The translations under genes were made by a program, and so were the position numbers. From assembly GCF_000935355.1 (NCBI RefSeq), contig NZ_JXZC01000001.1, positions 1,178,001 to 1,242,000 on the forward strand: 64,000 nt of DNA, written 5' to 3'. The notes under the pieces were generated by a model. The model was not told the origin of the DNA, did not search any database, and was given only the letters and a program-made list of their open reading frames with translations. Positions 1 to 64,000 of this stretch are shown piece by piece; the first letter of the stretch is position 1, and every line of letters starts with the position of its first letter. Source of the stretch: Rossellomorea aquimaris (GTDB lineage Bacteria > Bacillota > Bacilli > Bacillales > Bacillaceae_B).

Positions 1-2255
1 AGCTGACTCATTACCAGGTTCTTTGTTTCTTTATCGATTTCTTCTTCTCCCTTGTTCCGTTCCAATAGATGAGAAGATCCAATGTTCGAGGTCATAATGA
101 TGACTGTATTTTTACAATCAACCGTCCTTCCTTGAGAATCGGTTATCCGCCCATCGTCGAGCATTTGCAGAAGAATATTGAATACTTCTGGATGTGCTTT
201 TTCAATTTCATCCAGCAGAATGACCGAATAGGGTTTCCTCCTGATTGCTTCTGTCAGCTGGCCTCCTTCTTCATATCCCACATATCCCGGAGGTGCTCCG
301 ATCAAGCGTGAAACTGCATGCTTTTCCATATATTCAGACATATCAATCCGGATCATCTGTTCCTCACTATCAAACAAAGTATGAGCAAGTGTCTTCGCAA
401 GCTCCGTCTTACCTACCCCAGTAGGACCTAAGAAAATGAATGAACCAATCGGACGGTTCGGATCCTTAATACCTGCTCTCGCACGAATAACCGCATCACT
501 CACCAATTGCACAGCCTCGTCCTGCCCGATCACCCGTTCATGAAGAATACGATCGAGCTTCAAAAGCTTCTCTCGTTCGCCTTCTACTAGCTTAGTGACC
601 GGTATCCCTGTCCATCTTGCTACAATATTTGCCACTTCATCTTCCGTCACTTCTTCCCGCAGCAGGCGCCCTTCCTGTTCTTTCATCATTTCTTGCTCAA
701 CAGCAACAAGCTCTTTTTCCATAGCGGGAATTCTGCCGTGACGGAGCTCGGCAGCTTTATTCAGATCATAATCACTTTCTGCTTCTTCAAGCATTCGCCT
801 GAGCTTCTCCAGTTCTTCCCGTTTCTCCTGAACAATCCCGATGCTCTCTTTCTCTTGCTCCCATTTTAACTTCATCAAGGTTGCTTTTTCTTTCAGATTA
901 CTTAAATCTTCACGGATTCGATCGAGTCGTTCAAGGCTTGACGGATCCTTTTCCTTATTTAGAGCTGCTTCTTCAATTTCAAGCTGCATCACTTTACGTG
1001 TGACTTCATCCAATTCTGATGGCATAGAGTCAATTTCTGTACGGATCATTGCACAGGCCTCATCGATTAAATCAATGGCTTTGTCCGGCAGGAAGCGGTC
1101 AGAAATGTAGCGGTCAGATAGCTTGGAAGCTGCCACAATGGCCCGGTCATGGATGTTGACACCATGATGAATTTCAAAACGCTCCTTCAAGCCCCTTAAA
1201 ATAGATATAGTATCTTCAACATTGGGCTCCTGCACGAGCACTTGTTGAAATCGCCTTTCCAAAGCCGGGTCCTTTTCAATGTACTTACGGTATTCATTGA
1301 GGGTCGTCGCACCTATACAATGCAGTTCTCCCCTCGCAAGCATCGGCTTTAAGATATTACCCGCATCCATTGCTCCTTCTGTCTTCCCTGCGCCCACAAT
1401 CGTATGAAGTTCATCGATAAAAAGAAGAATCCGCCCCTCACTCTTTCTCACTTCCTGCAATACCGCCTTTAATCGTTCTTCAAACTCGCCCCTGAACTTG
1501 GCCCCTGCAACCAAAGAGCTCATATCCAATTCGAAGATGGTTTTATCCTTCAAGCCTTCCGGGACATCTTTTCTGACAATCCGCTGTGCGAGTCCTTCAA
1601 CGATCGCAGTTTTCCCGACTCCAGGCTCCCCTATAAGAACAGGATTATTTTTCGTTTTACGGGAAAGGATTCGGATCACGTGACGGATTTCACTGTCCCT
1701 GCCTATGACTGGGTCAATCCTTCCCGACTTTACATCCGCAACAAGATCCCTCCCATACTTTTTCAACGCTTCATATTTTACTTCAGGGTTCTGTGTGTTC
1801 ACCTTGCTCCCTCCTCTGATCGTTTCAATAATGTCCTTTAATTGTTTTTCTGTTAGATTATGTTTTGTTAAATATGTCGTAATCGGGTGGTTCTTTTGGT
1901 TGAATAACCCAAGGGCAAGATGTTCCACCGAGATATAGTCATCTTCCCATTTAATCTTTAAGGCATCACTATCTTGCATGAGCTGATGGATATCTCTTGA
2001 AAAAAACTGTCCATACTGGAGCCCTTCCCCCTCCACAGCAGGGATATCGTTTAATTTGTCATCAATCCATTCTCTTAGGCCGACTACGTCTACCCCTGCA
2101 CGAACATAGATCGTGCTAAGAAAACTGTCATCTGATCCAAGGAGGGATTTCCACAAATGAAGCAGGGTGATATCTGTATGTAATTTTTCTTTGGCTGCCT
2201 CTCCTGCTGAAACCAATCCTTCTTGAATGCTGTGAGTCATATTATCAAATTTCAT
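1..2255 (-). CDS. clpB: ATP-dependent disaggregase ClpB (C-terminal end cut off by the window edge)
   Basis: This Hsp100 AAA+ disaggregase works with DnaK/DnaJ to recover aggregated proteins in the cytoplasm. About 751 residues are visible and the C-terminus lies outside the window. Visible in order are a Clp N-terminal repeat domain (about 1-150), NBD1 with Walker A GEPGVGKT (209-216) and Walker B LLFIDE, a long charged coiled-coil M domain (about 400-520), and NBD2 with GPTGVGKT and VILLDE. The M domain separates ClpB from ClpC and ClpX. The start is the ATG at 2255, preceded by a GAGGTGAAG ribosome site. A CtsR-type repeat lies just upstream, so heat-shock control by CtsR is inferred. B. 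subtilis itself lacks clpB, while several other bacilli have it. Confidence 0.96.
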
Positions 2256-2272
2256 CGTGCTTCACCTCACAT

Positions 2273-2289
2273 TTTGACCTTTATTGACC
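2273..2289 (-). promoter_or_regulatory. CtsR operator upstream of clpB
   Basis: On the minus strand the sequence is GGTCAAT-AAA-GGTCAAA, a direct heptamer repeat with a 3-bp gap. It matches the known CtsR box (RGTCAAA-N3-RGTCAAA) except for one base. It sits between the clpB ribosome site and a TATAAT hexamer at 2296-2301, where a bound repressor would block initiation. CtsR control is inferred from motif and gene identity together. Confidence 0.85.
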
Positions 2290-2415
2290 TTTGTAGCTAT
2301 TATATCCCTTTCAATAAAAAAGGAAAAGAAAAAGGAACAGGGAGTGCCTCCGATTGGCGTCACCATTCTTATTAAATAGTGAGCTGTCGACGCGACATCC
2401 TTGTTCCTTATGGGG

Positions 2416-2595
2416 TTAAGGTTTTCTCATATACGTCCAAAGACGATTATGGTTGGAGTTTTCAGGAAATCGGTCTCCCGCTTTTAAGCGTAGTTTTTGC
2501 GGATTTTTCACCATGCTACCTGTTTCACCAATTTCTATATACTCTCCATTATTAGGTGCTTTTTCCCCAGCTTTGAATTGTCGTGACTGTCCCAT
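2416..2595 (-). CDS. yjzC: YjzC family small protein
   Basis: This 59-residue protein begins MGQSRQFKAGEKAPNNG and contains an IGETGS segment and the C-terminal NHNRLWTY motif. I recognise these as hallmarks of the YjzC family of small Bacillus proteins; the function is unknown. The start is fixed by a strong AGGAGGGG ribosome site just upstream. In B. subtilis yjzC lies downstream of the arginine genes in the same general region; no arg genes occur here. It is transcribed towards clpB but a 160-bp gap with the clpB promoter separates them. The opposite-strand open frame 2453-2815 is a shadow of this gene. Confidence 0.85.
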   Translation of the reverse strand: MGQSRQFKAGEKAPNNGEYIEIGETGSMVKNPQKLRLKAGDRFPENSNHNRLWTYMRKP

Positions 2596-2799
2596 TCTTA
2601 CCCCTCCTTTTCGAAGCGATGCTTCCTTACTATTTTTCTACAAGGCCGGCCATTCATGCATGCCAGATGAAGGATATCAGAATGCTTTATATGATAAACA
2701 AGTTACGGTTCGGTTAACATTTGGAAAAAGTCTTTACAGTCTTTCCCTTTATGGTGTTAAATTAAAAACTGTGGAGAAAAAAAGCTTGGAGGATACACA

Positions 2800-3609
2800 A
2801 TGGATTTTTATCTGATTATGAAATACTTATTTTTAGGGATTTTTCAGGGGTTTACTGAACCAATCCCGATTTCATCCAGTGGGCACTTACTATTGGCCCA
2901 GCATTTTCTTGGAATCAAGGATGCTACCCTTACATTTGAAATCCTGGTTAATACGGCTTCACTAGTGGCTGTACTGATTATTTACCGTGAAGATATCATG
3001 CGCCTGATCGTGAATGGCTTAGGCTATTTCAAACATAAAACACCTGAAACGAAACGTGATTTTCATTTCATTGTTTATTTATTGATTGGTACAATCCCTG
3101 CCGGGGTGATTGGTGTATTATTCGGTGACGTGATTGAGGAACATTTAACATCTGTCATCACAGTAGGAATTACACTTATTATTACAGGTATTGCCCTATG
3201 GCTGATCCGCAACCTTCGAGGAAGAAAAAATGATGGTGACCTAAATGTTAAAGACGCCATCATCATCGGTCTTGCCCAGGCAGTAGCCCTGATTCCTGGA
3301 ATCAGCCGTTCAGGTGCAACCATCGTAGCTGCAATGGCTAGTGGAATGAAGGCTGAAACGGCGTTACGTTTCTCTTTCCTCCTCTATATTCCTGTAAGTG
3401 TAGGGGTGATGGTATTCGGAATAAGCGATCTTATTGAGGATCCGAACCTCGCTTCAATGGCCATCCCTTACTTAGTTGCGTTCATTGCATCACTTATTGC
3501 TTCCTACTTCTCATTAAAGTGGTTCATGAATATCATGGCTAAAGGAAACCTGAAATATTTCGCCATTTATTGTGCCGTTGTCGGTGCTGCTGTATTAATT
3601 TTCGCTTAA
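2800..3609 (+). CDS. uppP: undecaprenyl-diphosphatase UppP (BacA family)
   Basis: This integral membrane phosphatase converts undecaprenyl pyrophosphate to undecaprenyl phosphate for recycling of the cell-wall lipid carrier; the family also confers bacitracin tolerance. It has 269 residues, the usual family size, with about eight hydrophobic segments. The first signature is [14 protein letters not shown] (Q16-H29), fitting the (E/Q)xxxE motif with Gln in the first position. The second is PGISRSG near residue 165. A GGAGG site precedes the ATG at the right distance. It is monocistronic, and fnr follows after 72 bp. Confidence 0.93.
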
Positions 3610-3681
3610 ATCCCTTCTATCTGTCTGATTCCTTTGGTAAGCTTTAAATATAAGACATTATGATAGAAATGACGTGATCTC

Positions 3682-4374
3682 ATGAGTGAAATTCCAGAAC
3701 TTCCTTTCGAAATTAAACAACTATTTTTCGAGAAAAACACGGTGAAAAATTTCAAAAAAGGATCATTCCTGTTTCAAGAGGGAAAGCCTGCTCACGAGTT
3801 ATATTTAATTAAAAGCGGTCGTGTCCAAATCAGCAAAGTGATCCCTGACGGACGTGAATTGTCTTTACGGATCTGTTCAAGTCATGATGTGATCGGTGAA
3901 TTAACGTTATTCAGTAAAGATGCATACTACATGCTCAGTGCAAAAATGCTTGAGAATACGGAGATTTATGCGTTACCAAAAGAGGTCTTTGAAGAAAAGC
4001 TTACCAACAACGGTGACTTGACCATCCAATGGCTAAAATGGATCCAAATTCAAAATCAACAAAACCAAACGAAATTTCGTGATCTTATACTTCATGGAAA
4101 AAAAGGTGCACTTTACTCAACTCTGATCCGTATGTCCAACAGTTACGGAAAAAAAGTTGAAAAGGGCATCCTGATCGATTTCCCGTTAACTAACCAGGAA
4201 CTCGCCAATTTCTGTGGTTCATCCAGGGAAGTCGTTAATCGGCTGCTGAGTGAATTAAAAAAAGAAAACGTACTTTTGTCGGAAAAAGGATATATCACGA
4301 TTCTTGATTTGAACTATCTTAAGGAAGAAATCGATTGTGAGAATTGTCCTGTTTCGATTTGTCGGATTGATTAA
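3682..4374 (+). CDS. fnr: Fnr, anaerobic regulator of the Crp/Fnr family with C-terminal Fe-S cysteines
   Basis: This 230-residue Crp/Fnr regulator has a cyclic-nucleotide-binding fold (about 10-115), a dimer helix (about 115-145) and a winged HTH with the recognition segment SSREVVNR (180-187). The C-terminus carries C219-x2-C222-x4-C227, the same spacing as the three [4Fe-4S] ligands of B. subtilis Fnr (C227, C230, C235). Asp134 lies about where the fourth, aspartate, ligand would fall. This supports an oxygen-sensing Fnr rather than a generic Crp-like protein. In B. subtilis fnr follows narK; no nitrate genes are nearby here. A bidirectional terminator follows. Confidence 0.88.
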   Translation: MSEIPELPFEIKQLFFEKNTVKNFKKGSFLFQEGKPAHELYLIKSGRVQISKVIPDGRELSLRICSSHDVIGELTLFSKDAYYMLSAKMLENTEIYALPKEVFEEKLTNNGDLTIQWLKWIQIQNQQNQTKFRDLILHGKKGALYSTLIRMSNSYGKKVEKGILIDFPLTNQELANFCGSSREVVNRLLSELKKENVLLSEKGYITILDLNYLKEEIDCENCPVSICRID

Positions 4375-4384
4375 ACCTTTCAAC

Positions 4385-4427
4385 AAAAAATCCCCCTGAA
4401 GCAAACCGTGCCTCAGGGGGATTTTTT
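4385..4427. terminator. bidirectional intrinsic terminator between fnr and yitW
   Basis: A 15-bp stem (AAAAAATCCCCCTGA with its complement) around a 13-base loop has an A-run on one side and a T-run on the other. It can therefore stop both convergent transcripts. Confidence 0.95.
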
Positions 4428-4438
4428 ACATATCGGTA

Positions 4439-4747
4439 TTATCTGATTCCCAATGCAATCTTCGCATAACGGGACATGTTGTCTTTGCTCCATGGTGGAT
4501 TCCAGACGATGTCTACTTCTGTTTCTTTGACCTCCGGAATGTCACTTAGAGCTGTTTTGACTTGATCGACAATGGTGCCAGCGAGAGGGCACCCCATTGA
4601 CGTAAGGGTCATGGTGACCGTTGCTTTACCTTCTTCATCTAAATCCACATCATATACCAGACCTAAATTAACAATGTCTATTCCTAATTCAGGGTCAACA
4701 ACCTGTTCAAGGGCACCCATCAAATTATCTTTAAGATCCTGATCCAT
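4439..4747 (-). CDS. yitW: MIP18/DUF59 family Fe-S assembly factor YitW
   Basis: A 102-residue single-domain protein of the DUF59 (MIP18/PaaD/SufT-like) family, which helps maturation of Fe-S proteins. The domain signature DPELGIDIVNLGL is at about 18-30, and the conserved reactive Cys is in TSMGCPLAG (C53). The C-terminus NPPWSKDNMSRYAKIALGIR is very close to B. subtilis YitW as I remember it. An in-frame upstream ATG at 4771 would add eight residues, but the AAGGAGTG site sits immediately before the internal ATG at 4747 and that length matches the family. It is transcribed separately from the yitV orthologue upstream. Confidence 0.88.
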   Translation of the reverse strand: MDQDLKDNLMGALEQVVDPELGIDIVNLGLVYDVDLDEEGKATVTMTLTSMGCPLAGTIVDQVKTALSDIPEVKETEVDIVWNPPWSKDNMSRYAKIALGIR

Positions 4748-4832
4748 TCTTACACTCCTTCCTTTATCCAAGCTTGTTTCTTATCTAATTTCACTACTCA
4801 TCTTAACAAATTAACGTGTATAAAACAAAAGG

Positions 4833-5606
4833 TTAGGCTGATAAATGCTTCTCGAACCACTCTACCAACTTGATCACGCCTTCTCTCGATACTTTATGAT
4901 CGGCTTTTTCGTCTTCTATAAATAACAGGTTGTCTTCCTGTGATTCATAATAAGGCAGGATGCTCTGGTAGAACTCTTGTGTCAGATTAAACGGTACGAC
5001 CTTGTCCCGTTTTCCGTGCCAGAACATAAGGGGTCTGCCATCAAGTTTCTCAGGCTGAAGACTTAAATCGTAGTGAGCGAGTTCATTTAACATATTTTCT
5101 ATTTCTTCTTCGCTGAATGGCAGTTCATAACCTAACGATTCGACTTGAGCTAACTGGGCTTGAGCAAATTTCACATATGTAGGATTCCCCATTAACGAGA
5201 CAGCAGATGAGATCCACTCATATTGAGTTAAGGCTCCAAGTGTGACAATTCCACCCATAGAGGTCCCTGCAACCCCGATCCCATTTGGAACGAGCAATCC
5301 TTTTTCTTCAAACTGATCTTTAAGAATCGATAATTCATGGATCGTCTGTAAGACGATTTTCCAGAAGACTTCTCCTAATTGATGCTCTGATTTGCCTGTA
5401 GATCGTTCTCCGTGCTCTAAACAATCGGGAAGGATGACTCTAAATCCCTTTTCAGCCAGATAATAGGCATAATGTAAATTATGTTCTTTCGCACTAGTAA
5501 ATCCGTGAATAAAAAAGCATACGGGTATTGGCTTATTTACATCCTCTTCCTTCACGAGATGAAGAAATGGAATGGTTTGAATGGTCGATTTATCAACTAA
5601 GATCAT
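4833..5606 (-). CDS. yitV: alpha/beta-hydrolase (esterase) YitV
   Basis: A 257-residue cytosolic serine hydrolase of the dienelactone-hydrolase/prolyl-oligopeptidase-like fold. The oxyanion segment FFIHGFTSAKEHN is at 31-43. The nucleophile elbow is GTSMGG (Ser116), the acid is probably the Asp in WHGKRDKVVPF, and the His is in ADHKVS near the C-terminus. It is highly similar to B. subtilis YitV; the natural substrate is unknown. The start ATG has a GGAGGGAGAG site. It shares its neighbourhood with yitW and the divergent yitU, as in B. subtilis. Confidence 0.88.
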   Translation of the reverse strand: MILVDKSTIQTIPFLHLVKEEDVNKPIPVCFFIHGFTSAKEHNLHYAYYLAEKGFRVILPDCLEHGERSTGKSEHQLGEVFWKIVLQTIHELSILKDQFEEKGLLVPNGIGVAGTSMGGIVTLGALTQYEWISSAVSLMGNPTYVKFAQAQLAQVESLGYELPFSEEEIENMLNELAHYDLSLQPEKLDGRPLMFWHGKRDKVVPFNLTQEFYQSILPYYESQEDNLLFIEDEKADHKVSREGVIKLVEWFEKHLSA

Positions 5607-5796
5607 GTGTATTCTCTCCCTCCTGACTGCATTTCACTTTACTATGATATCCTAGATTTGGTAGTATGTATAATATTTAAATCGAAAGTGTTTGTAAACA
5701 TTTATTAAATTATTTGTAGCGGCAGTGGACAACTTTCAATGTCTAACGCTACACTAGAAATTGCCTTAATACCAATAAGATTGGGGATTTGTATTC

Positions 5797-6612
5797 ATGC
5801 ATTCACAAGAAAAACACTTGATTGTTCTGGATTTAGACGGAACACTTTTAACAGATGAGAAGAAAATTTCAGCAAAAACCAGCGAAATATTAAAAAAAGC
5901 TCGCCATAAAGGGCACGAAGTTATGATTGCAACAGGCAGGCCTTATCGTGCCAGTGAATTGTATTATCAACAATTAAAGCTGACAACTCCCATCGTAAAC
6001 TTCAACGGTGCATTCGTGCATCATCCCACAGATGATTCGTGGGGGATGTTTCATGAGCCGATGGATGTAAAGGTGGCCAAACAAATCATTGATGCATGTG
6101 ACGAATTTAAATTCCGTAACATTGTTGCCGAAGTGATGGATGATGTATATCTGCATTACCATGATGAGAAGATCATTGACGTATTCATGATGGGCAACCC
6201 TTCCATTTCAACTGGGGATATCCGCAGTGTACTATCTGATCATCCCACTTCCATGCTCATTCACGCAGAAGAAGAAGATGTACCTGAGATACGTGCACAT
6301 TTAGATGATGTTCATGCAGAATTGATTGACCATCGCCGTTGGGCTGCCCCATGGCACATCATTGAGATCGTTAAATCAGGATTAAACAAAGCGGTCGGTA
6401 TTGAACGTGTGGCTTCATCATTGAATATACCCCGGGAACGGATAATTGCATTCGGGGATGAAGATAACGATCTCGAAATGCTTGATTATGCCGGAACTGG
6501 CGTTGCCATGGGAAATGCCATTGACCCACTCAAAGATATAGCGAATGAGATCACATTATCAAACGAAGAAGACGGTATCGGCCGCTACCTTCAGAAACGT
6601 TTTGACCTCTAA
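5797..6612 (+). CDS. yitU: Cof-type HAD phosphatase YitU
   Basis: A 271-residue HAD-superfamily type IIB phosphatase. HAD motif 1 is LDLDGTLL (nucleophile D12, acid D14), motif 2 is ATGRP, the catalytic Lys is in KSGLNKAVG, and motif 4 is GDEDNDLEML. The large C2 cap occupies about residues 85-195. It resembles B. subtilis YitU, reported among HAD enzymes able to dephosphorylate 5-amino-6-(5-phosphoribitylamino)uracil in riboflavin synthesis; that activity is inferred here. The upstream Shine-Dalgarno match is weak (TTGGGGA), so the exact start is less certain. Confidence 0.87.
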   Translation: MHSQEKHLIVLDLDGTLLTDEKKISAKTSEILKKARHKGHEVMIATGRPYRASELYYQQLKLTTPIVNFNGAFVHHPTDDSWGMFHEPMDVKVAKQIIDACDEFKFRNIVAEVMDDVYLHYHDEKIIDVFMMGNPSISTGDIRSVLSDHPTSMLIHAEEEDVPEIRAHLDDVHAELIDHRRWAAPWHIIEIVKSGLNKAVGIERVASSLNIPRERIIAFGDEDNDLEMLDYAGTGVAMGNAIDPLKDIANEITLSNEEDGIGRYLQKRFDL

Positions 6613-6686
6613 ACCAATAAATTTATGGAAGATGAGGGTATATCTTTTCATCGTATTCTCTCACCTTGGATAGCCATACTAAAAGA

Positions 6687-6703
6687 GAACGCAATATGCG
6701 TTC
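6687..6703. repeat. short perfect hairpin in the leader of the 49-aa gene
   Basis: GAACGCA-ATA-TGCGTTC forms a 7-bp stem with a 3-base loop, about 25 bases before the next gene's start and with no T-run. It could be an operator or a leader hairpin; no function can be assigned. Confidence 0.45.
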
Positions 6704-6727
6704 CAACTTGAAAAAGGGGTGGTAGTG

Positions 6728-6877
6728 ATGGGTAGAAATAAATCGAAACGATTTGTACAACAAGGTAAAATCGCAGTAACAAAACATGATGAACGTATTC
6801 CGTACCATCTGACGTATGCTGAAGCAGAAGCTAAAAAGCTTGCTTCACATGGCGAACGGCCAGGGGGAATGGAATAA
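6728..6877 (+). CDS. small basic hypothetical protein, translationally coupled to the DUF3813 gene
   Basis: A 49-residue protein beginning MGRNKSKRFVQQGK and ending GERPGGME, with no hydrophobic segment and many Lys, Arg and His. An AGGGGTGGT ribosome site precedes the ATG. Its stop TAA shares one base with the next ATG (TAATG), so the two genes are very probably translationally coupled. I do not recognise a family with certainty; it resembles the small hydrophilic proteins common in spore formers. Gene status rests on the ribosome site and the overlap. Confidence 0.75.
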   Translation: MGRNKSKRFVQQGKIAVTKHDERIPYHLTYAEAEAKKLASHGERPGGME

Positions 6878-7068
6878 TGAGTAATCCATTATTCCAACAG
6901 GCCCGTAACGCGGTTCATTCTGCCCAACAAGCATGCAGTACGGGAGAAAACGCTCAAATGTCCATTGATAAAGCGAAAAACGCGTTGTCATCTGCTTACG
7001 CTAACTCAAATGTTGAAGAGCAAAAGCAGCTTCACGCTCTTCAAGATGAGTTAAACCGCCTGTCATAA
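6877..7068 (+). CDS. DUF3813 family protein
   Basis: A 63-residue Ala/Gln-rich helical protein (MSNPLFQQARNAVHSAQQA...). It matches my recollection of DUF3813, a small Bacillus family located beside the yitS-yitU genes. The start overlaps the stop of the preceding 49-aa gene by one base, with GGGGGAAT as ribosome site. A strong terminator follows. Function is unknown; the heptad-like helix suggests a self-associating or partner-binding peptide, but that is only inference. Confidence 0.8.
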   Translation: MSNPLFQQARNAVHSAQQACSTGENAQMSIDKAKNALSSAYANSNVEEQKQLHALQDELNRLS

Positions 7069-7071
7069 AGC

Positions 7072-7113
7072 TAAAAACAGGGTTGCCCCTTATGGACAAC
7101 CCTGTTTTTTTAT
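7072..7113. terminator. intrinsic terminator after DUF3813 gene
   Basis: The stem AAAACAGGGTTG with its complement CAACCCTGTTTT is followed by a T-run. It is usable in both directions, because the convergent BsuPI-Gmad2 gene ends at 7110. Confidence 0.92.
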
Positions 7114-7847
7114 GGAATGGATATGACGTATCGGTGCAGAATTTTCCCATCTTCATTATCCCTTTCATAAAGACTTAGGAAGAACTTGTCTGTACTACCT
7201 GTCAACTCGGGGAGTATGATGGTAAAATCGGTCCAGTTAGGCGATTCTTTATTAACCTTGAATAAGGTTTCTTTAAGAAGAACTCTATGACCATCCTCCA
7301 CATAGTAATAAAAACTCCCATCAGACACCCGCGCCTGTCCCTGGATGGTAAACCGTCCTTTCACCTCTCGTACCTTTACTGCCCTGAAAGACTGGTTTTC
7401 TTTAGGAACTGTGAATGAATACTCAGCCCGCAAAGGATGATCAAATCCACTAATGTCCTCCCCCATCAACCAGGCTTCAATCGTATATCTTCCTTCTGGG
7501 ACACGTTTTCCTTCCTGCTTGTAATCCCAAATTTCTTTCCAAATCTTCGTTTCACCCTTTTTCAATGAAATGGTTTGAAGCGCTTGAAGGAATGATTTCC
7601 CCTGACTGTAATGGTAAACCACTTTTCCCGCATTATTTTTGATTGTAAAGTCAAACATTTGACTCGTGTTAAAGGTGATGTTCTTATCCCCTTCACTATT
7701 ATTATAAAGAAGAAGCTGGATCTCTGACCCTTCCTCTCCAGGAAAAGCTGTTACAGTAAAGGTCAGCGGTGTTTTCTCAGCCTTCATGGAAGAAGGTAAA
7801 CAAAAGAGCATCAAAGAACTAATAAGTATATAAACAACTGCCTTCAA
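7110..7847 (-). CDS. secreted BsuPI-domain and Gmad2-domain protein
   Basis: This 245-residue protein starts with a signal peptide (hydrophobic core VVYILISSLMLFCLP, cleavage probably near SMKA-E). An all-beta BsuPI-type domain (about 28-115, named after the intracellular proteinase inhibitor of B. subtilis) follows, with TFNTSQMFDFTIKN and the KGETKIWKEIWD strand. The C-terminal half (about 155-245, EVKGRFTIQGQARVSDGSFYYYVEDG...) fits the Gmad2 immunoglobulin-like domain often seen in spore-germination-linked exported proteins. It is probably an exported or wall-associated binding protein; ligand and role are unknown. Confidence 0.75.
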   Translation of the reverse strand: MKAVVYILISSLMLFCLPSSMKAEKTPLTFTVTAFPGEEGSEIQLLLYNNSEGDKNITFNTSQMFDFTIKNNAGKVVYHYSQGKSFLQALQTISLKKGETKIWKEIWDYKQEGKRVPEGRYTIEAWLMGEDISGFDHPLRAEYSFTVPKENQSFRAVKVREVKGRFTIQGQARVSDGSFYYYVEDGHRVLLKETLFKVNKESPNWTDFTIILPELTGSTDKFFLSLYERDNEDGKILHRYVISIP

Positions 7848-7901
7848 GGTGATACCCCTTTCTATCTAGGTTCACCTCTAGTATTTGTTAAATTCCAGAA
7901 T

Positions 7902-8756
7902 CTAATCTTTTCTAAAGAATCCGAATATCCCTGTCGTTTGCACGATATTGGTAAATGCATCAGGATCTACGTCTTTAATGGTACGTTCAAGTTCATACAA
8001 TTCATAACGTGATATGACGATGATCAGCATTTCCTTGTCTTCACCGGAAAATGCTCCTTTAGCAGGCAGGGTCGTAATTCCCCTGACAAGCTTAGAATGG
8101 ATGGCTTCTCTTAATTCATTGGATTTCTTTGTTACAATCATCGCTGTCAGCTTCTCATGTCGAGTATGGATGGCATCAATGACACGCGTTGAAGCATACA
8201 ACGTCACCAACGTGTATAACGCTTTCTCCCATCCATAAAGAAATCCAGCAGACGTAATAATGACCGCATTCATAAGGAAGAAATAGGTTCCTACTGGCTT
8301 ATCTTTCATTCTGGAAAGAATCATGGCGATAATGTCCATACCTCCCGTGGATGCACCCCATTTCAACGTGATTCCAACTCCCACCGCGGCAATGACCCCG
8401 CCAAAAACGGCGTTCAGGAGGATATCAGGGGATAATTTAATCACAGGGATCACTTCCAGGAATAAGGACGTCAGTGATACGGAAATGAAACTATACACTG
8501 TAAAGGAACGGCCAACCTTAAGCCACCCGAGAATCGTCACAGGAATATTTAAGATGAATAATAAAATACCCGTTGAAATATTGAATGGTGCAAATTCTTT
8601 CAATAAACTGGATATTAACTGAGCCAATCCTGTAAAACCACTGGCATAAACATTTGCAGGTATCAAGAAAAAATTCATTGCAATGGCACCAAGCACGGCC
8701 CCTACTAACACTACGAAAAACTTCTTCGCTTCTAACTGTACATGATCTCTCGACAT
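7902..8756 (-). CDS. yitT: YitT family membrane protein (DUF161/DUF2179)
   Basis: A 284-residue protein with about five or six transmembrane segments (residues about 10-185), including the conserved GLAQLISSL and KWGASTGGMDIIAMIL segments. A cytoplasmic DUF2179 domain (about 195-284, TAMIVTKKSNELREAIHSKLVRGITTLPAKGAFSGEDKEML) follows. A GTG at 8771 extends the frame by five codons, but GGGAGG lies seven bases before the ATG at 8756, which is preferred. The family function is not established; transport has been suggested. Its divergent neighbour is a DegV protein, the same pairing as yitS-yitT of B. subtilis. Confidence 0.87.
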   Translation of the reverse strand: MSRDHVQLEAKKFFVVLVGAVLGAIAMNFFLIPANVYASGFTGLAQLISSLLKEFAPFNISTGILLFILNIPVTILGWLKVGRSFTVYSFISVSLTSLFLEVIPVIKLSPDILLNAVFGGVIAAVGVGITLKWGASTGGMDIIAMILSRMKDKPVGTYFFLMNAVIITSAGFLYGWEKALYTLVTLYASTRVIDAIHTRHEKLTAMIVTKKSNELREAIHSKLVRGITTLPAKGAFSGEDKEMLIIVISRYELYELERTIKDVDPDAFTNIVQTTGIFGFFRKD

Positions 8757-8943
8757 TGACAGACCTCCCACATCTAGTTGTTATTTTCTATGTTCCACAA
8801 TTCATCTTACCTAAACTCCCCCTGATATTCACCCTTTAAGAGAACAATGATACTTTTTACCTTGAATTCATGCTCTATAGATTGTCATTTTCATGAAAAA
8901 TAGCTAGACTAAAGCTAAATAGTATAGTCAAAGGATGATTAGG

Positions 8944-9801
8944 ATGACAGTAAAATTATTTGCTGATAGTGCAAGCGACCTTCCTGCTGCATATTTTAAC
9001 CAACACAACATAGAGCTGCTGCCACTGAAAGTACATATTGATGGTCAAGATTATGAGGACTTGTTCACCATCGAGCCGAAAACCGTATTCAACAAAATAA
9101 GGGAAGGCCACATGCCCAAAACGTCTCAAGTATCACCGGATCTTTTCCTGAAGAAGTTCACAGAGCTTGCAGAAGCGAATCAACCCGGTATTTACATTGC
9201 GTTTTCCTCACAATTGTCAGGGACGTATCAAACCGCTGTCATGATACGTGATCAGGTGAAAGAAGATCACCCTTCCCTTGATTTGACCATCATCGATTCA
9301 AAGTGTGCTTCCCTGGGCTACGGCTTAGTCGTCATGAAGGCAGCTGAACTTCTTCAGGACGGAGGAAGCAAAGAAGAGATCATCGAAGCCTCCAGATACC
9401 ACTCAGAGCATATGGAACACCTATTTACCGTAGAAGACCTTGAATACCTTGCCAAAGGCGGTAGAGTTTCAAAGGCATCAGCTTTTCTTGGCGGACTGTT
9501 AAACATCAAGCCTCTTCTTCATGTTGAAGACGGTAAGCTCGTACCGATTGAAAAATTGCGTGGAAAGAAGAAACTTCTAAAACGAATTCTTGACTTAATG
9601 GAAGAACGTGGTGAAGATCTCTCCAACCAGGTCATCGCAATCAGTCATGGCGATGACGAAGACCTTGCCCTTGAAATGGAAAAACTCATTAAAGAAAGAT
9701 TTTCACCGAAAGCTGTATATATCAGTATTATTGGATGTGCCATAGGTTCTCATACAGGCACAGGCACCCTGGCCATATTTTTCTTAAATGAACACTCATA
9801 A
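8944..9801 (+). CDS. DegV family fatty-acid-binding protein
   Basis: A 285-residue DegV protein. These proteins bind a long-chain fatty acid between two lobes; in some Firmicutes they act as FakB, the subunit that presents fatty acid to the kinase FakA. Conserved motifs are FADSASDLP at the N-terminus, KTSQVSP (about 60) and IAFSSQLSGTYQTA (about 90). The C-terminal GCAIGSHTGTGTLAIFF matches the usual IGxHxGPG region. Two ATGs lie nine bases apart; AAGGA is spaced better for the second (8944). Its position beside yitT makes it the yitS counterpart. FakB activity is inference. Confidence 0.85.
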   Translation: MTVKLFADSASDLPAAYFNQHNIELLPLKVHIDGQDYEDLFTIEPKTVFNKIREGHMPKTSQVSPDLFLKKFTELAEANQPGIYIAFSSQLSGTYQTAVMIRDQVKEDHPSLDLTIIDSKCASLGYGLVVMKAAELLQDGGSKEEIIEASRYHSEHMEHLFTVEDLEYLAKGGRVSKASAFLGGLLNIKPLLHVEDGKLVPIEKLRGKKKLLKRILDLMEERGEDLSNQVIAISHGDDEDLALEMEKLIKERFSPKAVYISIIGCAIGSHTGTGTLAIFFLNEHS

Positions 9802-9858
9802 ACTCCCTTCCTCTTCCTCATACTATGAGAGAAGATCATACTCGAAGGGAGAATCACT

Positions 9859-9990
9859 ATGCCACATACATCTGATAACGAAAAAAAGGCCAGGGATAAC
9901 AACGCCCTGCGCCAGGAAAAGAATAAAATCAAAGAAGTGAACCGTAAAGCCGGGAAGAATCAGTATTCTAAGAAGACGGATCATTTATAA
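9859..9990 (+). CDS. small charged hypothetical protein
   Basis: A 43-residue, strongly charged protein (MPHTSDNEKKARDNNALRQE... ending SKKTDHL) of Lys, Asn, Glu and Arg with no hydrophobic core. A good AAGGGAG site lies eight bases before the ATG, and an intrinsic terminator follows 36 bases after the stop, so a genuine short transcript is likely. The composition resembles small disordered or spore-associated proteins of bacilli, but I do not recognise a family. Confidence 0.65.
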   Translation: MPHTSDNEKKARDNNALRQEKNKIKEVNRKAGKNQYSKKTDHL

Positions 9991-10025
9991 GGGATTGCGG
10001 GGCAGTCACCTGCTCTCGAATAGGA

Positions 10026-10063
10026 AAAAGTACTAGTTCTTGATAGAGCTGGTGCTTTTTTTT
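10026..10063 (+). terminator. intrinsic terminator after the 43-aa gene
   Basis: A 15-bp stem (AAAAGTACTAGTTCT with a G-U-containing complement) around a TGAT loop is followed by eight T. It closes the small transcript and precedes the repeat array. Confidence 0.88.
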
Positions 10064-10200
10064 ATAGAGGAGGCTGAAACTCCTCATTATTGCGAGAAAA
10101 GATAAAAATGGGCTTAAATAGGTGTTTTATCGATAAAATCGGTTCCTTGATGTTCACGAGTCATGATGTATTTTCATGTTGGGGTCGAGTTTTTCAGATA

Positions 10201-10336
10201 TATTATCGACTTCTTCACTTATATTATCGACTTTCAGAATATATTATCGACTTCTCCAGCTATATTATCGACTTTCAAAATATATTATCGACTTCCCTCC
10301 TTTTATTATCGAATCCCAACATTTACATTTTATCGA
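10201..10336 (+). repeat. phased intergenic repeat array A (core TATTATCGACTT)
   Basis: Core TATTATCGA begins at 10201, 10222, 10242, 10263, 10283 and 10304, with a degenerate copy (TTTATCGA) about 24 bases later. Successive distances are 21, 20, 21, 20, 21. The 21-bp units continue CTTC..., and the 20-bp units continue CTTTCA.AATA, so the real unit is a 41-bp dimer. Spacers have diverged but spacing has not. The array lies between a terminator and yajQ. The same core recurs at 49046-49158 (opposite strand) and 55081-55220. Confidence 0.9.
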
Positions 10337-10436
10337 TCCATTTTCAAAAAAACTCCCCCATTCCTTTCTTAGAAGTTGTATGCACCTTCAAAGCTTGTCT
10401 ATAATGAAAAGAGAAAATACTATGGAGGGGTTACAT

Positions 10437-10928
10437 ATGGCGAAGGAAAGTTCATTTGATATTGTGTCGAAAGTGGATATGTCTGAAGTGAGCAATGCGA
10501 TCCAAATTGCGTTGAAGGAAGTTCAAACCCGATATGACTTTAAAGGAAGTAAGAGTGACATTAAATTAGATGGAGAGGAAATCGTCCTCGTTTCTGATGA
10601 TGAATTCAAAATGAATCAGTTAAAGGATGTGCTCCTCAGCAAACTCATCAAACGTAATGTCCCTGTTAAGAATCTTGATTACAGCAAGCTTGAAGGAGCT
10701 TCCGGTGGAACGGTTCGTCAGCGTGCAAAACTCGTGCAAGGAATCGATAAAGAAAATGCAAAAAAAATTAACACCATCATCAAGAACTCCGGCGTTAAGG
10801 TGAAGAGCCAGGTTCAGGATGATCAAGTACGGGTCACTGGAAAAAGCAAGGATGATCTTCAAAAAATCATCGCTGCGATCCGTGAAGCAGACCTTTCAAT
10901 TGATGTACAGTACGTAAACTTCCGTTAA
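10437..10928 (+). CDS. YajQ family cyclic-di-GMP/nucleotide-binding protein
   Basis: A 163-residue YajQ (DUF520) protein with two ferredoxin-like halves: N-terminal [22 protein letters not shown], the conserved [10 protein letters not shown] motif (about 27-36), and C-terminal [20 protein letters not shown]. Family members bind nucleotides and RNA; a Xanthomonas homologue is a c-di-GMP effector. It corresponds to B. subtilis YitK. The frame is open upstream to 10176 only because the repeat array contains no stops; TGGAGGGG before the ATG at 10437 fixes the start. Confidence 0.92.
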
Positions 10929-10939
10929 TTCGGTTTTTC

Positions 10940-10980
10940 AAAGAAGTCTGATGGGTACAATATATCCATCAGACTTCTTT
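10940..10980 (+). terminator. hairpin terminator between yajQ and the CoA-disulfide reductase gene
   Basis: A 14-15 bp stem, AAAGAAGTCTGATGG with its complement, encloses about ten bases. Only a short T-rich tail follows, so termination may be partial. Confidence 0.75.
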
Positions 10981-10997
10981 CATTTAGGAGGAAAAAC

Positions 10998-12350
10998 ATG
11001 AAGAGAAAAGTCATCATCATAGGGGCAGTAGGCGGGGGTGCCACCACTGCATCCCAAATCAGAAAACTGGATAGTGAAATAGAGATCATTCTACTTGAAA
11101 AGACATCCTATCTTTCCTATGGGGCTTGCGGAATGCCTTATTACTTAGGGGATGTCATTAAGGACCGTGAAAGCCTTTTTGCAGCCACGCCTGAAAAATT
11201 ACATACGAAAAAAAACATTGATGTCCGCATGCATCATGAGGCGCTGAAAATTGATCGGGATAAAAAATCTTTACTTGTGAGAGACCATGATAAAAACCAG
11301 GATTACGAAGAAACATACGATTACCTTGTGCTCGCCACAGGGGCTTCCCCTTTTATCCCTGATATTCCTGGACTGAATCAAATTCCGGCTTTTCATCTCA
11401 GAACAGTTGAAGACATGGACAGGATCAAACAATTCGTTGAAACCTCAAAGCCAAAAAACTGTACCATCATCGGAGGTGGATACATAGGGGTTGAAATGTC
11501 GGAGAACTTCACTCACTTAGGGATGCAAGTCAATCTTGTGGAAAGATCGGATCATGTGATCAGCGTAATCGATGAAGAGACCGCCATCAAACTGCAACAG
11601 CATATCAAAGATCAAGGTGTGAATTTGTATACAAAGGATGGATTGAAAGAAGTACTGCCGGAGTGCACCCTGAAACTGGATAGCGGAGAGACGTTCCAGT
11701 CTGACTTCATTCTTCTTTCGGTAGGTGTGAAGCCTAATAACCTTCTTGCTAAGGAGGCCGGGTTATCTACTGGAGAGTCAGGCGGTGTCGTCAGTAATGA
11801 ATTTATGCAAACAGACGACACCTCCATTTATGCAGTCGGAGATGTGGTGGAGTCCATCGATTTTATTGACGGGACCCCAAAGCAGGTCCCTCTCGCATGG
11901 CCTGCCCATCGACAAGCCTACATCATCGCAAGACACCTTTCCGGAAGCCCTGTACCTTTCAAGGGGATGCTTGGAACAGCTATTGCAAAAGTCTTTGACC
12001 TTTCCATTGCATCTACCGGATTAGGCGAGAAGGAATTAAATGAAAAGGGTTATTCGTACAAAACAACCGTGCATGAAGGAAAGTCACATGCGGGCTACTA
12101 TCCCGGTGCTCATGATGTGTATGTTAGAGTCCATTTTTGCCCTGACACGGGAAAGATATTTGGAGGTAATGTAGTGGGCGGCGAAGGGGTAGACAAGCAA
12201 ATCGACGTTCTGGCCACTGCCATTTACGGAGGCCTGACCATTACCGACCTCCAGGAAATCGAAACCTGCTATGCCCCACCCTTCTCTTCTCCTAAAGGGC
12301 TGTTGAATATGATTGGGTATAAGGGTGCCGGGTTGATGGAAGAAAAATAA
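10998..12350 (+). CDS. cdr: CoA-disulfide reductase (FAD/NAD(P)H-dependent)
   Basis: A 450-residue pyridine-nucleotide disulfide oxidoreductase with the CoA-disulfide-reductase layout. It has an N-terminal FAD-binding GAVGGGATTAS (about 10-19), the single redox Cys in SYGACGMPYYLG (C44) in place of a CxxxxC pair, and the NAD-binding GGGYIGVEM near residue 160. A second FAD segment is YAVGDVVE near 280. The C-terminal dimerisation domain includes the GTAIAKVFDLSIASTG region. The family reduces CoA disulfide, supporting thiol balance in Firmicutes that use CoA or bacillithiol. An AGGAGG site precedes the ATG. It is monocistronic with its own terminator. Confidence 0.88.
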   Translation: MKRKVIIIGAVGGGATTASQIRKLDSEIEIILLEKTSYLSYGACGMPYYLGDVIKDRESLFAATPEKLHTKKNIDVRMHHEALKIDRDKKSLLVRDHDKNQDYEETYDYLVLATGASPFIPDIPGLNQIPAFHLRTVEDMDRIKQFVETSKPKNCTIIGGGYIGVEMSENFTHLGMQVNLVERSDHVISVIDEETAIKLQQHIKDQGVNLYTKDGLKEVLPECTLKLDSGETFQSDFILLSVGVKPNNLLAKEAGLSTGESGGVVSNEFMQTDDTSIYAVGDVVESIDFIDGTPKQVPLAWPAHRQAYIIARHLSGSPVPFKGMLGTAIAKVFDLSIASTGLGEKELNEKGYSYKTTVHEGKSHAGYYPGAHDVYVRVHFCPDTGKIFGGNVVGGEGVDKQIDVLATAIYGGLTITDLQEIETCYAPPFSSPKGLLNMIGYKGAGLMEEK

Positions 12351-12357
12351 TGACAGG

Positions 12358-12388
12358 CAGGCTTCTCTGGCGAGGGGCCTGTTTTTTT
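12358..12388 (+). terminator. intrinsic terminator after cdr
   Basis: CAGGCTTCTC pairs with GAGGGGCCTG over ten base pairs (two G-U) around a TGGC loop, followed by seven T. Confidence 0.92.
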
Positions 12389-12426
12389 GTGAGTATGCTC
12401 CTTGATGATGGATAAATCTGTTAAAC

Positions 12427-12582
12427 GGCTGGATTTTTTGCGATTTCGGCTGGATTTTCCTGAATAACGGCTGGATTTTCTCCGATTTCGACCGGATTCT
12501 CCTCAATAACGGCTGGATTTTCTCCGATTTTGGGCGGATCCCCCTATAAAGCGGCTAAATTCCCCTCAATCAGGGCTCCATC
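12427..12582 (+). repeat. phased intergenic repeat array D (core GGCTGGATTTT)
   Basis: Core copies begin at 12427, 12448, 12469, 12490, 12511, 12532, 12553 and 12574, exactly 21 bp apart in all seven steps. Later copies are degenerate (GACCGGATT, GGGCGGATC, GGCTAAATT, GGCTCCATC) yet stay in register. Units alternate between an ending near GATTTC and one near AATAAC, making a 42-bp dimer. The array fills the gap between the cdr terminator and the sigma-B-type promoter. On the minus strand the register happens to encode ENPAVI/ENPAEI heptads between stops, with no start codon or ribosome site. Confidence 0.9.
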
Positions 12583-12669
12583 ACTCATCAAATGTCTTCA
12601 CCCCAAACGAAATTACTGCATCACACGTCAATTTGACCAAAAATTTAATGAATCTACCAAAAGAAACAT

Positions 12670-12694
12670 GTTAATAATTATCTTTTCCGGGTAA
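12670..12694 (+). promoter_or_regulatory. sigma-B-type promoter for the stress SDR gene
   Basis: GTTAAT (12670-12675), a 13-bp spacer, then GGGTAA (12689-12694) resembles the general-stress consensus GTTTAA-N13-15-GGGTAT. The -10 match is full and the -35 match partial. It lies 44 bases before the gene's TTG start. The best-known relatives of the downstream gene in B. subtilis are general stress proteins, which supports the call. Confidence 0.65.
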
Positions 12695-12737
12695 ACACTA
12701 TCCTAAGATAACCCAAATCATCAAAGGAGTGTTTTCA

Positions 12738-13607
12738 TTGTCACAACAACAAAACCAGAAGCAAACGTTCCCCCCCCAGCACCAGGATCATCAGCCTGGT
12801 ACTGTGGATGAAATGAATCCCCAGCCGATCCATACAGATCAAAATTATAAAGGCAGCGGAAAGTTAGACGGGAAGGTCGCCCTTATCACCGGAGGAGACA
12901 GCGGGATAGGACGATCGGTCGCCTGGTATTTTGCCAGGGAAGGCGCCCATGTTGCCATTTCTTATTTAGATGAACATGAAGATGCGAATAAGACGAAGGA
13001 ATTGGTGGAAGCTGAAGGTGTAAGGTGTATCCTGCTGTCAGGTGATATCGGAAGCTCGACATTTTGTAAAGACATCGTGAATAAAACGATTTCAGAGTTC
13101 GGGAAACTTGATATTCTTGTGAATAATGCTGCTGAACAGCATCCTCAGGCAGGGCTTACGGATATAAGTGATGAACAGTTGGAGCGTACCTTTAAGACGA
13201 ATGTATTCTCTATGTTCTACTTAACCAGGGCAGCATTGCCTCTTCTTAAAAAGGGAGCTTCCATTATTAACACGGCTTCTATCACAGCTTATAAAGGGAA
13301 TAAGGATTTGATTGATTACTCTTCTACCAAGGGTGCCATTGTCAGCTTCACGCGATCCCTTGCAGAAAACATTGCATCCGATGGAATCAGAGTAAACGGC
13401 GTGGCACCTGGCCCGATTTGGACTCCTCTGATTCCGTCCACCTTCAGCTCTCAAAAGGTATCTCAGTTTGGAGGGAACACTCCACTTGGACGTGCCGGTC
13501 AGCCGTATGAATTAGGCCCTGCATACGTATACTTAGCAAGCGAAGATTCAAGCTACGTATCAGGACAGATGATTCATATTAATGGCGGGACGGTTATAAA
13601 CGGTTAA
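12738..13607 (+). CDS. general-stress SDR oxidoreductase (YdaD/YhxC type)
   Basis: A 289-residue short-chain dehydrogenase of the subfamily with a long N-terminal tail rich in Gln and Pro (residues 1-40, including PGTVDEMNPQP), as in B. subtilis YdaD (GS39), YhxC and YhdF. Visible are the cofactor motif TGGDSGIG (51-58), NNAAEQHP (NNAG position), the catalytic Ser in NTASITAY, and YSSTKGA with Tyr and Lys. The TTG at 12738 is chosen because AAAGGAG lies eight bases before it. It probably acts on small aldehydes or ketones during stress; the substrate is unknown. A sigma-B-like promoter precedes it. Confidence 0.85.
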   Translation: MSQQQNQKQTFPPQHQDHQPGTVDEMNPQPIHTDQNYKGSGKLDGKVALITGGDSGIGRSVAWYFAREGAHVAISYLDEHEDANKTKELVEAEGVRCILLSGDIGSSTFCKDIVNKTISEFGKLDILVNNAAEQHPQAGLTDISDEQLERTFKTNVFSMFYLTRAALPLLKKGASIINTASITAYKGNKDLIDYSSTKGAIVSFTRSLAENIASDGIRVNGVAPGPIWTPLIPSTFSSQKVSQFGGNTPLGRAGQPYELGPAYVYLASEDSSYVSGQMIHINGGTVING

Positions 13608-13611
13608 AATG

Positions 13612-13670
13612 AAAGCGACTGAACATATGAGTCTCCATTAAGGGAGATTCCAACGTTTCAGTCGCTTTTT
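13612..13670. terminator. bidirectional terminator between the SDR gene and the LacI-type regulator
   Basis: AAAGCGACTGAA and TTCAGTCGCTTT form a 12-bp stem closing a structured loop, with A- and T-runs on the two sides. It serves both convergent genes. Confidence 0.9.
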
Positions 13671-13671
13671 A

Positions 13672-14703
13672 TCATGATTTCACTTTTCGCTCACTGCAGG
13701 AGCATCTTGTAACGAGCTGATGTGGAACGATGATTCTCTTGATCGGCTCTTTGGGGTTTTCAATCTTTTGGATAAGACTCTTAGCTGCCTCGTTCCCCAG
13801 GTTGAATATATTGATATCCACTGATGTGAGCGGTGGACGGGACATTTCGGCCAGGAGTACATTGTTGAAGCTGACAATGGAGATGTCATCAGGAACACGG
13901 ATGTCCATTTCATCCAGTGTGTTGAGTACGCCCAATGCCATTAAGTCATCGGCCACTACCAGGGCCGTCGGAGGATCATCTAATTGCATAAGCTCATTAA
14001 TGGCTTCACGTCCTCCTTCTCGAAGGAATTCTTCATGAATGATGTACTTGTCTTTCATATCAATCCCAGCATCCCGCAAAGCCTTCTCATAACCTAATAG
14101 ACGCTCGACGGTTACAACGAGATTGAGGTCCCCCCCGATAAAGCCGATACACTCATGACCAAGCTTTAAGAGATAATCGGTCACTTCCTTCGTTGCCCTG
14201 TAATTGTCATTGTCTACATGGGTGATTTCTTCACAATATTTGTAGGGCTTACCTACGACAACAAAGGGAAAGTCGCGATCTTTTAAATAGTTCATAACCT
14301 TATCTTCCACTTTCGAGTATAGGAGGATGATACCGTCTACTCTTCCCCCTTGAACCATTTGGACGACACCTTCATATATTTCTTCTTCAGATTGACCCGT
14401 GGACATTTGTAATGCGTATTGTTTTTCCTGTGCCCCTTCACTTAGTCCTCTTAATACTGTTGGAAAGAATGGGTTTTGTGAAAAAGTACTAGCTGAACCT
14501 GGTAATACAAGTCCCAATACTTGCGTGGATTGATTCGCCAGGCTCCTTGCGATGAAGTTAGGATGATATCCCAACTGCTCCATCGCTTCTCTTACTTTTT
14601 GCTTTGTTTTCTCGCTGATTCTTGGATTATTTGCAATAACCCGTGAAACCGTAGATGGTGCTACGTTTGCAAGCTTTGCAACATCCTTTATGGTGACCGC
14701 CAT
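13672..14703 (-). CDS. malR: LacI family regulator of the maltodextrin locus (MalR-like)
   Basis: A 343-residue LacI-family repressor: HTH with VTIKDVAKLANVAPSTVSRVI (3-23), hinge helix around PNFIARSLANQ, and a periplasmic-binding-type ligand domain (about 60-335). It ends with an unusual Cys-containing tail (TRCSCSERKVKS). It lies immediately downstream of the maltodextrin operon on the same strand. It is therefore the likely repressor that reads maltose or maltodextrin and binds the CG-centred half-palindromes near 14785, 20047, 20104 and 20198. Its regulatory role is inferred from position. Confidence 0.85.
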   Translation of the reverse strand: MAVTIKDVAKLANVAPSTVSRVIANNPRISEKTKQKVREAMEQLGYHPNFIARSLANQSTQVLGLVLPGSASTFSQNPFFPTVLRGLSEGAQEKQYALQMSTGQSEEEIYEGVVQMVQGGRVDGIILLYSKVEDKVMNYLKDRDFPFVVVGKPYKYCEEITHVDNDNYRATKEVTDYLLKLGHECIGFIGGDLNLVVTVERLLGYEKALRDAGIDMKDKYIIHEEFLREGGREAINELMQLDDPPTALVVADDLMALGVLNTLDEMDIRVPDDISIVSFNNVLLAEMSRPPLTSVDINIFNLGNEAAKSLIQKIENPKEPIKRIIVPHQLVTRCSCSERKVKS

Positions 14704-14776
14704 TCATTCCACCCCCCTCTTTAAAAAACTTACCCTCTTACGTGACGAAGGCTGCTTTATTCTATTTTATTCATGA

Positions 14777-14792
14777 ATTAAAACGCTTCCAT
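14777..14792 (-). promoter_or_regulatory. CcpA cre- or LacI-type operator upstream of malR
   Basis: ATTAAAACGCTTCCAT matches the cre consensus WTGNAANCGNWWNCAW at all fixed positions but one (T for G). It lies about 75 bp before the malR start, so carbon catabolite control or autoregulation is plausible. Confidence 0.5.
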
Positions 14793-14813
14793 TTTATTAA
14801 TCTTGAAGTTTTG

Positions 14814-14843
14814 GAAAAACAGGGCTCCTAGTCAGAGCCCTTG
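14814..14843 (-). terminator. terminator of the maltodextrin operon after the amylase gene
   Basis: CAAGGGCTC and GAGCCCTG (minus-strand order) form a stable stem followed by TTTTTCC. It separates the amylase gene from malR. Confidence 0.85.
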
Positions 14844-14849
14844 ATGGAT

Positions 14850-16388
14850 TTATGACTGCTTTTTCTTTCTTCCACGGTTCCATACAAGATAAATAAAGAG
14901 TAAGAAAAGGACATACACCGTACCGAGCGCCAATAGATAAGGATAATTCAATCCACTCTTCTGCTTAAGGGAATAAACCTCTGCTTCTTCACGATCAAGT
15001 ATGATTGTATAGTTTCCATCTTTATCACTACGTACCAGGTCTGCGGTTAGTAACCCTTTCAGCTCACTATTTTCCGCTAATTCTTCTTCACTCAGTTGAA
15101 CTTTTTTAGATTCACTAGTGTTGTTAATCGCGACTATGAGTGTTTGATCCCCGTAGACACGCTTGAATATTCCCATGCCGTCTTTTTCATAGATGGGTTC
15201 AATCGTCCCTCTGGTCAGTGCAGGATAATCTTGACGAATTCTTCCTAATTGAGTGATATAATCAATCAGTTCTTCATCTGCCCTGAAATTCATAAAGCGG
15301 CGATTATCCGGGTCATTTCCACCATCGACGGCGATTTCCGATCCATAATAAACAATCGGGATTCCTGGGGTTGTGTACATATACGCCAGAGCGAGCTTCC
15401 ACCTGGTACCCGGGAAGAGCTTCTCTTGAACGAGCAGTCTCGTAAAACGTTCCATATCATGATTATCGATAAAAGTTCCCATTAAATAGGGATCATCATA
15501 GTACGTTTCATTGTATTTCCAAAAGTTAAACAGTCGATCCATCGATGTATCAGGTTTTTGGAACACAGAACGCATTTCTTCTGCTTGAGGAAAGTTAACG
15601 AATCCATCGATTCCTACATCATTGTACTTCGCTATCTTCTGGGGATCGCGATCGTACACTTCTCCAAGAAGATAGAAGTCTTCCTTGACTGACTTAACCT
15701 CTTCGCTGAATTCAGTCCAGAATTCCTGGGGTACATGACGGACCGTATCCAATCGATAGCCGTCAACATCGGTTTCTTCGATCCACCATTTGGCGGCATC
15801 AAATAAGTAGTTTTTCACTTCGGGATTTTCGGTATTTAAATCGGGAAGGTCATATAACCACGCATTTTGAAGGCTTTCTTCATTATCAAAGTTCATCTGT
15901 TGATTTTCGTGAAACCAGTCCGCTTTTTCAGGGTCCTTCACCCAGGGGTGTTCAGGTCCGACATGGTTTACCACAAAATCCAGCATCACTTTCATATCCC
16001 GCTTATGAGCTTCATCAACAAGCTTTTTGAACGTTTCCATTGAACCGAAATGCTCTTCTGTCTTATAGAAATCAGTTATCCAATACCCATGATAACCCAG
16101 CGGTTGATTATCAAAGACGGGGGTCAGCCATATGGCGGTGAATCCCATATCCTTAATATAGTCCAGCTTATCAATCACACCTTGAAAATCCCCGCCCTGA
16201 TAGGCTTTAGGGTCCTTCGTATCCACTTGAACATCATTGCTCGTATCCCCGTTATTAAAGCGATCGACCATTAGAAAATAAATGGTCTCATCCTGCCATT
16301 TTCTTTCTTCTTTTTCAACTGCACCTACCGGAAGGGCGTAAAAAAGAAGAAACGGGACTAAAATGAGAGATAATACTCTTCTTTTCAT
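14850..16388 (-). CDS. membrane-anchored GH13 alpha-amylase
   Basis: A 512-residue alpha-amylase-family glycosidase with an export signal (1-23, LILVPFLLFYALPVGA). The GH13 barrel carries DFVVNH (region I), GYRLDTVRH (nucleophile Asp), GEVYD (acid Glu) and FIDNHD (third Asp). A small C-terminal beta domain follows, then one transmembrane helix (about 482-503) and a basic tail RGRKKKQS. The C-terminal anchor would keep the enzyme on the outer face of the membrane, producing maltodextrins next to the ABC importer encoded upstream in the same operon. The start has a GGAGG-type site and lies 39 bases after the malG stop. Confidence 0.88.
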   Translation of the reverse strand: MKRRVLSLILVPFLLFYALPVGAVEKEERKWQDETIYFLMVDRFNNGDTSNDVQVDTKDPKAYQGGDFQGVIDKLDYIKDMGFTAIWLTPVFDNQPLGYHGYWITDFYKTEEHFGSMETFKKLVDEAHKRDMKVMLDFVVNHVGPEHPWVKDPEKADWFHENQQMNFDNEESLQNAWLYDLPDLNTENPEVKNYLFDAAKWWIEETDVDGYRLDTVRHVPQEFWTEFSEEVKSVKEDFYLLGEVYDRDPQKIAKYNDVGIDGFVNFPQAEEMRSVFQKPDTSMDRLFNFWKYNETYYDDPYLMGTFIDNHDMERFTRLLVQEKLFPGTRWKLALAYMYTTPGIPIVYYGSEIAVDGGNDPDNRRFMNFRADEELIDYITQLGRIRQDYPALTRGTIEPIYEKDGMGIFKRVYGDQTLIVAINNTSESKKVQLSEEELAENSELKGLLTADLVRSDKDGNYTIILDREEAEVYSLKQKSGLNYPYLLALGTVYVLFLLFIYLVWNRGRKKKQS

Positions 16389-16426
16389 CTCCGCTCCTCC
16401 TAAAACTATTAGTAACGCCTATAAGA

Positions 16427-17269
16427 TTATCCTTTTGTACCCCCTGCCGTCAATCCTGAAACGAAGTATTTCTGGAAGAACAGGAATAATAGAGCAATCG
16501 GTACGGCAATTAATACAGATCCAGCAGCAAATGTAGTAAATTCAGCTCCGAATTGTTTTGCTACCATATCATAAAGTGCAACCGGCAATGTGTACATTTT
16601 TTCTGAACGCAGAAGGATACTTGCAATGATAAAGTCTGCGAATGGTGCAATGAATGAAAATAGTGCAACGACCGCAATGATCGGTTTCGCAAGGGGCATG
16701 ACGATTTGGAAGAAGATACGCAAATGTCCCGCTCCGTCCATTTTTGCTGACTCATCAAGCTCTTTCGGAATCGTATCCAGATACCCTTTCATTAACCATG
16801 TATTCATTGGGATTTGTCCACCTACGTATACGAGGATCAATCCAATATGGGTATCCAATAGATCTGTTAATAGTGCTAAAACGAAAATCGCAATTAATGC
16901 AGCAAAGTTAGGAATCATTTGCAGGATCAGGAATGTCATTAATCCATTCTTCCGGCCGGCGAAACGGTAACGCGAGAAAGAGTAAGCCGTTAAACTGACC
17001 AGTAAAACCGTAAGTGCCATAGTTGATAAACTGACTTTTAATGAGTTCCAGTACCAAAGCATATAATTACTTTGCTCCAGATCGAATAGTTCTTTATAAT
17101 GTGCCAATGTTGCATTCTTCGGGATGATGGATGAACCGGACAAACTTTGACCTGGGTTGAATGAAGATCCGATGATCCATGCAACCGGGTAAAGAATGAT
17201 GGCAAACATGATTGCGATGGCTGCGTATGAAAGTGTTAAACGTATGAGTTTCTGTCTCTTCATATTCAT
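16427..17269 (-). CDS. mdxG: maltodextrin ABC transporter permease MdxG/MalG
   Basis: A 280-residue inner-membrane permease with six transmembrane segments and the MalG-type EAA loop (ELDESAKMDGAGHLRIFFQIVMPLAKP), which contacts the ATPase. The N-terminal half holds the conserved WIIGSSFNPG region. It starts one base after the mdxF stop, so the pair is translationally linked. No ATPase gene lies in this operon; a shared MsmX-type ATPase elsewhere is expected, as in B. subtilis. Confidence 0.92.
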   Translation of the reverse strand: MNMKRQKLIRLTLSYAAIAIMFAIILYPVAWIIGSSFNPGQSLSGSSIIPKNATLAHYKELFDLEQSNYMLWYWNSLKVSLSTMALTVLLVSLTAYSFSRYRFAGRKNGLMTFLILQMIPNFAALIAIFVLALLTDLLDTHIGLILVYVGGQIPMNTWLMKGYLDTIPKELDESAKMDGAGHLRIFFQIVMPLAKPIIAVVALFSFIAPFADFIIASILLRSEKMYTLPVALYDMVAKQFGAEFTTFAAGSVLIAVPIALLFLFFQKYFVSGLTAGGTKG

Positions 17270-17270
17270 A

Positions 17271-18557
17271 TTACATCATATCCTCTTCTTGGAATGATTT
17301 CGTTCTCTTGAACTGCCAGATCGCTACTGTAATGACGATGACAGATAATAATAATGTGATGGCAGCGGCTTTCGAATACTGTGCGGATGTCATAGTCAGA
17401 CTGTAGATCCATGAAATCAGAATGTCCGTTCCGCCTGCATTTTGTCCTGTCAGGGCAGGTCCTCCGCCATTGAATAAGTAAATAACGTTAAAGTTATTAA
17501 AGTTAAATGTATATTGCGTAATGATGATTGGTGCCGTTGCAAATAGAACGAGTGGCAACGTTATGTTCTTGAATTTCTGGAAAGCTGATGCCCCGTCCAC
17601 CGTTGCTGCTTCATAAAGCTCGTCAGGAATCGATTGAAGTACCCCCGTTGTCATGGCAAAGATGAATGGGAAGCCTAACCAGGCTTGAATACCGATCAGG
17701 GCAATCCGTGTATACATCGGTTCTGTCATCCATGGTAAACCTTCAATGCCGAAGAATCCTAGGATATCCCGGTTGATCGTTCCGAAGGATTCATTGAACA
17801 TCCCTGCGAAAACCAAAATGGAAACGAAAGCCGGGATGGCCCAAGGTAAGATGAACACCGTACGAATGATTGCTTTTCCTTTTAAATCTTTTTGATTGAC
17901 CAGGATGGCAAGGAATACACCCAGGGCAACTTGAAGCGTTGTGGCACCGAATGTCCAAACAAGTGTCCAGGCTAATACGGTAATGAAAGTCTCTCTCCAA
18001 ATATCAATCTTGAAAATATCAACAAAGTTTTGAATCCCTACCCAGTCGACCAATTTAGCCGGTGGTGAGTGATACAAATCATAGTTTGTAAACGCAAGTA
18101 AAATAACAAATATGATCGGGAAAATGACTACGAAAACGAGTAGTAAGAATCCAGGAGACATGATGAGATATGGGAAGCCATTGTCTATTAAATTCCTGTA
18201 CTGTTCCCGAATCGTACTTAGCTTCTCTCCCCTGTCTCTCTTTTCTCCGTTTTTATATGCGTCCCGAAGATTGAATAAGTAGAATCCGATTCCGAAGATT
18301 AATACGATGATTGCCAGGATTCCGTATACCATTAAGAAAATGGAATGATCTCCGTATGAGATGTCTGTCCCAAGCGTTGTAATCCCCCATAATCCGTAAC
18401 CGATCAAATCTCTAAAGACAAGGATAAAAGCGGCTGTCATGATCAGGAAGAATCCGCCTTTCAGAAACTGTCTATGATACATCTGACCTAATCCAGGGAT
18501 TAGGGAAAGGGCCAGTGCTGTTTTTCTATGTTTTGTTTGATAGGATTGTTGCTCCAT
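17271..18557 (-). CDS. mdxF: maltodextrin ABC transporter permease MdxF/MalF
   Basis: A 428-residue permease. The N-terminus has an extra pair of membrane segments (SLIPGLGQMYHRQFLKGG..., about 17-55) typical of Bacillus MdxF. A cytoplasmic linker (about 95-130) and the six-helix core with EAA loop ELYEAATVDGASAFQKFKNITLPL follow. It forms a heterodimer with MdxG. AAAGGGG precedes the ATG. A hairpin-rich gap of about 150 bp separates it from mdxE, probably lowering expression relative to the binding protein. Confidence 0.92.
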   Translation of the reverse strand: MEQQSYQTKHRKTALALSLIPGLGQMYHRQFLKGGFFLIMTAAFILVFRDLIGYGLWGITTLGTDISYGDHSIFLMVYGILAIIVLIFGIGFYLFNLRDAYKNGEKRDRGEKLSTIREQYRNLIDNGFPYLIMSPGFLLLVFVVIFPIIFVILLAFTNYDLYHSPPAKLVDWVGIQNFVDIFKIDIWRETFITVLAWTLVWTFGATTLQVALGVFLAILVNQKDLKGKAIIRTVFILPWAIPAFVSILVFAGMFNESFGTINRDILGFFGIEGLPWMTEPMYTRIALIGIQAWLGFPFIFAMTTGVLQSIPDELYEAATVDGASAFQKFKNITLPLVLFATAPIIITQYTFNFNNFNVIYLFNGGGPALTGQNAGGTDILISWIYSLTMTSAQYSKAAAITLLLSVIVITVAIWQFKRTKSFQEEDMM

Positions 18558-18597
18558 CCTATATTCCCCTTTCTGCGTTCACAATTTTGATAAGCTT

Positions 18598-18645
18598 CAA
18601 GAGCTTTTTAAGAAAAGAAATCTTTATTTCCTTAAAAAGCCCTTG
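18598..18645 (-). promoter_or_regulatory. intercistronic hairpin 2 between mdxE and mdxF
   Basis: CAAGAGCTTTTTAAG and CTTAAAAAGCCCTTG pair over about 14 bp around an 18-base AT-rich loop. Lying between the binding-protein and permease genes, it may act as an attenuator or an mRNA-stabilising 3' end. Confidence 0.65.
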
Positions 18646-18662
18646 AATGGGTCTTTAAAAGG

Positions 18663-18699
18663 ATAGCAGTACCTCTCAAGTATGAGAAGGTACCGCTAT
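18663..18699 (-). promoter_or_regulatory. intercistronic hairpin 1 directly after mdxE
   Basis: ATAGC.GTACC.TCTCA and its complement form an almost continuous 16-bp stem eleven bases after the mdxE stop. There is only a weak T-tract on the downstream side, suggesting partial termination or 3'-end protection of the mdxE mRNA. Confidence 0.7.
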
Positions 18700-18708
18700 G
18701 TTTATGCA

Positions 18709-19989
18709 TTAGTTAGAGTGGTTCGCTTCAATGTTTTGTTGAATTTGCTTTACAGCTGCATCAAGGGCCGCTTTCGGTTCTTGTTTGCCCGTCACAACCG
18801 TTTGAAGTGAATCTGCCATCGGTCCCCAAACCTCTCCCATTTCAGGAATGTTTGGCATTGGAACCGCATATTGAGATTGCTCGGCAACCGCTTTTGCACC
18901 AGGATTATCAGCAATCGCAGGATCGTCGATCAAGCCTTGGTTTGTTGGTACTTCTTGTGTTTGTTCAAAACGTAATTTAGCATACTCATCTTGAGTGATG
19001 AACTCGATGAATTTTTGAGCCCACTCTTTATTTTCAGAATATCCTGATACGTGCCAGCCTTTAACACCCATGAATGTTTTCATTGGCTCTCCGTTTGGAA
19101 GTTTAGGCATAGCCGAAATGCCGATATCGATTCCAGCATCTTTGTAACCTTGGAAAGACCATGGACCGTTCATTACAGAAGCAACTTTTCCTTCATTAAA
19201 TAGACCGTCCATTGCTGATCCACCATTTTCTCCAACGATACCTTTAGGGAATAATCCTTCCGAGTACCATTTTTGAATATATTCAGTACCTTCTACAGCA
19301 CCTTCATTATTTAAACCAAGATCTTGCGCGTCTAATGCTCCATCATTTTCAGCAAAAACATATCCGCCGAATCCACCGATCGGTGCATGAGCGAAATAGA
19401 AGTTGTCCCATAGAGCCAAGAAACCGTAGTTTCCATCTTTCGTGAAATCCTTAGAGAATGAGTATACTTCATCCATTGTCTTTGGTGCTTCTTCCATCAA
19501 CGCTTTGTTGTAAACAAATACAGGCGTTTCAGAAGATTTTGGAAGACCATATAATTTCCCATCATAACTCTCTGCTGTCATGGAAGATTCAGTGAAACGC
19601 TCTTCAATGTCCCCTTCAACTTCTAATGCAGCAATATGACCGGCAAGAGCAAGCTCACCAATTTGGTCATGTGGTAATGTTAATACGTCCGGACCAGTTC
19701 CGGCAGGACCGTCTAAACGTAATTGTTCTTTCATTTTAGTAGCCATTTCGACTTCTTTTACTTCTACTTTGATGCCAGTTTCTTCTTCGAACTTAGCACC
19801 TACTTCATCCAGCCATCCAGATTTCTTTTCATCTTCCCAGACAACCAGTTTTTCAGGTTTGTTTGCATCGTCAGCTTTTTTCTCTCCGCTGTCGTTGTTT
19901 CCTGATCCTTCTTCACGATTAGGACCACAAGCAGCCAACGCCCCTAGTACAAGCATGATTACCATTAATAATGATAACGCTTTCTTCAT
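18709..19989 (-). CDS. mdxE: maltodextrin-binding lipoprotein MdxE/MalE
   Basis: A 426-residue solute-binding lipoprotein. The signal peptide ends in the lipobox LAAC, with Cys21 as lipidation site, followed by a Gly/Ser/Asp/Lys-rich linker and the family-1 extracellular binding fold. Segments LVVWEDEKKSGWLDEVGAKFEE (about 48-69), YDGKLYGLPKS and FMGVKGWHVSGYSENKEWA are typical of MalE-like proteins. It delivers maltodextrins to MdxFG. It is first in the operon, read from a promoter that overlaps the divergent neopullulanase promoter. Confidence 0.92.
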   Translation of the reverse strand: MKKALSLLMVIMLVLGALAACGPNREEGSGNNDSGEKKADDANKPEKLVVWEDEKKSGWLDEVGAKFEEETGIKVEVKEVEMATKMKEQLRLDGPAGTGPDVLTLPHDQIGELALAGHIAALEVEGDIEERFTESSMTAESYDGKLYGLPKSSETPVFVYNKALMEEAPKTMDEVYSFSKDFTKDGNYGFLALWDNFYFAHAPIGGFGGYVFAENDGALDAQDLGLNNEGAVEGTEYIQKWYSEGLFPKGIVGENGGSAMDGLFNEGKVASVMNGPWSFQGYKDAGIDIGISAMPKLPNGEPMKTFMGVKGWHVSGYSENKEWAQKFIEFITQDEYAKLRFEQTQEVPTNQGLIDDPAIADNPGAKAVAEQSQYAVPMPNIPEMGEVWGPMADSLQTVVTGKQEPKAALDAAVKQIQQNIEANHSN

Positions 19990-20036
19990 CTCGACCCCTC
20001 CTAAGTATGGTGAAAAATATTAAGCTTTCTGTTAGA

Positions 20037-20112
20037 CTGAACAAACGCTTGCACATACTATGACTAAATCTCTCAAGATATCGCTTACATTCTTTGTGAA
20101 AACGATTGCACA
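20037..20112 (-). promoter_or_regulatory. two LacI-type operators in the mdxE leader
   Basis: On the minus strand two sites share GTGCAAnCGTTT: GTGCAAGCGTTTGTTC (20038-20053) and GTGCAATCGTTTTCAC (20097-20112). Both are CG-centred imperfect palindromes typical of LacI-family operators. The second lies at the expected transcription start of mdxE and the first about 57 bp further downstream, a distance that would allow looping. Binding by the MalR-like protein is inferred. Confidence 0.68.
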
Positions 20113-20123
20113 ACCTACTTCTT

Positions 20124-20151
20124 ATTATACAAATTAAATCTACTTTGACAA
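20124..20151 (-). promoter_or_regulatory. sigma-A promoter of the mdxE operon
   Basis: TTGTCA (20151-20146) and TATAAT (20129-20124) are separated by 16 bp on the minus strand. The -35 hexamer overlaps a plus-strand TTGACA at 20145-20150, so the divergent promoters share their -35 region. Confidence 0.78.
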
Positions 20152-20174
20152 TACTTTTTTGAAATTTTTTTATG
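20145..20174 (+). promoter_or_regulatory. probable sigma-A promoter of the neopullulanase gene
   Basis: A perfect TTGACA (20145-20150) is followed 17 bp later by TTTTAT (20168-20173), a moderate -10. A GAAAACGCTTT element at 20192-20202 just downstream resembles a cre/LacI operator. A second TTGACA at 20223 lacks a convincing -10. Confidence 0.55.
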
Positions 20175-20264
20175 TTTGCGAGGAAGAAAAAGAAAACGCT
20201 TTACTAGATTGGATACCTATCATTGACAACATTGTTGGTTTAGAATACTCTTTAAATGGAATGA

Positions 20265-22043
<1,779 letters not shown>

Positions 22044-22064
22044 TAAAGCTTTGTTCGTAAAAAG

Positions 22065-22092
22065 TGGGACTACACCTTAACGGTTAGTCCCC
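22065..22092 (+). terminator. weak hairpin after the neopullulanase gene
   Basis: GGGACTA and TAGTCCC pair over seven bp with a 12-base loop, followed by a poor T-tract (CTTATCTATTT). Some read-through into the MATE gene is likely. Confidence 0.5.
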
Positions 22093-22122
22093 TTATCTAT
22101 TTAAATCATAAGGAGAAAATCT

Positions 22123-23478
22123 ATGCCCAAGAATCAAAAAAACATGACCCTCTTTGCCCTGACTTGGCCGATTTTCATTGAAATCTTTCTTCATATGCTG
22201 ATGGGAAATGCCGATACGTTAATGCTAAGTCAGTACTCAGATGACTCTGTTGCAGCCGTCGGGGTTTCCAATCAAATCCTTTCTCTCATTATTGTCATGT
22301 TTGGATTTGTCGCTACAGGTACCGCCATTCTTGTAGCTCAGCATCTGGGAGCCCAGGAGAATCGATTGGCTGGAGAAGTGTCCATCGTTTCCATTGCCGT
22401 TAACTTAGGATTCGGTCTTTTCCTTAGTATCGTCCTTGTATTTTTCAGTGAACCGATTCTGCTATCGATGGATCTTCCACGATCACTGATGAATGAAGCC
22501 TCTTCTTATTTAAAAATCGTCGGAGGATTCGCCTTCATCCAGGCCTTGATCATGACTGCAGGTTCCATCATGAGGAGCTATGGCTACACAAAAGACGCCA
22601 TGTACATTACCATCGGAATGAATATCATCAATGTGATCGGGAACTATTTATTTATCTTTGGTCCATTTGGCTTTCCTGTTTTAGGGGTGGAAGGGGTAGC
22701 GATTTCCACGATCGCTTCCAGACTGATCGGATTCATAGTGAGCATCATCGTGATCACCAAACGAATCCCCAATGCTCTTCCAATGAAGAGACTTTTTCGT
22801 TTACCCATTTCCCATGTAAAGAATTTATTACGCATCGGGATTCCCTCTGCAGGAGAACATTTATCTTATAATGGCTCACAAATGGTCATTACGTATTTAA
22901 TAGCAAGTATCGGGACGAACGCATTGACCACCAAGGTGTATGCACAAAACCTGATGATGTTTATCTTTTTATTCAGCGTAGCGATCAGTCAGGGAACTCA
23001 AATTATCATTGGTCATATGATCGGAGCGAAACAATTCGACAGTGCCTATGAGCGGTGTTTGAAAAGTTTAAAGATTGCTATCTTCATTTCTCTTATTATG
23101 GCTGGAATTTTCTCTATCGCAGCAGAGCCGCTGCTGCGAATATTCACAAACAACGAAGAAATCATTTCTCTTGGTAAAACATTGATCTACCTGACCATCA
23201 TTCTCGAACCAGGCAGAAGTTTCAATCTAGTCGTCATTAATGCACTGAGAGCAACAGGTGACGTACGCTTCCCTGTCTATATGGGGATCTTATCAATGTG
23301 GGGAGTAAGCGTTACGCTCTCCTATATACTCGGCATCTGGTTCGGGCTCGGACTTATCGGGATCTGGATATCCTTCATTGCCGATGAATGGCTCCGAGGC
23401 ATTATCATGCTCAAACGCTGGCGATCCAAAATATGGATCCACAAACGATTTGTCCAAAGCGATAAAAGCGCAGTATAG
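22123..23478 (+). CDS. MATE family cation/drug efflux pump
   Basis: A 451-residue protein with twelve predicted membrane segments in two MatE repeats (about 10-225 and 240-445). It contains the typical N-terminal LTWPIFIEIFLHMLMGNADTLML and GSIMRSYGYTKDAMYI segments. It exports cationic compounds using a Na+ or H+ gradient. A MATE gene (yisQ) also lies near asnO/yisP in B. subtilis, so this may be its positional counterpart, which I infer from location. AAGGAG precedes the ATG. Confidence 0.88.
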   Translation: MPKNQKNMTLFALTWPIFIEIFLHMLMGNADTLMLSQYSDDSVAAVGVSNQILSLIIVMFGFVATGTAILVAQHLGAQENRLAGEVSIVSIAVNLGFGLFLSIVLVFFSEPILLSMDLPRSLMNEASSYLKIVGGFAFIQALIMTAGSIMRSYGYTKDAMYITIGMNIINVIGNYLFIFGPFGFPVLGVEGVAISTIASRLIGFIVSIIVITKRIPNALPMKRLFRLPISHVKNLLRIGIPSAGEHLSYNGSQMVITYLIASIGTNALTTKVYAQNLMMFIFLFSVAISQGTQIIIGHMIGAKQFDSAYERCLKSLKIAIFISLIMAGIFSIAAEPLLRIFTNNEEIISLGKTLIYLTIILEPGRSFNLVVINALRATGDVRFPVYMGILSMWGVSVTLSYILGIWFGLGLIGIWISFIADEWLRGIIMLKRWRSKIWIHKRFVQSDKSAV

Positions 23479-23554
23479 AGGGACGGACCTCCAGGTGGTT
23501 GCGAACCTTTTCGCAAGTCCATTGACCACCGCTACCTTAACCCACATCTCCTTT

Positions 23555-23592
23555 AAAAAGAGTCAGCTCCTTAGCGAGCTGACTCTTTTTTT
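23555..23592 (+). terminator. intrinsic terminator after the MATE gene
   Basis: AAAAAGAGTCAGCTC and GAGCTGACTCTTTTT form a long stem with a 5-base loop and a T-run. Confidence 0.95.
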
Positions 23593-23623
23593 CACACCAA
23601 ATGAAAACGCATCCATAAATTCA

Positions 23624-23640
23624 TGTTAAGTTTTTTTACA
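23624..23640 (+). promoter_or_regulatory. GlnR/TnrA box upstream of glnK-amtB
   Basis: TGTTAAGTTTTTTTACA fits the nitrogen-control consensus TGTNA-N7-TNACA at every fixed base. A candidate promoter TTGAAC-N17-TATGAT lies at 23669-23697. The box centre would be near -72 relative to that promoter, somewhat further than the roughly -50 usual for TnrA activation, so another start site or GlnR control is possible. Confidence 0.75.
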
Positions 23641-23785
23641 TAAAAACGCTTACATTACAAATTAACACTTGAACTTTTATTATTTTCTGAATATGATAAA
23701 TAATATAACTTATTCATGTCATAAAACCTTACATCCAGGAAGTATTTCATTTCAAAAGGAAACAAAAAACAAAGGAGGAACCACA

Positions 23786-24127
23786 ATGAAAAAAGTAGAA
23801 GCGATTATTCGGGCAGAAGCATTCTTGTCCCTGCGGGAAGCGTTATGCCTTCGTGGATTCAGCGGACTGACGGTATCGGAAGCAGCCGGCTGTGGAAAAC
23901 AAAAAGGAAAGCAAGGGATTTTCAGAGGGAATAAATTTGAACTGCAGTTAGTCCCCCGTGTAAAGGTGGAAATGATTGTCGACGATGGTCAGGTTGAAGA
24001 CATTATTGATCTCATAGTTGAACATTGCAGTACTGATACCGTAGGAGACGGGAAGATTTTCATCTATCCGGTTGAGGATATCATTCGCATCCGTACAGGT
24101 GAACGAGGAAAAAAAGCCGTTTTATAG
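23786..24127 (+). CDS. glnK: P-II nitrogen regulatory protein (GlnK type)
   Basis: A 113-residue trimeric P-II signal protein that senses ATP/ADP and 2-oxoglutarate and gates the ammonium channel. It has the T-loop (about 37-55), VGDGKIFIYPVEDIIRIRTGERG at the C-terminus (nucleotide site), and the core VPRVKVEMIVDD. The T-loop carries Phe51 where E. coli GlnB/GlnK has the uridylylated Tyr51, consistent with Bacillus P-II proteins lacking uridylylation. AAAGGAGG precedes the ATG at 23786; the frame is open further upstream without coding signal. It precedes amtB, reversed relative to the B. subtilis nrgA-nrgB order. Confidence 0.9.
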   Translation: MKKVEAIIRAEAFLSLREALCLRGFSGLTVSEAAGCGKQKGKQGIFRGNKFELQLVPRVKVEMIVDDGQVEDIIDLIVEHCSTDTVGDGKIFIYPVEDIIRIRTGERGKKAVL

Positions 24128-24182
24128 ATGATTTCATGCATAGCCACTAGCGCTTTACCAAACCAATTTTGGAGGGATACCA

Positions 24183-25571
24183 TTGATTAAAAAAATTTCT
24201 GCTCTGTTGCTTCTGTCATTGTTTGTGAGCACTACTGCTTTTGCTGCGGCCCCTACCGCAGAATCTGTTCAAGCATCCGTTGACTCCCTGTGGGTCATGA
24301 TTGCTGCAATCCTTGTGTTCTTCATGCACGCTGGATTCGCCATGGTGGAGACTGGATTTACCCGAGCCAAGAACTCCCTTAATATCCTGATGAAAAACTT
24401 CTTAACTGTAGCCATTGCTTCTGTCCTGTTTTTCATTGTAGGATTTGGGTTTATGTTCGGAGGAACATCCGGAGGCATCATTGGGTCTGACAGTTTCTTC
24501 CTATCAGGGCGTGAAGACATCGGCTTCTTCCTATTCCAATCCGTATTTGCCGCTACATGTGCAACAATCATTTCAGGTGCTGTAGCTGAACGAATGAAGC
24601 TTAAAAGTTATATTCTATTGACCATTGCCATGACCGGAATCATTTATCCGATTGTCGGACATTGGATTTGGGGTGGGGGATGGCTTTCAGAGCTTGGATT
24701 CGTCGATTTTGCAGGATCTACTGTCGTTCATTTAACTGGTGCTGTCGGGGCTTTCATTACGGTGCTTTTCCTTGGGGCACGTATCGGCAAATACAATAAA
24801 GGGAAAGTGAATGTTATTCCTGGTCATAATATCCCGATCGGTGCCCTTGGCGTATTCATCCTTTGGTTCGGCTGGTTTGGATTCAATGGAGGCAGCAGCT
24901 TAGCTGCTGATCCGACACTTGTGCCCCAGGTGATTACAACAACTTTATTCTCAGCATCAGCTGCCATCCTTTCATCCGCTTTCTACACTTTGGTTAGATA
25001 TAAACGCATCGATCCTTCCCTGACCTTAAACGGAGCACTGGGAGGACTTGTCGGAATCACCGCCGGCTGTGCCAATGTATCACTTGTCGGTTCTCTCTTT
25101 ATCGGGCTTATTGCAGGAGTGATCCTGGTTGAAGCAGTAACGTTCATCGATTCAAAGCTTAAAGTCGATGATCCAGTTGGAGCCATTGCCGTCCATGGCA
25201 TTTGTGGGATCTGGGGTACTGTAGCAGTTGGATTGTTTGATGTTTCAAACGGTTTGTTATATGGTGGTGGCGTTTCTTTAGTAGCCACTCAGGCCCTCGG
25301 CGTTCTCGCAGTTATTTCCTGGACTTCCGTTACAGTCGGCGGTTTCCTGTTCATCGTCACGAGAGTATCAAGTATCCGGGTTTCACGTGAAGAAGAACTT
25401 TCAGGACTGGACTTTACAGAGCATGGATCGAACGCATATGAACTAAAGGATACTGTATTAGAATCGAACGTTTCTTCCACTTCTCCTTTTGGGTCTGACC
25501 TGGTTGACCGATTAAATTCGATCGGAACAGGTAAAGTAAGTGAAACCATGAATCAACGAAACACGATTTAA
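24183..25571 (+). CDS. amtB: ammonium transporter AmtB/NrgA
   Basis: A 462-residue ammonium channel with an N-terminal signal-like segment (1-21) and eleven membrane helices. The paired pore histidines sit in STVVHLTGAVGA and AIAVHGICGIWGT, and the conserved FFMHAGFAMVETGF and DFAGSTVVH segments are present. A cytosolic tail of about 65 residues follows the last helix. The start is a TTG with a GGAGGGAT site. It lies 55 bp after glnK, which probably binds its cytoplasmic face. Induction under nitrogen limitation is inferred from the upstream GlnR/TnrA box. Confidence 0.93.
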   Translation: MIKKISALLLLSLFVSTTAFAAAPTAESVQASVDSLWVMIAAILVFFMHAGFAMVETGFTRAKNSLNILMKNFLTVAIASVLFFIVGFGFMFGGTSGGIIGSDSFFLSGREDIGFFLFQSVFAATCATIISGAVAERMKLKSYILLTIAMTGIIYPIVGHWIWGGGWLSELGFVDFAGSTVVHLTGAVGAFITVLFLGARIGKYNKGKVNVIPGHNIPIGALGVFILWFGWFGFNGGSSLAADPTLVPQVITTTLFSASAAILSSAFYTLVRYKRIDPSLTLNGALGGLVGITAGCANVSLVGSLFIGLIAGVILVEAVTFIDSKLKVDDPVGAIAVHGICGIWGTVAVGLFDVSNGLLYGGGVSLVATQALGVLAVISWTSVTVGGFLFIVTRVSSIRVSREEELSGLDFTEHGSNAYELKDTVLESNVSSTSPFGSDLVDRLNSIGTGKVSETMNQRNTI

Positions 25572-25577
25572 CCAATC

Positions 25578-25609
25578 GGGAGCTGCTTTAGAGCGGCTCT
25601 CTTTTTTTT
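25578..25609 (+). terminator. intrinsic terminator after amtB
   Basis: GAGCTGC and GCGGCTC pair (one G-U) and are followed by eight T. Confidence 0.88.
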
Positions 25610-25620
25610 GCCGCCAAACA

Positions 25621-25673
25621 AAAATAAGCCCGTATGGAAGGCTTCCAGCTAAAGCTTCCAGACGGGCTTATTT
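25621..25673. terminator. terminator of the crt operon, convergent with amtB
   Basis: AAATAAGCCCGT and ACGGGCTTATTT form a 12-bp outer stem with an inner GGAAG/CTTCC pairing, and A/T runs on both sides. It overlaps the crtM stop. Confidence 0.88.
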
Positions 25674-26508
25674 ACGATATCGTTGAAATGATTTTTTCTT
25701 TTACATCTTTTGAGACAAAATGCTTCTTGGAAAAAACATTATAGTGATTTTTTCTAACTTCACTCAGGATGGCCCGATACAATAATGCAGCACCCTTCAC
25801 CGGTGTCCTTGAATACACAGGATAAAGATTCATTGTACGGAATGCTTTATCATAATAATCTTCTGCAACCCGAGCCATATCTTCCCATATGGACCGAAAA
25901 GCATCATTATTTCGATAATCCATTAATTCTGTTACGGTATATTCATATTTAACTAATAAATCCTGCGGGATATATAATCTTCCTCTTTCCAGATCCTCAC
26001 CAATATCTCTTAATATATTGGTAAGCTGCATGGCATAGCCTAAGTAAATCCCATCTTCTCTCAATTGATGCTCTTTCCCGGGAGCAAGGATAGGCAGAAG
26101 CATTAACCCTACAGTGCTCGCTACGTGATAAGAATAGTCCAGTACATCATCCATCGTCACGTAAACTCTCTCGTTCAAATCCATCCGTTGACCTTTAATC
26201 ATATCCCGAAAAGCTCCGATATCCATATTGAAATGTTTAAACACATCGTTTAAGGCTATCCACATAGGCTCTTCTTCGTTATAATATCCCCTAAGAAATG
26301 ATTCGAATTCTCTTTCGAATTGAAGCAATTCTTTAGAAGGGCAGATGCCCTCATCCACGATATCATCTACTTTTCGACAAAATGCATAAACAGCCCATAC
26401 TGCTTTTCTTTGGTCCTTCGGCAACAGGGAGAATGCTCTGTAAAACGTCTTTGAGTGAAGTTTAATGATAATCTCACAATGATCGTACGCTTCCAAGATC
26501 TTGTTCAT
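25672..26508 (-). CDS. crtM: dehydrosqualene (4,4'-diapophytoene) synthase CrtM
   Basis: A 278-residue squalene/phytoene synthase family enzyme condensing two farnesyl diphosphates to 4,4'-diapophytoene, the first step of C30 carotenoids. The two Asp-rich motifs are in CRKVDDIVDEG and NILRDIGEDLERG, and HSKTFYRAFSLLPKDQRKAVWAVYAFCR is close to staphylococcal CrtM. The start is either the ATG at 26508 or one at 26520 (four more residues); a GGAAGG lies upstream of both and I prefer 26508. It overlaps the end of the upstream desaturase. In B. subtilis the related yisP occupies the equivalent place beside asnO. Confidence 0.88.
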   Translation of the reverse strand: MNKILEAYDHCEIIIKLHSKTFYRAFSLLPKDQRKAVWAVYAFCRKVDDIVDEGICPSKELLQFEREFESFLRGYYNEEEPMWIALNDVFKHFNMDIGAFRDMIKGQRMDLNERVYVTMDDVLDYSYHVASTVGLMLLPILAPGKEHQLREDGIYLGYAMQLTNILRDIGEDLERGRLYIPQDLLVKYEYTVTELMDYRNNDAFRSIWEDMARVAEDYYDKAFRTMNLYPVYSRTPVKGAALLYRAILSEVRKNHYNVFSKKHFVSKDVKEKIISTIS

Positions 26509-27976
26509 GTAAGGCCACATCCTTCCTTTCCGACTCGGTTTTATAATGTTCTTTAAAGGTTTCAGCTACGAGTTTTGCCCCCTGCATGACGATCGGTACT
26601 CCCCCACCCGGATGGATGGATGCTCCCACAGCAAAGATATTCTTTTCTGCAAACGGTTGTACCTGTGGCCTGAACGGACCTGATTGACGTAAACTGGGTG
26701 CAATACCGAAGCTTCCTCCTGAATATAACCCCTCTTGTCTTGCTTCTTCAGGTGTCCTTACTTTCATCCACTTCATTCGCTTTCTTAACTCTTTAAAGCC
26801 CCTTTTCTCCATTGTATCCAATACGGAATTGGAAAGAAATTCTGAAGCCTCTTTCCAGTCCAATTTCTCGGAAACCGGAACAGGAATAAGGACGTATAGG
26901 ACACTGTTCCCTCCAGGAGCAAGGGATGAATCAACTTTCGACGGGTTAAATACGTAAAATGAAGGTTCTTTAGGAATTCTCTTATTCTTGAAAATATCCT
27001 CCATATTTCTAGAGAAATCTTCATTTAGATAAAATTGATGCATTTCCTTTTCATCAAACTTCCCCTCCACGCCCATATACAACAGGACGCAACCAGACGA
27101 AGGTTTGTATGGTTTAGGGGACTTCTTCTTTACTAATTTTGATGCCGTAGGAAAATCTCCATTGATGATCACCGCATCTATTTCTTCTCTACGGTTTCCG
27201 TGGACGATATGAGTCGCTTTTTCTCCTGTAGTCTCTATTTCTGTGACAGCTGAGGAGGTCTTGATTATGATACCATTTCGTTCACATGCCTCTAGTACAT
27301 GCTCCAAAAGAGAGGCATAACCACCTTTTATATAATAAATACCATGTTTATGCTCACTAAAGGATACTAAACTATAAATCGCAGGAGTCGTATAGGGATT
27401 CCCGCCGATGTATAAGGTTTGAAGCCCGTAAGCGGTTTGTAGTTTTTCATGATGAAAATAATGCTTTAAGTTCCCCATCACGTTCCTGTATGCTTTTAAC
27501 TTAAGCAGCGAACCCAGGGTTTGCCTGTTCATATAGTCTTTTGTTTTTAGAAAAGAGGATTCAAGAAATTGAGGCTTTCCGATTGTAAACCGTTCATCCA
27601 TATCATCCATAAATTGCAGGAATCCGTCTTCATCTCCAGGAAACTTTTGTTTTATTTCTTCATATTGCTTATCCATATCAGCATACTTGGTATATGTCTG
27701 CCCGTCTGCAAAATGAACATTATACAAAGGGTCACAACGAACAAATTCAATTGCGTCTGTCTTTATATCTGCTTCTGAAAGAATGGAAAGTAGCATTTCA
27801 GGCAGAAGCACGATGGTCGGTCCTTTATCGATTTTGTACTCACCTTCCTGAACAAAGGCAAGGCGCCCACCGATGATGGACTCTTTTTCATACACCGTCA
27901 CCTCATGTCCCTCTTTCGATAGTAACAGGGCCGATATCAGTCCGCCGATACCCGATCCAACAACTGCCGTCTTCAT
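26474..27976 (-). CDS. crtN: CrtN-type carotenoid desaturase (second in operon)
   Basis: A 500-residue FAD-dependent carotenoid desaturase of the CrtI/CrtN family. It has the N-terminal dinucleotide fold VVGSGIGGLISALLLSKEGHEV, EKESIIGGR, GPTIVLLPE (as in staphylococcal GPTIVMMP), and the C-terminal FAD segment FAVGASIHPGGGVPIVMQGAK. The pattern is nearest to 4,4'-diapophytoene desaturase, but separation from diapolycopene oxidase (CrtNb/CrtP) needs a phylogeny. Its ATG overlaps the stop of the upstream desaturase (ATGA), and its end overlaps crtM, so the three genes form one transcript. Confidence 0.82.
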   Translation of the reverse strand: MKTAVVGSGIGGLISALLLSKEGHEVTVYEKESIIGGRLAFVQEGEYKIDKGPTIVLLPEMLLSILSEADIKTDAIEFVRCDPLYNVHFADGQTYTKYADMDKQYEEIKQKFPGDEDGFLQFMDDMDERFTIGKPQFLESSFLKTKDYMNRQTLGSLLKLKAYRNVMGNLKHYFHHEKLQTAYGLQTLYIGGNPYTTPAIYSLVSFSEHKHGIYYIKGGYASLLEHVLEACERNGIIIKTSSAVTEIETTGEKATHIVHGNRREEIDAVIINGDFPTASKLVKKKSPKPYKPSSGCVLLYMGVEGKFDEKEMHQFYLNEDFSRNMEDIFKNKRIPKEPSFYVFNPSKVDSSLAPGGNSVLYVLIPVPVSEKLDWKEASEFLSNSVLDTMEKRGFKELRKRMKWMKVRTPEEARQEGLYSGGSFGIAPSLRQSGPFRPQVQPFAEKNIFAVGASIHPGGGVPIVMQGAKLVAETFKEHYKTESERKDVALHEQDLGSVRSL

Positions 27977-29496
27977 AAGGCTTCCCCCATTGCTTGATCT
28001 TTTCGGAATGAGTAGGACGGATCTTCGTTCATCAGCATATTCGTTGTAATACGGGCTGATTCTAATATCGTTGGCAATCCGCTTCCCGGATGAGTTCCTC
28101 CACCGACCAGCCAGCAGTTTTCAAGTTCTTCAAATTTGTTGTGAGGTCTTAGTGCCATCATCTGAGTTAATTGGTGACCAAGATTGAAGGTAGCACCTTC
28201 GTATATATTGAAGTCCGTTTCCCAGTGATGAGGAGAGATGATTTTTTCGACTCGAATATGTTCCCGAATGTCCTTTAAGCCTGTTTTGCTTTCAACCACA
28301 TCCAGAACAAGGTTCCGAAACGTTTGTTCATTCTCTGTCCAATCGATTCCGCTTACATTATTCGGAACGGGAGCAAGGATATATAAAGTGGAATGTCCTG
28401 GAGGAGCAAGCGTCTTATCTGTCACAGAAGCATTTTGAATATAGATGGAAGGATCTTCCGGAAGTGTAAACGTCTCCGTTATTTCCTCCACATTTCTCTT
28501 ATAGTCCTCTGCAAACAGGATGCTGTGATGAGGAAGATCATACTGTTTATCGATTCCAAGATAAATCATGAAGGTGGAGCAGGAATACTTCTTCTTCTTC
28601 AGTTTTTCTTTACTGTATTTCTTGAGAACCCCATCTTCTACAAGGTTACTCATCACATGAGCAAAATCTCCATTGATGATGACTTCATCTGCGGAAACCT
28701 TCTCTCCATCTTCTGTAATGATTCCCTTCACCACATTACGATCTTCAATCCACAATTTCTTGACCCCCCGGCCCAAATGGATGGAACCGCCATGCTCAGT
28801 TACTACTTTGGCCATGGCTTCAGAAAGCTGATTCAACCCGCCGATCGGATGAAAAATGCCATATTCATGTTCCATGAAAGATAAAATCGAGAATGCTCCC
28901 GGACACTCCCACGGTGACATCCCTAAATATTTTGATTGGAAGGTAAAAGCCAACCTCAATTCATGATCGGTGAAATAATCACTTAACACACTATACAGTG
29001 ATTTCCCTAATGATAATTGGGGAAGTGCTCTCAAAACCTTCCAGCTGATATATTGATAATATCGATCCATGGGACTTTGTAGAATCGGCTTTAAACGTTC
29101 CATTTTTTTACGAGTATCATTCATAAAGCGTGTATAACCCTCTGCATTGCCGGGATAATGACGCTCGATTTCCCGGGATAGTTTCTCCGGGTCTTTAAAC
29201 ATTTGCACTCTTTTATCTTTAAAAATAAGTTCATACATCATGGAGAGCTCTTTTAAATCCAGATAATCGTGAAGATTTCTTCCTGCTGCCTCGAATAATT
29301 CCTCAGCAATTTCAGGCATGCTCAAGAACGTTGGACCAATATCGAACGTATACCCATCCATGGTGACAGAACCGTTTCGTCCGCCAACGAACGTTTGCTT
29401 CTCATACACTTCTACATCGTATCCCTTGCCGGCTAGCAGCATTGCAGCTGCCAAGCCACCTGGACCAGCGCCTATGACGATCATTTTTTTGGCCAT
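27973..29496 (-). CDS. CrtN/CrtI-type carotenoid desaturase or oxidase (first in operon)
   Basis: A 507-residue FAD protein paralogous to the next gene: VIGAGPGGLAAAMLLAGKGYDVEVYEKQ at the N-terminus, FVGGRNGSVT, GPTFLSMPEI and the C-terminal WLVGGGTHPGSGLPTILESAR. Bacillus C30 pathways (B. indicus, B. firmus) use two or three CrtN-like enzymes, one for desaturation and others for terminal oxidation. This one could do either. I start it at the ATG at 29496 (MAKKMIVIG), which has a TTGGAGG site; an in-frame upstream start at 29511 adds five residues. Direct-repeat operators lie about 25 bp upstream. Confidence 0.8.
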   Translation of the reverse strand: MAKKMIVIGAGPGGLAAAMLLAGKGYDVEVYEKQTFVGGRNGSVTMDGYTFDIGPTFLSMPEIAEELFEAAGRNLHDYLDLKELSMMYELIFKDKRVQMFKDPEKLSREIERHYPGNAEGYTRFMNDTRKKMERLKPILQSPMDRYYQYISWKVLRALPQLSLGKSLYSVLSDYFTDHELRLAFTFQSKYLGMSPWECPGAFSILSFMEHEYGIFHPIGGLNQLSEAMAKVVTEHGGSIHLGRGVKKLWIEDRNVVKGIITEDGEKVSADEVIINGDFAHVMSNLVEDGVLKKYSKEKLKKKKYSCSTFMIYLGIDKQYDLPHHSILFAEDYKRNVEEITETFTLPEDPSIYIQNASVTDKTLAPPGHSTLYILAPVPNNVSGIDWTENEQTFRNLVLDVVESKTGLKDIREHIRVEKIISPHHWETDFNIYEGATFNLGHQLTQMMALRPHNKFEELENCWLVGGGTHPGSGLPTILESARITTNMLMNEDPSYSFRKDQAMGEAL

Positions 29497-29521
29497 CGTT
29501 ACAGCCTCCAATGCAATTTAT

Positions 29522-29563
29522 TTGTACATTCATTATACAATACTTATACAAATACAGTATACA
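29522..29563 (+). promoter_or_regulatory. direct-repeat operator (CarH/LitR-like) on the crt promoter
   Basis: On the plus strand TTGTACA (29522-29528), TTATACA (29533-29539) and TTATACA (29544-29550) repeat exactly every 11 bp. A fourth copy, GTATACA (29557-29563), sits 13 bp further on. Head-to-tail 11-bp repeats of the nTnTACA type overlapping a promoter are what I recall for B12-dependent photoreceptor repressors CarH/LitR, which control carotenoid genes. The block covers the -10 and start region of the crt promoter. No regulator gene of this type is in the window. Confidence 0.65.
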
Positions 29564-29584
29564 ATTCTTTTTTACTAGAAACAA
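29556..29584 (-). promoter_or_regulatory. sigma-A-type promoter of the crt operon
   Basis: TTGTTT (29584-29579), a 17-bp spacer and TATACT (29561-29556) on the minus strand. A second hexamer TATAAT (29537-29532) has no good -35 partner. Transcription from the first would start inside the 11-bp repeat block. Confidence 0.6.
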
Positions 29585-29713
29585 AGTTTAAGCTCTCATT
29601 TTCAAAAAAAATTTCATCACCCCAATATAATTGGGCTTGTCTCTTATATAATGATCGCGTACCTTAAGCATTCAGCTCAGCTTATATCCGCTGTTTGAAC
29701 AGGATAGATCACT

Positions 29714-29778
29714 ATTTGAAAACACAATAAGGAGACATATAAAAGGTACCCTCCTTTTACTATGCCTCCTTTTCAAAT
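29714..29778. repeat. imperfect inverted repeat in the crt-asnO gap
   Basis: ATTTGAAAA (29714-29722) pairs with TTTTCAAAT (29770-29778). Inside, AAGGAG, CATA and TAAAAGG pair with CCTTTTA, TATG and CTCCTT around a short loop. No T-run follows. This may be a degenerate miniature element or an RNA structure. The rest of the gap (29585-29713 and 29779-29940) shows no gene. Confidence 0.55.
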
Positions 29779-29940
29779 CATTAATACTTAAATCTATGTT
29801 TGTACCGGTCTCTTAATTCTTATAGGTTTTATTAAAATCCATGCTGTTTTTCAAGATAATTCAGCCGTTATCAAATGAAACCCGACATTAACTTTTATTT
29901 CCCTCCCCTACCACATCTCTCCTATCGTCCTGATCCAAAC

Positions 29941-29976
29941 CAAAAAGGCAAGCCCTTTAAAAGAAGCTCACCTTTT
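29941..29976 (-). terminator. terminator of the asparagine synthase gene
   Basis: On the minus strand AAGGTGAGCTT pairs with GGGCTTGCCTT over eleven bp including G-U pairs, followed by TTTTTGG. Confidence 0.78.
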
Positions 29977-29986
29977 CAAATAGCTA

Positions 29987-31834
29987 TTATTCCACAATCT
30001 CAACATTATAATCTTTAAACCAAACATGGATCTGTGCCAGGTGGGCAAGTAGTTGGGGACCGGTCATGAGTTGACCGTACCATGGTACCTGGAAGGCAGA
30101 TCCGCCTGTTGCAACGATTTCTTTCAGTTTTTCTTCATCGAACAATTCATATAGAACACTTGATTTGTCTTCAAGTATTTCATTCAACCAGTCACTGACC
30201 AGTTTCGTGTATACAGGGTGATGTGTTTTCGGATACGGACTCTTCTTGCGATAAAGGACTTCGTGTGGTAGTACTCCCTCGAGAGCCTTTCGCAGAATCC
30301 CCTTTTCTCTTCCTTCGTGCATTTTCATCTCCCATGGGATGTTCCAGACGTATTCTACAAGTCTATGATCAGCGAATGGCACCCTGACCTCCAAGCTTGC
30401 CCCCATACTCATGCGGTCCTTGCGATCTAACAATGTCGTCATGAACCAAATCAGATTCAGGTAGAATAATTGCCTTCTTTTCGATTCAACTTCATTTTCC
30501 CCTTCTAATAATGGGGTTTCTGCTACCGTGCTATCATATTGCTCCAGCACATATTCTTCAAGATTTAATTTCTTACTCCATTCTTCCTTCAGCAGGCCTT
30601 GACGCTCAGCCGTGGAGCGCATCCATGGAAATCCTCTGCGGTCAAAATCTTCAGGACGGTGAAACCAAGGGTATCCCCCGAATATTTCATCCGCACATTC
30701 TCCTGATAAACCAACCGTGAAGTCCTGTTTAATTTCCCGGCAGAACCATAAGAGGGATGAATCAACATCAGCCATTCCCGGTAAATCTCTTACATGAACC
30801 GCCTCAGTGAGATAGTCCTTTAATTGTTGTTGACTAATGACACTGCGATGGTGGACTGTTTTAAATTCAGAAGTCATCTTTTCAATCCAAGGTGCATCGG
30901 AGTTCGGCTGAAAATCGTTTGCCTTAAAGTATTGATCATTTTCCTCATAGTCGATGGAGTACGTATGAAGACTTCCTTTACCCTCTTCTTTATAGCAATT
31001 CGCTGCTACCGCTGTAATGGCACTTGAATCAAGTCCGCCGGATAAGAAAGTACAAAGGGGCACATCGGAAACAAGCTGTCTTTTGATGGCGTCGGTTACG
31101 AGAAAGCGAACTTTCGCAACTGTTTCAATAAAAGAATCTGTATGCTTCTCACTCTTCACATTCCAGTATCTCCATATTTTCAAGCCCTTTGTAGAAAATA
31201 GTAAAGCATGAGCCGGCCGGAGTTCCTTCACTCCTTTAAATACACCATTCCCTGGCGTACGGGATGGTCCGAGTCCCAACACCTCCGCTAATCCTTGATG
31301 ATCCACCTGAGGCAAAACATCTGGATGTGCCAATAATGCTTTAATTTCCGAACCGAAAAGGATTCCTTCTTCCTTTTCAAAATAAAATAAAGGCTTAACG
31401 CCCATCCGGTCCCTTCCTATAAATACGTGCTCCTTTTCGCTGTCCCATACCGCAAAAGCGAATATTCCATTCAAATGATGGACACATTCCTCTCGCCACT
31501 CAATATAAGACGTCAACAGGACCTCTGTATCAGAATGGCCTTTAAATGTATAACCCTTAGATATAAGTATCTTTCTTAAATCCTCTGTATTGTAAAGTTC
31601 TCCATTGTAGCAGATGGTAAAAATGTGGTCATGATGCTGAATGGTCATGGGCTGTCTTCCACCTGCAGGATCTACTACAATTAATCGTTTATGACCAAAG
31701 GCAACATGTTGATCAATCCATACATTCGTTTCATCAGGTCCTCTTTTAGAAAGGGTTTCAGCCATTTTTTCTACTACTTCTTTTTGATCCGACAAATCTC
31801 GTTTATAATGGATCCAACCTGTAATTCCGCACAT
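29987..31834 (-). CDS. asnO: glutamine-hydrolysing asparagine synthetase (AsnO/AsnB type)
   Basis: A 615-residue class II amidotransferase. Cys2 after the initiator Met (MCGITGW) is the glutaminase nucleophile and fixes the start at 31834, preceded by GTGAGGAT; a start 15 bases upstream would bury the Cys. The glutaminase domain (about 2-210) contains GFAHKRLIVVDP-like and GELYNTEDLR motifs. The synthetase domain has the ATP-pyrophosphatase loop SGGLDSSAI near 260. It makes asparagine from aspartate, glutamine and ATP. Its place next to yisN and a squalene-synthase-like gene matches B. subtilis asnO (yisO). Confidence 0.88.
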   Translation of the reverse strand: MCGITGWIHYKRDLSDQKEVVEKMAETLSKRGPDETNVWIDQHVAFGHKRLIVVDPAGGRQPMTIQHHDHIFTICYNGELYNTEDLRKILISKGYTFKGHSDTEVLLTSYIEWREECVHHLNGIFAFAVWDSEKEHVFIGRDRMGVKPLFYFEKEEGILFGSEIKALLAHPDVLPQVDHQGLAEVLGLGPSRTPGNGVFKGVKELRPAHALLFSTKGLKIWRYWNVKSEKHTDSFIETVAKVRFLVTDAIKRQLVSDVPLCTFLSGGLDSSAITAVAANCYKEEGKGSLHTYSIDYEENDQYFKANDFQPNSDAPWIEKMTSEFKTVHHRSVISQQQLKDYLTEAVHVRDLPGMADVDSSLLWFCREIKQDFTVGLSGECADEIFGGYPWFHRPEDFDRRGFPWMRSTAERQGLLKEEWSKKLNLEEYVLEQYDSTVAETPLLEGENEVESKRRQLFYLNLIWFMTTLLDRKDRMSMGASLEVRVPFADHRLVEYVWNIPWEMKMHEGREKGILRKALEGVLPHEVLYRKKSPYPKTHHPVYTKLVSDWLNEILEDKSSVLYELFDEEKLKEIVATGGSAFQVPWYGQLMTGPQLLAHLAQIHVWFKDYNVEIVE

Positions 31835-31991
31835 AGTGATCATCCTCACTTTCTAATCAAACAAACTGGGCTCACGGACACATAAATTATTCTATGCCCG
31901 TAGGTTGAAATGGTTAATTGTCTCAATCAATCTTTACATGAATGAAATATGATAATTATGACAAGAAATGTAGATAAGGAGGGATATTCAC

Positions 31992-32555
31992 TTGAGCAAC
32001 ATATTTCGATCAAACATTTTAAAATCCCAAAAAAGGTCCTACTCCGAGGGCACTGCTCTTTTCGAAGAGGATACGTGGTACTTTTTCGAAATCGATGCCG
32101 AGGAAGAGTCAGAGCTCGAATTTTACCTCAATCATGAATTGAAAGTATATAGAGATGGAGACTGGCTTACAGGTGTTCTGTTGGAAGATGGCATTATCGT
32201 TACGCCTTATGAGCGGTTAAGAATTGAGAATGGCGATCGAATTCAAATAAAGAAGACTATATTGTATTCGTTGGAGAATTTATTGGAAGAGATTTCTGAT
32301 GATGCTTTTCATCAGTTTACAACAGCCTTAAACAATCTGGGGTATTCTATTTATGATAGTATCTTTTGCCACAACCACCTTGTTTTTCTCGGAAATCAAA
32401 AAATCAAAGAAGGGGTGAACTTCATCACCTTCGATAACGGGGTTGAAGTGTGTGCCGTTCAGCATCACTTCACTTATTACAAAAAAAAGCGTGACCGCTT
32501 TGAATTCACTTTAAGCACGGGTAGACGAATCGTGATTGAAAGTTTTAATATTTAA
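31992..32555 (+). CDS. yisN: DUF2777 family protein (YisN)
   Basis: A 187-residue soluble protein of the DUF2777 family, which I associate with B. subtilis YisN because of position (beside asnO and yisL) and sequence style. It has an N-terminal small beta domain (about 15-95, with SEGTALFEEDTWYFFEID and ERLRIENGDRIQIKK). A C-terminal part contains SIYDSIFCHNHLVFL and a Cys/His-bearing VCAVQHHFTYY stretch. Function is unknown. The start is a TTG preceded by GGAGGG. Confidence 0.75.
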   Translation: MSNIFRSNILKSQKRSYSEGTALFEEDTWYFFEIDAEEESELEFYLNHELKVYRDGDWLTGVLLEDGIIVTPYERLRIENGDRIQIKKTILYSLENLLEEISDDAFHQFTTALNNLGYSIYDSIFCHNHLVFLGNQKIKEGVNFITFDNGVEVCAVQHHFTYYKKKRDRFEFTLSTGRRIVIESFNI

Positions 32556-32575
32556 TCCATTCATAAACCCAAATA

Positions 32576-32622
32576 GAAAAAAGCAAATGCCTGCCGGATA
32601 CCGGCAGGCATTTGCTTTTTTT
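32576..32622. terminator. strong bidirectional terminator between yisN and yisL
   Basis: A 19-bp perfect stem (AAAAAGCAAATGCCTGCCGG with its complement) closes on a 4-base loop, with A- and T-runs. Confidence 0.97.
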
Positions 32623-32633
32623 CTATTACCTCT

Positions 32634-33005
32634 CTATCCAAGGAAATTCAAGCCCAGGGGCAAACGTAATCCCAAATAAAGAACAATGATTAAAGCGATG
32701 ATCAATTGAATCCAAAACATCTTTGTGCTCTTGCCTTTGTTCATACGGACCAAGACCATCTCGAACATCCCGATGACCCAGATTCCAACCAATCCCTTTA
32801 TGCCATAAAGGGCAGGATTTATTCCTTGATGCTTCCAGAATAATAGGGCACCCGTTAATATAATGAGCAGGTAGAATAACCGTAAAATCATATGTACAAC
32901 TTTCATGCCTTTTTTCTTTCCTGCATTATGTAATCCAACCGCTACAAAGAAAAGAATAATCGCAATGACCCAAGTTGTAATATGGGCGTGTGTATTATCA
33001 AACAT
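32634..33005 (-). CDS. yisL: YisL/UPF0344 family membrane protein
   Basis: A 123-residue protein with four hydrophobic segments (about 10-27, 38-58, 65-88, 95-115), beginning HAHITTWVIAIILFFVAVGLH. It fits the UPF0344 (DUF1516) family of small Bacillus membrane proteins. Function is not established. The order yisK-yisL-yisN-asnO is as in B. subtilis, but the exported protease gene wprA that sits there in B. subtilis is absent here. Confidence 0.85.
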   Translation of the reverse strand: MFDNTHAHITTWVIAIILFFVAVGLHNAGKKKGMKVVHMILRLFYLLIILTGALLFWKHQGINPALYGIKGLVGIWVIGMFEMVLVRMNKGKSTKMFWIQLIIALIIVLYLGLRLPLGLNFLG

Positions 33006-33077
33006 AATGAACCTCCTACAGGTAGATAGTTTACGCTCATAATATTACCATAGTCTTTACTCCAACAGAAATTTTAA

Positions 33078-33947
33078 CTAAGCCTGTAACTGATTTGTCA
33101 AAATTCCAAGGGATTCAATTTCGATCTCCATTTTGTCACCCTTCTTGAGAAAGCGCGGAGGATTGAAGCCTTTCCCTACTCCCGCAGGTGTTCCTGTAGC
33201 AATAATATCACCAGGTTCAAGTGTCATCCCCATTGATAGCGTTGAAATGATGGTGGGGATGGTGAAAATCATTTCACGCGTGTTCGAAGATTGGCGGATT
33301 TCATCATTTACCCTAGTAGTTATCGTTAGATTCTGAGGATCGATTACTTCATCCTTAGTCAAAAGATAAGGGCCGATCGGGCATGTTGTATCAAGGCTCT
33401 TACCGATAAAAAATTGGCCATGCTTTTTCTGCAGATCCCTGGCGGTTATATCATTAAGTATCGTATATCCAAATACGTGCTCCAAGGCGTCTTCCGTGGA
33501 AATTCCTTTCCCTCTCTTGCCAATCACTACAGCAAGCTCCCCTTCATAATCAAGCTGCTCCGTCATTTCACCATGATGCAGCACCGTTTCTCCATGTCCG
33601 ATTACGGTATTGGTGGCTTTAGTGAAAATCATGATGTCTTTTGGGATATCCTGTTCGCTGCCCATTTCGATGGCATGATCACGATAATTTTTCCCCACAC
33701 ACATAATATTCCTCTTCACATTCGGAAGCGGTGAAAGCCACTTTATCCCATCCTGTGAATAAGAGGGGCCTTCAACCGAATCGTCCTTTAGAACATATTT
33801 CACCTTTTGAAGAAAGCCTTCCCCCTGTTCTATTCCACCAAGCAAATCCTGAGGCAAGCCGTGCAAACCTGCTAACTCTATAATTCTTCCATCTCGCTCC
33901 ACACCATACGCCTGTCTATCCCCAACCTGAAAACTGACAAATTTCAT
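33078..33947 (-). CDS. yisK: fumarylacetoacetate-hydrolase family protein YisK
   Basis: A 289-residue FAH-fold enzyme. The catalytic C-terminal domain (about 85-285) contains the metal-binding pair in DYEGELAVVIGKRG, the Asp/Lys region NDITARDLQKKHGQFFIGKSLDT, and GDIIATGTPAGVGKGF. An N-terminal domain of about 70 residues precedes it, as in B. subtilis YisK, which has oxaloacetate decarboxylase activity and associates with the cell-shape protein Mbl. Those properties are known for YisK and inferred here. The gene is single, with spacing to yisL of about 70 bp. Confidence 0.87.
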   Translation of the reverse strand: MKFVSFQVGDRQAYGVERDGRIIELAGLHGLPQDLLGGIEQGEGFLQKVKYVLKDDSVEGPSYSQDGIKWLSPLPNVKRNIMCVGKNYRDHAIEMGSEQDIPKDIMIFTKATNTVIGHGETVLHHGEMTEQLDYEGELAVVIGKRGKGISTEDALEHVFGYTILNDITARDLQKKHGQFFIGKSLDTTCPIGPYLLTKDEVIDPQNLTITTRVNDEIRQSSNTREMIFTIPTIISTLSMGMTLEPGDIIATGTPAGVGKGFNPPRFLKKGDKMEIEIESLGILTNQLQA

Positions 33948-33980
33948 CCCTTATCATCCCCTTTGTTTTTGCTTAATAAA

Positions 33981-35168
33981 CTATAATTCTCCCTTTTTTA
34001 CAATATTGCTTTTTCCATAGCTTAATACACGCCACAGCTTCTCAACAGGACCGTATTTAAACTTGGATAACCAAATTTCTGAAAGGATCACTTGGATAGC
34101 GTAAATGCCAATCGCCAATAAAGTCCCCGTCGTTAACGTCACTTCCCCATACAGTCCAAATCCATACGAATAGAAAATCAGGGTACCGATGATCGATTGC
34201 ATGAGGTAGTTGGTTAGAGACATCTTCCCTACTGAGGCTAATGGCTTGGTCCACTTCATGATTTTTTCATTCAACAATAATAATGAGAGGATTATTGCAT
34301 AAGATACTGATAAGAACGGACCTCCCAAAAAGTCTTGAATATACGCATATGCAAAATTGGCCTGAAAGAATAATGGCATTGATTTAATGATGATCCCAAT
34401 CACTAAAGTACAGCTTCCTATAACAATCCATGATTTCTTATAAGCTCTTACTTTTTCCAATAGTTGCAGTTTACTAGCACCTGCTCCAATCATCATCATT
34501 GGTAAAATAGAAAGTAACAAGAATATGAGATTACCTGGTGAATTCACAGCATACCAGTCCTGAAAACGCTGCTCCATAATACCGCTGAAGCTACCAGATG
34601 CATAAGCGGCAACAGAATCCTGCAGCGACTGGATATCAGTGAACTGCGTTACGCCAGTGGGATCTGTAAATGTCATTAATACTAGCAGAATACTGAAAAA
34701 TAATTGAGGCAGCAGAAATAACAATCCCCCTAACCACAATAATCCCTTTCCAGACAGCCTCATAAAAACGAGGAGCAGCAACCCGAATACGGCATAGTTA
34801 ATCAAGATATCCCCAGACCAGATCAGGAAAGCATGAATGCAGCCAATCACTAATAAGATAAGAAGCCTTCTGATTCCAAATAGATAGAAAGACGTTCCCT
34901 TGACAGTTGCCCTTTGCTGCTGAATGCCCAAACCATAACCAAACATCATGGCGAACAGAGGATAGAAGCTTGCCTGGACCAATATATCTATCCATGGATA
35001 CAAGGCGACATCTTCAGGCGTTTTCCACCAGGAATAGGGGTCAAGATAGAGAAATGGTGAATGAAAGGAAATCATATTGATGATAAAGATCCCAAGTAAT
35101 GAAAATCCTCTAATCACATCAAGAATTACAATACGTTCTGAATGTTCAGTTGGCGAAAAAGAGTTCAT
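33981..35168 (-). CDS. DUF418 family membrane protein (YeiB-like)
   Basis: A 395-residue polytopic membrane protein with about ten segments, beginning SERIVILDVIRGFSLLGIFIINM (the RGFALLGI-type signature of the family). The DUF418 domain is in the C-terminal half and includes GKMSLTNYLMQSIIG and the terminal GPVEKLWR motif. The family resembles acyltransferase-3/heparan-N-acetyltransferase-like membrane proteins and has no assigned substrate. The start is at 35168, where GGAGGAACTG precedes the ATG; the frame extends 12 codons further without a site. Confidence 0.87.
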   Translation of the reverse strand: MNSFSPTEHSERIVILDVIRGFSLLGIFIINMISFHSPFLYLDPYSWWKTPEDVALYPWIDILVQASFYPLFAMMFGYGLGIQQQRATVKGTSFYLFGIRRLLILLVIGCIHAFLIWSGDILINYAVFGLLLLVFMRLSGKGLLWLGGLLFLLPQLFFSILLVLMTFTDPTGVTQFTDIQSLQDSVAAYASGSFSGIMEQRFQDWYAVNSPGNLIFLLLSILPMMMIGAGASKLQLLEKVRAYKKSWIVIGSCTLVIGIIIKSMPLFFQANFAYAYIQDFLGGPFLSVSYAIILSLLLLNEKIMKWTKPLASVGKMSLTNYLMQSIIGTLIFYSYGFGLYGEVTLTTGTLLAIGIYAIQVILSEIWLSKFKYGPVEKLWRVLSYGKSNIVKKGEL

Positions 35169-35236
35169 TAACAGTTCCTCCGAAAAATATAATCTTAGTT
35201 CCATTTTAACTCCAAATGGGAAAATAGGCGATTATC

Positions 35237-35263
35237 ACCTATTCATTCTTCTCACATAGAATA
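35237..35263 (+). promoter_or_regulatory. sigma-K promoter of the gerP operon
   Basis: AC (35237-35238), exactly 16 bp, then CATAGAATA (35255-35263) fits the mother-cell sigma-K consensus AC-N16-17-CATANNNTA. The transcription start would fall about 28 bases before gerPA. It agrees with late sporulation expression known for gerP operons. Confidence 0.85.
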
Positions 35264-35299
35264 ACAATAATTAACTTTGTCTTAAAGGTGTGAGTTGAT

Positions 35300-35521
35300 A
35301 TGCCCGCAATCGTAGGAATTGCTCAAGTCGTGAGCGTCGGTTCAAGTGCCGTCTTCCATATTGGAGATGTATTTAACATCAGTCCAGTTTCCACAGCCAA
35401 GACCTTCGCAGGGGCAGGTTCGTTCATAACGGGGAAAGGGATTTCAGTTTACAATGAAAGTTCTTTGACCTATACCGTGGACGATGATGGAATGGACCAA
35501 GGAATAAACTTTAACCTATGA
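35300..35521 (+). CDS. gerPA: spore coat permeability protein GerPA
   Basis: A 73-residue GerPA/GerPF-family protein, first gene of a six-gene operon for proteins placed in the inner coat that let germinants reach their receptors. It begins MPAIVGIAQVVSVGSSAVFHIGDVFNISP and has the family AKTFAGAGSFITG segment. It is paralogous to gerPF at the other end of the operon. AAAGGTG precedes the ATG, and the sigma-K promoter lies just upstream. Confidence 0.92.
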   Translation: MPAIVGIAQVVSVGSSAVFHIGDVFNISPVSTAKTFAGAGSFITGKGISVYNESSLTYTVDDDGMDQGINFNL

Positions 35522-35533
35522 GTGTGATGCCGA

Positions 35534-35761
35534 ATGACGAATTATTATGTTCAACAATCCATACAGATTCAATTTATTAAAATCGGGGGAATGTCCAATT
35601 CCTCCATCTTTCAGATTGGAACATGCGGACAAATCACAACAAATGACTTTCTTTATAATACAGGGGGCTTCACGGAGCCTGCTCCGGAAGCGGAGAAAAA
35701 TGGTAATGGGAAACCGCCTCCCTCTATAACCCCACTCGTTCCCCTGCAAACGCCTAGGTAA
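35534..35761 (+). CDS. gerPB: spore coat permeability protein GerPB
   Basis: A 75-residue protein beginning MTNYYVQQSIQIQFIKIGGMSNSSIFQIG with a Pro/Gly-rich C-terminal tail (PAPEAEKNGNGKPPPS). This is the GerPB pattern. It starts 12 bp after gerPA and is followed closely by gerPC. The separate function is unknown; loss of any gerP gene slows germination in Bacillus. Confidence 0.9.
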   Translation: MTNYYVQQSIQIQFIKIGGMSNSSIFQIGTCGQITTNDFLYNTGGFTEPAPEAEKNGNGKPPPSITPLVPLQTPR

Positions 35762-35793
35762 CCCAAATCGCGACAAAAGAAAGAGGTGGCAGT

Positions 35794-36423
35794 ATGAACA
35801 ATTACTATATGACCCCACAACAACTTTATCAGTATATCGAGATGTTGAACACGAAAATTGTCGCGTTGGAAAAAAAAGTGAATGAGCTGTCACAAGAGTT
35901 GATAACTCTAAGGGATACACCGAAAATCAATGTTGAAAAAATCGAATACAAATTTGATCAGCTCAAAGTTGAATCCCTTGATGGCACCTTAAATATTGGA
36001 TTGAATCCAAATAATTTAAAAGAAACAATAGAGGATCTTGCCGTCGAGCAAAATGTGGATGTCAAATCAATAAAAGACATCAAGCCCTATAAAGAAAGAA
36101 TCACTGCTGAAATTAAGGCGTATATCGATTCTGAATTACCAAATCTTATTCAGGATAATGAAATGCATTTTCAGCGGTCTCTGGATCCATCATATTACGA
36201 GATGATTCAGCAGGATTTATTGAACCAGATGCCACAAAGAATCGATTTCTATCTACAGAACATACCCTATATTGAATCAAAACAACAAGAAGGAGAATGG
36301 GAACGGAGAATCATCAGCAAAATCAAAAAGGATATCGAAACGGCCCTCTTCTCCTTCATGTCACAGATCCCAAATAATATGGAAGGAATGAAGAACAATG
36401 AACCTCCAAGTAATCAATCGTGA
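35794..36423 (+). CDS. gerPC: spore germination protein GerPC
   Basis: A 209-residue hydrophilic protein. The N-terminal coiled coil (about 10-45, LYQYIEMLNTKIVALEKKVNELSQELITL) is followed by a beta segment and a long helical region ending in QIPNNMEGMKNNEPPSNQS. Size and coiled coil match GerPC, the largest protein of the operon. AAAGAGGTGG precedes the ATG. Its end overlaps gerPD by 26 bases, indicating translational coupling. Confidence 0.9.
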   Translation: MNNYYMTPQQLYQYIEMLNTKIVALEKKVNELSQELITLRDTPKINVEKIEYKFDQLKVESLDGTLNIGLNPNNLKETIEDLAVEQNVDVKSIKDIKPYKERITAEIKAYIDSELPNLIQDNEMHFQRSLDPSYYEMIQQDLLNQMPQRIDFYLQNIPYIESKQQEGEWERRIISKIKKDIETALFSFMSQIPNNMEGMKNNEPPSNQS

Positions 36424-36574
36424 ACTATCGGTTGGGAATATTGAGATCGCCGGGGTTACGAGTTCCTCTCTCGTTCTTGTCGGTGATGCTGACGTCATAC
36501 AGCTAGCCTCAGCATTCGATACGCCGCCTGAATCACTGATCATCGGTCCATTCGTTCCTCTTACACCAAAGTAA
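36398..36574 (+). CDS. gerPD: spore germination protein GerPD
   Basis: A 58-residue protein beginning MNLQVINRELSVGNIEIAGVTSSS and ending PFVPLTPK, the GerPD signature. It overlaps gerPC by 26 bases upstream. Its stop shares one base with the gerPE start (TAATG), so gerPC-gerPD-gerPE are translationally chained. AAGGAATG lies 10 bases before the ATG. Confidence 0.9.
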   Translation: MNLQVINRELSVGNIEIAGVTSSSLVLVGDADVIQLASAFDTPPESLIIGPFVPLTPK

Positions 36575-36975
36575 TGCTTAAGCGTTACTCGATTGTTGAT
36601 CGTTTAGAAGGAATCACACTAGCCTTTAGCTCGCTCTATCAATTAGGGGATTCTCAAAACATTTATGCCGTGTCTAAGGCATATGCGGTGCAGCGTGAAA
36701 AGGAGTTTTTCTTAACCAGTGAAGGAAGCTTTGATTCCCCAGTATTTACCGGGCCAATCGACCTCCCCCGCATTAATCCGAATATCAAGGTAAACCGGCT
36801 AAACCTTTGTCCCATCAAAGTAAATAATATGTATATACGGGCAACGTCGTTTTCATCCATCATACACATCGGAAATACTTCCAACGTGTATATGGAAGGC
36901 CGGGTGAAAAATATCCGTCAGCTGGAAAAAGATACCGAACCACTTACGTTTGAGACGATTGAAAGTCCAAATTAG
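36574..36975 (+). CDS. gerPE: spore germination protein GerPE
   Basis: A 133-residue protein with YSIVDRLEGITLAFSSLYQLGDSQNIY at the N-terminus and a C-terminal part ATSFSSIIHIGNTSNVYMEGRVKNIRQLE. Both halves carry the beta-motif style (S-S-IHIGN) shared with the other GerP proteins. It starts on the last base of the gerPD stop and is followed by gerPF after 67 bp. Confidence 0.9.
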   Translation: MLKRYSIVDRLEGITLAFSSLYQLGDSQNIYAVSKAYAVQREKEFFLTSEGSFDSPVFTGPIDLPRINPNIKVNRLNLCPIKVNNMYIRATSFSSIIHIGNTSNVYMEGRVKNIRQLEKDTEPLTFETIESPN

Positions 36976-37042
36976 ATGAAGAACCTTCCCTGGAAGTTCA
37001 CATAGGCTAACATTATAAACAAATAAAAAGAGGATGTTGATT

Positions 37043-37261
37043 ATGCCCGCTTTAGTAGGTCCTGTCGCTATTCTTAATGTCGGTGGAGGAAATGTTCAGT
37101 TTGGGGATACAGCAATTATCTCACCTAAGTCTGCTTCTAAGACATTCGGAGGTGCCGGCGGCTTCAATACTGGTCCATTTCAGTTAAGCTATAATGTATT
37201 CAGTGTAAGTACCACCTTTGATTGTAATGTCGTAGATCAACCCATCACCGGAAATAATTAG
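37043..37261 (+). CDS. gerPF: spore germination protein GerPF
   Basis: A 72-residue GerPF protein (MPALVGPVAILNVGGGNVQFGDTAIISPKSAS...). It is a paralogue of GerPA, sharing the GDxxxISPxSxxKTFxGAG core. The start is the ATG at 37043, with AAGAGGATG as ribosome site; a start at 37034 would add three residues. It is the last gene of the operon. Confidence 0.92.
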   Translation: MPALVGPVAILNVGGGNVQFGDTAIISPKSASKTFGGAGGFNTGPFQLSYNVFSVSTTFDCNVVDQPITGNN

Positions 37262-37300
37262 AAAAACAAGAAGCCCACATTGTGGCTTTTTGTTTTTTTT
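37262..37300. terminator. bidirectional terminator between gerPF and yisB
   Basis: AAAACAAGAAGCC and GGCTTTTTGTTTT pair almost fully, with eight T after the stem on the plus strand and a T-run on the minus strand. Confidence 0.9.
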
Positions 37301-37304
37301 ACCC

Positions 37305-37607
37305 TTATCCTTTTTTTCTCCGTTCTTTGCTTTTCCTCGTTTTCACCAATTTAGAGGAAGGCTGCTTTCGTATCCACTTAATGAACTTATGAATCTTTTC
37401 ATCCCGGCGCAAGTCTTCGATGGTGTTCAACCTTATGCCCAATTCATCATTTGTATAGAGGGAATGAATTTGCTTATGACACGGAATACAAAGCTGTGCC
37501 GTGGGAAGGAAGGTTCCACCAACCTCTTTGGGTGTCAGGTGATGAATCGTGGTTTCAACATTCTGCCGCGAACATAATTCACATGTCCCAATCGACTTTT
37601 TACTCAT
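37305..37607 (-). CDS. yisB: HNH endonuclease-like protein YisB
   Basis: A 100-residue HNH-family protein. CELCSRQNVETTIHHLTPKEVGG holds the first Cys pair (C9-x2-C12 region) and the catalytic HH. CIPCHKQIHSLYTNDEL holds the second Cys pair and the terminal His of the HNH zinc finger. A basic tail (KTRKSKERRKKG) suits DNA binding. It is the orthologue of B. subtilis yisB by position, next to addA and convergent with gerPF, which suggests a role in DNA repair or processing. GGGGGAT precedes the ATG. Confidence 0.85.
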   Translation of the reverse strand: MSKKSIGTCELCSRQNVETTIHHLTPKEVGGTFLPTAQLCIPCHKQIHSLYTNDELGIRLNTIEDLRRDEKIHKFIKWIRKQPSSKLVKTRKSKERRKKG

Positions 37608-37660
37608 CTAATCCCCCCTGAATATAGTTAGTATAGGTATTCCCTAATTTTTATACCTTA

Positions 37661-37697
37661 AAAAACCACTTTGAAGACCAGGTCTCAAAGTGGTTTA
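37661..37697 (-). terminator. terminator after addA
   Basis: On the minus strand CCACTTTGA and TCAAAGTGG form the stem, followed by TTTTTT. It ends the addB-addA transcript. Confidence 0.9.
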
Positions 37698-37700
37698 CTA

Positions 37701-40700
37701 TTATAGCTCCAACACATGCCCACCATCGAAGAAGTAAAGATACTTTTCAGAAACTGTTTCTTTCCAAATGGATTCCAGTGCACGGGTATATAATTCAATT
37801 TGCACTCTATATCGTTCTTCAAGAACGGGCTTCGCCCCTGCAAAACCATCCTTAAAGCGGTCATGAATACCGTCGGTTTTGTAATCCAGCAGTACGATTC
37901 CAAATTCATCCCTGAATACACAATCGATGACCCCCTGAACAAGGATTGTTTCTTCCGGGGCCCCTTCCCCTGTTTCTGAAATCTCACTAAGGGGGACGCT
38001 CATGCTGAAGGGAATTTCCCTTTGTATATTCGTTGCATTGGCCATACGCTGACCGAGGTCGCTTTGGAAAAATCCAACGATGTCTTCTAATGAAATTGCT
38101 CGTTTCTGTTCTTCCGTCAAGATTTCTTTGTGTACCAAATTTAATAATAACTCCGCGACATCTTCTTCTGTCGGCACTCCATCTGCAAAAGAAATATGCT
38201 GCATGACAGTGTGCATGGCTGTTCCTCTTTCAGCAGGAGACAGCTCTTTGGACTGCATGAATTGTGGCCGGTTGTACACAGGCTTTTGATGGCGACGAAG
38301 AATATCGATACTCGATGCTTCATCCCTTACTTCCACCATTCGCTTCAGCTCAGAAACCGACTGTTTCGAGCGAAGGTTTGTAGCGCTCAGATGTGGATAC
38401 TTCCACGACAAACGGTGCAATACCTCTTCTTTGTGTGTGGACTGTATTTCCACTTCCCCACCGTTCTTCACCTGCTCTTTCCAATTGTCACCTTCACTCA
38501 TTGACTCTTCATCTACTGCACCAAGCTCAGACTTATGAATCATCGTGATATGAAAGCAAGAAGGATGTTTTAGAATCTCTTCATTGATCCCACTTCCTTC
38601 TAAAACTGCACCTTCCCCAAGCTCTTTACAATGGGGGTGCCGCATGAGGGACGGACCTATCCAATCAAGATAGGAACTGGCTCCGGCCCGGTCAAAATCA
38701 GATAACAACCATTCTGTCTGTCCTAAAGCTCCCTGCCATTTCTTACGGGATTTTTCTAGACTTTTCACTGTTCCCACTAAGAATAGCTTCTCTTTTGCAC
38801 GGGTTAACGCAACATAGAGCACCCGCATTTCCTCTGAGATGGCCTCCATGCGCTTCTTTCGCTTAAATGCCAGCTGAGGTAGGGATGGATAACTGATTCG
38901 CTTTCCCGGGTCTGTATACTTTGCAGCCAAACCCAGATCTTTATCTAATAAATAGGAAGCGTTCAAGTCCATAAGATTGAATTGCTTCGATGTGCCAGCG
39001 ACAAAGACAACTGGGAACTCAAGTCCTTTACTGGAGTGAATGGTCATTAAGCGGACCACATCCTCCTGTTCACTGAGAGCTCGCGCTACCCCGAGGTCAT
39101 CTCCTCTCTCCCTCATCCGATCAATGAATCGCAGGAAGCGGAATAACCCTCTGAAGGACGTTGATTCGTATTGGCGGGCACGATCGTATAGTGCCCGAAG
39201 ATTTGCCTGTCGCTGTTTCCCGCCGGCCATCCCTCCGACATAATCATAGAATCGGGTGTCCCGGTACAATTGCCAAATCAGCTCCGTAACCGAACCTTGT
39301 CTAGCCTTGGTCCGCCAGTTTTGCAGATGATACAGAAACACTTTGACCTTTTCAAATGTTCCTTCTTCACGTGCGTTATTTGGTTTTTCACTTGCAAATT
39401 TCTTCAAGGCTTCGTAATACGTTCCCGCTCTGGAATGGATCCGAATGCTTGCAAGCCCCTGCTCGTCCAGTCCAACAATCGGAGAACGAAGAACCGAAGC
39501 CAGGGGGATATCCTGATACGGATTGTCAATCACTTTCAGGAGTGAGAGCATAATCGCAATCTCTGTTGCTTCAAAATAACCAGTAGACAGATTCGCATAT
39601 ATCGGGATCCCCTGCTGTTTGAATTCTTCCATAATTTCTGCCGCCCAAGGCATGGAACGGAGCAGAATCACAATATCCTTGTACTGAATCGGACGCTCGG
39701 TTTTTGTTTTGGCATCATAGATCGGTGTACGCCCTTCAATCATGGCCTTCACCTTGTTTGCCATATAGCGGGCTTCAAGTACCGATTTCTCAATATCACC
39801 CTCGTCAAAAATGGACAATTCTTCGTCATCACCAGAAACTTCCTCTGATTCCTGATTAATGATTGCTACTTCGATCGGATACTCTTTCTCTTCAGGATAA
39901 GGGGCACCTTTCACAAGCTCTGCTTCCCGGTTGTATTCCATCTCACCGACAGAGGATCCCATAATTTGCTTAAATAAAAAGTTGGTTCCCTCTAATACTT
40001 CCTTCCTGCTTCTGAAGTTTTGAGATAGATCGATCTTTAATCCCGATTCCCCGCTTACTGGAAGAAAGCGGGTATACTTTCCTAAAAATAAGTTGGGCTC
40101 TGCCAATCGGAAGCGGTAGATGGACTGCTTCACATCTCCTACCATAAAGCGATTCCCCACTTTTTCACGTTCTTCTGTAATAAGAAGAAGAATTGATTCC
40201 TGGACCATATTCGTGTCCTGATATTCATCGACCAGTACTTCTTTGAATTTATTTTTATATTGCTTTGCAGCCTCTGAAGGAAGTAAAGCATCTGAAGCAG
40301 GGTCTCTTAAAATGTCGAGACAAAAATGCTCTAAATCAGCAAAGTCCACAAGTCCCTTTTCTTCTTTCACCTGCCGGAAACGTTTGCCGAATTCCACCAC
40401 CACTTCTGCCAGTGTGTGAATCACTTCCTTCATCTTTTTCATGTCTTCGATGAATGACTCCGGCCTTCTCGCAAAGAAATCCTCCTGGAGCTTCTCTAAC
40501 ATTTTCTTTCCTTGGTCCCGAAGCTTTTTCGCTTCATCAACGATATCCTTGTTATAATCATCCCCCCGGCAAGCTTTTAGCTTGGTGAAGGGTAAAGTTT
40601 GAATGGTTTCGTATAAAGCGTTCCAAGAAATATGGAGGCTTTCCTCTAGACTCTCGACGATCTCAATATCGCTTAGGAAGTTTTCCGCCCTCGGGCCTGG

Positions 40701-41462
40701 CCCTCCAGGTACACGGGCCAGATCCAATGCACGCTGGAACAGGCTTTTCGCCCCATGTAGCTGTAACTTAATATCGGTTATTAGGGGTTGTATAAAGGAA
40801 AGCTGATCAATTTCTACCCCCTCTTCAACCTCATACATTTCTTTTAACCCTCTTAGCCACTCATCGGGGTTCGGATGAGAGCGGGAAAAATCATAAAGCT
40901 TTCGAATCATTTCTTGAAGTGCTCCGTCACTTCGATCATTCGTAAACGTATCTACCAGCTTAAAGAAATCATGGTTATGTTCTTTACCATATTCCTCTTC
41001 AAACAGCTCATCAAGCACTTCATCACGGAGGAGATCCCCTTCTGTTTCATCAGCAATCCGAAAACCCGGGTCGATATCGATAAGATAGTAATATTTACGA
41101 ATCACTTCCAGGCAAAAAGAGTGAAGAGTAGAAATGGAAGCCCGGTTCAGTAAGCTCAGCTGCTTTCGTAAATGATGGGAGTGGGGATCCTCATCAATTG
41201 CTTTTTCCAATGCCTGCCCGATCCGATGTCTCATCTCAGCGGCAGATGCATTGGTAAAGGTTACAACCAATAGTTCATCCACATCCATCCTATCTTCTTC
41301 AGAGAGGATTTTCTGAATGATCCTCTCTACAAGTACTGCGGTCTTCCCTGATCCTGCAGCAGCTGCTACGAGAATGTCCTGGCCTTTTGCCCAAATCGCT
41401 TTCCACTGATCGTCTGTCCATGTAACATGATCAGGCTTCGCCGGAATCGTACCATTACTCAT
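37701..41462 (-). CDS. addA: helicase-nuclease subunit AddA
   Basis: A 1253-residue UvrD-type helicase with a RecB-family nuclease, the larger active subunit of the AddAB double-strand-break resection complex (the Bacillus RecBCD counterpart). Visible are Walker A AAAAGSGKT (about 34-42), DEYQDTN (Walker B), the QNFRSR and MTIHSSKGLEFP helicase motifs, and VALTRAKEKL. The C-terminal nuclease motif is LLDYKTD (about 1195). It overlaps the addB stop by eight bases. In B. subtilis sbcD and sbcC follow; here yisB follows directly. Confidence 0.96.
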   Translation of the reverse strand: MSNGTIPAKPDHVTWTDDQWKAIWAKGQDILVAAAAGSGKTAVLVERIIQKILSEEDRMDVDELLVVTFTNASAAEMRHRIGQALEKAIDEDPHSHHLRKQLSLLNRASISTLHSFCLEVIRKYYYLIDIDPGFRIADETEGDLLRDEVLDELFEEEYGKEHNHDFFKLVDTFTNDRSDGALQEMIRKLYDFSRSHPNPDEWLRGLKEMYEVEEGVEIDQLSFIQPLITDIKLQLHGAKSLFQRALDLARVPGGPGPRAENFLSDIEIVESLEESLHISWNALYETIQTLPFTKLKACRGDDYNKDIVDEAKKLRDQGKKMLEKLQEDFFARRPESFIEDMKKMKEVIHTLAEVVVEFGKRFRQVKEEKGLVDFADLEHFCLDILRDPASDALLPSEAAKQYKNKFKEVLVDEYQDTNMVQESILLLITEEREKVGNRFMVGDVKQSIYRFRLAEPNLFLGKYTRFLPVSGESGLKIDLSQNFRSRKEVLEGTNFLFKQIMGSSVGEMEYNREAELVKGAPYPEEKEYPIEVAIINQESEEVSGDDEELSIFDEGDIEKSVLEARYMANKVKAMIEGRTPIYDAKTKTERPIQYKDIVILLRSMPWAAEIMEEFKQQGIPIYANLSTGYFEATEIAIMLSLLKVIDNPYQDIPLASVLRSPIVGLDEQGLASIRIHSRAGTYYEALKKFASEKPNNAREEGTFEKVKVFLYHLQNWRTKARQGSVTELIWQLYRDTRFYDYVGGMAGGKQRQANLRALYDRARQYESTSFRGLFRFLRFIDRMRERGDDLGVARALSEQEDVVRLMTIHSSKGLEFPVVFVAGTSKQFNLMDLNASYLLDKDLGLAAKYTDPGKRISYPSLPQLAFKRKKRMEAISEEMRVLYVALTRAKEKLFLVGTVKSLEKSRKKWQGALGQTEWLLSDFDRAGASSYLDWIGPSLMRHPHCKELGEGAVLEGSGINEEILKHPSCFHITMIHKSELGAVDEESMSEGDNWKEQVKNGGEVEIQSTHKEEVLHRLSWKYPHLSATNLRSKQSVSELKRMVEVRDEASSIDILRRHQKPVYNRPQFMQSKELSPAERGTAMHTVMQHISFADGVPTEEDVAELLLNLVHKEILTEEQKRAISLEDIVGFFQSDLGQRMANATNIQREIPFSMSVPLSEISETGEGAPEETILVQGVIDCVFRDEFGIVLLDYKTDGIHDRFKDGFAGAKPVLEERYRVQIELYTRALESIWKETVSEKYLYFFDGGHVLEL

Positions 41463-44400
41463 TGGACTCTACCTCCTCTCTTACTTTCTTTAATAGATCT
41501 TCCGGTTTTGCCGTTGGCAGCACTCTGTACTCGTTTTCCTCCAGGGACTGGTCGAATTGACAAACGGAACGGAAAGAACAGAACTGACATGGTGTACGGT
41601 CCTTCAGCTTGTAAGGAGTAATATTGGTCTCCCCTGAAACGATCCGGTTCCCTGACGCTTCATAGAGCTTTCTCACATGCTTCTGCATATAGTGAAAGTC
41701 TTCCTGTGAAGCTGCTTTCGAACGGGAGGATAGTGATCCATCCTTCTTGATTCCAGCCGAGATGATGTCAGAGCTTCCCGTATCCAATGTTTGATCCATC
41801 AAACGAACGATATTGGAATCCCCAAGAACAAGTCCCTTCATCTTAAAACTCTTAAATATTTCCTTTTCAATCTGATCCATCGTCAAGATTTTCTTGCTAT
41901 TGATCATAGGGTTGTGAACGTGGAAATAGAGCACGCCTGCAGGCTTCGCTTCCTTCCCGACAAATTGCTTGGAATTCGTCAGCACAATATCTAAATATGT
42001 CAGCATTTGAAGAGCTAATCCGTAGTACACTTCCGTCATATCCAAATCTCTCGCACTCGATTTGTAATCAACAATCCTGAGGTAAACTCCACTTGCATCC
42101 TCTGCTTTGTCTACCCGGTCGATCCTTCCCTGTAGCTCCATTTTCGTTCCATTTCTCAGCTGGAACTGGAACGGAGGCAGGGTCGCTTGTGGACCAAATC
42201 CAAGCTCCACCCCAACAGGAACAAACCCACTCGCCTTTGCATGCTCACTAAGAATTAGGCTCGCACGGCTGATGATTTGCTCAAGCTTCTGAGCGATGTA
42301 ATAATGGCGGTTAGAGCTTAATAGAATCTGATGCTGAAGCTTCGGTGCCAGCATCAATACGGCTTCTTTAGCAAGCTTGAGACACTGGGCTTTTGATAAG
42401 GATGCCCAGGTGAGACCATGACGCTCCACTTCTTCTGATATCCATTTAAGAGCGGAGTGGAACATTTCCCCGATATCGGGTGCCTCCAGTTTAAAGAAAT
42501 CCCGCTCTCTAAGCTTCAACCCATGACTCGCAAAATGAGAAAACGGACAGCTATGGAACAGCTCCATTCGGGATACACTCGCTAAAATGTGGTCACCATA
42601 CAGATCCCTGCTCGTATCCTCTGAAAGCTGATTCGCCCGATTCTGGTAGAAGAGACTGGATAAAATATGCTGTGAATGCCATTTCCAATCATTTGACGTT
42701 GCATAGAAGTTATACACATCCCACCAGAAATCATAGATCGGATATTCACGTTTCTTCATTTGTAATTGCGACGTTAAATGAGAAATCGTCACATTGGGAT
42801 GACATACATAATGAAGCTGCTCTTCCTCGGAAAGCTCGGACGGTTCATTGAATAGAAGCTTCGTATTTGCATCCGGAAACATTTCATTCAGCCTTTTGAT
42901 GAAAGAGGATGCTAATAACGCTTTTCCTTCTTCATTGGCAATCGGATAGCTGACGAATAATCGTTCACTCGGAGTCGTAAAGGCTTTATATGCTACAAAC
43001 TCCTCGTCCAGCAGCTTCGTCCTGTTGCTGGGTGCTATCTTGAAGCCCCTATTGATCAACGATTCGCGATCTTCATCCGACAGGACTCCGTCTTCATTCA
43101 TTTTCGCCGGCAGCACACCATCATTCGCTCCGATGATGAAGGCTGCTTTAATATCTCCGAGCCTTGATTTCTCAAGATCTGCAATAATGACCTGATCGAT
43201 GGCAGGGGGAACTAACGAGAACTGCATCGTTTCGATTCCTGCATCCAAAATGGACGAGAATTTCTTCATCGTCGTTTCCTCATTGCCGAGCATTTCTACA
43301 TATTGATCAAGTAAGTCCATTACGGCTGACCACGCTTGATCGTGCTCCCTTGCCGCAATCAAGTCGCCTTTATCTTCTGCTTCCATACGCATACGTTCAA
43401 GTTTAGCCGGAATATCCAACTCTTCCAGATAAAGATAGAGAGTTTCACAGAATTCACGTCCTGTAGATTGCTTTTTCAACCGTTTTCCAAGACGGATGAT
43501 CGGCGCAGAAATAAATAAACGCAGCTCATTGATTTCATGCTCAAGTTCCCTTTCACGGTCGGTTTGTGGTGCATCCACATGCTCAAGACCACGGAAGCGG
43601 CGGTATTTCCAGCGGTCTTTCTTCGTCCAGCGATCTCCTTTGATACCGTAAGCCAACACATAGTTCTCCAAACGGTCCATTTTTTCACGCAGATCGGTTG
43701 GATTTTTTTGATAAGGGAACAAAAGGTCTGTTTTCACCGCCCGGAATACAGGCTCATATCTCCAGTTCGTGTTCATGATTTCCATAGTCGAACGGATCAG
43801 CTCGATCAGAGGGTGATTCAACATTGTCCGCTTCTGATCAAGGAAAAACGGAATACTATAATCTTGAAAAATCGTTTCGACCTTATCACGGTAGTCCTGG
43901 CTGTTTCGAACCAGCACTGCAATATCCTTGTAGCGATATCCCTTTTCCCGGGCAAGCTTCCGTATTTCCCTTGCGACCCCTTCGACCTCTGCCCGGCGAT
44001 TAGAGGCTTCCAGAAACTCAATGGATCCTTTTGATTCTTCGCATGGAACAGTTGGCCGGTCCTCAAAATGACGTTCGAGATGCAACATCGTGTCATTATG
44101 ATAGCGAATCGGCTTCACTAACACATCTTCCTCTACGGATTTCCCTGCTCCATAGCAAATATCCTTAAGAGTATGGTAGGATTCGTTCGTCATTCGATAC
44201 AAGCTCAATTCGTTCATAGCGTCCAATTGCTGTTCCGGATCCGTGGTGAGGGCAACCGTCACCTTCTTGCTATGCCGGATAAGCTGATCGATAATGAGAT
44301 ATTCCTGTGGAGTGAAACTATGAAAGCCATCTATGTAGATCTCTGCCCGCCTGAGAAGTTCAGAGTTTTTCACATTATCAGCCAACAATTGAAAGTAATC

Positions 44401-44940
44401 TTCTGAATCAATGTATTTGCCCTCGAGCTTCTCCTCGAATTTCCCATAAATCAATTCAAGATCGTGAAGCTTATCCTTCAGCACCTTCGACTCCCGCTCA
44501 TCTTCTCCATCAAGTGACTGGAGATCCCGAGGCGAAATGCAATAGCGCTTAAATTCCGTCAACATAGATTCTACATGGTGAATGAAACCCGGCTTATCCG
44601 CGGCCTTCGAGAAAATATGGAGACGATCTTTGTTTTCATCTATAATCTTTCGAATCATCATATTTAAACCGACATCGGATAGGTGATAGCGGCTCATCCC
44701 ACCGGTTTCCTGTAGGATTTTCCACGCGAGTCGGGTGAAACTGAACACTTGTCCGCGAATCATCCCGTTTAATCCTGGTGTGTTGACAAGCTCGTATTCC
44801 GATATAAAGGACATCTGATCCGGTACGATGTAAATGATGGGATCCCCATTCGGCGCTACCAATAAGCTCTGTTTCATCTCATCTAATATGCGATGGGTTT
44901 TCCCCGTACCAGAGCGTCCGAGAATAAAACGTACAGCCAT
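41455..44940 (-). CDS. addB: helicase-nuclease subunit AddB
   Basis: A 1161-residue AddB with an N-terminal P-loop GRSGTGKT (about 8-15) and a degenerate helicase core. The C-terminal nuclease motif is IVDYKSS. An Fe-S cluster is formed by the Cys of the FHSCPFSHFASHG segment plus C1118-x2-C1121-x5-C1127 near the end. It recognises Chi and contributes the second nuclease. Together with AddA it processes DNA ends for RecA and also supports transformation. The start ATG follows an AAGGAGTG site. Confidence 0.95.
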   Translation of the reverse strand: MAVRFILGRSGTGKTHRILDEMKQSLLVAPNGDPIIYIVPDQMSFISEYELVNTPGLNGMIRGQVFSFTRLAWKILQETGGMSRYHLSDVGLNMMIRKIIDENKDRLHIFSKAADKPGFIHHVESMLTEFKRYCISPRDLQSLDGEDERESKVLKDKLHDLELIYGKFEEKLEGKYIDSEDYFQLLADNVKNSELLRRAEIYIDGFHSFTPQEYLIIDQLIRHSKKVTVALTTDPEQQLDAMNELSLYRMTNESYHTLKDICYGAGKSVEEDVLVKPIRYHNDTMLHLERHFEDRPTVPCEESKGSIEFLEASNRRAEVEGVAREIRKLAREKGYRYKDIAVLVRNSQDYRDKVETIFQDYSIPFFLDQKRTMLNHPLIELIRSTMEIMNTNWRYEPVFRAVKTDLLFPYQKNPTDLREKMDRLENYVLAYGIKGDRWTKKDRWKYRRFRGLEHVDAPQTDRERELEHEINELRLFISAPIIRLGKRLKKQSTGREFCETLYLYLEELDIPAKLERMRMEAEDKGDLIAAREHDQAWSAVMDLLDQYVEMLGNEETTMKKFSSILDAGIETMQFSLVPPAIDQVIIADLEKSRLGDIKAAFIIGANDGVLPAKMNEDGVLSDEDRESLINRGFKIAPSNRTKLLDEEFVAYKAFTTPSERLFVSYPIANEEGKALLASSFIKRLNEMFPDANTKLLFNEPSELSEEEQLHYVCHPNVTISHLTSQLQMKKREYPIYDFWWDVYNFYATSNDWKWHSQHILSSLFYQNRANQLSEDTSRDLYGDHILASVSRMELFHSCPFSHFASHGLKLRERDFFKLEAPDIGEMFHSALKWISEEVERHGLTWASLSKAQCLKLAKEAVLMLAPKLQHQILLSSNRHYYIAQKLEQIISRASLILSEHAKASGFVPVGVELGFGPQATLPPFQFQLRNGTKMELQGRIDRVDKAEDASGVYLRIVDYKSSARDLDMTEVYYGLALQMLTYLDIVLTNSKQFVGKEAKPAGVLYFHVHNPMINSKKILTMDQIEKEIFKSFKMKGLVLGDSNIVRLMDQTLDTGSSDIISAGIKKDGSLSSRSKAASQEDFHYMQKHVRKLYEASGNRIVSGETNITPYKLKDRTPCQFCSFRSVCQFDQSLEENEYRVLPTAKPEDLLKKVREEVESNE

Positions 44941-45099
44941 CCTCTCACTCCTTTTCTTATACTAATCTATTGTAACCAAGAGGCAGGTTGAATTTTTGTA
45001 TAGGTTCATTATAGTACACAGGAACAAATCTTTCCCGCCTCAATCTTTATTGAAAAAATTTGGAACATCCGCATACAGTAAAAAGAGGGAGGTGATGGC

Positions 45100-46260
45100 A
45101 TGATAAATCAATATTTTAACAGAATCGCTTTTGTTCTTGTGGTAATGGCGGTTATGGTAGCATGCAATATCTATACGTTCCTTCCCATATACGGGAATAT
45201 CGCTTCCTCCCTTTCCATCCCACAAAGTGAAGTCGTTATTGCAGGTAGCTCATTTATCTTTTTCTACGCCTGTGGACTTCTGACTTTTGCCAATAGCGCC
45301 GATCGGTTTGGAAAAAAAGAGATTCTCGTCTGGGGAATGTTTGCTTCCGGGATTTCAACAGGCCTGGTAGGCCTTGCCGATGATTTCTGGAGTTTATTTA
45401 TCACACGGGGAATTCAAGGATTTTGTCTGGGTAGCTTTGCACCCGTCGCCTTTGCCTATACGTATGATTTGTTTTCAGGAAAAAAGAGAACCTTGCTTCT
45501 GGCATTTATCAATTCCGGATTTCTCTTTTCGGGCATCCTTGGGCAAATACTAAGTGAGGGAATCACACGCTTCAGCCATTGGACGATTGTGTTCTTCTTT
45601 TTCTCATTGGTGTACGTCTCCTTGTTTTTTATAGGAAAACAAACGCTGCCTACAACCTCCACTCGATCCGTTTCCGTCACACACCAAATCGTCACGATCT
45701 ATAAACTCCTTATGAGAAAAGAGCTCTTATTCTGCTACGGTATTGTTCTCACACTTCTCGCCTCTTTTATTGCTTATTATGACAGCTTGACCAGGTACTT
45801 GTCCGGAAGTCCCGATCTACTCTTTCTCATCAGGGCAGTCGGATTGATCGGCGTCGGATTATCGCTCTTTACCGGCCGACTCCTTGAAGCCATTGGAGTC
45901 TATAAGACACTTTTTATTGGTGTAACCATCTCTATTACGAGTGTGTCCATTGCTTTCATTTATGTGCATTTGAGTGACCCCTTTATCATCGTTCTTTCTT
46001 CTGTCCTATTTGTTTCCGGCATCTCATTGTTGATCCCAACGGTGATTACCCTTATTGGAGATATGAGTGGCGAAGACCGAAGCCAGGCTCTCAGTCTTTA
46101 CTCATTTCTTTTATTAGGGGGGACCAGCTTAGCTCCTTTAGTAATCATGCAGCTGACTTACGTTCAATCGTTGTTTCTGTTACTGGGATGCTTTTTGTTT
46201 CATGCCTGGATGGGAGGATTGCTGTATGTGGGTCGGAGGAGATGGGGGATGGGGGGTTAG
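45100..46260 (+). CDS. MFS transporter
   Basis: A 386-residue major-facilitator protein with twelve predicted helices. It has the loop 2-3 signature ANSADRFGKKEILVWGM (GxLaDrxGrr type) and a repeat after helix 8. It resembles small drug or metabolite exporters of the DHA1 kind; the substrate is unknown. A GGGAGGTGATGGC ribosome region precedes the ATG. The end overlaps the convergent VOC gene by four bases, and no terminator is visible between them. Confidence 0.82.
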   Translation: MINQYFNRIAFVLVVMAVMVACNIYTFLPIYGNIASSLSIPQSEVVIAGSSFIFFYACGLLTFANSADRFGKKEILVWGMFASGISTGLVGLADDFWSLFITRGIQGFCLGSFAPVAFAYTYDLFSGKKRTLLLAFINSGFLFSGILGQILSEGITRFSHWTIVFFFFSLVYVSLFFIGKQTLPTTSTRSVSVTHQIVTIYKLLMRKELLFCYGIVLTLLASFIAYYDSLTRYLSGSPDLLFLIRAVGLIGVGLSLFTGRLLEAIGVYKTLFIGVTISITSVSIAFIYVHLSDPFIIVLSSVLFVSGISLLIPTVITLIGDMSGEDRSQALSLYSFLLLGGTSLAPLVIMQLTYVQSLFLLLGCFLFHAWMGGLLYVGRRRWGMGG

Positions 46261-46643
46261 TGCCAGTCCTCCATTCTTTCCTGAAGATTTGAGGTGTGGA
46301 GCTCGAATTGGACATTGTCCGTGGCAAGAAAATTGACACTCCATCCTTTCCCTCTTCTTAAAGGTCCCCTTACAATACACGCTTCCTTCTCCTTCAAACG
46401 TTGAACAGCCTCAAAAAAACCTTCTTCACTGATGGAAAAGGCGATGTGATCGACCCCATATCCCCTGGACGCTCCGAGGCTGTCTTTTTCCTGGAGACAG
46501 ATCCAAATCGGACCCCATTCCAGATAAGCATCCCTTCTCCCTTTATGGACAAGTATTGCCTGCAGGGTTTCCATATAAAAAGTCAGCGATTCTTCTAAAT
46601 TACTAACGTTGATTGTCAGATGATTAAAGCCGGTTATGTTCAC
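46257..46643 (-). CDS. VOC (glyoxalase-fold) protein, similar to FosB/FosX thiol transferases
   Basis: A 128-residue two-module VOC protein. Probable metal ligands are His8 (FNHLTINV), the His of VDHIAFSIS (about 68) and Glu of QFELHTS (about 115), spaced as in FosA/FosB enzymes. The segments NLEESLTFYMETL, KGRRDAYLEWGPIWICLQE and FELHTSNLQERM resemble FosB, which opens fosfomycin with bacillithiol. However, the usual DPDG before the last ligand reads TDNV, so activity against fosfomycin is uncertain and another small electrophile is possible. It is transcribed alone. Confidence 0.65.
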   Translation of the reverse strand: MNITGFNHLTINVSNLEESLTFYMETLQAILVHKGRRDAYLEWGPIWICLQEKDSLGASRGYGVDHIAFSISEEGFFEAVQRLKEKEACIVRGPLRRGKGWSVNFLATDNVQFELHTSNLQERMEDWH

Positions 46644-46718
46644 ATATTGTCCTCCTTTCGTTTGGTTGTCCGTTTATTGTGTCAGCTGGATAAATCGAGG
46701 AGCTTTGTAGTGCCTTTA

Positions 46719-46743
46719 TACCCACTTACCTATCCAGTGGGTA
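46719..46743. repeat. hairpin beside array E
   Basis: TACCCACT and AGTGGGTA form a perfect 8-bp stem around nine bases, without a T-run, abutting the first unit of array E in the promoter-side gap of the VOC gene. Confidence 0.5.
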
Positions 46744-46747
46744 GTTA

Positions 46748-46880
46748 ATTGCGCCTTTTGGGAAGGCGATTGCGTCTTTTTTTGGTTAATTGCGTCGTTT
46801 TGAATTTTATTGCGTCTTTTCGGAAGGGAATTGCGTCTTTTATTGATTTTGCGTCATTCCGGATGGGTATTGCGTCATTT
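46748..46880 (+). repeat. phased intergenic repeat array E (core ATTGCGTCTTTT)
   Basis: ATTGCG (or TTTGCG) occurs at 46748, 46769, 46789, 46809, 46830, 46848 and 46869. Distances are 21, 20, 20, 21, 18, 21. The core is followed by TCNTTTT in most units, while the rest differs. The array occupies the gap between the VOC gene and the GNAT gene. It contains no open frame with a ribosome site. Confidence 0.85.
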
Positions 46881-46933
46881 AACAAATAAAGGAAGATGAC
46901 TGAGCGCTCGATCCCACCTCCCTATCACACACC

Positions 46934-46964
46934 CAAAAAAAGAAGGACATCATCACCCTTCTTT
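46934..46964 (-). terminator. terminator after the GNAT gene
   Basis: AAAGAAGG and CCTTCTTT pair around a nine-base loop. On the minus strand seven T follow. Confidence 0.82.
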
Positions 46965-47501
46965 CACATTATCTTCCCATTCATCCACTAATAGTCCATA
47001 TAAAAGCATGTCAAAACGATTCCCGTCTCTTTGCAGGAATTGCCGATAGCTTCCTTCTTTCGTGAATCCGAGTGATTCGTATAAACGGATCGCTCTCTCA
47101 TTATACGAAAATACCGTTAATTGAAGACGGTGTAAATTCAACTCATGAAAGGCATATGCCAAGAGACACTCCATGGCTTCCTTGCCGTATCCACTTCCCC
47201 ATGTCTGCTCGTCACCGATGGAAATGGCTACCCAGCCCACACGATGGGTCCACAGAATACCGTCCAATTCGACATAGCCTATGATCCTGCCATCCTCCTT
47301 TAAACGAATGGCAAAACGAAAGGCGTTTTCCCCGGGATCCCCCATCCATTTTTTTATGTCTTCCTCTGCTTTCGGCTTATGGGGAAGAGCATCCAGTAAC
47401 CTCTGAACTTCTTCATTTTGATTCCATTCCCTTATGGCCGTAACATCTTCTTCCTGAAATCCGGAAAGATAAATCCTTGTACCCGTCAATAGCCGTTTCA
47501 T
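46953..47501 (-). CDS. GNAT family N-acetyltransferase (RimJ/RimL type)
   Basis: A 182-residue acetyltransferase beginning KRLLTGTRIYLSGFQEEDVTAIREW. The acetyl-CoA-binding segment is QTWGSGYGKEAMECLLAYAFHELNLHRLQLTVFSYNERAIRLYESLGFTKEG (about 98-150), which has the Q/RxxGxG/A pattern and the ERAIRLYESLGF hallmark of the RimJ/RimL branch. The substrate may be a protein N-terminus or a small amine. The gene is single, with an upstream gap of about 100 bp before the endonuclease terminator. Confidence 0.88.
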   Translation of the reverse strand: MKRLLTGTRIYLSGFQEEDVTAIREWNQNEEVQRLLDALPHKPKAEEDIKKWMGDPGENAFRFAIRLKEDGRIIGYVELDGILWTHRVGWVAISIGDEQTWGSGYGKEAMECLLAYAFHELNLHRLQLTVFSYNERAIRLYESLGFTKEGSYRQFLQRDGNRFDMLLYGLLVDEWEDNVKEG

Positions 47502-47601
47502 GTTTTTTCACCTCGACGTATGTATTTCGAGGAGTTCCTTTCCGATTCCTTTAATGCCCTTGAAAAAGTTTCGTACCATGTCCATCCACCGCCATTCGTT
47601 C

Positions 47602-47637
47602 AAAAAAAGAGCCCGGAAAAATTCCAGGCTCTTTTAA
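47602..47637 (-). terminator. terminator after the endonuclease gene
   Basis: AAAAGAGCC and GGCTCTTTT pair. On the minus strand a run of seven T follows the stem, two bases after the stop codon. Confidence 0.9.
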
Positions 47638-47639
47638 AC

Positions 47640-48821
47640 TTACCAAATCATTTCCGCCCACTCGGGGTGGTCAATGAATGGGTTACGGTTTCCTTGATAT
47701 TGTTCGAAGATGATATCGTTGCGTCTGATTTCCCTTTCATCGACAGGGTCCTGTTCATTCCATTGAAGAAGAACGGACATTTTCCCGTGGTAAGGGGCAC
47801 TTCCATTGTTGACGTTGTTATTGATTTCTAAATCCAACTCTCCGCTGTCTCCTTCATAGCGGACGGCCATGTAGAAAATCATGCGGGCAACGTCACCTTT
47901 CACTTCATCACGAGGCTCCCAGGAATCCCCGTCATAATAGTTGCCTGGCGCTTCGCTATGCTGAGTTCCACCATTATCAAAGTCAAGATTTCCCCTTGTG
48001 GAATTGACCGTTACATCTGTCGGTCTCAAGTGATGAAGGTCCGTCCCTGGTCCTTGCGCCGTTCCGAAGTCACCGTGGGATTTCGCCCACACGTGCTCAC
48101 GGTTCCAGTCGTCGACTCCACCGCCGTTTGTCGTTTTCGATTGGGAACGGCCTGAGTATAGGAGTATCACATTGTTTGGATTGTTCGGATCTTCATCTGT
48201 GTTACGCAATGCTCCCCATACATCACTGTAGGAAAGGGTTTGATGATCATCGATGATGTTATGTAGTGCTGTTTTTAAAGAAGATCCCGTTTTTCCTTCA
48301 GCTGTGTTGTAGTATTCTTCATAGGCTGGCGGGTCTGTTGGTTCGGTTGGAGGATCGGTAGGATCAGTGCCGCCATCTTCCACTGATTCAAATGCTGACG
48401 CAGACTTCACCCCGGGATGAGAGAAATAGGCCGTTAAACTGCCGGTCACTTTGATTTTTTCACCCATCAGTCCAGGGTTACTTTGCAATCCAAAGTTTGA
48501 ACGGTAAGAGGATGGAATTTGAACATAGACCATCTCATCCGTGTTGGATTCAGACGGTGAATCCGCCAAGGCAAGTGCGTAATCATTTGGAAAATTACTT
48601 GTGACAACGGATGACGTAGAGGTTGGCTGCCCGACCACATACCCTTCCACTGACTGAGTGGAGCCATTCTGATTGGATAATGCCTGATCAACCGTAAATG
48701 GCGAACTCCACGTCCCATTTCCAGCTGCACTCATTTGACTTGGAGATACTTGACCACAAGCAATCATAAAAATAATTAAAATAGAAAAAATGCTGATGAG
48801 CTTTTTGTTTACAATCTTCAA
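47640..48821 (-). CDS. exported endonuclease I family nuclease with N-terminal OB-like domain
   Basis: A 393-residue exported nuclease. It has a signal or lipoprotein leader (hydrophobic LISIFSILIIFMIACGQ, with a possible lipobox Cys) and a DUF6359/YhcR-N-type OB domain (about 35-150). A Pro/Thr/Asp linker (DPTDPPTEPTDPP) leads to the endonuclease I domain (about 170-393). That domain has DDWNREHVWAKSHG and TDLHHLRPTDVTVNSTRGNLDF, carrying the catalytic His and metal ligands. It resembles B. subtilis YurI and E. coli EndA and probably scavenges extracellular DNA or RNA. The start is a TTG at 48821 behind GAGGAGG; the frame extends 11 codons further without a site. Confidence 0.87.
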   Translation of the reverse strand: MKIVNKKLISIFSILIIFMIACGQVSPSQMSAAGNGTWSSPFTVDQALSNQNGSTQSVEGYVVGQPTSTSSVVTSNFPNDYALALADSPSESNTDEMVYVQIPSSYRSNFGLQSNPGLMGEKIKVTGSLTAYFSHPGVKSASAFESVEDGGTDPTDPPTEPTDPPAYEEYYNTAEGKTGSSLKTALHNIIDDHQTLSYSDVWGALRNTDEDPNNPNNVILLYSGRSQSKTTNGGGVDDWNREHVWAKSHGDFGTAQGPGTDLHHLRPTDVTVNSTRGNLDFDNGGTQHSEAPGNYYDGDSWEPRDEVKGDVARMIFYMAVRYEGDSGELDLEINNNVNNGSAPYHGKMSVLLQWNEQDPVDEREIRRNDIIFEQYQGNRNPFIDHPEWAEMIW

Positions 48822-49045
48822 ATTGCTTCGCCTCCTCTTAATATGACTATACATTTAGCGTACATTACATATTGTCAAAATAGGGTAAATTTTGTGTAAA
48901 TCCCAGAAAATGAGTCTATTATCATAGGGTTTGTGATGTGTATGGCAGGAGGGGATGCGTTCATTCCATAATAGGTGCGGACGGGTTTTCGGGAGGGGAT
49001 GGATCGTGTTGCCGGTCCTGTTTGAATAATGAGCTTTTTTGAAAA

Positions 49046-49158
49046 GTCGATAATAAATGCGGGAATGTCGATAATAAATTTGAAAAGTCGATAATAAAGT
49101 GTCGGAAGTCGATAATAAATCCGAATTGTTGATAATATAACCGGGAATGTCGATAATA
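49046..49158 (-). repeat. phased intergenic repeat array B (core TATTATCGACTT, minus strand)
   Basis: The reverse of core A appears on the plus strand as GTCGATAATA, starting at 49046, 49067, 49087, 49108, 49128 (one base changed) and 49149. Distances are 21, 20, 21, 20, 21, identical to array A. Read on the minus strand it lies about 225 bp before the endonuclease gene. It is directly next to array F, which has a different core. Confidence 0.9.
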
Positions 49159-49221
49159 TCAGGTTTATCATCATCTCTTGAGTGTCAAAATTCATCTCTT
49201 GGAAACTATCAAATTCTTAAT

Positions 49222-49316
49222 TTGAAAATAAAATTGCACATTTGAAAATAAAACGATGAAAATTGAAAATAAAATTCAATTATTGAAAACAAAACATCCA
49301 AATTTGAAAATAAATG
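49222..49316 (+). repeat. phased intergenic repeat array F (core TTGAAAATAAA)
   Basis: TTGAAAA begins at 49222, 49242, 49263, 49283 and 49304, at distances 20, 21, 20, 21, with a weaker TTGGAAA at 49199. The spacers differ. Low complexity explains part of the resemblance, but not the fixed alternation of 20 and 21. Nothing gene-like is seen in 49317-49414. Confidence 0.82.
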
Positions 49317-49414
49317 CTGATTACATGCCCATTCCAAAACCGTTTTTTCTTTAGAAGTCAATCCCGCTTGCCTATTTCTCACTCTTCCAGCGTATTTTCA
49401 CACTAAAGATCCCA

Positions 49415-49450
49415 TAAAAAAAGCACTGGCCCATTCGGAGCCAGCACTTT
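49415..49450 (-). terminator. terminator of the SDR-thiolase operon
   Basis: On the minus strand AAAGTGCTGGC and GCCAGTGCTTT form an 11-bp stem followed by seven T, seven bases after the thiolase stop. Confidence 0.93.
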
Positions 49451-49456
49451 CTCTTC

Positions 49457-50635
49457 TTACATCCCTTCAACCAATACCGAAGCGCCCATGCCACCGCCTA
49501 CACATAATGACGCAATTCCCTTTTTTAATTCACGACGCTTCAATTCATGCAGTAAAGAAACGACAAGTCGTGCACCTGTGCAGCCGACTGGGTGACCGAT
49601 ACTGATCCCGCTGCCATTGACATTCACTTTCTCACGGTCCAGACCAAGCTCTTTTTCGACGGCTAAATATTGAGCTGCGAATGCTTCATTAATTTCAAAT
49701 AATTCAATATCATCCAATGACCAATTTTCCGCTGTATGTAGTCCTTTTTGAATGGCGGGTACGGGACCGATTCCCATCACTTTCGGATCCACACCTGCTA
49801 CTGAGTAGCCAACGATTCTTCCAAGAGGCTGAAGTCCTCTTCGCCGGGCTTCTTCCTCACTCATAAGAATCAGTGCCGCCCCTCCATCATTCAGGCTTGA
49901 AGAGTTCCCCGCAGTCACCGTGCCGCCTTCCCGGAATGCAGGCTTTAATTTCTGCAGTTTTTCTACCATCAATCCAGCTCGTGGGCTTTCATCTTTATCA
50001 ATGACCTTTTCTCCTCTTCGTTCCTTCACGGTGAGTGGAACGATCTGAGAATCGAAATATCCATTCTCCATCGCGGCTGCTGCCCGCTCATGGCTTAACA
50101 CTGCATACTCATCCTGCTCTTCACGGGTAATCGAGTGAATTTCCGCCAGGTTCTCCGCTGTTTCGCCCATCATGATGCCGTGGATGGGGTCTTCTAGGAC
50201 CTCCCAAACCGAATCACGAATTTCTCCATGTTGCAATCTTTGACCAAATCGGTGCTGCTTCAAAATATACGGACTGGAGCTCATCGCTTCCACCCCGCCT
50301 GCCAGGACAATATCAGATAAGCCTGTTTGGATTTGCATGGCTGCTGAAATGATCGCCTGCATTCCACTGGCACATTGGCGTTGAATCGTAAAGCCGGTCG
50401 TCGTGTCGTCAAACCCTGCAAGTAACGCTGCCGTTCTTGCCGTGTTAGGCTGATCTGTCCTTTGAATACAATGCCCGAGGATCACTTCATCAATATCACT
50501 TGCCGACAATCCGCTTGCTTTAGCCGCTTCTTTCATAACAGGTACAATCAGATCCGTCGGGAGCAGATCCTTGAAAGCTCCACCAAATGCACCGACCGGC
50601 GTACGTAGAGCCGATGTAATCACTACATTTCTCAT
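49457..50635 (-). CDS. acetyl-CoA C-acetyltransferase (thiolase)
   Basis: A 392-residue thiolase. The acylated Cys is in [10 protein letters not shown] (about C88), the His in [17 protein letters not shown] (about H348), and the second Cys in [11 protein letters not shown] near the end; NEAFAAQ is also present. It joins two acetyl-CoA to acetoacetyl-CoA, or the reverse in fatty-acid breakdown. It sits directly downstream of a PhaB/FabG-like reductase, an arrangement seen in short-chain acyl or polyhydroxybutyrate-type pathways. No PHB synthase gene is nearby, so the pathway is not settled. Confidence 0.9.
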
Positions 50636-50659
50636 CTTGTCACTTCCCTTTCCTATCAG

Positions 50660-51403
50660 TTACATCATGATGCCGCCATCTACATGGAGGACGGTTCCAT
50701 TCACATAGTCACTGTCATCAGATGCCAGATACAAATATGCTTTCGCGATATCATCCGGTTTCCCTAATCTTCCAAGGGGAATCATCGCTTTCATTTGCTC
50801 GATGACCTTTTCCGGAACGCCTTCCACCATGCTCGTTTCGGTGAATCCAGGCGCGACTGCGTTCACGTTGATCCCTTTGCGGCCTAATTCCTTCGCCCAT
50901 GTTTTCGTCATCCCCACAACCGCAGCTTTTGTTGCAGCATAGTTGGTTTGACCGACATTTCCGTAAACCCCGCTTACTGAAGATGTGTTTATGATTTTCC
51001 CTTTTCCATTTTCAATCAAATGGGGGAGAACCGCTTGGGTACAATTAAACACACCTGTCAAATTCACATCCAACACTTTTTGAAAATCTTCCGGTGATAA
51101 CTTATGAATCATTCCGTCCCTTGTGATTCCAGCATTGTTAATTAAAATATCGATTTTCCCAAATTGCTCTTTTACCTCTTTTACAAAAGAATCAACAGAA
51201 GAGCGATCAGCTACATCCCCTTGAAAAAAGGCTGCTTTCCCCGTTCCCAGTTCATTCAGCTGTCGGGCTTTTTCCTCGCCCAGCTCCTGATTGAAATCAA
51301 CGAGGGCAACGCAGCACCCTTCCTTCACAAAAATTTCTGCTGCGGCATAACCGATTCCGTTCGCTGCACCCGTTATGAGGGCTACTTTCCCTTCCAGTCT
51401 CAT
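50660..51403 (-). CDS. SDR family 3-ketoacyl-CoA/ACP reductase (PhaB/FabG-like)
   Basis: A 247-residue short-chain dehydrogenase with TGAANGIG (11-18), the NNAG motif in ILINNAGITRDG, a Ser in INTSSVSGVYGN, and YAATKAAVVG with the catalytic Tyr and Lys. The length and motifs are those of acetoacetyl-CoA reductase or 3-oxoacyl-ACP reductase. Pairing with the thiolase 24 bp downstream favours the CoA-linked role. Its ATG overlaps the stop of the upstream hydrolase remnant (ATGA), suggesting the remnant was once a full upstream gene in the operon. Confidence 0.86.
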   Translation of the reverse strand: MRLEGKVALITGAANGIGYAAAEIFVKEGCCVALVDFNQELGEEKARQLNELGTGKAAFFQGDVADRSSVDSFVKEVKEQFGKIDILINNAGITRDGMIHKLSPEDFQKVLDVNLTGVFNCTQAVLPHLIENGKGKIINTSSVSGVYGNVGQTNYAATKAAVVGMTKTWAKELGRKGINVNAVAPGFTETSMVEGVPEKVIEQMKAMIPLGRLGKPDDIAKAYLYLASDDSDYVNGTVLHVDGGIMM

Positions 51404-51691
51404 GCCAGTTCCTCCTTCATCTGCAAAAATGATGTCATTGCCGGAAGCATTTGATCTACATTATCGATGAGCGGTGAATGCCCACTATTCTTTAATTCAA
51501 CAAATGTAGCGTTTTCTCCTATATCTTCGACGATTTCCTCTGTCATTTCTTTTGTGATCACATAATCCCGATCCCCTCTTAAAACAAGAACCGGTAATGT
51601 TTTCTCCCTGTCCATCATCACTTCTTCAATTGTACGAAGACGATTTCCTATATCAGGTGTGTGATATATCAGGTGAGGGGAGTTAAAAATG
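51400..51691 (-). pseudogene. C-terminal remnant of an alpha/beta-hydrolase
   Basis: The frame is open from a stop near 51691 to 51403 and encodes about 95 residues. These include VLVLRGDRDYVITKE (the strand carrying the acid residue of alpha/beta-hydrolases) and LKNSGHSPLIDNVDQ (the catalytic His). The N-terminal two thirds, with the nucleophile Ser elbow, are missing and do not appear in the 150 bp upstream. A GTG at 51621 could start a 73-residue peptide, but no good ribosome site was seen. It is most likely a deletion remnant; a duplicated ATATCAGGTG at the break (51650 and 51666) may mark the junction. Confidence 0.72.
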
Positions 51692-51854
51692 AGTTACACG
51701 TGGGTTTAAGTTTATAGATTCGGAAGTATGAATAGAGTAATGACATCACCGACTTTCTTTAAAATAGAACAAACTTCTATAACTGTATGTCCCACCCTCC
51801 AAATTTCCTATATAATGAATCTACTAAATGTTAGTGAAATTGGAGGATTCATCC

Positions 51855-53378
51855 TTGAATGTATTTCAGCAGTTTCAACGTACAATCATTAACAATTATC
51901 TAATCGGGAGTTTTATAGCTGTCTTTGGTGTTGGATCTGTATTCATTTTCCAAACCCTTGCCCTTAATGAAAGAGAACTATTAACAATGGGGGGCATTAT
52001 CACCCTTTCAATCGTCACGATGTTCAGCTGTGAATTTTTGGTGTATCAGAAGCATATTCGTCCGATAAAGCTCGTCTATAAAAAGAAGACATCAACACTA
52101 AGTCTGGACCTTTTCTCAACTGCCTATCAACAAGTGGAAAGGTTCCCACTTTTAACAGTTAAACGAATCATGCTTCCCCACTTTCTGGGGCTTGCCCTTC
52201 CGTCTACTTTCTTGACGGTTATCAGCATCAACGCAGAATGGTTGTCAATTCCGTACACCTACATTTTTTATGCCTGGTGCGGCGCCTTTTTAGTGGCGAT
52301 TCTTCATGCTTTGATTGAATTTTTCTTAACCTTTAGAGCTTGTCATTCCCTCCAAGTGGACCTTATTCGAAAAACAGTTGAAACATACGGAGTCGATCCG
52401 TCGAGTCAGTCCACCCTATTTATCAGTTTAAAAAGAAAAATCTTAGCGGCTGCCCTGTTTCTTGCCCTGTTTCCAATCCTGCTTTTTTCATTAGCTTCAC
52501 AGATTCGCTTATCGATTGCGGACTCCACTCTTTTAGTAGACTACTGGAAATGGGCAGGGACTCTGATTTTCATCATTACAATTCTAGCTTTCTATGGAGC
52601 CCTCCTTATTTTCAAAAGTATCGAAGCACCCGTAAAAGAGCTTGTAGCCCGTTTTGAAAAAGTAGAAGAGGGGCATGTTTCACCCGTAGTGAATACATAC
52701 ACCGATGAGTTTTCTCATTTATTTTCCGGCTTTAACCACATGGTAGGAGCCATCAACCTGAGAGATCAGAAAAACCAGCAGCTGCTCGATCAATTTTTTG
52801 CAGTGGTAGCAGGTACATTGGATGCACGGGACCCATATACGGCCGGACATTCTAAACGCGTTGCGGAGTTTTCTGTTATAATTGCCAAACAATGCAACTG
52901 GTCTCAAAAAGACATCGACTTACTCAATAAATCGGCCCTCCTTCACGACATTGGAAAAATAGGAATCCGGGATGATGTGCTTTTAAAGGAAGGTAAATTG
53001 ACCAATGAAGAGTTTGAGCAAATCAAGCGCCACCCTGTCATTGGCGAGGAAATTGTCAAAGGCGTTCAATTAACCGAAGATCTCCTCCCCATCTTACCCG
53101 GGATCAAGCATCACCATGAGCGCTTGGATGGCTGCGGATACCCGGATCGATTAAAAGGAGACGAGATTCCCGTGTTCGGCCGATTAATTGCTGTTGCCGA
53201 TGCCTTTGACGCCATGACCTCTGATCGCCCTTATCGAAAAGGAATGCCTATCGAAAAAGCCCTCTCCATTTTGGAAGAAGGCACAGGGACACAGTGGGAT
53301 GAGGAGTTTGTTAAAGCGTTTATGAGTGGGATTAAAGTGACAGGGACATCCCAGATCTTATCTAATGCTGCAATATAG
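51855..53378 (+). CDS. membrane-bound HD-GYP domain phosphodiesterase
   Basis: A 507-residue signalling protein with about six membrane segments in the first 270 residues, a HAMP-like linker (EAPVKELVARFEKVEEGHVSP, about 268-288) and an HD-GYP domain (about 325-490). The HD domain shows HSKRVAEFS, LLHDIGKIGI (metal HD), HP...GEEI, HHHERLDGCGYP (GYP-type motif) and DAFDAMTSDRPYR. Such proteins usually hydrolyse c-di-GMP. The N-terminal part has no recognised sensor fold. GGAGG lies eight bases before the TTG at 51855; an ATG at 51828 has no site. Confidence 0.88.
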   Translation: MNVFQQFQRTIINNYLIGSFIAVFGVGSVFIFQTLALNERELLTMGGIITLSIVTMFSCEFLVYQKHIRPIKLVYKKKTSTLSLDLFSTAYQQVERFPLLTVKRIMLPHFLGLALPSTFLTVISINAEWLSIPYTYIFYAWCGAFLVAILHALIEFFLTFRACHSLQVDLIRKTVETYGVDPSSQSTLFISLKRKILAAALFLALFPILLFSLASQIRLSIADSTLLVDYWKWAGTLIFIITILAFYGALLIFKSIEAPVKELVARFEKVEEGHVSPVVNTYTDEFSHLFSGFNHMVGAINLRDQKNQQLLDQFFAVVAGTLDARDPYTAGHSKRVAEFSVIIAKQCNWSQKDIDLLNKSALLHDIGKIGIRDDVLLKEGKLTNEEFEQIKRHPVIGEEIVKGVQLTEDLLPILPGIKHHHERLDGCGYPDRLKGDEIPVFGRLIAVADAFDAMTSDRPYRKGMPIEKALSILEEGTGTQWDEEFVKAFMSGIKVTGTSQILSNAAI

Positions 53379-53437
53379 AAATAATCACTTTTCGAGTTAG
53401 CATCCTTTCCACAGTCCGCAAACGCGAAAAATCTTTT

Positions 53438-53472
53438 AAAAAAAGAATGCTGTTCATGTATTGAACAGCATT
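53438..53472 (-). terminator. terminator of the yhjE-sip operon
   Basis: AATGCTGTTCA and TGAACAGCATT form an 11-bp stem; on the minus strand CTTTTTTT follows. It is also convergent with the HD-GYP gene. Confidence 0.92.
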
Positions 53473-53481
53473 GCCATATCT

Positions 53482-54042
53482 TTAGTTTCTGAATTGTATA
53501 TCCCATTCGTTGATAGGCCAATAACGAAGATCCACTTTCCCGACGATCTGTTCCCGGTCTATGAACCCGAAGTAACGGCTATCCATGCTTCCCCGGCGGT
53601 TATCTCCAAGAACAAATACTTTTCCTTCGGGAACCGTTTGCTCATCTGTGATTTCTTCAAGCGTAAAGTCACCCGTCAGCTTATTTCCGATATACTCCTG
53701 CTTGAATTTCTCTAAATAGGGTTCAGGATAGTACTCCCCGTTAATATAAAGCTTATCGTCCTTATAAACGACCTTATCGCCGGGCAGTCCGATGATTCGT
53801 TTCACATAATCCTCGTTCTCATTCGCATGAAAGACGACAACATCAAAGCGATCCAAGTCTCCAATATGATAACCGATTTTGTTCACAACAAGCTTATTTC
53901 CATCCTGTAGTGTCGGCATCATCGATTCACCTTCGACTACATAGTTGGAGAAGAGAAAGGTTCGGATGATGACAAAGATGATCAGTCCAATTCCTAAGGC
54001 TTTTATCCATTCGAGTCCTTCTCTTTTTACCTCTTCTCTCAA
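53482..54042 (-). CDS. sipV: type I signal peptidase (SipV/SipS family)
   Basis: A 186-residue signal peptidase with one N-terminal transmembrane anchor (about 14-32). The catalytic Ser40 is in VEGESMMPT, Lys81 in DYVKRIIGLPGD, and the C-terminal box is GDNRRGSMDSRYFG. It cleaves signal peptides at the outer membrane face of the cytoplasmic membrane. It follows the TVP38-type gene with a four-base ATGA overlap, the same neighbour as B. subtilis sipV (yhjE-sipV), which is why I use that symbol. Confidence 0.9.
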   Translation of the reverse strand: MREEVKREGLEWIKALGIGLIIFVIIRTFLFSNYVVEGESMMPTLQDGNKLVVNKIGYHIGDLDRFDVVVFHANENEDYVKRIIGLPGDKVVYKDDKLYINGEYYPEPYLEKFKQEYIGNKLTGDFTLEEITDEQTVPEGKVFVLGDNRRGSMDSRYFGFIDREQIVGKVDLRYWPINEWDIQFRN

Positions 54043-54680
54043 TTTGATTCCTCCTGCTTTTTCCGTTCAATTCGTTGGTCTATTTCCATCTTCTTATTCA
54101 GATGTATCTCAATTCGTTTCCCTACAAACCATAGCACAAAGATAATGGCTGCAACGATCACAGTACGCATTGGTTGTCTTACTAATGATATAATATCATA
54201 TCCGATAAAACTTATGGTAAAAATCATCACCATTTTCCCCGTAACCACCGCAAGCATATATTGAGCGATGCTGATCGACGACAATCCCGCCACCACATTC
54301 ACCACCGCAGAGGGTGTAAAGGGAAAGCATAAGAGAATGAACAACGGGCCAAACCCATGCTTGTCTACCCATTTGGTCAATCGTTTCACTTGGCGGTTCC
54401 TTCTCAGGAAACGAAAAAATCGGGTTTCCCCATACCTTCGTACTAACAGAAACACAATGAGCGCACCAAGCGTAGCCCCGATCCACGAAAACAGAAACCC
54501 CCACCATAACCCAAATGCATTTGCATTGGCTGTCACAAACACGACAAGGGGCAGGAATGGAAGAAATGCTTCCAACAGCGGCAGCAGGATCCCAGGAATC
54601 GGTCCAAAGGAACGATACTGCTGAATCAAGTCCATCATATTCTCAAGCGTAAACCAGTCTTTTATCTTATTTATATCCAT
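54039..54680 (-). CDS. yhjE: TVP38/TMEM64 (DedA-like) family membrane protein YhjE
   Basis: A 213-residue membrane protein of the VTT/SNARE-associated family, with about five hydrophobic segments. It has the domain signature ILLPLLEAFLPFLPLVVFVTANANAFG followed by WWGFLFSWIGATLGALIVF and RRYGE. The C-terminus is charged. Members of the superfamily act as lipid flippases or scramblases. It is first in a two-gene operon with signal peptidase, as in B. subtilis yhjE-sipV. Confidence 0.85.
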   Translation of the reverse strand: MDINKIKDWFTLENMMDLIQQYRSFGPIPGILLPLLEAFLPFLPLVVFVTANANAFGLWWGFLFSWIGATLGALIVFLLVRRYGETRFFRFLRRNRQVKRLTKWVDKHGFGPLFILLCFPFTPSAVVNVVAGLSSISIAQYMLAVVTGKMVMIFTISFIGYDIISLVRQPMRTVIVAAIIFVLWFVGKRIEIHLNKKMEIDQRIERKKQEESN

Positions 54681-54940
54681 ATTATATGTTTCCCCTTAAA
54701 CGACCATGAACAAATAAACTCATTTCGTTATATCGTTACTTATATTTTCATCATATCACACCGGATCAGGATTTCCACATTGTTGTCTATTGTTGGTTTT
54801 ATTATTATAACCTTGCCTAATAAGGGGGGATGTAAACGTTTTGTGGGGGGTTATTTTTTGGGACGGGTTCTGGAATATTATTTGGATTTGGGTTCGTTCG
54901 TTCGTAGGTTTTTTGTGAAACTTGTCGAATTACGCACAAT

Positions 54941-55032
54941 GGCAGATATATTTAATTTTTGGCAGGTAAAATGAGAATATGGCAGATAAAAGTATTTCTC
55001 AAGGTGATAAATCGGCAAACGGTTGATAAATT
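54941..55032 (+). repeat. short phased repeat array G (core GGCAGATAAA)
   Basis: GATAAA-like cores follow GGCA or GGT at 54945, 54965, 54985, 55006 and 55025 (distances 20, 20, 21, 19). The first three units carry a full GGCAG. It lies just before array C in the same gap. It is weaker than the other arrays and could be degenerate. The upstream stretch 54800-54930 is G/T-rich and shows no credible gene. Confidence 0.6.
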
Positions 55033-55080
55033 GCTTCTCTAAACAATCCAGACAAGGATTCCTCGGCTCCGTACGGTCGA

Positions 55081-55220
55081 TATTATCGACATCACGTCAT
55101 ATATTATCGAGTTTTACAATTTATTATCGACTTTGCTTCATATATTATCGACTTTCCCATTTTATTATCGACTTCGCCCCATATATTATCGACTTTCCCA
55201 TTTTATTATCGACTTTCAGA
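55081..55220 (+). repeat. phased intergenic repeat array C (core TATTATCGACTT)
   Basis: TATTATCGA begins at 55081, 55102, 55122, 55143, 55163, 55184 and 55204, at distances 21, 20, 21, 20, 21, 20. The 20-bp units are TATTATCGACTTTCCCATTT-like and the 21-bp units end CATA, so the dimer is 41 bp. It has the same core, period and alternation as arrays A and B. It lies between the terminators and starts of two minus-strand genes. Confidence 0.92.
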
Positions 55221-55273
55221 ATAGTCTCTCCACGCTCGTCCAATATTTTTATTCTTCCTTCCCCGTTTCTCCC

Positions 55274-55309
55274 TAAAAAAAACTGCCATCCCCATCCAGG
55301 AATGACAGC
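55274..55309 (-). terminator. terminator of the S9 peptidase gene
   Basis: On the minus strand CTGTCATTCC and GGGGATGGCAG pair (G-U included), followed by eight T. Confidence 0.9.
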
Positions 55310-55317
55310 TCTCCCCT

Positions 55318-57285
55318 CTATAAATGCTTACCGAACCAATCCACAATCTCCTGTAACCTCGCTTCCCTCAAAGAAGGCTTTCCAGTCCGGGACAAATTAT
55401 GATTGGATTCAGGGAAACGCACAAATCTCACATCTTTCTTCTCACGTTTCAATGCGATGAATAGCTGTTCCGCCTGCTCGATCGGACAACGGTAGTCCTT
55501 TTCGCTGTGAAGTATTAATAGGGGTGTGTTCATATTCTTCACATAAGCAAGGGGTGAATGCTTCCAAAGGGTTTCGATGTCGCCGAGGTCGCTTTGGATT
55601 TGCCACTCTGAGAAGTAATAGCCGATATCACTCACTCCGTAAAAGCTGATCCAATTGCTGATGGACCGCTGGGTGGCGGCTGCTTTAAATTTATCGCTGT
55701 GGCCGATGATCCAGTTGGTCATGAATCCTCCGTAGCTCCCACCGGTCACACCTAAGCGAGTTTCATCAATAAACGAAAATTCCTCCAGGGCGTACTCGAC
55801 TGCTGCCATGATATCCTCGTAATCCCCACCGCCGTAATCTCCTCTTACGGCATCTACGAACTCTTGCCCGTAGCCATGGCTTCCTCTTGGATTCACATAT
55901 AAAACAGCATACCCTTTGCTTGCAAGCACTTGGAACTCATGAAAGAAAGTGTTCCCATACATGGTGTGGGGGCCTCCGTGGATTTCAACGATCAGTGGAT
56001 ATTTCTTTCCTTCCTCATAACCGGCCGGCTTCATGATCCAGCCTTGTACCGGCCAGTCTTTCGCACCATTGTACATAAACGGTTGAGGAGATGATAATTC
56101 ACGACCCGCCAGGTCCCCGTTGAGGTTGGTCATTTTCTTCAACTCTCCGGTAGGGACATGAAGAGTATACAATTCACCGGGTTCTGTCGGTTTACTCATG
56201 GCGACGAGCATTACTTGTCGATCGGAATCGAAGTCGAATCCGTATACATGCTGCTCCTCCTGCAGCAATGCTGGGTAGATGGCCCCTTCGATATGAGCGT
56301 AGTAAAGGACCGTATTTCCTGAATCAGATGCCAGGAAATAGAAGCTTTCATTGTCCCGTGACCACAGGATTCCAGCTTGAGATGAGCCTTGGATGCTGTC
56401 GCTATTGAGATAGTCTCCTACAGGAACATCCATGCTTTCTGTCAGGCATATGGAGTGGCCGGTTTCAAGGTGATGCAGCCACACCTTATCTTGTGTCGCA
56501 TTCTCATATTTCCGTCCATGCCCTAAGTAGGCGAGATGCTTTCCATCGGGAGACCAGCTTGCTTCTCCGTAGTACCCCGATTCTCCATTAATCTTTTTAT
56601 ATTCCTTCGTTTCAAGGTGAAAAATAAATAAATTAGACTGGAAGGAGAAATCTTTATCTTCTGTTCTGTCCACTGAAAACGCAATGTGCTTTCCATCGGG
56701 AGACCAGGAGTGAAGAGTGTGATCATGGACATCATCCGTGACTCTTCTTAATTTCTTCGACGCCACTTCCAGCACTACTATCTGTGAGTGGCAGTTGTCA
56801 TTGAAACCCCGGTCATCACTTTTATATTTCATGCTTGTCGTAACGAATGGCTTTAATTTCTCTTCTTCGCCTTCCTTTTTTTCAAAAGACTCCCCCTTCT
56901 CCAACCGCATCGAGAAAGCGATCTTTTGACTACAAGGAGACCAAACAGGATTCGAAACGCCTTTTTGATAATCCGTCAGCTGCTCGGCTTCCCCTCCATC
57001 ACGATGGATGACGTAGAGCTGATTCACTCCGGAACGATTTGAGACAAAAGCAATGGTCCCCCCATCAGGTGACCATCTAGGAGATGAAATCCTTTCTTCC
57101 CCAAAAGTCCATTGGCGAGTGGTTTGATCTTGCAGATGAATGCTATGTAAGGTTGAAAAATACTCATTTTTTTCTTCACACATGATGGTTTGGACAAATA
57201 CGGCTTCTTCTCCGCTTGGAGACAGTCTTGGATCGGATACGGCCTTTAACTCGTAGAGGTCCTGTATTTCAATTCCTTTATTCAT
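55318..57285 (-). CDS. S9 family prolyl-oligopeptidase-like acylaminoacyl peptidase (YuxL type)
   Basis: A 655-residue peptidase: an N-terminal beta-propeller of TolB/WD40-like repeats (about 1-390, many SPDGKHIAF/SPRWSPDG motifs) and a C-terminal alpha/beta-hydrolase domain. The latter has the nucleophile in VTGGSYGGFMTNW, the acid Asp in LHSEKDYRCP and the His in PESNHNLSRTGKP. The length matches B. subtilis YuxL. It degrades short peptides in the cytoplasm. The start at 57285 is chosen because AGGAAGGTG precedes that ATG; the frame extends ten codons upstream. Confidence 0.92.
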   Translation of the reverse strand: MNKGIEIQDLYELKAVSDPRLSPSGEEAVFVQTIMCEEKNEYFSTLHSIHLQDQTTRQWTFGEERISSPRWSPDGGTIAFVSNRSGVNQLYVIHRDGGEAEQLTDYQKGVSNPVWSPCSQKIAFSMRLEKGESFEKKEGEEEKLKPFVTTSMKYKSDDRGFNDNCHSQIVVLEVASKKLRRVTDDVHDHTLHSWSPDGKHIAFSVDRTEDKDFSFQSNLFIFHLETKEYKKINGESGYYGEASWSPDGKHLAYLGHGRKYENATQDKVWLHHLETGHSICLTESMDVPVGDYLNSDSIQGSSQAGILWSRDNESFYFLASDSGNTVLYYAHIEGAIYPALLQEEQHVYGFDFDSDRQVMLVAMSKPTEPGELYTLHVPTGELKKMTNLNGDLAGRELSSPQPFMYNGAKDWPVQGWIMKPAGYEEGKKYPLIVEIHGGPHTMYGNTFFHEFQVLASKGYAVLYVNPRGSHGYGQEFVDAVRGDYGGGDYEDIMAAVEYALEEFSFIDETRLGVTGGSYGGFMTNWIIGHSDKFKAAATQRSISNWISFYGVSDIGYYFSEWQIQSDLGDIETLWKHSPLAYVKNMNTPLLILHSEKDYRCPIEQAEQLFIALKREKKDVRFVRFPESNHNLSRTGKPSLREARLQEIVDWFGKHL

Positions 57286-57489
57286 GGTCTTGCACCTTCC
57301 TTTCTTCTGTTCCATTATTATTTCGACGTTAGAAATACTTTTCCCTTTATGGATAAAAATACGACCTGCCCTTCATAATAGAAACAAATTCAAATTCTAC
57401 AACTTTCCCTATTGAAAGTAAATCGGATTCCACGTAAAATAAAAATACGAACATTTGTTCTATACCAAAATGAAAAGGAGTCTTTTCAT

Positions 57490-57879
57490 ATGACAAGAAT
57501 CCCGGAGAACGACAGGAATATATTAGAACAGGCGATTTATTTACCGATGGTACTGACGATTTTGAATCGTGACCTGCAAATCGTCGACAGCAGTCCATTT
57601 AAATTAAAACGACCGTATCTGGAAATGATAGAGGAGACGATGAAGGTCATCCAAGGAGAACTCGCTCATGTGAAAAAGTACATGAGGACCAATAAGATGA
57701 AGGTTGAGCGAATTCAATCAGATGATGCTTTTACGATGTATATGTTCCTTTATAAAGGTTATGAAGAACATCATAATTACTTTAATCCGCGCCTTCGCAA
57801 CCGGGTGGAGGATTTAATGAGGCATTATTTGTTTCGCCGATTCCTGGAAACGAAAACAGACACAACAAAAGAAGCGTGA
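57490..57879 (+). CDS. conserved hypothetical protein, 129 aa
   Basis: A 129-residue, mostly helical, basic soluble protein (MTRIPENDRNILEQAIYLPMV... ending RRFLETKTDTTKEA) without signal peptide or Cys. I do not recognise the family with confidence. The start at 57490 has an AAAAGGAG site nine bases upstream. The open frame extends to 57412 without one. It is convergent with comK and shares a terminator-like hairpin. Nothing further can be said about its role. Confidence 0.72.
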   Translation: MTRIPENDRNILEQAIYLPMVLTILNRDLQIVDSSPFKLKRPYLEMIEETMKVIQGELAHVKKYMRTNKMKVERIQSDDAFTMYMFLYKGYEEHHNYFNPRLRNRVEDLMRHYLFRRFLETKTDTTKEA

Positions 57880-57904
57880 TCGATCTCACGCATCGGCTTT
57901 TTTG
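57870..57904. terminator. terminator-like hairpin at the convergent ends of the 129-aa gene and comK
   Basis: GCGTGA and TCACGC flank a short loop, with AAAAGAA before and TTTTTT after. It overlaps both stop codons. Confidence 0.6.
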
Positions 57905-58455
57905 ATATTTGGATTAAGATAAAACGTTTTTATATTACTCGTTTCAGTGTGAACCTTCGAATTATATTTACTCTCCATTTCTGCAACCCGCTGTGTATAT
58001 GCGATACGCAAATCAGAGGTACGGAGCATTTGATTTTCAAAGGAACTGTATGAGATCGGAACCGTGCAGGACTCATTGTTTTGAAGATATACCTTCGTTG
58101 ATCCATTTGTCGATCGTTCATACCCACGAACATGGGTGTGGGAAACCCAGGCACATTCTTGCTTGACGGGAGATGATGTTGGAAAGAGATAAATGGACAT
58201 CTGGGGATTCACCATGATGGGAGCTTTGTAGATTATACCCGTAAGTCTCTTGGTGCCTTCTTTTCGTCCTTCATAGGAGGAACCAAAGAATTCACAGCTT
58301 TTCTTCAAGATATCAAACGGTTTGAATGGGGAGATCAGCACGTCATCTACCTCTATGATTTTGGTGAATGTCCTGGCACCGTACTCAATTGGCTGCAGAA
58401 TCATCGTATGGGGATTCACTTCATATTCTTCTATAATTCGAGATTTTTCTCTCAT
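57886..58455 (-). CDS. comK: competence transcription factor ComK
   Basis: A 189-residue ComK homologue. Conserved landmarks with B. subtilis ComK include YEVNPHTM, SCEFFGSSYEGRKEGT, the KAPIMVNP...FLFPT-like region, CAWVSHTHV and PISYSSFENQMLRTSDLR. ComK activates late competence genes by binding paired AT boxes in the minor groove. The C-terminus is shorter and differs from that of B. subtilis after the core. The start at 58455 follows GGAGGCGATGAA; a GTG at 58485 extends the frame. The neighbouring IDEAL gene matches yhzC next to comK in B. subtilis. Confidence 0.9.
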   Translation of the reverse strand: MREKSRIIEEYEVNPHTMILQPIEYGARTFTKIIEVDDVLISPFKPFDILKKSCEFFGSSYEGRKEGTKRLTGIIYKAPIMVNPQMSIYLFPTSSPVKQECAWVSHTHVRGYERSTNGSTKVYLQNNESCTVPISYSSFENQMLRTSDLRIAYTQRVAEMESKYNSKVHTETSNIKTFYLNPNIKKADA

Positions 58456-58595
58456 TTCATCGCCTCCATTTACATTTTTCACCAAAATAATACCATAAAT
58501 TTCGAGGGTTGTCTCGCATATTTTTAAAAATTCTGAAATTTACTGCACGCCACCCGTTTATGAGTAAAAAATTATCAGAATATTTAATTTTTTGG

Positions 58596-58624
58596 TTGAA
58601 TTTTTACTACTTACCCCATATACT
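58596..58624 (+). promoter_or_regulatory. sigma-A promoter of the IDEAL-domain gene
   Basis: TTGAAT (58596-58601), a 17-bp spacer and TATACT (58619-58624) lie 29 bases before the ATG. It is divergent from comK. Confidence 0.75.
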
Positions 58625-58652
58625 AATAAAAAGAATTCAGGGGTGACCGTAT

Positions 58653-58889
58653 ATGGAAAACAAAAAGTCCTATACCGAAATGATGAAAGCTTCTGCCATG
58701 ACCCGGAAGAAAGCCGCTGAGAGAAGCGTAATGGAGATCTATATTGACATGGTGCTGCATGAAAGCATTCTGATGACGCGCAAGACAAAACTCCTGACAG
58801 ACATTGACGCCGCCCTGGATAAGAAAAATAAACCTTTGTTCATGAAATTAACAAAAGAATTAAACGAACTGAACCTAAGCTACGGATGA
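58653..58889 (+). CDS. IDEAL domain protein (YhzC-like)
   Basis: A 78-residue protein with the IDEAL motif near its C-terminus (LLTDIDAALDKKNKPLFMKLTKELNEL, about 48-74), preceded by a basic helical N-terminus. The domain takes its name from the IDEAL-like sequence and occurs in small Bacillus proteins linked to competence and adaptor functions. Divergent placement from comK parallels B. subtilis yhzC. An AGGGGTGA site precedes the ATG. The molecular role is unknown. Confidence 0.83.
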   Translation: MENKKSYTEMMKASAMTRKKAAERSVMEIYIDMVLHESILMTRKTKLLTDIDAALDKKNKPLFMKLTKELNELNLSYG

Positions 58890-58891
58890 TA

Positions 58892-58934
58892 AATAATAGC
58901 TGACTCTCCACAGAGTCAGCTATTCCTTTTTTAA
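58892..58934 (+). terminator. intrinsic terminator after the IDEAL gene
   Basis: AATAGCTGACTC and GAGTCAGCTATT form a 12-bp stem with a 6-base loop, followed by CCTTTTTT. Confidence 0.93.
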
Positions 58935-59021
58935 TGGACGGGCCATTGGTACCCCTTTTCATGCATGACTTCTACTCTAATAGCAAATCCTATAGCTAAC
59001 CTAAACAAATCTGGAGCGAAT

Positions 59022-59690
59022 ATGATGATGCTGCTTATAAAAGTTCTTGTCCTCTACTTAATTACCATAGCCGCTATGCGACTGATGGGAAAATCCACAA
59101 TTGTACAAATGACCCCTTATGATCTTGTGGCCATCATCATAGTCGGGACCATTGCTTCTGAGCCCTTAATCTCCACAGAATTCTGGCCGACGATTGCGGC
59201 TCTCTCAATTTTAGTAGGACTGCATGTACTTTTTTCATTCCTGACCTTGAGTCAATGGGGAAACCGTTTCTTTCTTGGAGAACCGACCTTGCTGATTAAA
59301 AATGGTGAGATTTTAGAGGATAACTTGGAAAAATCCAAGATATCGCTGATTCAGTTGACCTCCATTCTACGCTCACAAGGTTACCCTAAGATTTCAGATG
59401 TGGACTATGCCATGCTCGAGCCCATCGGTGAAGTGAGCATCATTCCAAAGGTGGAAAACACCCCTGTGACCGTCCAGCATCTCAACCTCAAAATAGATGA
59501 CGAGGGATTACCGATTTCAGTGATTGTGGATGGCAAAATCCAAACTCGGAACCTGGTGCTCCTTGGGAAATCAAAAGAATGGCTGGAAACTGAACTGACC
59601 AACTCCGGACTTCATCATAAAGATGTGATTTTCGCTTATATGACAGAGAAAGCGAAGAGCCTGATTATCAGTAAAAGAGAAAAAGCCTGA
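59022..59690 (+). CDS. DUF421 (YetF-like) membrane protein
   Basis: A 222-residue protein with three N-terminal membrane segments (about 2-80, including LITIAAMRLMGKSTIVQMTPYDLVAIIIVGTIASEPL, the family hallmark). A cytosolic or external DUF421 beta domain follows (about 85-215, with GEPTLLIKNGEILEDNLEKSKIS and LRSQGYPKISDVDYAMLEPIGEVSII). The family includes B. subtilis YetF and YrbG; function is unsettled. GGAGCG lies before the ATG at 59022, whereas the upstream ATG at 58965 has no site. Confidence 0.87.
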   Translation: MMMLLIKVLVLYLITIAAMRLMGKSTIVQMTPYDLVAIIIVGTIASEPLISTEFWPTIAALSILVGLHVLFSFLTLSQWGNRFFLGEPTLLIKNGEILEDNLEKSKISLIQLTSILRSQGYPKISDVDYAMLEPIGEVSIIPKVENTPVTVQHLNLKIDDEGLPISVIVDGKIQTRNLVLLGKSKEWLETELTNSGLHHKDVIFAYMTEKAKSLIISKREKA

Positions 59691-59714
59691 TCCCGAGGGA
59701 TCAGGCTTTTTTCT
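59682..59714. terminator. bidirectional terminator overlapping the DUF421 stop
   Basis: AAAAAGCCTGATCCC and its complement form a 15-bp stem on a 3-base loop; the DUF421 stop codon TGA lies inside the left arm. It also ends the convergent M48 gene. Confidence 0.93.
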
Positions 59715-60989
59715 TTATTCTTCTTTTTTCTCCGCTTCGTACTGTTCCAACATAGAAAGTCGTTCAAGCATCGTCGGATGTCCGTAACGGAAGATTTTCA
59801 CCAAGAGAGGCGGGTTCACTTGTGACAATCCCACCTTCGATAACTTTTGGAAAGATGAGATGGCGGCCTCTTGGTCACCGGTCATTTCTATTGCATATCG
59901 GTCAGCCCTCGTTTCCTGGTAGCGGGAGATCCAGTTGCTAAGGGGACTGACAGTGAACAGAAGCATGGAAGTGATCATTAAGAACAGAGGTAACGAGCTC
60001 AAGCTAGACACGCTCGATACTTTCATGTCCTCCTTATGATTGGCGACGATGCCTCTCATCAGCTTGGCCGTCAGGAATAACCCGAAAAAGGATAGAAACA
60101 GGTATATGGCAATGCCGATATAGATGTGCTTCTCCACATAGTGAGCCATTTCATGGGCCATCACAAACAGGATTTCCCTGTCTGTTAATTTTTCAAGTGT
60201 CGTATCCCAAAGAACGATCCGGGAATTGGATCCGACTCCGGTTACATAAGCATTGAGTGAATTCGTTTTCTCCGACATGTCGACTTCGAATACGTGGTCC
60301 GTTGGAATGTTTGCCTTGTCGGCGAGAGTCAGGATTTGTTCCTCCAACGCTTTATCCTTCAGTGGATAGAAGTCATTATATAGCGGGTCAATCAAAACCG
60401 GCTGCACGAACATCATGAAAATCGTAAAGGGTACCGACAATGCCCAGGCCGCTAACCACCAGCGCTGCCTGAATCGTTTCATCAATCCATATAACACCGA
60501 TACAATGATGAACATGAGGAGGTAATTCACCCAGAAATCCGTTACCTCATCCTTCATCCACATGGAAAAGGTTTGAGTGGAAATATTGTAGCTCTTCGAA
60601 ATTTTATAGGAAATATACTGAAGAGGAAAAATCGCTACGAAAGAAGCAATCGATAACCAAAACAAATAAATGGCCGTTTGCAGGAAACCATTTTTCACCG
60701 TTCCCCTTGCCCACTTCTCAAACACACGAGAGACCCCTAGAATCAGGATCAGAAAATAAAACAACCATTCATAAGGAGTGGATAAGAAAAACAGGAGATT
60801 CTTGATTTTCGAGAAATCCTCACTCAGCGTGATTTCTTTATCATTCATAAAGGTGGCTGGATCAGCACTGCTTCCTTTGTACATGTCAGGCAAAGTAGAA
60901 TCCGCCACGAAAAATAAATACCCATATAGAAGCATGCCTAATAGCAAATAAGCCGATATCGAACGAAATGCCCATTTTTTAGCCAACAT
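59715..60989 (-). CDS. yhfN: M48 family membrane metalloprotease (Ste24/YhfN type)
   Basis: A 424-residue CAAX-prenyl-protease-like membrane metalloprotease with about seven hydrophobic segments. The zinc motif is FVMAHEMAHYVEKH (HExxH) near residue 285, the third ligand lies in RYQETRADRYAIEM, and NSLNAYVTGVGSNSRIVLWDTTL is the conserved region ahead of the active site. The N-terminal peptidase-M48-N domain (about 40-215) is present. It probably takes part in membrane-protein quality control. It resembles B. subtilis YhfN in length and layout. Confidence 0.88.
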   Translation of the reverse strand: MLAKKWAFRSISAYLLLGMLLYGYLFFVADSTLPDMYKGSSADPATFMNDKEITLSEDFSKIKNLLFFLSTPYEWLFYFLILILGVSRVFEKWARGTVKNGFLQTAIYLFWLSIASFVAIFPLQYISYKISKSYNISTQTFSMWMKDEVTDFWVNYLLMFIIVSVLYGLMKRFRQRWWLAAWALSVPFTIFMMFVQPVLIDPLYNDFYPLKDKALEEQILTLADKANIPTDHVFEVDMSEKTNSLNAYVTGVGSNSRIVLWDTTLEKLTDREILFVMAHEMAHYVEKHIYIGIAIYLFLSFFGLFLTAKLMRGIVANHKEDMKVSSVSSLSSLPLFLMITSMLLFTVSPLSNWISRYQETRADRYAIEMTGDQEAAISSFQKLSKVGLSQVNPPLLVKIFRYGHPTMLERLSMLEQYEAEKKEE

Positions 60990-61087
60990 ATTTCCTCCCT
61001 TCTCGTCTTCATTACTATATGTAATACCCTGTCCAAAGATTTAGAACCTAAACACATTACGGCAGAAATCGCGACATCTCCTTCCAA

Positions 61088-61115
61088 TAAAAAAAAACCA
61101 CGATCCGAATCGCGG
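61088..61115 (-). terminator. terminator of the azlC-azlD operon
   Basis: On the minus strand CCGCGAT and ATCGTGG pair around TCGG, followed by nine T, directly after the azlD stop. Confidence 0.87.
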
Positions 61116-61116
61116 C

Positions 61117-61428
61117 TTACATCAAGAATACCGAATACAAAGACAGAACAGAAATCGCCCCAATCACCACAAGGATGACGTTGGCACCCAGAAAGGCAAT
61201 GACAAATGCGGCTGCCGTCCCGACGGCTCCAAACATAAGATTCCCCTCTTGAATCAACAAGATGCTAGGAAAAATTAAAGCGCCTAATACAGCGAAGGGG
61301 ACATTCTTTAATACCCCTTGAAGAAATGGAGGCAGTTCTTTCCCTTTGAATACGAGGAAAGGAAGCATTCTGGGAATATACGTGACAACCGCCATACCGA
61401 TGATCATCAAAACAACCGTGCTATTCAT
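61117..61428 (-). CDS. azlD: AzlD family branched-chain amino acid export subunit
   Basis: A 103-residue membrane protein with four hydrophobic segments and the family YIPRMLPFLVFKGKELPPFLQGVLKNVPFAVLGALIFP core. It is the small partner of AzlC in branched-chain amino-acid (and azaleucine) export. It overlaps the azlC end by eight bases, which indicates coupling and stoichiometric synthesis. Confidence 0.88.
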   Translation of the reverse strand: MNSTVVLMIIGMAVVTYIPRMLPFLVFKGKELPPFLQGVLKNVPFAVLGALIFPSILLIQEGNLMFGAVGTAAAFVIAFLGANVILVVIGAISVLSLYSVFLM

Positions 61429-62143
61429 TCGTTCTCCCTCCTCCCTTCATCATAACCACCAATTCCACAATCACGGCTGAAACGAGGGTAGCCAGGACAA
61501 TCGACCAGCCGTTTGAAAGGTTCGTCGTGAAAAGAAGGATGCTATTTAACGCACCCGCCACGACAGCTAAAAACGTGACCTTCACACTTTTTTTCATGGA
61601 AGGAACGAGGAGTCCCACAAACATGGCATAAAGAGCGACCATCATGCTCGCTTGTAGAAAGTCAGGAAGGATTTCCCCAATGAAGTAACCTACACCAGAG
61701 TTCACGACCCAGCTCCCGTATGAAATGAGCATCACCCCGACGGCAAAACCCGTTCTTACTTTGCCATCTTTGACACTGATGACCGTGAAGGTTTCATCCG
61801 TAATACCAAACGCATAAAAAAGCTTTTTAAACAAACGGTCTTCCTCGAGTTTTTCACTTAAAGAAGCCGACATGAGGAAGTGACGGATGTTTACGATGAA
61901 CGTTGTAAGAATGATTTCAAAGATACCTGTACCAACCGCAATCAGACTCAGTGATATGTATTGAGCAGCCCCTGCAAACACGAGCATGCTCATCAGTACC
62001 GTTTCCGTCACCGTGAGGCCGGTTGTCCGTGCCAACAACCCAAAGGTTAACGCGACAGGCATATATCCGATGGCAATGCTGAGTCCTCCCTGCAGACCCA
62101 GACGAAAATCACTCACTTTTTTCGTGGAAAGCAGTGCCTCCAT
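61421..62143 (-). CDS. azlC: AzlC family branched-chain amino acid exporter
   Basis: A 240-residue polytopic membrane protein with AzlC motifs: GLQGGLSIAIGYMPVALTFGLLA, MSMLVFAGAAQYISLSLI and IVNIRHFLMSASL. The long open frame starts 41 codons further upstream, but GTGAGAGG lies before the ATG at 62143 and the extra residues lack family similarity. It is divergent from an XRE-cupin regulator across a 102-bp gap. That is a frequent arrangement for export regulated by an intracellular ligand. Confidence 0.88.
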   Translation of the reverse strand: MEALLSTKKVSDFRLGLQGGLSIAIGYMPVALTFGLLARTTGLTVTETVLMSMLVFAGAAQYISLSLIAVGTGIFEIILTTFIVNIRHFLMSASLSEKLEEDRLFKKLFYAFGITDETFTVISVKDGKVRTGFAVGVMLISYGSWVVNSGVGYFIGEILPDFLQASMMVALYAMFVGLLVPSMKKSVKVTFLAVVAGALNSILLFTTNLSNGWSIVLATLVSAVIVELVVMMKGGGRTNE

Positions 62144-62160
62144 CCTCTCACATCCTTTAT

Positions 62161-62182
62161 AATAGAAGTAATTTACTATTTT
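62161..62182. promoter_or_regulatory. palindromic site between azlC and the XRE-cupin gene
   Basis: ATAG.AGTAA..TTACT.AT is an imperfect AT-rich palindrome in the 102-bp divergent gap. It is a candidate operator for the adjacent HTH regulator. Several -10-like hexamers (TATAAT, TATTAT, TATACA) occur nearby on both strands. Confidence 0.45.
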
Positions 62183-62245
62183 AATTTTTTGATAATTTAT
62201 TATATTATACATATAGACGCTATAGTATACAAGAGGAGTTTTAGC

Positions 62246-62803
62246 ATGGAAAATTTCCCGATTCAAATTGGTGATAATATACGAAAAATCCGAAGGGAGC
62301 GTGGCTTCAGTCTTGAGCAGATGGCAGAGCGCACCGGTGTAAGCAAGGCGATGATCGGTCAGATTGAACGTGGTGATTCGAATCCGACGGTCGCGATTCT
62401 ATGGAAGATTGCCAATGGTTTAAAGGTTTCCTTCTCTACGCTGATTGAAAAGCCAAACAATCAAGTATCCATCATTCACTATCAAGACGTCCAGCCTGTT
62501 CTTGAAGATAACGGCAATTACATCGTTTATCCCATCTTCCCTTTCGATCCCCTAAAAAAATGGGAAAGCTACCGGGTTGAAATGAAGCCGGGCTGCTCGT
62601 ATCAAAATGAAGGCCATACGAAGGGTGTAGAGGAATACATCACGGTGCTGTCTGGGAAGGTCGACCTTAAAATCGGAGATGAAACCTATGAGCTGACAGA
62701 AGGAAGTTCGATTCGTTTTGCCGCTGACTCCGGGCATGAATATGTAAATGATTCTGGAGAAACAGCTGTATGCCAGATGGTTATTTATTATGGCGGTGAA
62801 TAA
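62246..62803 (+). CDS. XRE-HTH / cupin domain transcriptional regulator
   Basis: A 185-residue regulator: N-terminal XRE helix-turn-helix (about 8-62, NIRKIRRERGFSLEQMAERTGVSKAMIGQIERG) and a C-terminal cupin (about 105-183, with EGHTKGVEEYITVLSGKVDLKIGDE and SGHEYVN). Proteins of this type regulate amino-acid or amine metabolism by binding a small ligand in the cupin. The start at 62246 follows AAGAGGAG. The open frame reaches 62189 but has no site there. It probably controls the divergent azlCD operon. Confidence 0.88.
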   Translation: MENFPIQIGDNIRKIRRERGFSLEQMAERTGVSKAMIGQIERGDSNPTVAILWKIANGLKVSFSTLIEKPNNQVSIIHYQDVQPVLEDNGNYIVYPIFPFDPLKKWESYRVEMKPGCSYQNEGHTKGVEEYITVLSGKVDLKIGDETYELTEGSSIRFAADSGHEYVNDSGETAVCQMVIYYGGE

Positions 62804-62804
62804 A

Positions 62805-62845
62805 CAAAAAGATCCTGCATATGAGATGACATGCAGGATCTTTTA
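62805..62845. terminator. bidirectional terminator after the regulator gene
   Basis: AAAAGATCCTGCAT and ATGCAGGATCTTTT form a 14-bp stem with a 10-base loop. It also faces the convergent YeeE/YedE gene. Confidence 0.95.
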
Positions 62846-62855
62846 AACTATCCGG

Positions 62856-64000
62856 CTAGCAAAATGTATCCTTCGGTTTCGGCACCGACAATCCGAATAG
62901 CGGACGAAGATACAGTGCCAGGAACGTACCTCCAAGGGCGAGGATCCCCCAAATATAACCGTGAAGGCTGAAGGAAGCAATCCCTCCGAAGTAAGCACCA
63001 ATGTTACATCCGAATGCCAAACGGGCACCGTACCCCATCAGCAGTCCACCAATGACGGACGCCATGGCATTTTTCCCAGTGATTTTATTAAATCGGAACA
63101 GGCCTCCTGCAGCAGATGCAACAAATGCTCCAAGGATGACACCGAAGTTTAATACCGTTGTGGAATCAGCAAAGATCGATGCTTGAAGAGCTTCAGCATT
63201 GGCTCCTGTCCAGTAGCCCCAGCCTGCCACGTCGACCCCGAACATTCCGGCAACCTTTGATCCCCATAGAGCAAAGGCAGAAGTGATTCCCCAAGGATTC
63301 CCCCGTGTCATGAGAGTGAGGGCATTTAACACAGCCAAAACAATCGCTGCTGCCATAAGTGGCCAGGATCCCCGTAAAATTCGTTTCCATCCCTTAGATG
63401 TTGGAAGTGTCGCCATACGGGGCGGGTTTTTCTTCTTTTCGACCCGCAGTGTTATCCACGCGATGAACCCAAAGAATAAAATCGAAACGGCCCATGCCCC
63501 GAAATACCCTAAACCGGTAGAGGTTGCTAATGAAATAGGTTTAAAGGACGGCATTTCCTCTGTCCAAAATGGAAGGTGATAGGCTCCGACTGTGGCACCG
63601 ACAATAAAGAATAGCAATGTGATAAACATAACGGAGCGGCCGCCGCCGATTGCGTAAAGGGTACCTGAAGCACAGCCTCCTCCAAGCTGCATGCCAATCC
63701 CGAACAGGAAGGCACCTACCAGTAAACTTACCCCGACGGGTGATACATAACCTGCCGCTTCTCCGCCAAAGAATGTAAAGCCTGTCGCAAGGATCGGAGC
63801 AAATAGCGTAACGGCAACGGCAAGCATCACCATATGTGCCCGCAGTGCCTGCCCGTTCCCTACAGACATCACTCTGCGGAAAGCAGAAGTGAATCCGAAT
63901 CGTGCATGAAATAATGTATATCCTAACAGAAGCCCCAGCACCAATAACACGATTTGGGCCATTTCTTGTGTAAAGAGTAGATATAGGCCAAGAATCGCTG
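62856..64000 (-). CDS. YeeE/YedE (DUF395) family sulfur-compound transporter, N-terminus outside the window
   Basis: At least 381 residues are visible and the frame stays open to the right edge. The ATG at 63962 lacks a ribosome site and is preceded in frame by a hydrophobic stretch, so the true start probably lies outside. About ten membrane segments form two DUF395 repeats with GMQLGGGCASGTLYAIGGG and YGARLAFGCNIGAYFGGIAS, each carrying the conserved Cys that relays thiosulfate or sulfide in TsuA-type transporters. The first-repeat HARFGFTSAFR has Gly where many members have Cys. The substrate (thiosulfate or another sulfur/selenium species) is inferred from the family. Confidence 0.86.
   Translation of the reverse strand, partial: AILGLYLLFTQEMAQIVLLVLGLLLGYTLFHARFGFTSAFRRVMSVGNGQALRAHMVMLAVAVTLFAPILATGFTFFGGEAAGYVSPVGVSLLVGAFLFGIGMQLGGGCASGTLYAIGGGRSVMFITLLFFIVGATVGAYHLPFWTEEMPSFKPISLATSTGLGYFGAWAVSILFFGFIAWITLRVEKKKNPPRMATLPTSKGWKRILRGSWPLMAAAIVLAVLNALTLMTRGNPWGITSAFALWGSKVAGMFGVDVAGWGYWTGANAEALQASIFADSTTVLNFGVILGAFVASAAGGLFRFNKITGKNAMASVIGGLLMGYGARLAFGCNIGAYFGGIASFSLHGYIWGILALGGTFLALYLRPLFGLSVPKPKDTFC

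Follow-up and report, generated by a model that had tools for sequence, protein, structure and literature searches.

The crt operon and its upstream repeats

The window analysed in this study, a stretch of 64,000 nucleotides from the 4.3 Mb genome of Rossellomorea aquimaris (44 contigs), carries a carotenoid operon of the crtN/crtM type, the product of which is presumed to be a C30 carotenoid. The first desaturase, CrtN1, shares 96-84% identity with its counterparts in Rossellomorea and Bacillus sp. relatives. Its start was assumed to be the ATG at 29496; an in-frame TTG is present at 29511. The genes and the elements recognized ahead of them are collected in Table 1.

Table 1. Genes of the crt operon and sequence elements upstream of crtN1 (positions in the window)
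Feature	Position	Strand	Basis or remark
crtM-like gene, squalene/phytoene synthase family	25672..26520	-	PF00494
Second crtN-like desaturase (crtN2)	26474..27976	-	TIGR02734 above cut-off
crtN-like desaturase CrtN1	27973..29496	-	TIGR02734 above cut-off
crtN ribosome binding site GGAGG	29505..29509	-	Sequence
DR3, TGTACA; 26 bases from crtN start codon	29523..29528	-	Sequence; pattern search
DR2, TGTATA	29534..29539	-	Sequence; pattern search
DR1, TGTATA, distal of the three 11-bp direct repeats (crt sense)	29545..29550	-	Exact match; same array ahead of crtN in relatives
Off-register TGTATA, 13 bp upstream of DR1	29558..29563	-	Sequence
Candidate -35 TTGTTT, 17 bp from TATACT	29579..29584	-	Sequence reading; tentative

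Read on the crt strand, positions 29550..29523 (TGTATAAGTATTGTATAATGAATGTACA) have the form TGTATA-N5-TGTATA-N5-TGTACA, and the whole stretch ahead of the operon in the same sense is TTGTATACTGTATTTGTATAAGTATTGTATAATGAATGTACAAATAAATTGCATTGGAGGCTGTAACGATG. An earlier sequence-only reading had claimed three 11-bp repeats at this place, and the three are real and lie at exact 11-bp steps. On the plus strand the TACA cores fall at 29525, 29536, 29547 and 29560 (steps of 11, 11 and 13), with an extra TACA at 29553 that is out of step with the others. The pattern TGTAYA-N5-TGTAYA-N5-TGTAYA has a single match without mismatch in the 64-kb window. When up to three mismatches were allowed, five matches to the three-repeat pattern were found, all within 29512-29561, compared with a mean of 0.13 in shuffled sequence, where none of 100 shuffles reached five. 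The window array has three tandem 11-bp repeats with TnnACA half-sites and is located upstream of a carotenoid gene.

The same reading had counted a fourth repeat at 13 bp. The TGTATA copy is indeed there, but it is off register and lineage-specific: an extra copy 12-13 bp above the array was observed only in the window and in three (L007, L018 and L032) of the 40 related loci surveyed, so this fourth copy does not regularly belong to the array. The in-register fourth position in the window holds TATACT, which by eye keeps three of the five core bases.

Together with the next two bases, DR2 contains TATAAT (29537..29532), a candidate -10 recognized by eye, and it is plausible that the array covers the -10 and start region of the crt operon. 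TTGTTT-N17-TATACT (29584..29556) may be a further upstream promoter using the off-register copy (TATACT, 29561..29556) as its -10. A consensus promoter scan called no sigma-70-type site in the crt upstream region, TTGTTT included. A SigB-type promoter ahead of crt in Rossellomorea (GTTTA-N14-GGAAAA, noted by eye) was also considered and dropped, because its TGGAAA occupies the place of the in-register fourth repeat or the -35 and the window itself does not have it.

In the dark, as described in part of PMC9304148, CarH proteins bind as AdoCbl tetramers to tandem 11-bp repeats of the type nnnnTnnACAn, and the tetramer is taken apart by light according to an excerpt of PMC8156234. The three repeats ahead of crtN1 would be the operator of a B12 photoreceptor repressor of the CarH/LitR type encoded on another contig, a reading to which we assign a probability of roughly 0.9.

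A LitR protein encoded in the same genome

Profile searches returned six B12-binding matches in the window's genome. One of these, at G000:C44:145240-146148, is a protein with MerR_1, B12-binding_2 and B12-binding domains (referred to here as LitR), encoded on a contig other than that of crt. The sequence-only reading had expected the regulator to act in trans and had hinged on a CarH/LitR homologue in the genome; in both respects it was borne out. The protein would be 303 residues long with the ATG at L006:955 as start, and its gene is flanked by genes for a metallophosphoesterase and a MecA-like protein.

The best solved matches of LitR are 3whp (7.5e-25) and the CarH structure 5c8d (8.6e-25), at about 91 bits in phmmer; 5c8d is the Thermus CarH according to a figure legend in PMC8156234. 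The architecture, an N-terminal MerR HTH followed by C-terminal B12-binding_2 and B12-binding domains, is that of a CarH/LitR protein, and LitR also carries both Wx9EH (WENGKITTAHEH) and ExHxxG (EWHELG), a pair of motifs given as the definition of CarH homologues in an extract of PMC8156234. Against the NCBIfam CarH equivalog NF052513 it scores 136 bits, below the cut-off of 400, although this is still its best family in the profile library. By its sequence, LitR is assigned to the wider LitR/CarH family, and the narrow CarH equivalog name is not claimed. Three matches to the cobalamin adenosyltransferase family PF01923 were also found in this genome.

Whether such a protein on the array would respond to light or, in this lineage, to the level of AdoCbl as a measure of B12 status is a question raised by one residue. 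In Thermus CarH after photolysis, the upper ligand of cobalt is a His next to the motif Trp (figure legend, PMC8156234), whereas all 45 LitR loci checked (L059-L088 and L113-L127) have Glu directly behind the Trp of Wx9EH, so the light-state ligand would have to differ in these loci. B12-status sensing is nevertheless improbable, given that Wx9EH and [ED]xHxxG are intact in the same 45 loci, that a photolyase gene adjoins one array and that LitR of Bacillus megaterium is reported to be light-responsive in portions of PMC6739363 and PMC9758184.

Two further observations were made on proteins of this kind. In Bacillus coahuilensis, LitR (G129:C100:47287-48181) is split over two successive frames, by a frameshift or a sequencing error, and the crt array of this species (L035) is intact despite the split. 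A 216-residue protein of the window's genome (L004:1387-2037, contig C33 near 233 kb) has B12-binding_2 and B12-binding matches and no HTH match; Wx9EH (WEKNQITVADEH) and ExHxxG (EHHSLG) were recognized in it by eye, suggesting a stand-alone CarH-like sensor module. Next to its gene are a carbonic anhydrase and an ORF of 177 residues that has no assignment, and matches about 216-260 residues long are found repeatedly in the genus.

The array ahead of crtN in relatives

Out of 52 CrtN1 loci, 40 were used (L007-L044, L048 and L052) and 12 were dropped (Proteobacteria, other phyla and short matches). Spacing between TGTAYA elements was counted in 31 crtN upstream regions, namely the window and 30 loci, the ten array-less loci being omitted. 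Pairs were found at 11 bp (53), 22 bp (28), 12 bp (2) and 13 bp (2), so that the only peaks are at 11 and 22 bp. The exact array is present in 25 of the 31 regions, and the remaining six (L023, L025, L029, L030, L031 and L041) keep the 11-bp series with one repeat altered. Across the 25 aligned arrays the frequency of the top base averages 0.74 in the spacers and 0.56-0.59 in the flanks; the invariance of the cores is circular, the arrays having been picked by them, and is no evidence. Four of the array-less loci (L040, L043, L048 and L052) belong to genomes with no LitR match. The other six, from Shouchella (L033 and L034) and of the Alkalicoccus type (L036-L039), have a LitR match of 36-50% identity yet no array, which argues against a strict rule linking the two.

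Among 101 relatives, 57 encode CrtN1 (E<=1e-100), and 56 of their promoters were examined, G011 with a partial CrtN1 being left out. With LitR called at E<=1e-60, the array was found upstream of crtN in 47 of 52 LitR-positive genomes (25 exact, and 22 of the 27 others matching at least 13 of 15 positions) compared with none of the three LitR-negative ones (G077, G069 and G048; best 10, 9 and 9 of 15), these three being all the LitR-negative crtN promoters available among the relatives; related genomes, moreover, are not independent. G082, which has a distant LitR only, shows a match of 14/15. No recognisable array was found upstream of crtN in five LitR-positive genomes (G053, G083, G071, G060 and G054). 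For the inexact crt sites L198, L213 and L214, the last of which is among these five, 1 of 60 shuffles scored equally. Among 183 regions ahead of other ORFs, none reached 13/15, a control that was not matched for AT content and may be lenient.

Distribution over the order

The exact array was found in 119 of 397 genomes of the order, spanning 34 of 135 genera, whereas a reversed-pattern control was found in one genome of the 397. LitR (E<=1e-60) is encoded in 234 of the 397, that is, in 115 of the 119 array genomes vs 119 of the 278 array-less genomes (Fisher 5e-28). At the level of genera, compiled by hand, a genome with LitR is present in 32 of 34 array genera vs 32 of 101 others (5e-11); the array genomes of genus g86 are themselves without LitR. 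The genomes surveyed are kin, and these p-values overstate their independence. The association is also incomplete: four of the 163 LitR-less genomes have the array (G068, with a distant LitR, G248, G273 and G332), and about half of the LitR genomes (119/234) have no exact array. Two LitR-less genomes of the window's own genus (G002 and G018) have no array, no mgsR of the type described below and no CrtN1, the joint absence of LitR, mgsR and CrtN1 perhaps going back to one event.

mgsR as the commonest neighbour of the array

The window's genome has two exact TGTAYA arrays, that of crt and one at C41:224496-224523. The latter precedes, by 46 bp, the first ATG of an ORF of the Spx/MgsR family (TIGR01617, 119 bits vs a cut-off of 75.05), and an HTH_20 gene and a DUF2626 gene lie divergently to this ORF. 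In 36 genomes of the genus, 55 exact arrays were found, of which 33 adjoin mgsR, 21 crtN1 and one another gene. The main neighbours of the first 20 arrays outside the genus were again mgsR (11) and crtN1 (4), with single cases of litR-like, photolyase, Caroten_synth, STAS/SpoIIAA-like and GntR-like genes; the last two were named by eye, the STAS-like one through its likeness to L276, a SpoIIAA-like match. A further 107 regions, these being the matches listed outside the genus minus those examined before, and fewer than the total of the order, were then assigned. Among these listed matches mgsR accounts for 64, crtN1 for 25 plus one 45%-identical fragment (L277), DUF4397 for four and DAK2/FakA-like genes for three; litR-like, Caroten_synth-like and SpoIIAA-like genes occur once each and seven regions are unassigned.

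It was also observed that mgsR is the gene that stays beside this array, the gene across from it being HTH_20 or DUF2626 depending on the genome; even where the array has the reverse orientation relative to mgsR (L306-L308 and L310), it adjoins that gene. Judging by position, the controlled gene would be mgsR rather than its divergent neighbour. LitR (E<=1e-80) is present in 52 of 53 genomes with mgsR (E<=1e-40) vs 18 of 48 without (Fisher 4e-12). In 50 of the 52 genomes having both, the array lies upstream of mgsR (44 exact, and six of the eight inexact cases with at least 13/15); no array was found upstream of mgsR in G071 and G080 despite their LitR. The LitR-negative G077 has a 13/15 match 137 bp upstream of mgsR. 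The sequence-only reading had regarded crt as a natural target, but the commonest neighbour of the motif is mgsR. No paper containing both LitR and MgsR as whole words was found in the literature searched, outside which the primary B. megaterium LitR papers lay, and within that scope the LitR-mgsR link was not found in print.

These neighbourhoods bear on the possibility that a DNA-binding protein other than LitR, such as another MerR protein or the HTH protein beside mgsR, reads the TGTAYA repeats while LitR merely co-travels with them. The four array genomes with no LitR at E<=1e-60 would fit such a protein, as would the HTH_20 gene adjoining the mgsR array in 28 of 62 MgsR rows among the matches listed. 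DUF2626 and not HTH_20 is, however, next to the array in 27 of the same 62 listed rows, and the array is found at mgsR also in genomes with no CrtN1 at the cut-off (G009, G013, G038 and G044). Furthermore, exact arrays precede the litR-like genes of two genomes (L176 and L239), and both the half-site and the 11-bp period match the published CarH operators as given in part of PMC9304148. Reading by a different protein is therefore considered very unlikely. That the repeats are no more than AT-rich promoter sequence in which several TATAAT-like -10 boxes overlap, with no regulator, is hardly credible: the region is AT-rich and TGTATAAT within the array resembles a -10, but the TGTAYA distances of 11 and 22 bp in the 31 regions, the single hit of the reversed pattern in 397 genomes, the co-occurrence of array and LitR and the 0/183 control upstream regions at 13/15 (AT content unmatched, maybe lenient) all speak against it.

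Further candidate targets

Four repeats at 11-bp steps (TGTACA, TGTATT, TGTACA and TGTATA) were found at G000:C42:74895-74944 (L096:1490-1539), just ahead of a DUF4397 gene with a sortase-family gene behind it. Of 22 matches to this region in the genus, 20 were scored (L326-L345), and 17 of these reach at least 18/20 for the four repeats; 15 of the 36 genomes of the genus have no DNA match. Exact arrays are also located ahead of DUF4397 genes in G207, G406, G354 and G248, the last being without LitR at the cut-off. The DUF4397 gene is thus a putative third target of the array.

Upstream of litR, the best series begins with TGTGTAAA and has the form TGTGTA-N5-TGTATA-N5-TGAATA or variants of it (12-13 of 15, in 28 of 45 loci), which suggests weak autoregulation of litR. 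In G053, an exact array (L174:1554-1581) lies between divergent photolyase and FAD-dependent oxidoreductase-like genes and may represent a light-repair target in another genus. Arrays were also found upstream of Caroten_synth-type genes in two genomes (L157 and L258).

Other occurrences are recorded here as such. Three genomes of genus g62 (G187, G446 and G158; L283, L286 and L292) have exact arrays just ahead of a DAK2/FakA-like and DegV-domain gene, an unexpected candidate target, which was assigned by profile match in L283 and by sequence likeness in L286 and L292. In G390, an exact array (L278:245-272) is found at the beginning of a protoglobin-MCP chemoreceptor ORF. The array adjoining the GntR-like gene of G078, recognized by eye, is perhaps a palindromic site of another kind. 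Arrays of the TGTAAA type, outside the TGTAYA consensus, occur on contig C40 of the window's genome between two minus-strand ORFs.

Proposed mechanism and regulon

The proposal that a CarH/LitR-type protein reads the crt repeats is supported by the litR gene in the genome, by an array that tracks LitR across the order and by a half-site that fits nnnnTnnACAn. By analogy with the characterised CarH proteins, from which tetramer binding, dependence on AdoCbl and light, and repression are carried over to LitR, an AdoCbl-LitR tetramer would in the dark occupy the tandem repeats over the promoter and start region of crtN1-crtN2-crtM and block transcription. In the light the Co-C bond would be broken, the tetramer would dissociate and the operon would be transcribed. 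The same LitR, through other 11-bp arrays, would repress mgsR, the DUF4397 gene and probably litR, and light would then turn on the stress programme together with the pigment.

We consider it reasonably probable, at a level of confidence clearly below that given to the operator itself, that in Bacillus relatives LitR is not mainly a pigment switch and acts as the master of a light-stress regulon, with mgsR, the gene of an Spx-type regulator that binds RNA polymerase, as the commonest member. Light would in that case be wired through vitamin B12 into redox and general stress control, and crt, DUF4397 and, in some genera, photolyase and LitR would join through the 11-bp array. Such a regulon is testable: it comprises a single protein and a single 11-bp code, and its promoters form a short list across dozens of genera. 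If mgsR is a target of LitR, non-phototrophic Bacillus relatives would set a stress programme by B12 photochemistry, and cobalamin status, light and Spx-type control would be linked. Use of the array as a green-light operator for optogenetics in Gram-positive bacteria is also conceivable. The probable crt operator resembles the known B. megaterium case, and the link to mgsR is the part of specialist interest.

Comparison with known systems

LitR of B. megaterium QM B1551 (CarHBm) is close in kind, being a MerR and B12-binding repressor of a Bacillus relative with a carotenoid target. Its operators, as outlined in part of PMC9304148, are likewise tandem 11-bp nnnnTnnACAn repeats, and they overlap the -35 or -10, as the window array plausibly does; they have four repeats, or three and a pseudorepeat, whereas the window has three regular repeats and one off-register copy. 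The window operon also differs in being of the crtN/crtM type, and the available passages of the CarHBm accounts mention neither mgsR nor DUF4397.

CarH of Thermus thermophilus (5c8d, 5c8e and 5c8f), with 3whp the top solved match of LitR, shares with it the Wx9EH and ExHxxG motifs, and its operator has three tandem 11-bp repeats in the same part of PMC9304148. Unlike LitR, which matches it at only about 91 bits in phmmer, Thermus CarH carries a His behind the motif Trp where LitR has Glu; its operator includes the -35 (PMC9304148, in part), while the window array appears to lie at the -10 and start.

MgsR (YqgZ) of B. subtilis belongs to the same Spx/MgsR family (TIGR01617) and its gene likewise adjoins a DUF2626 gene, a likeness at the level of the family. 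This arrangement is presumably the YqgZ/YqgY neighbourhood of mgsR in B. subtilis. In the portion of PMC7235348 concerned with it, mgsR of B. subtilis is said to depend exclusively on SigB and to be under positive autoregulation, whereas here a LitR-type array lies upstream of the gene; control of mgsR by LitR would therefore be a different wiring of this stress regulator.
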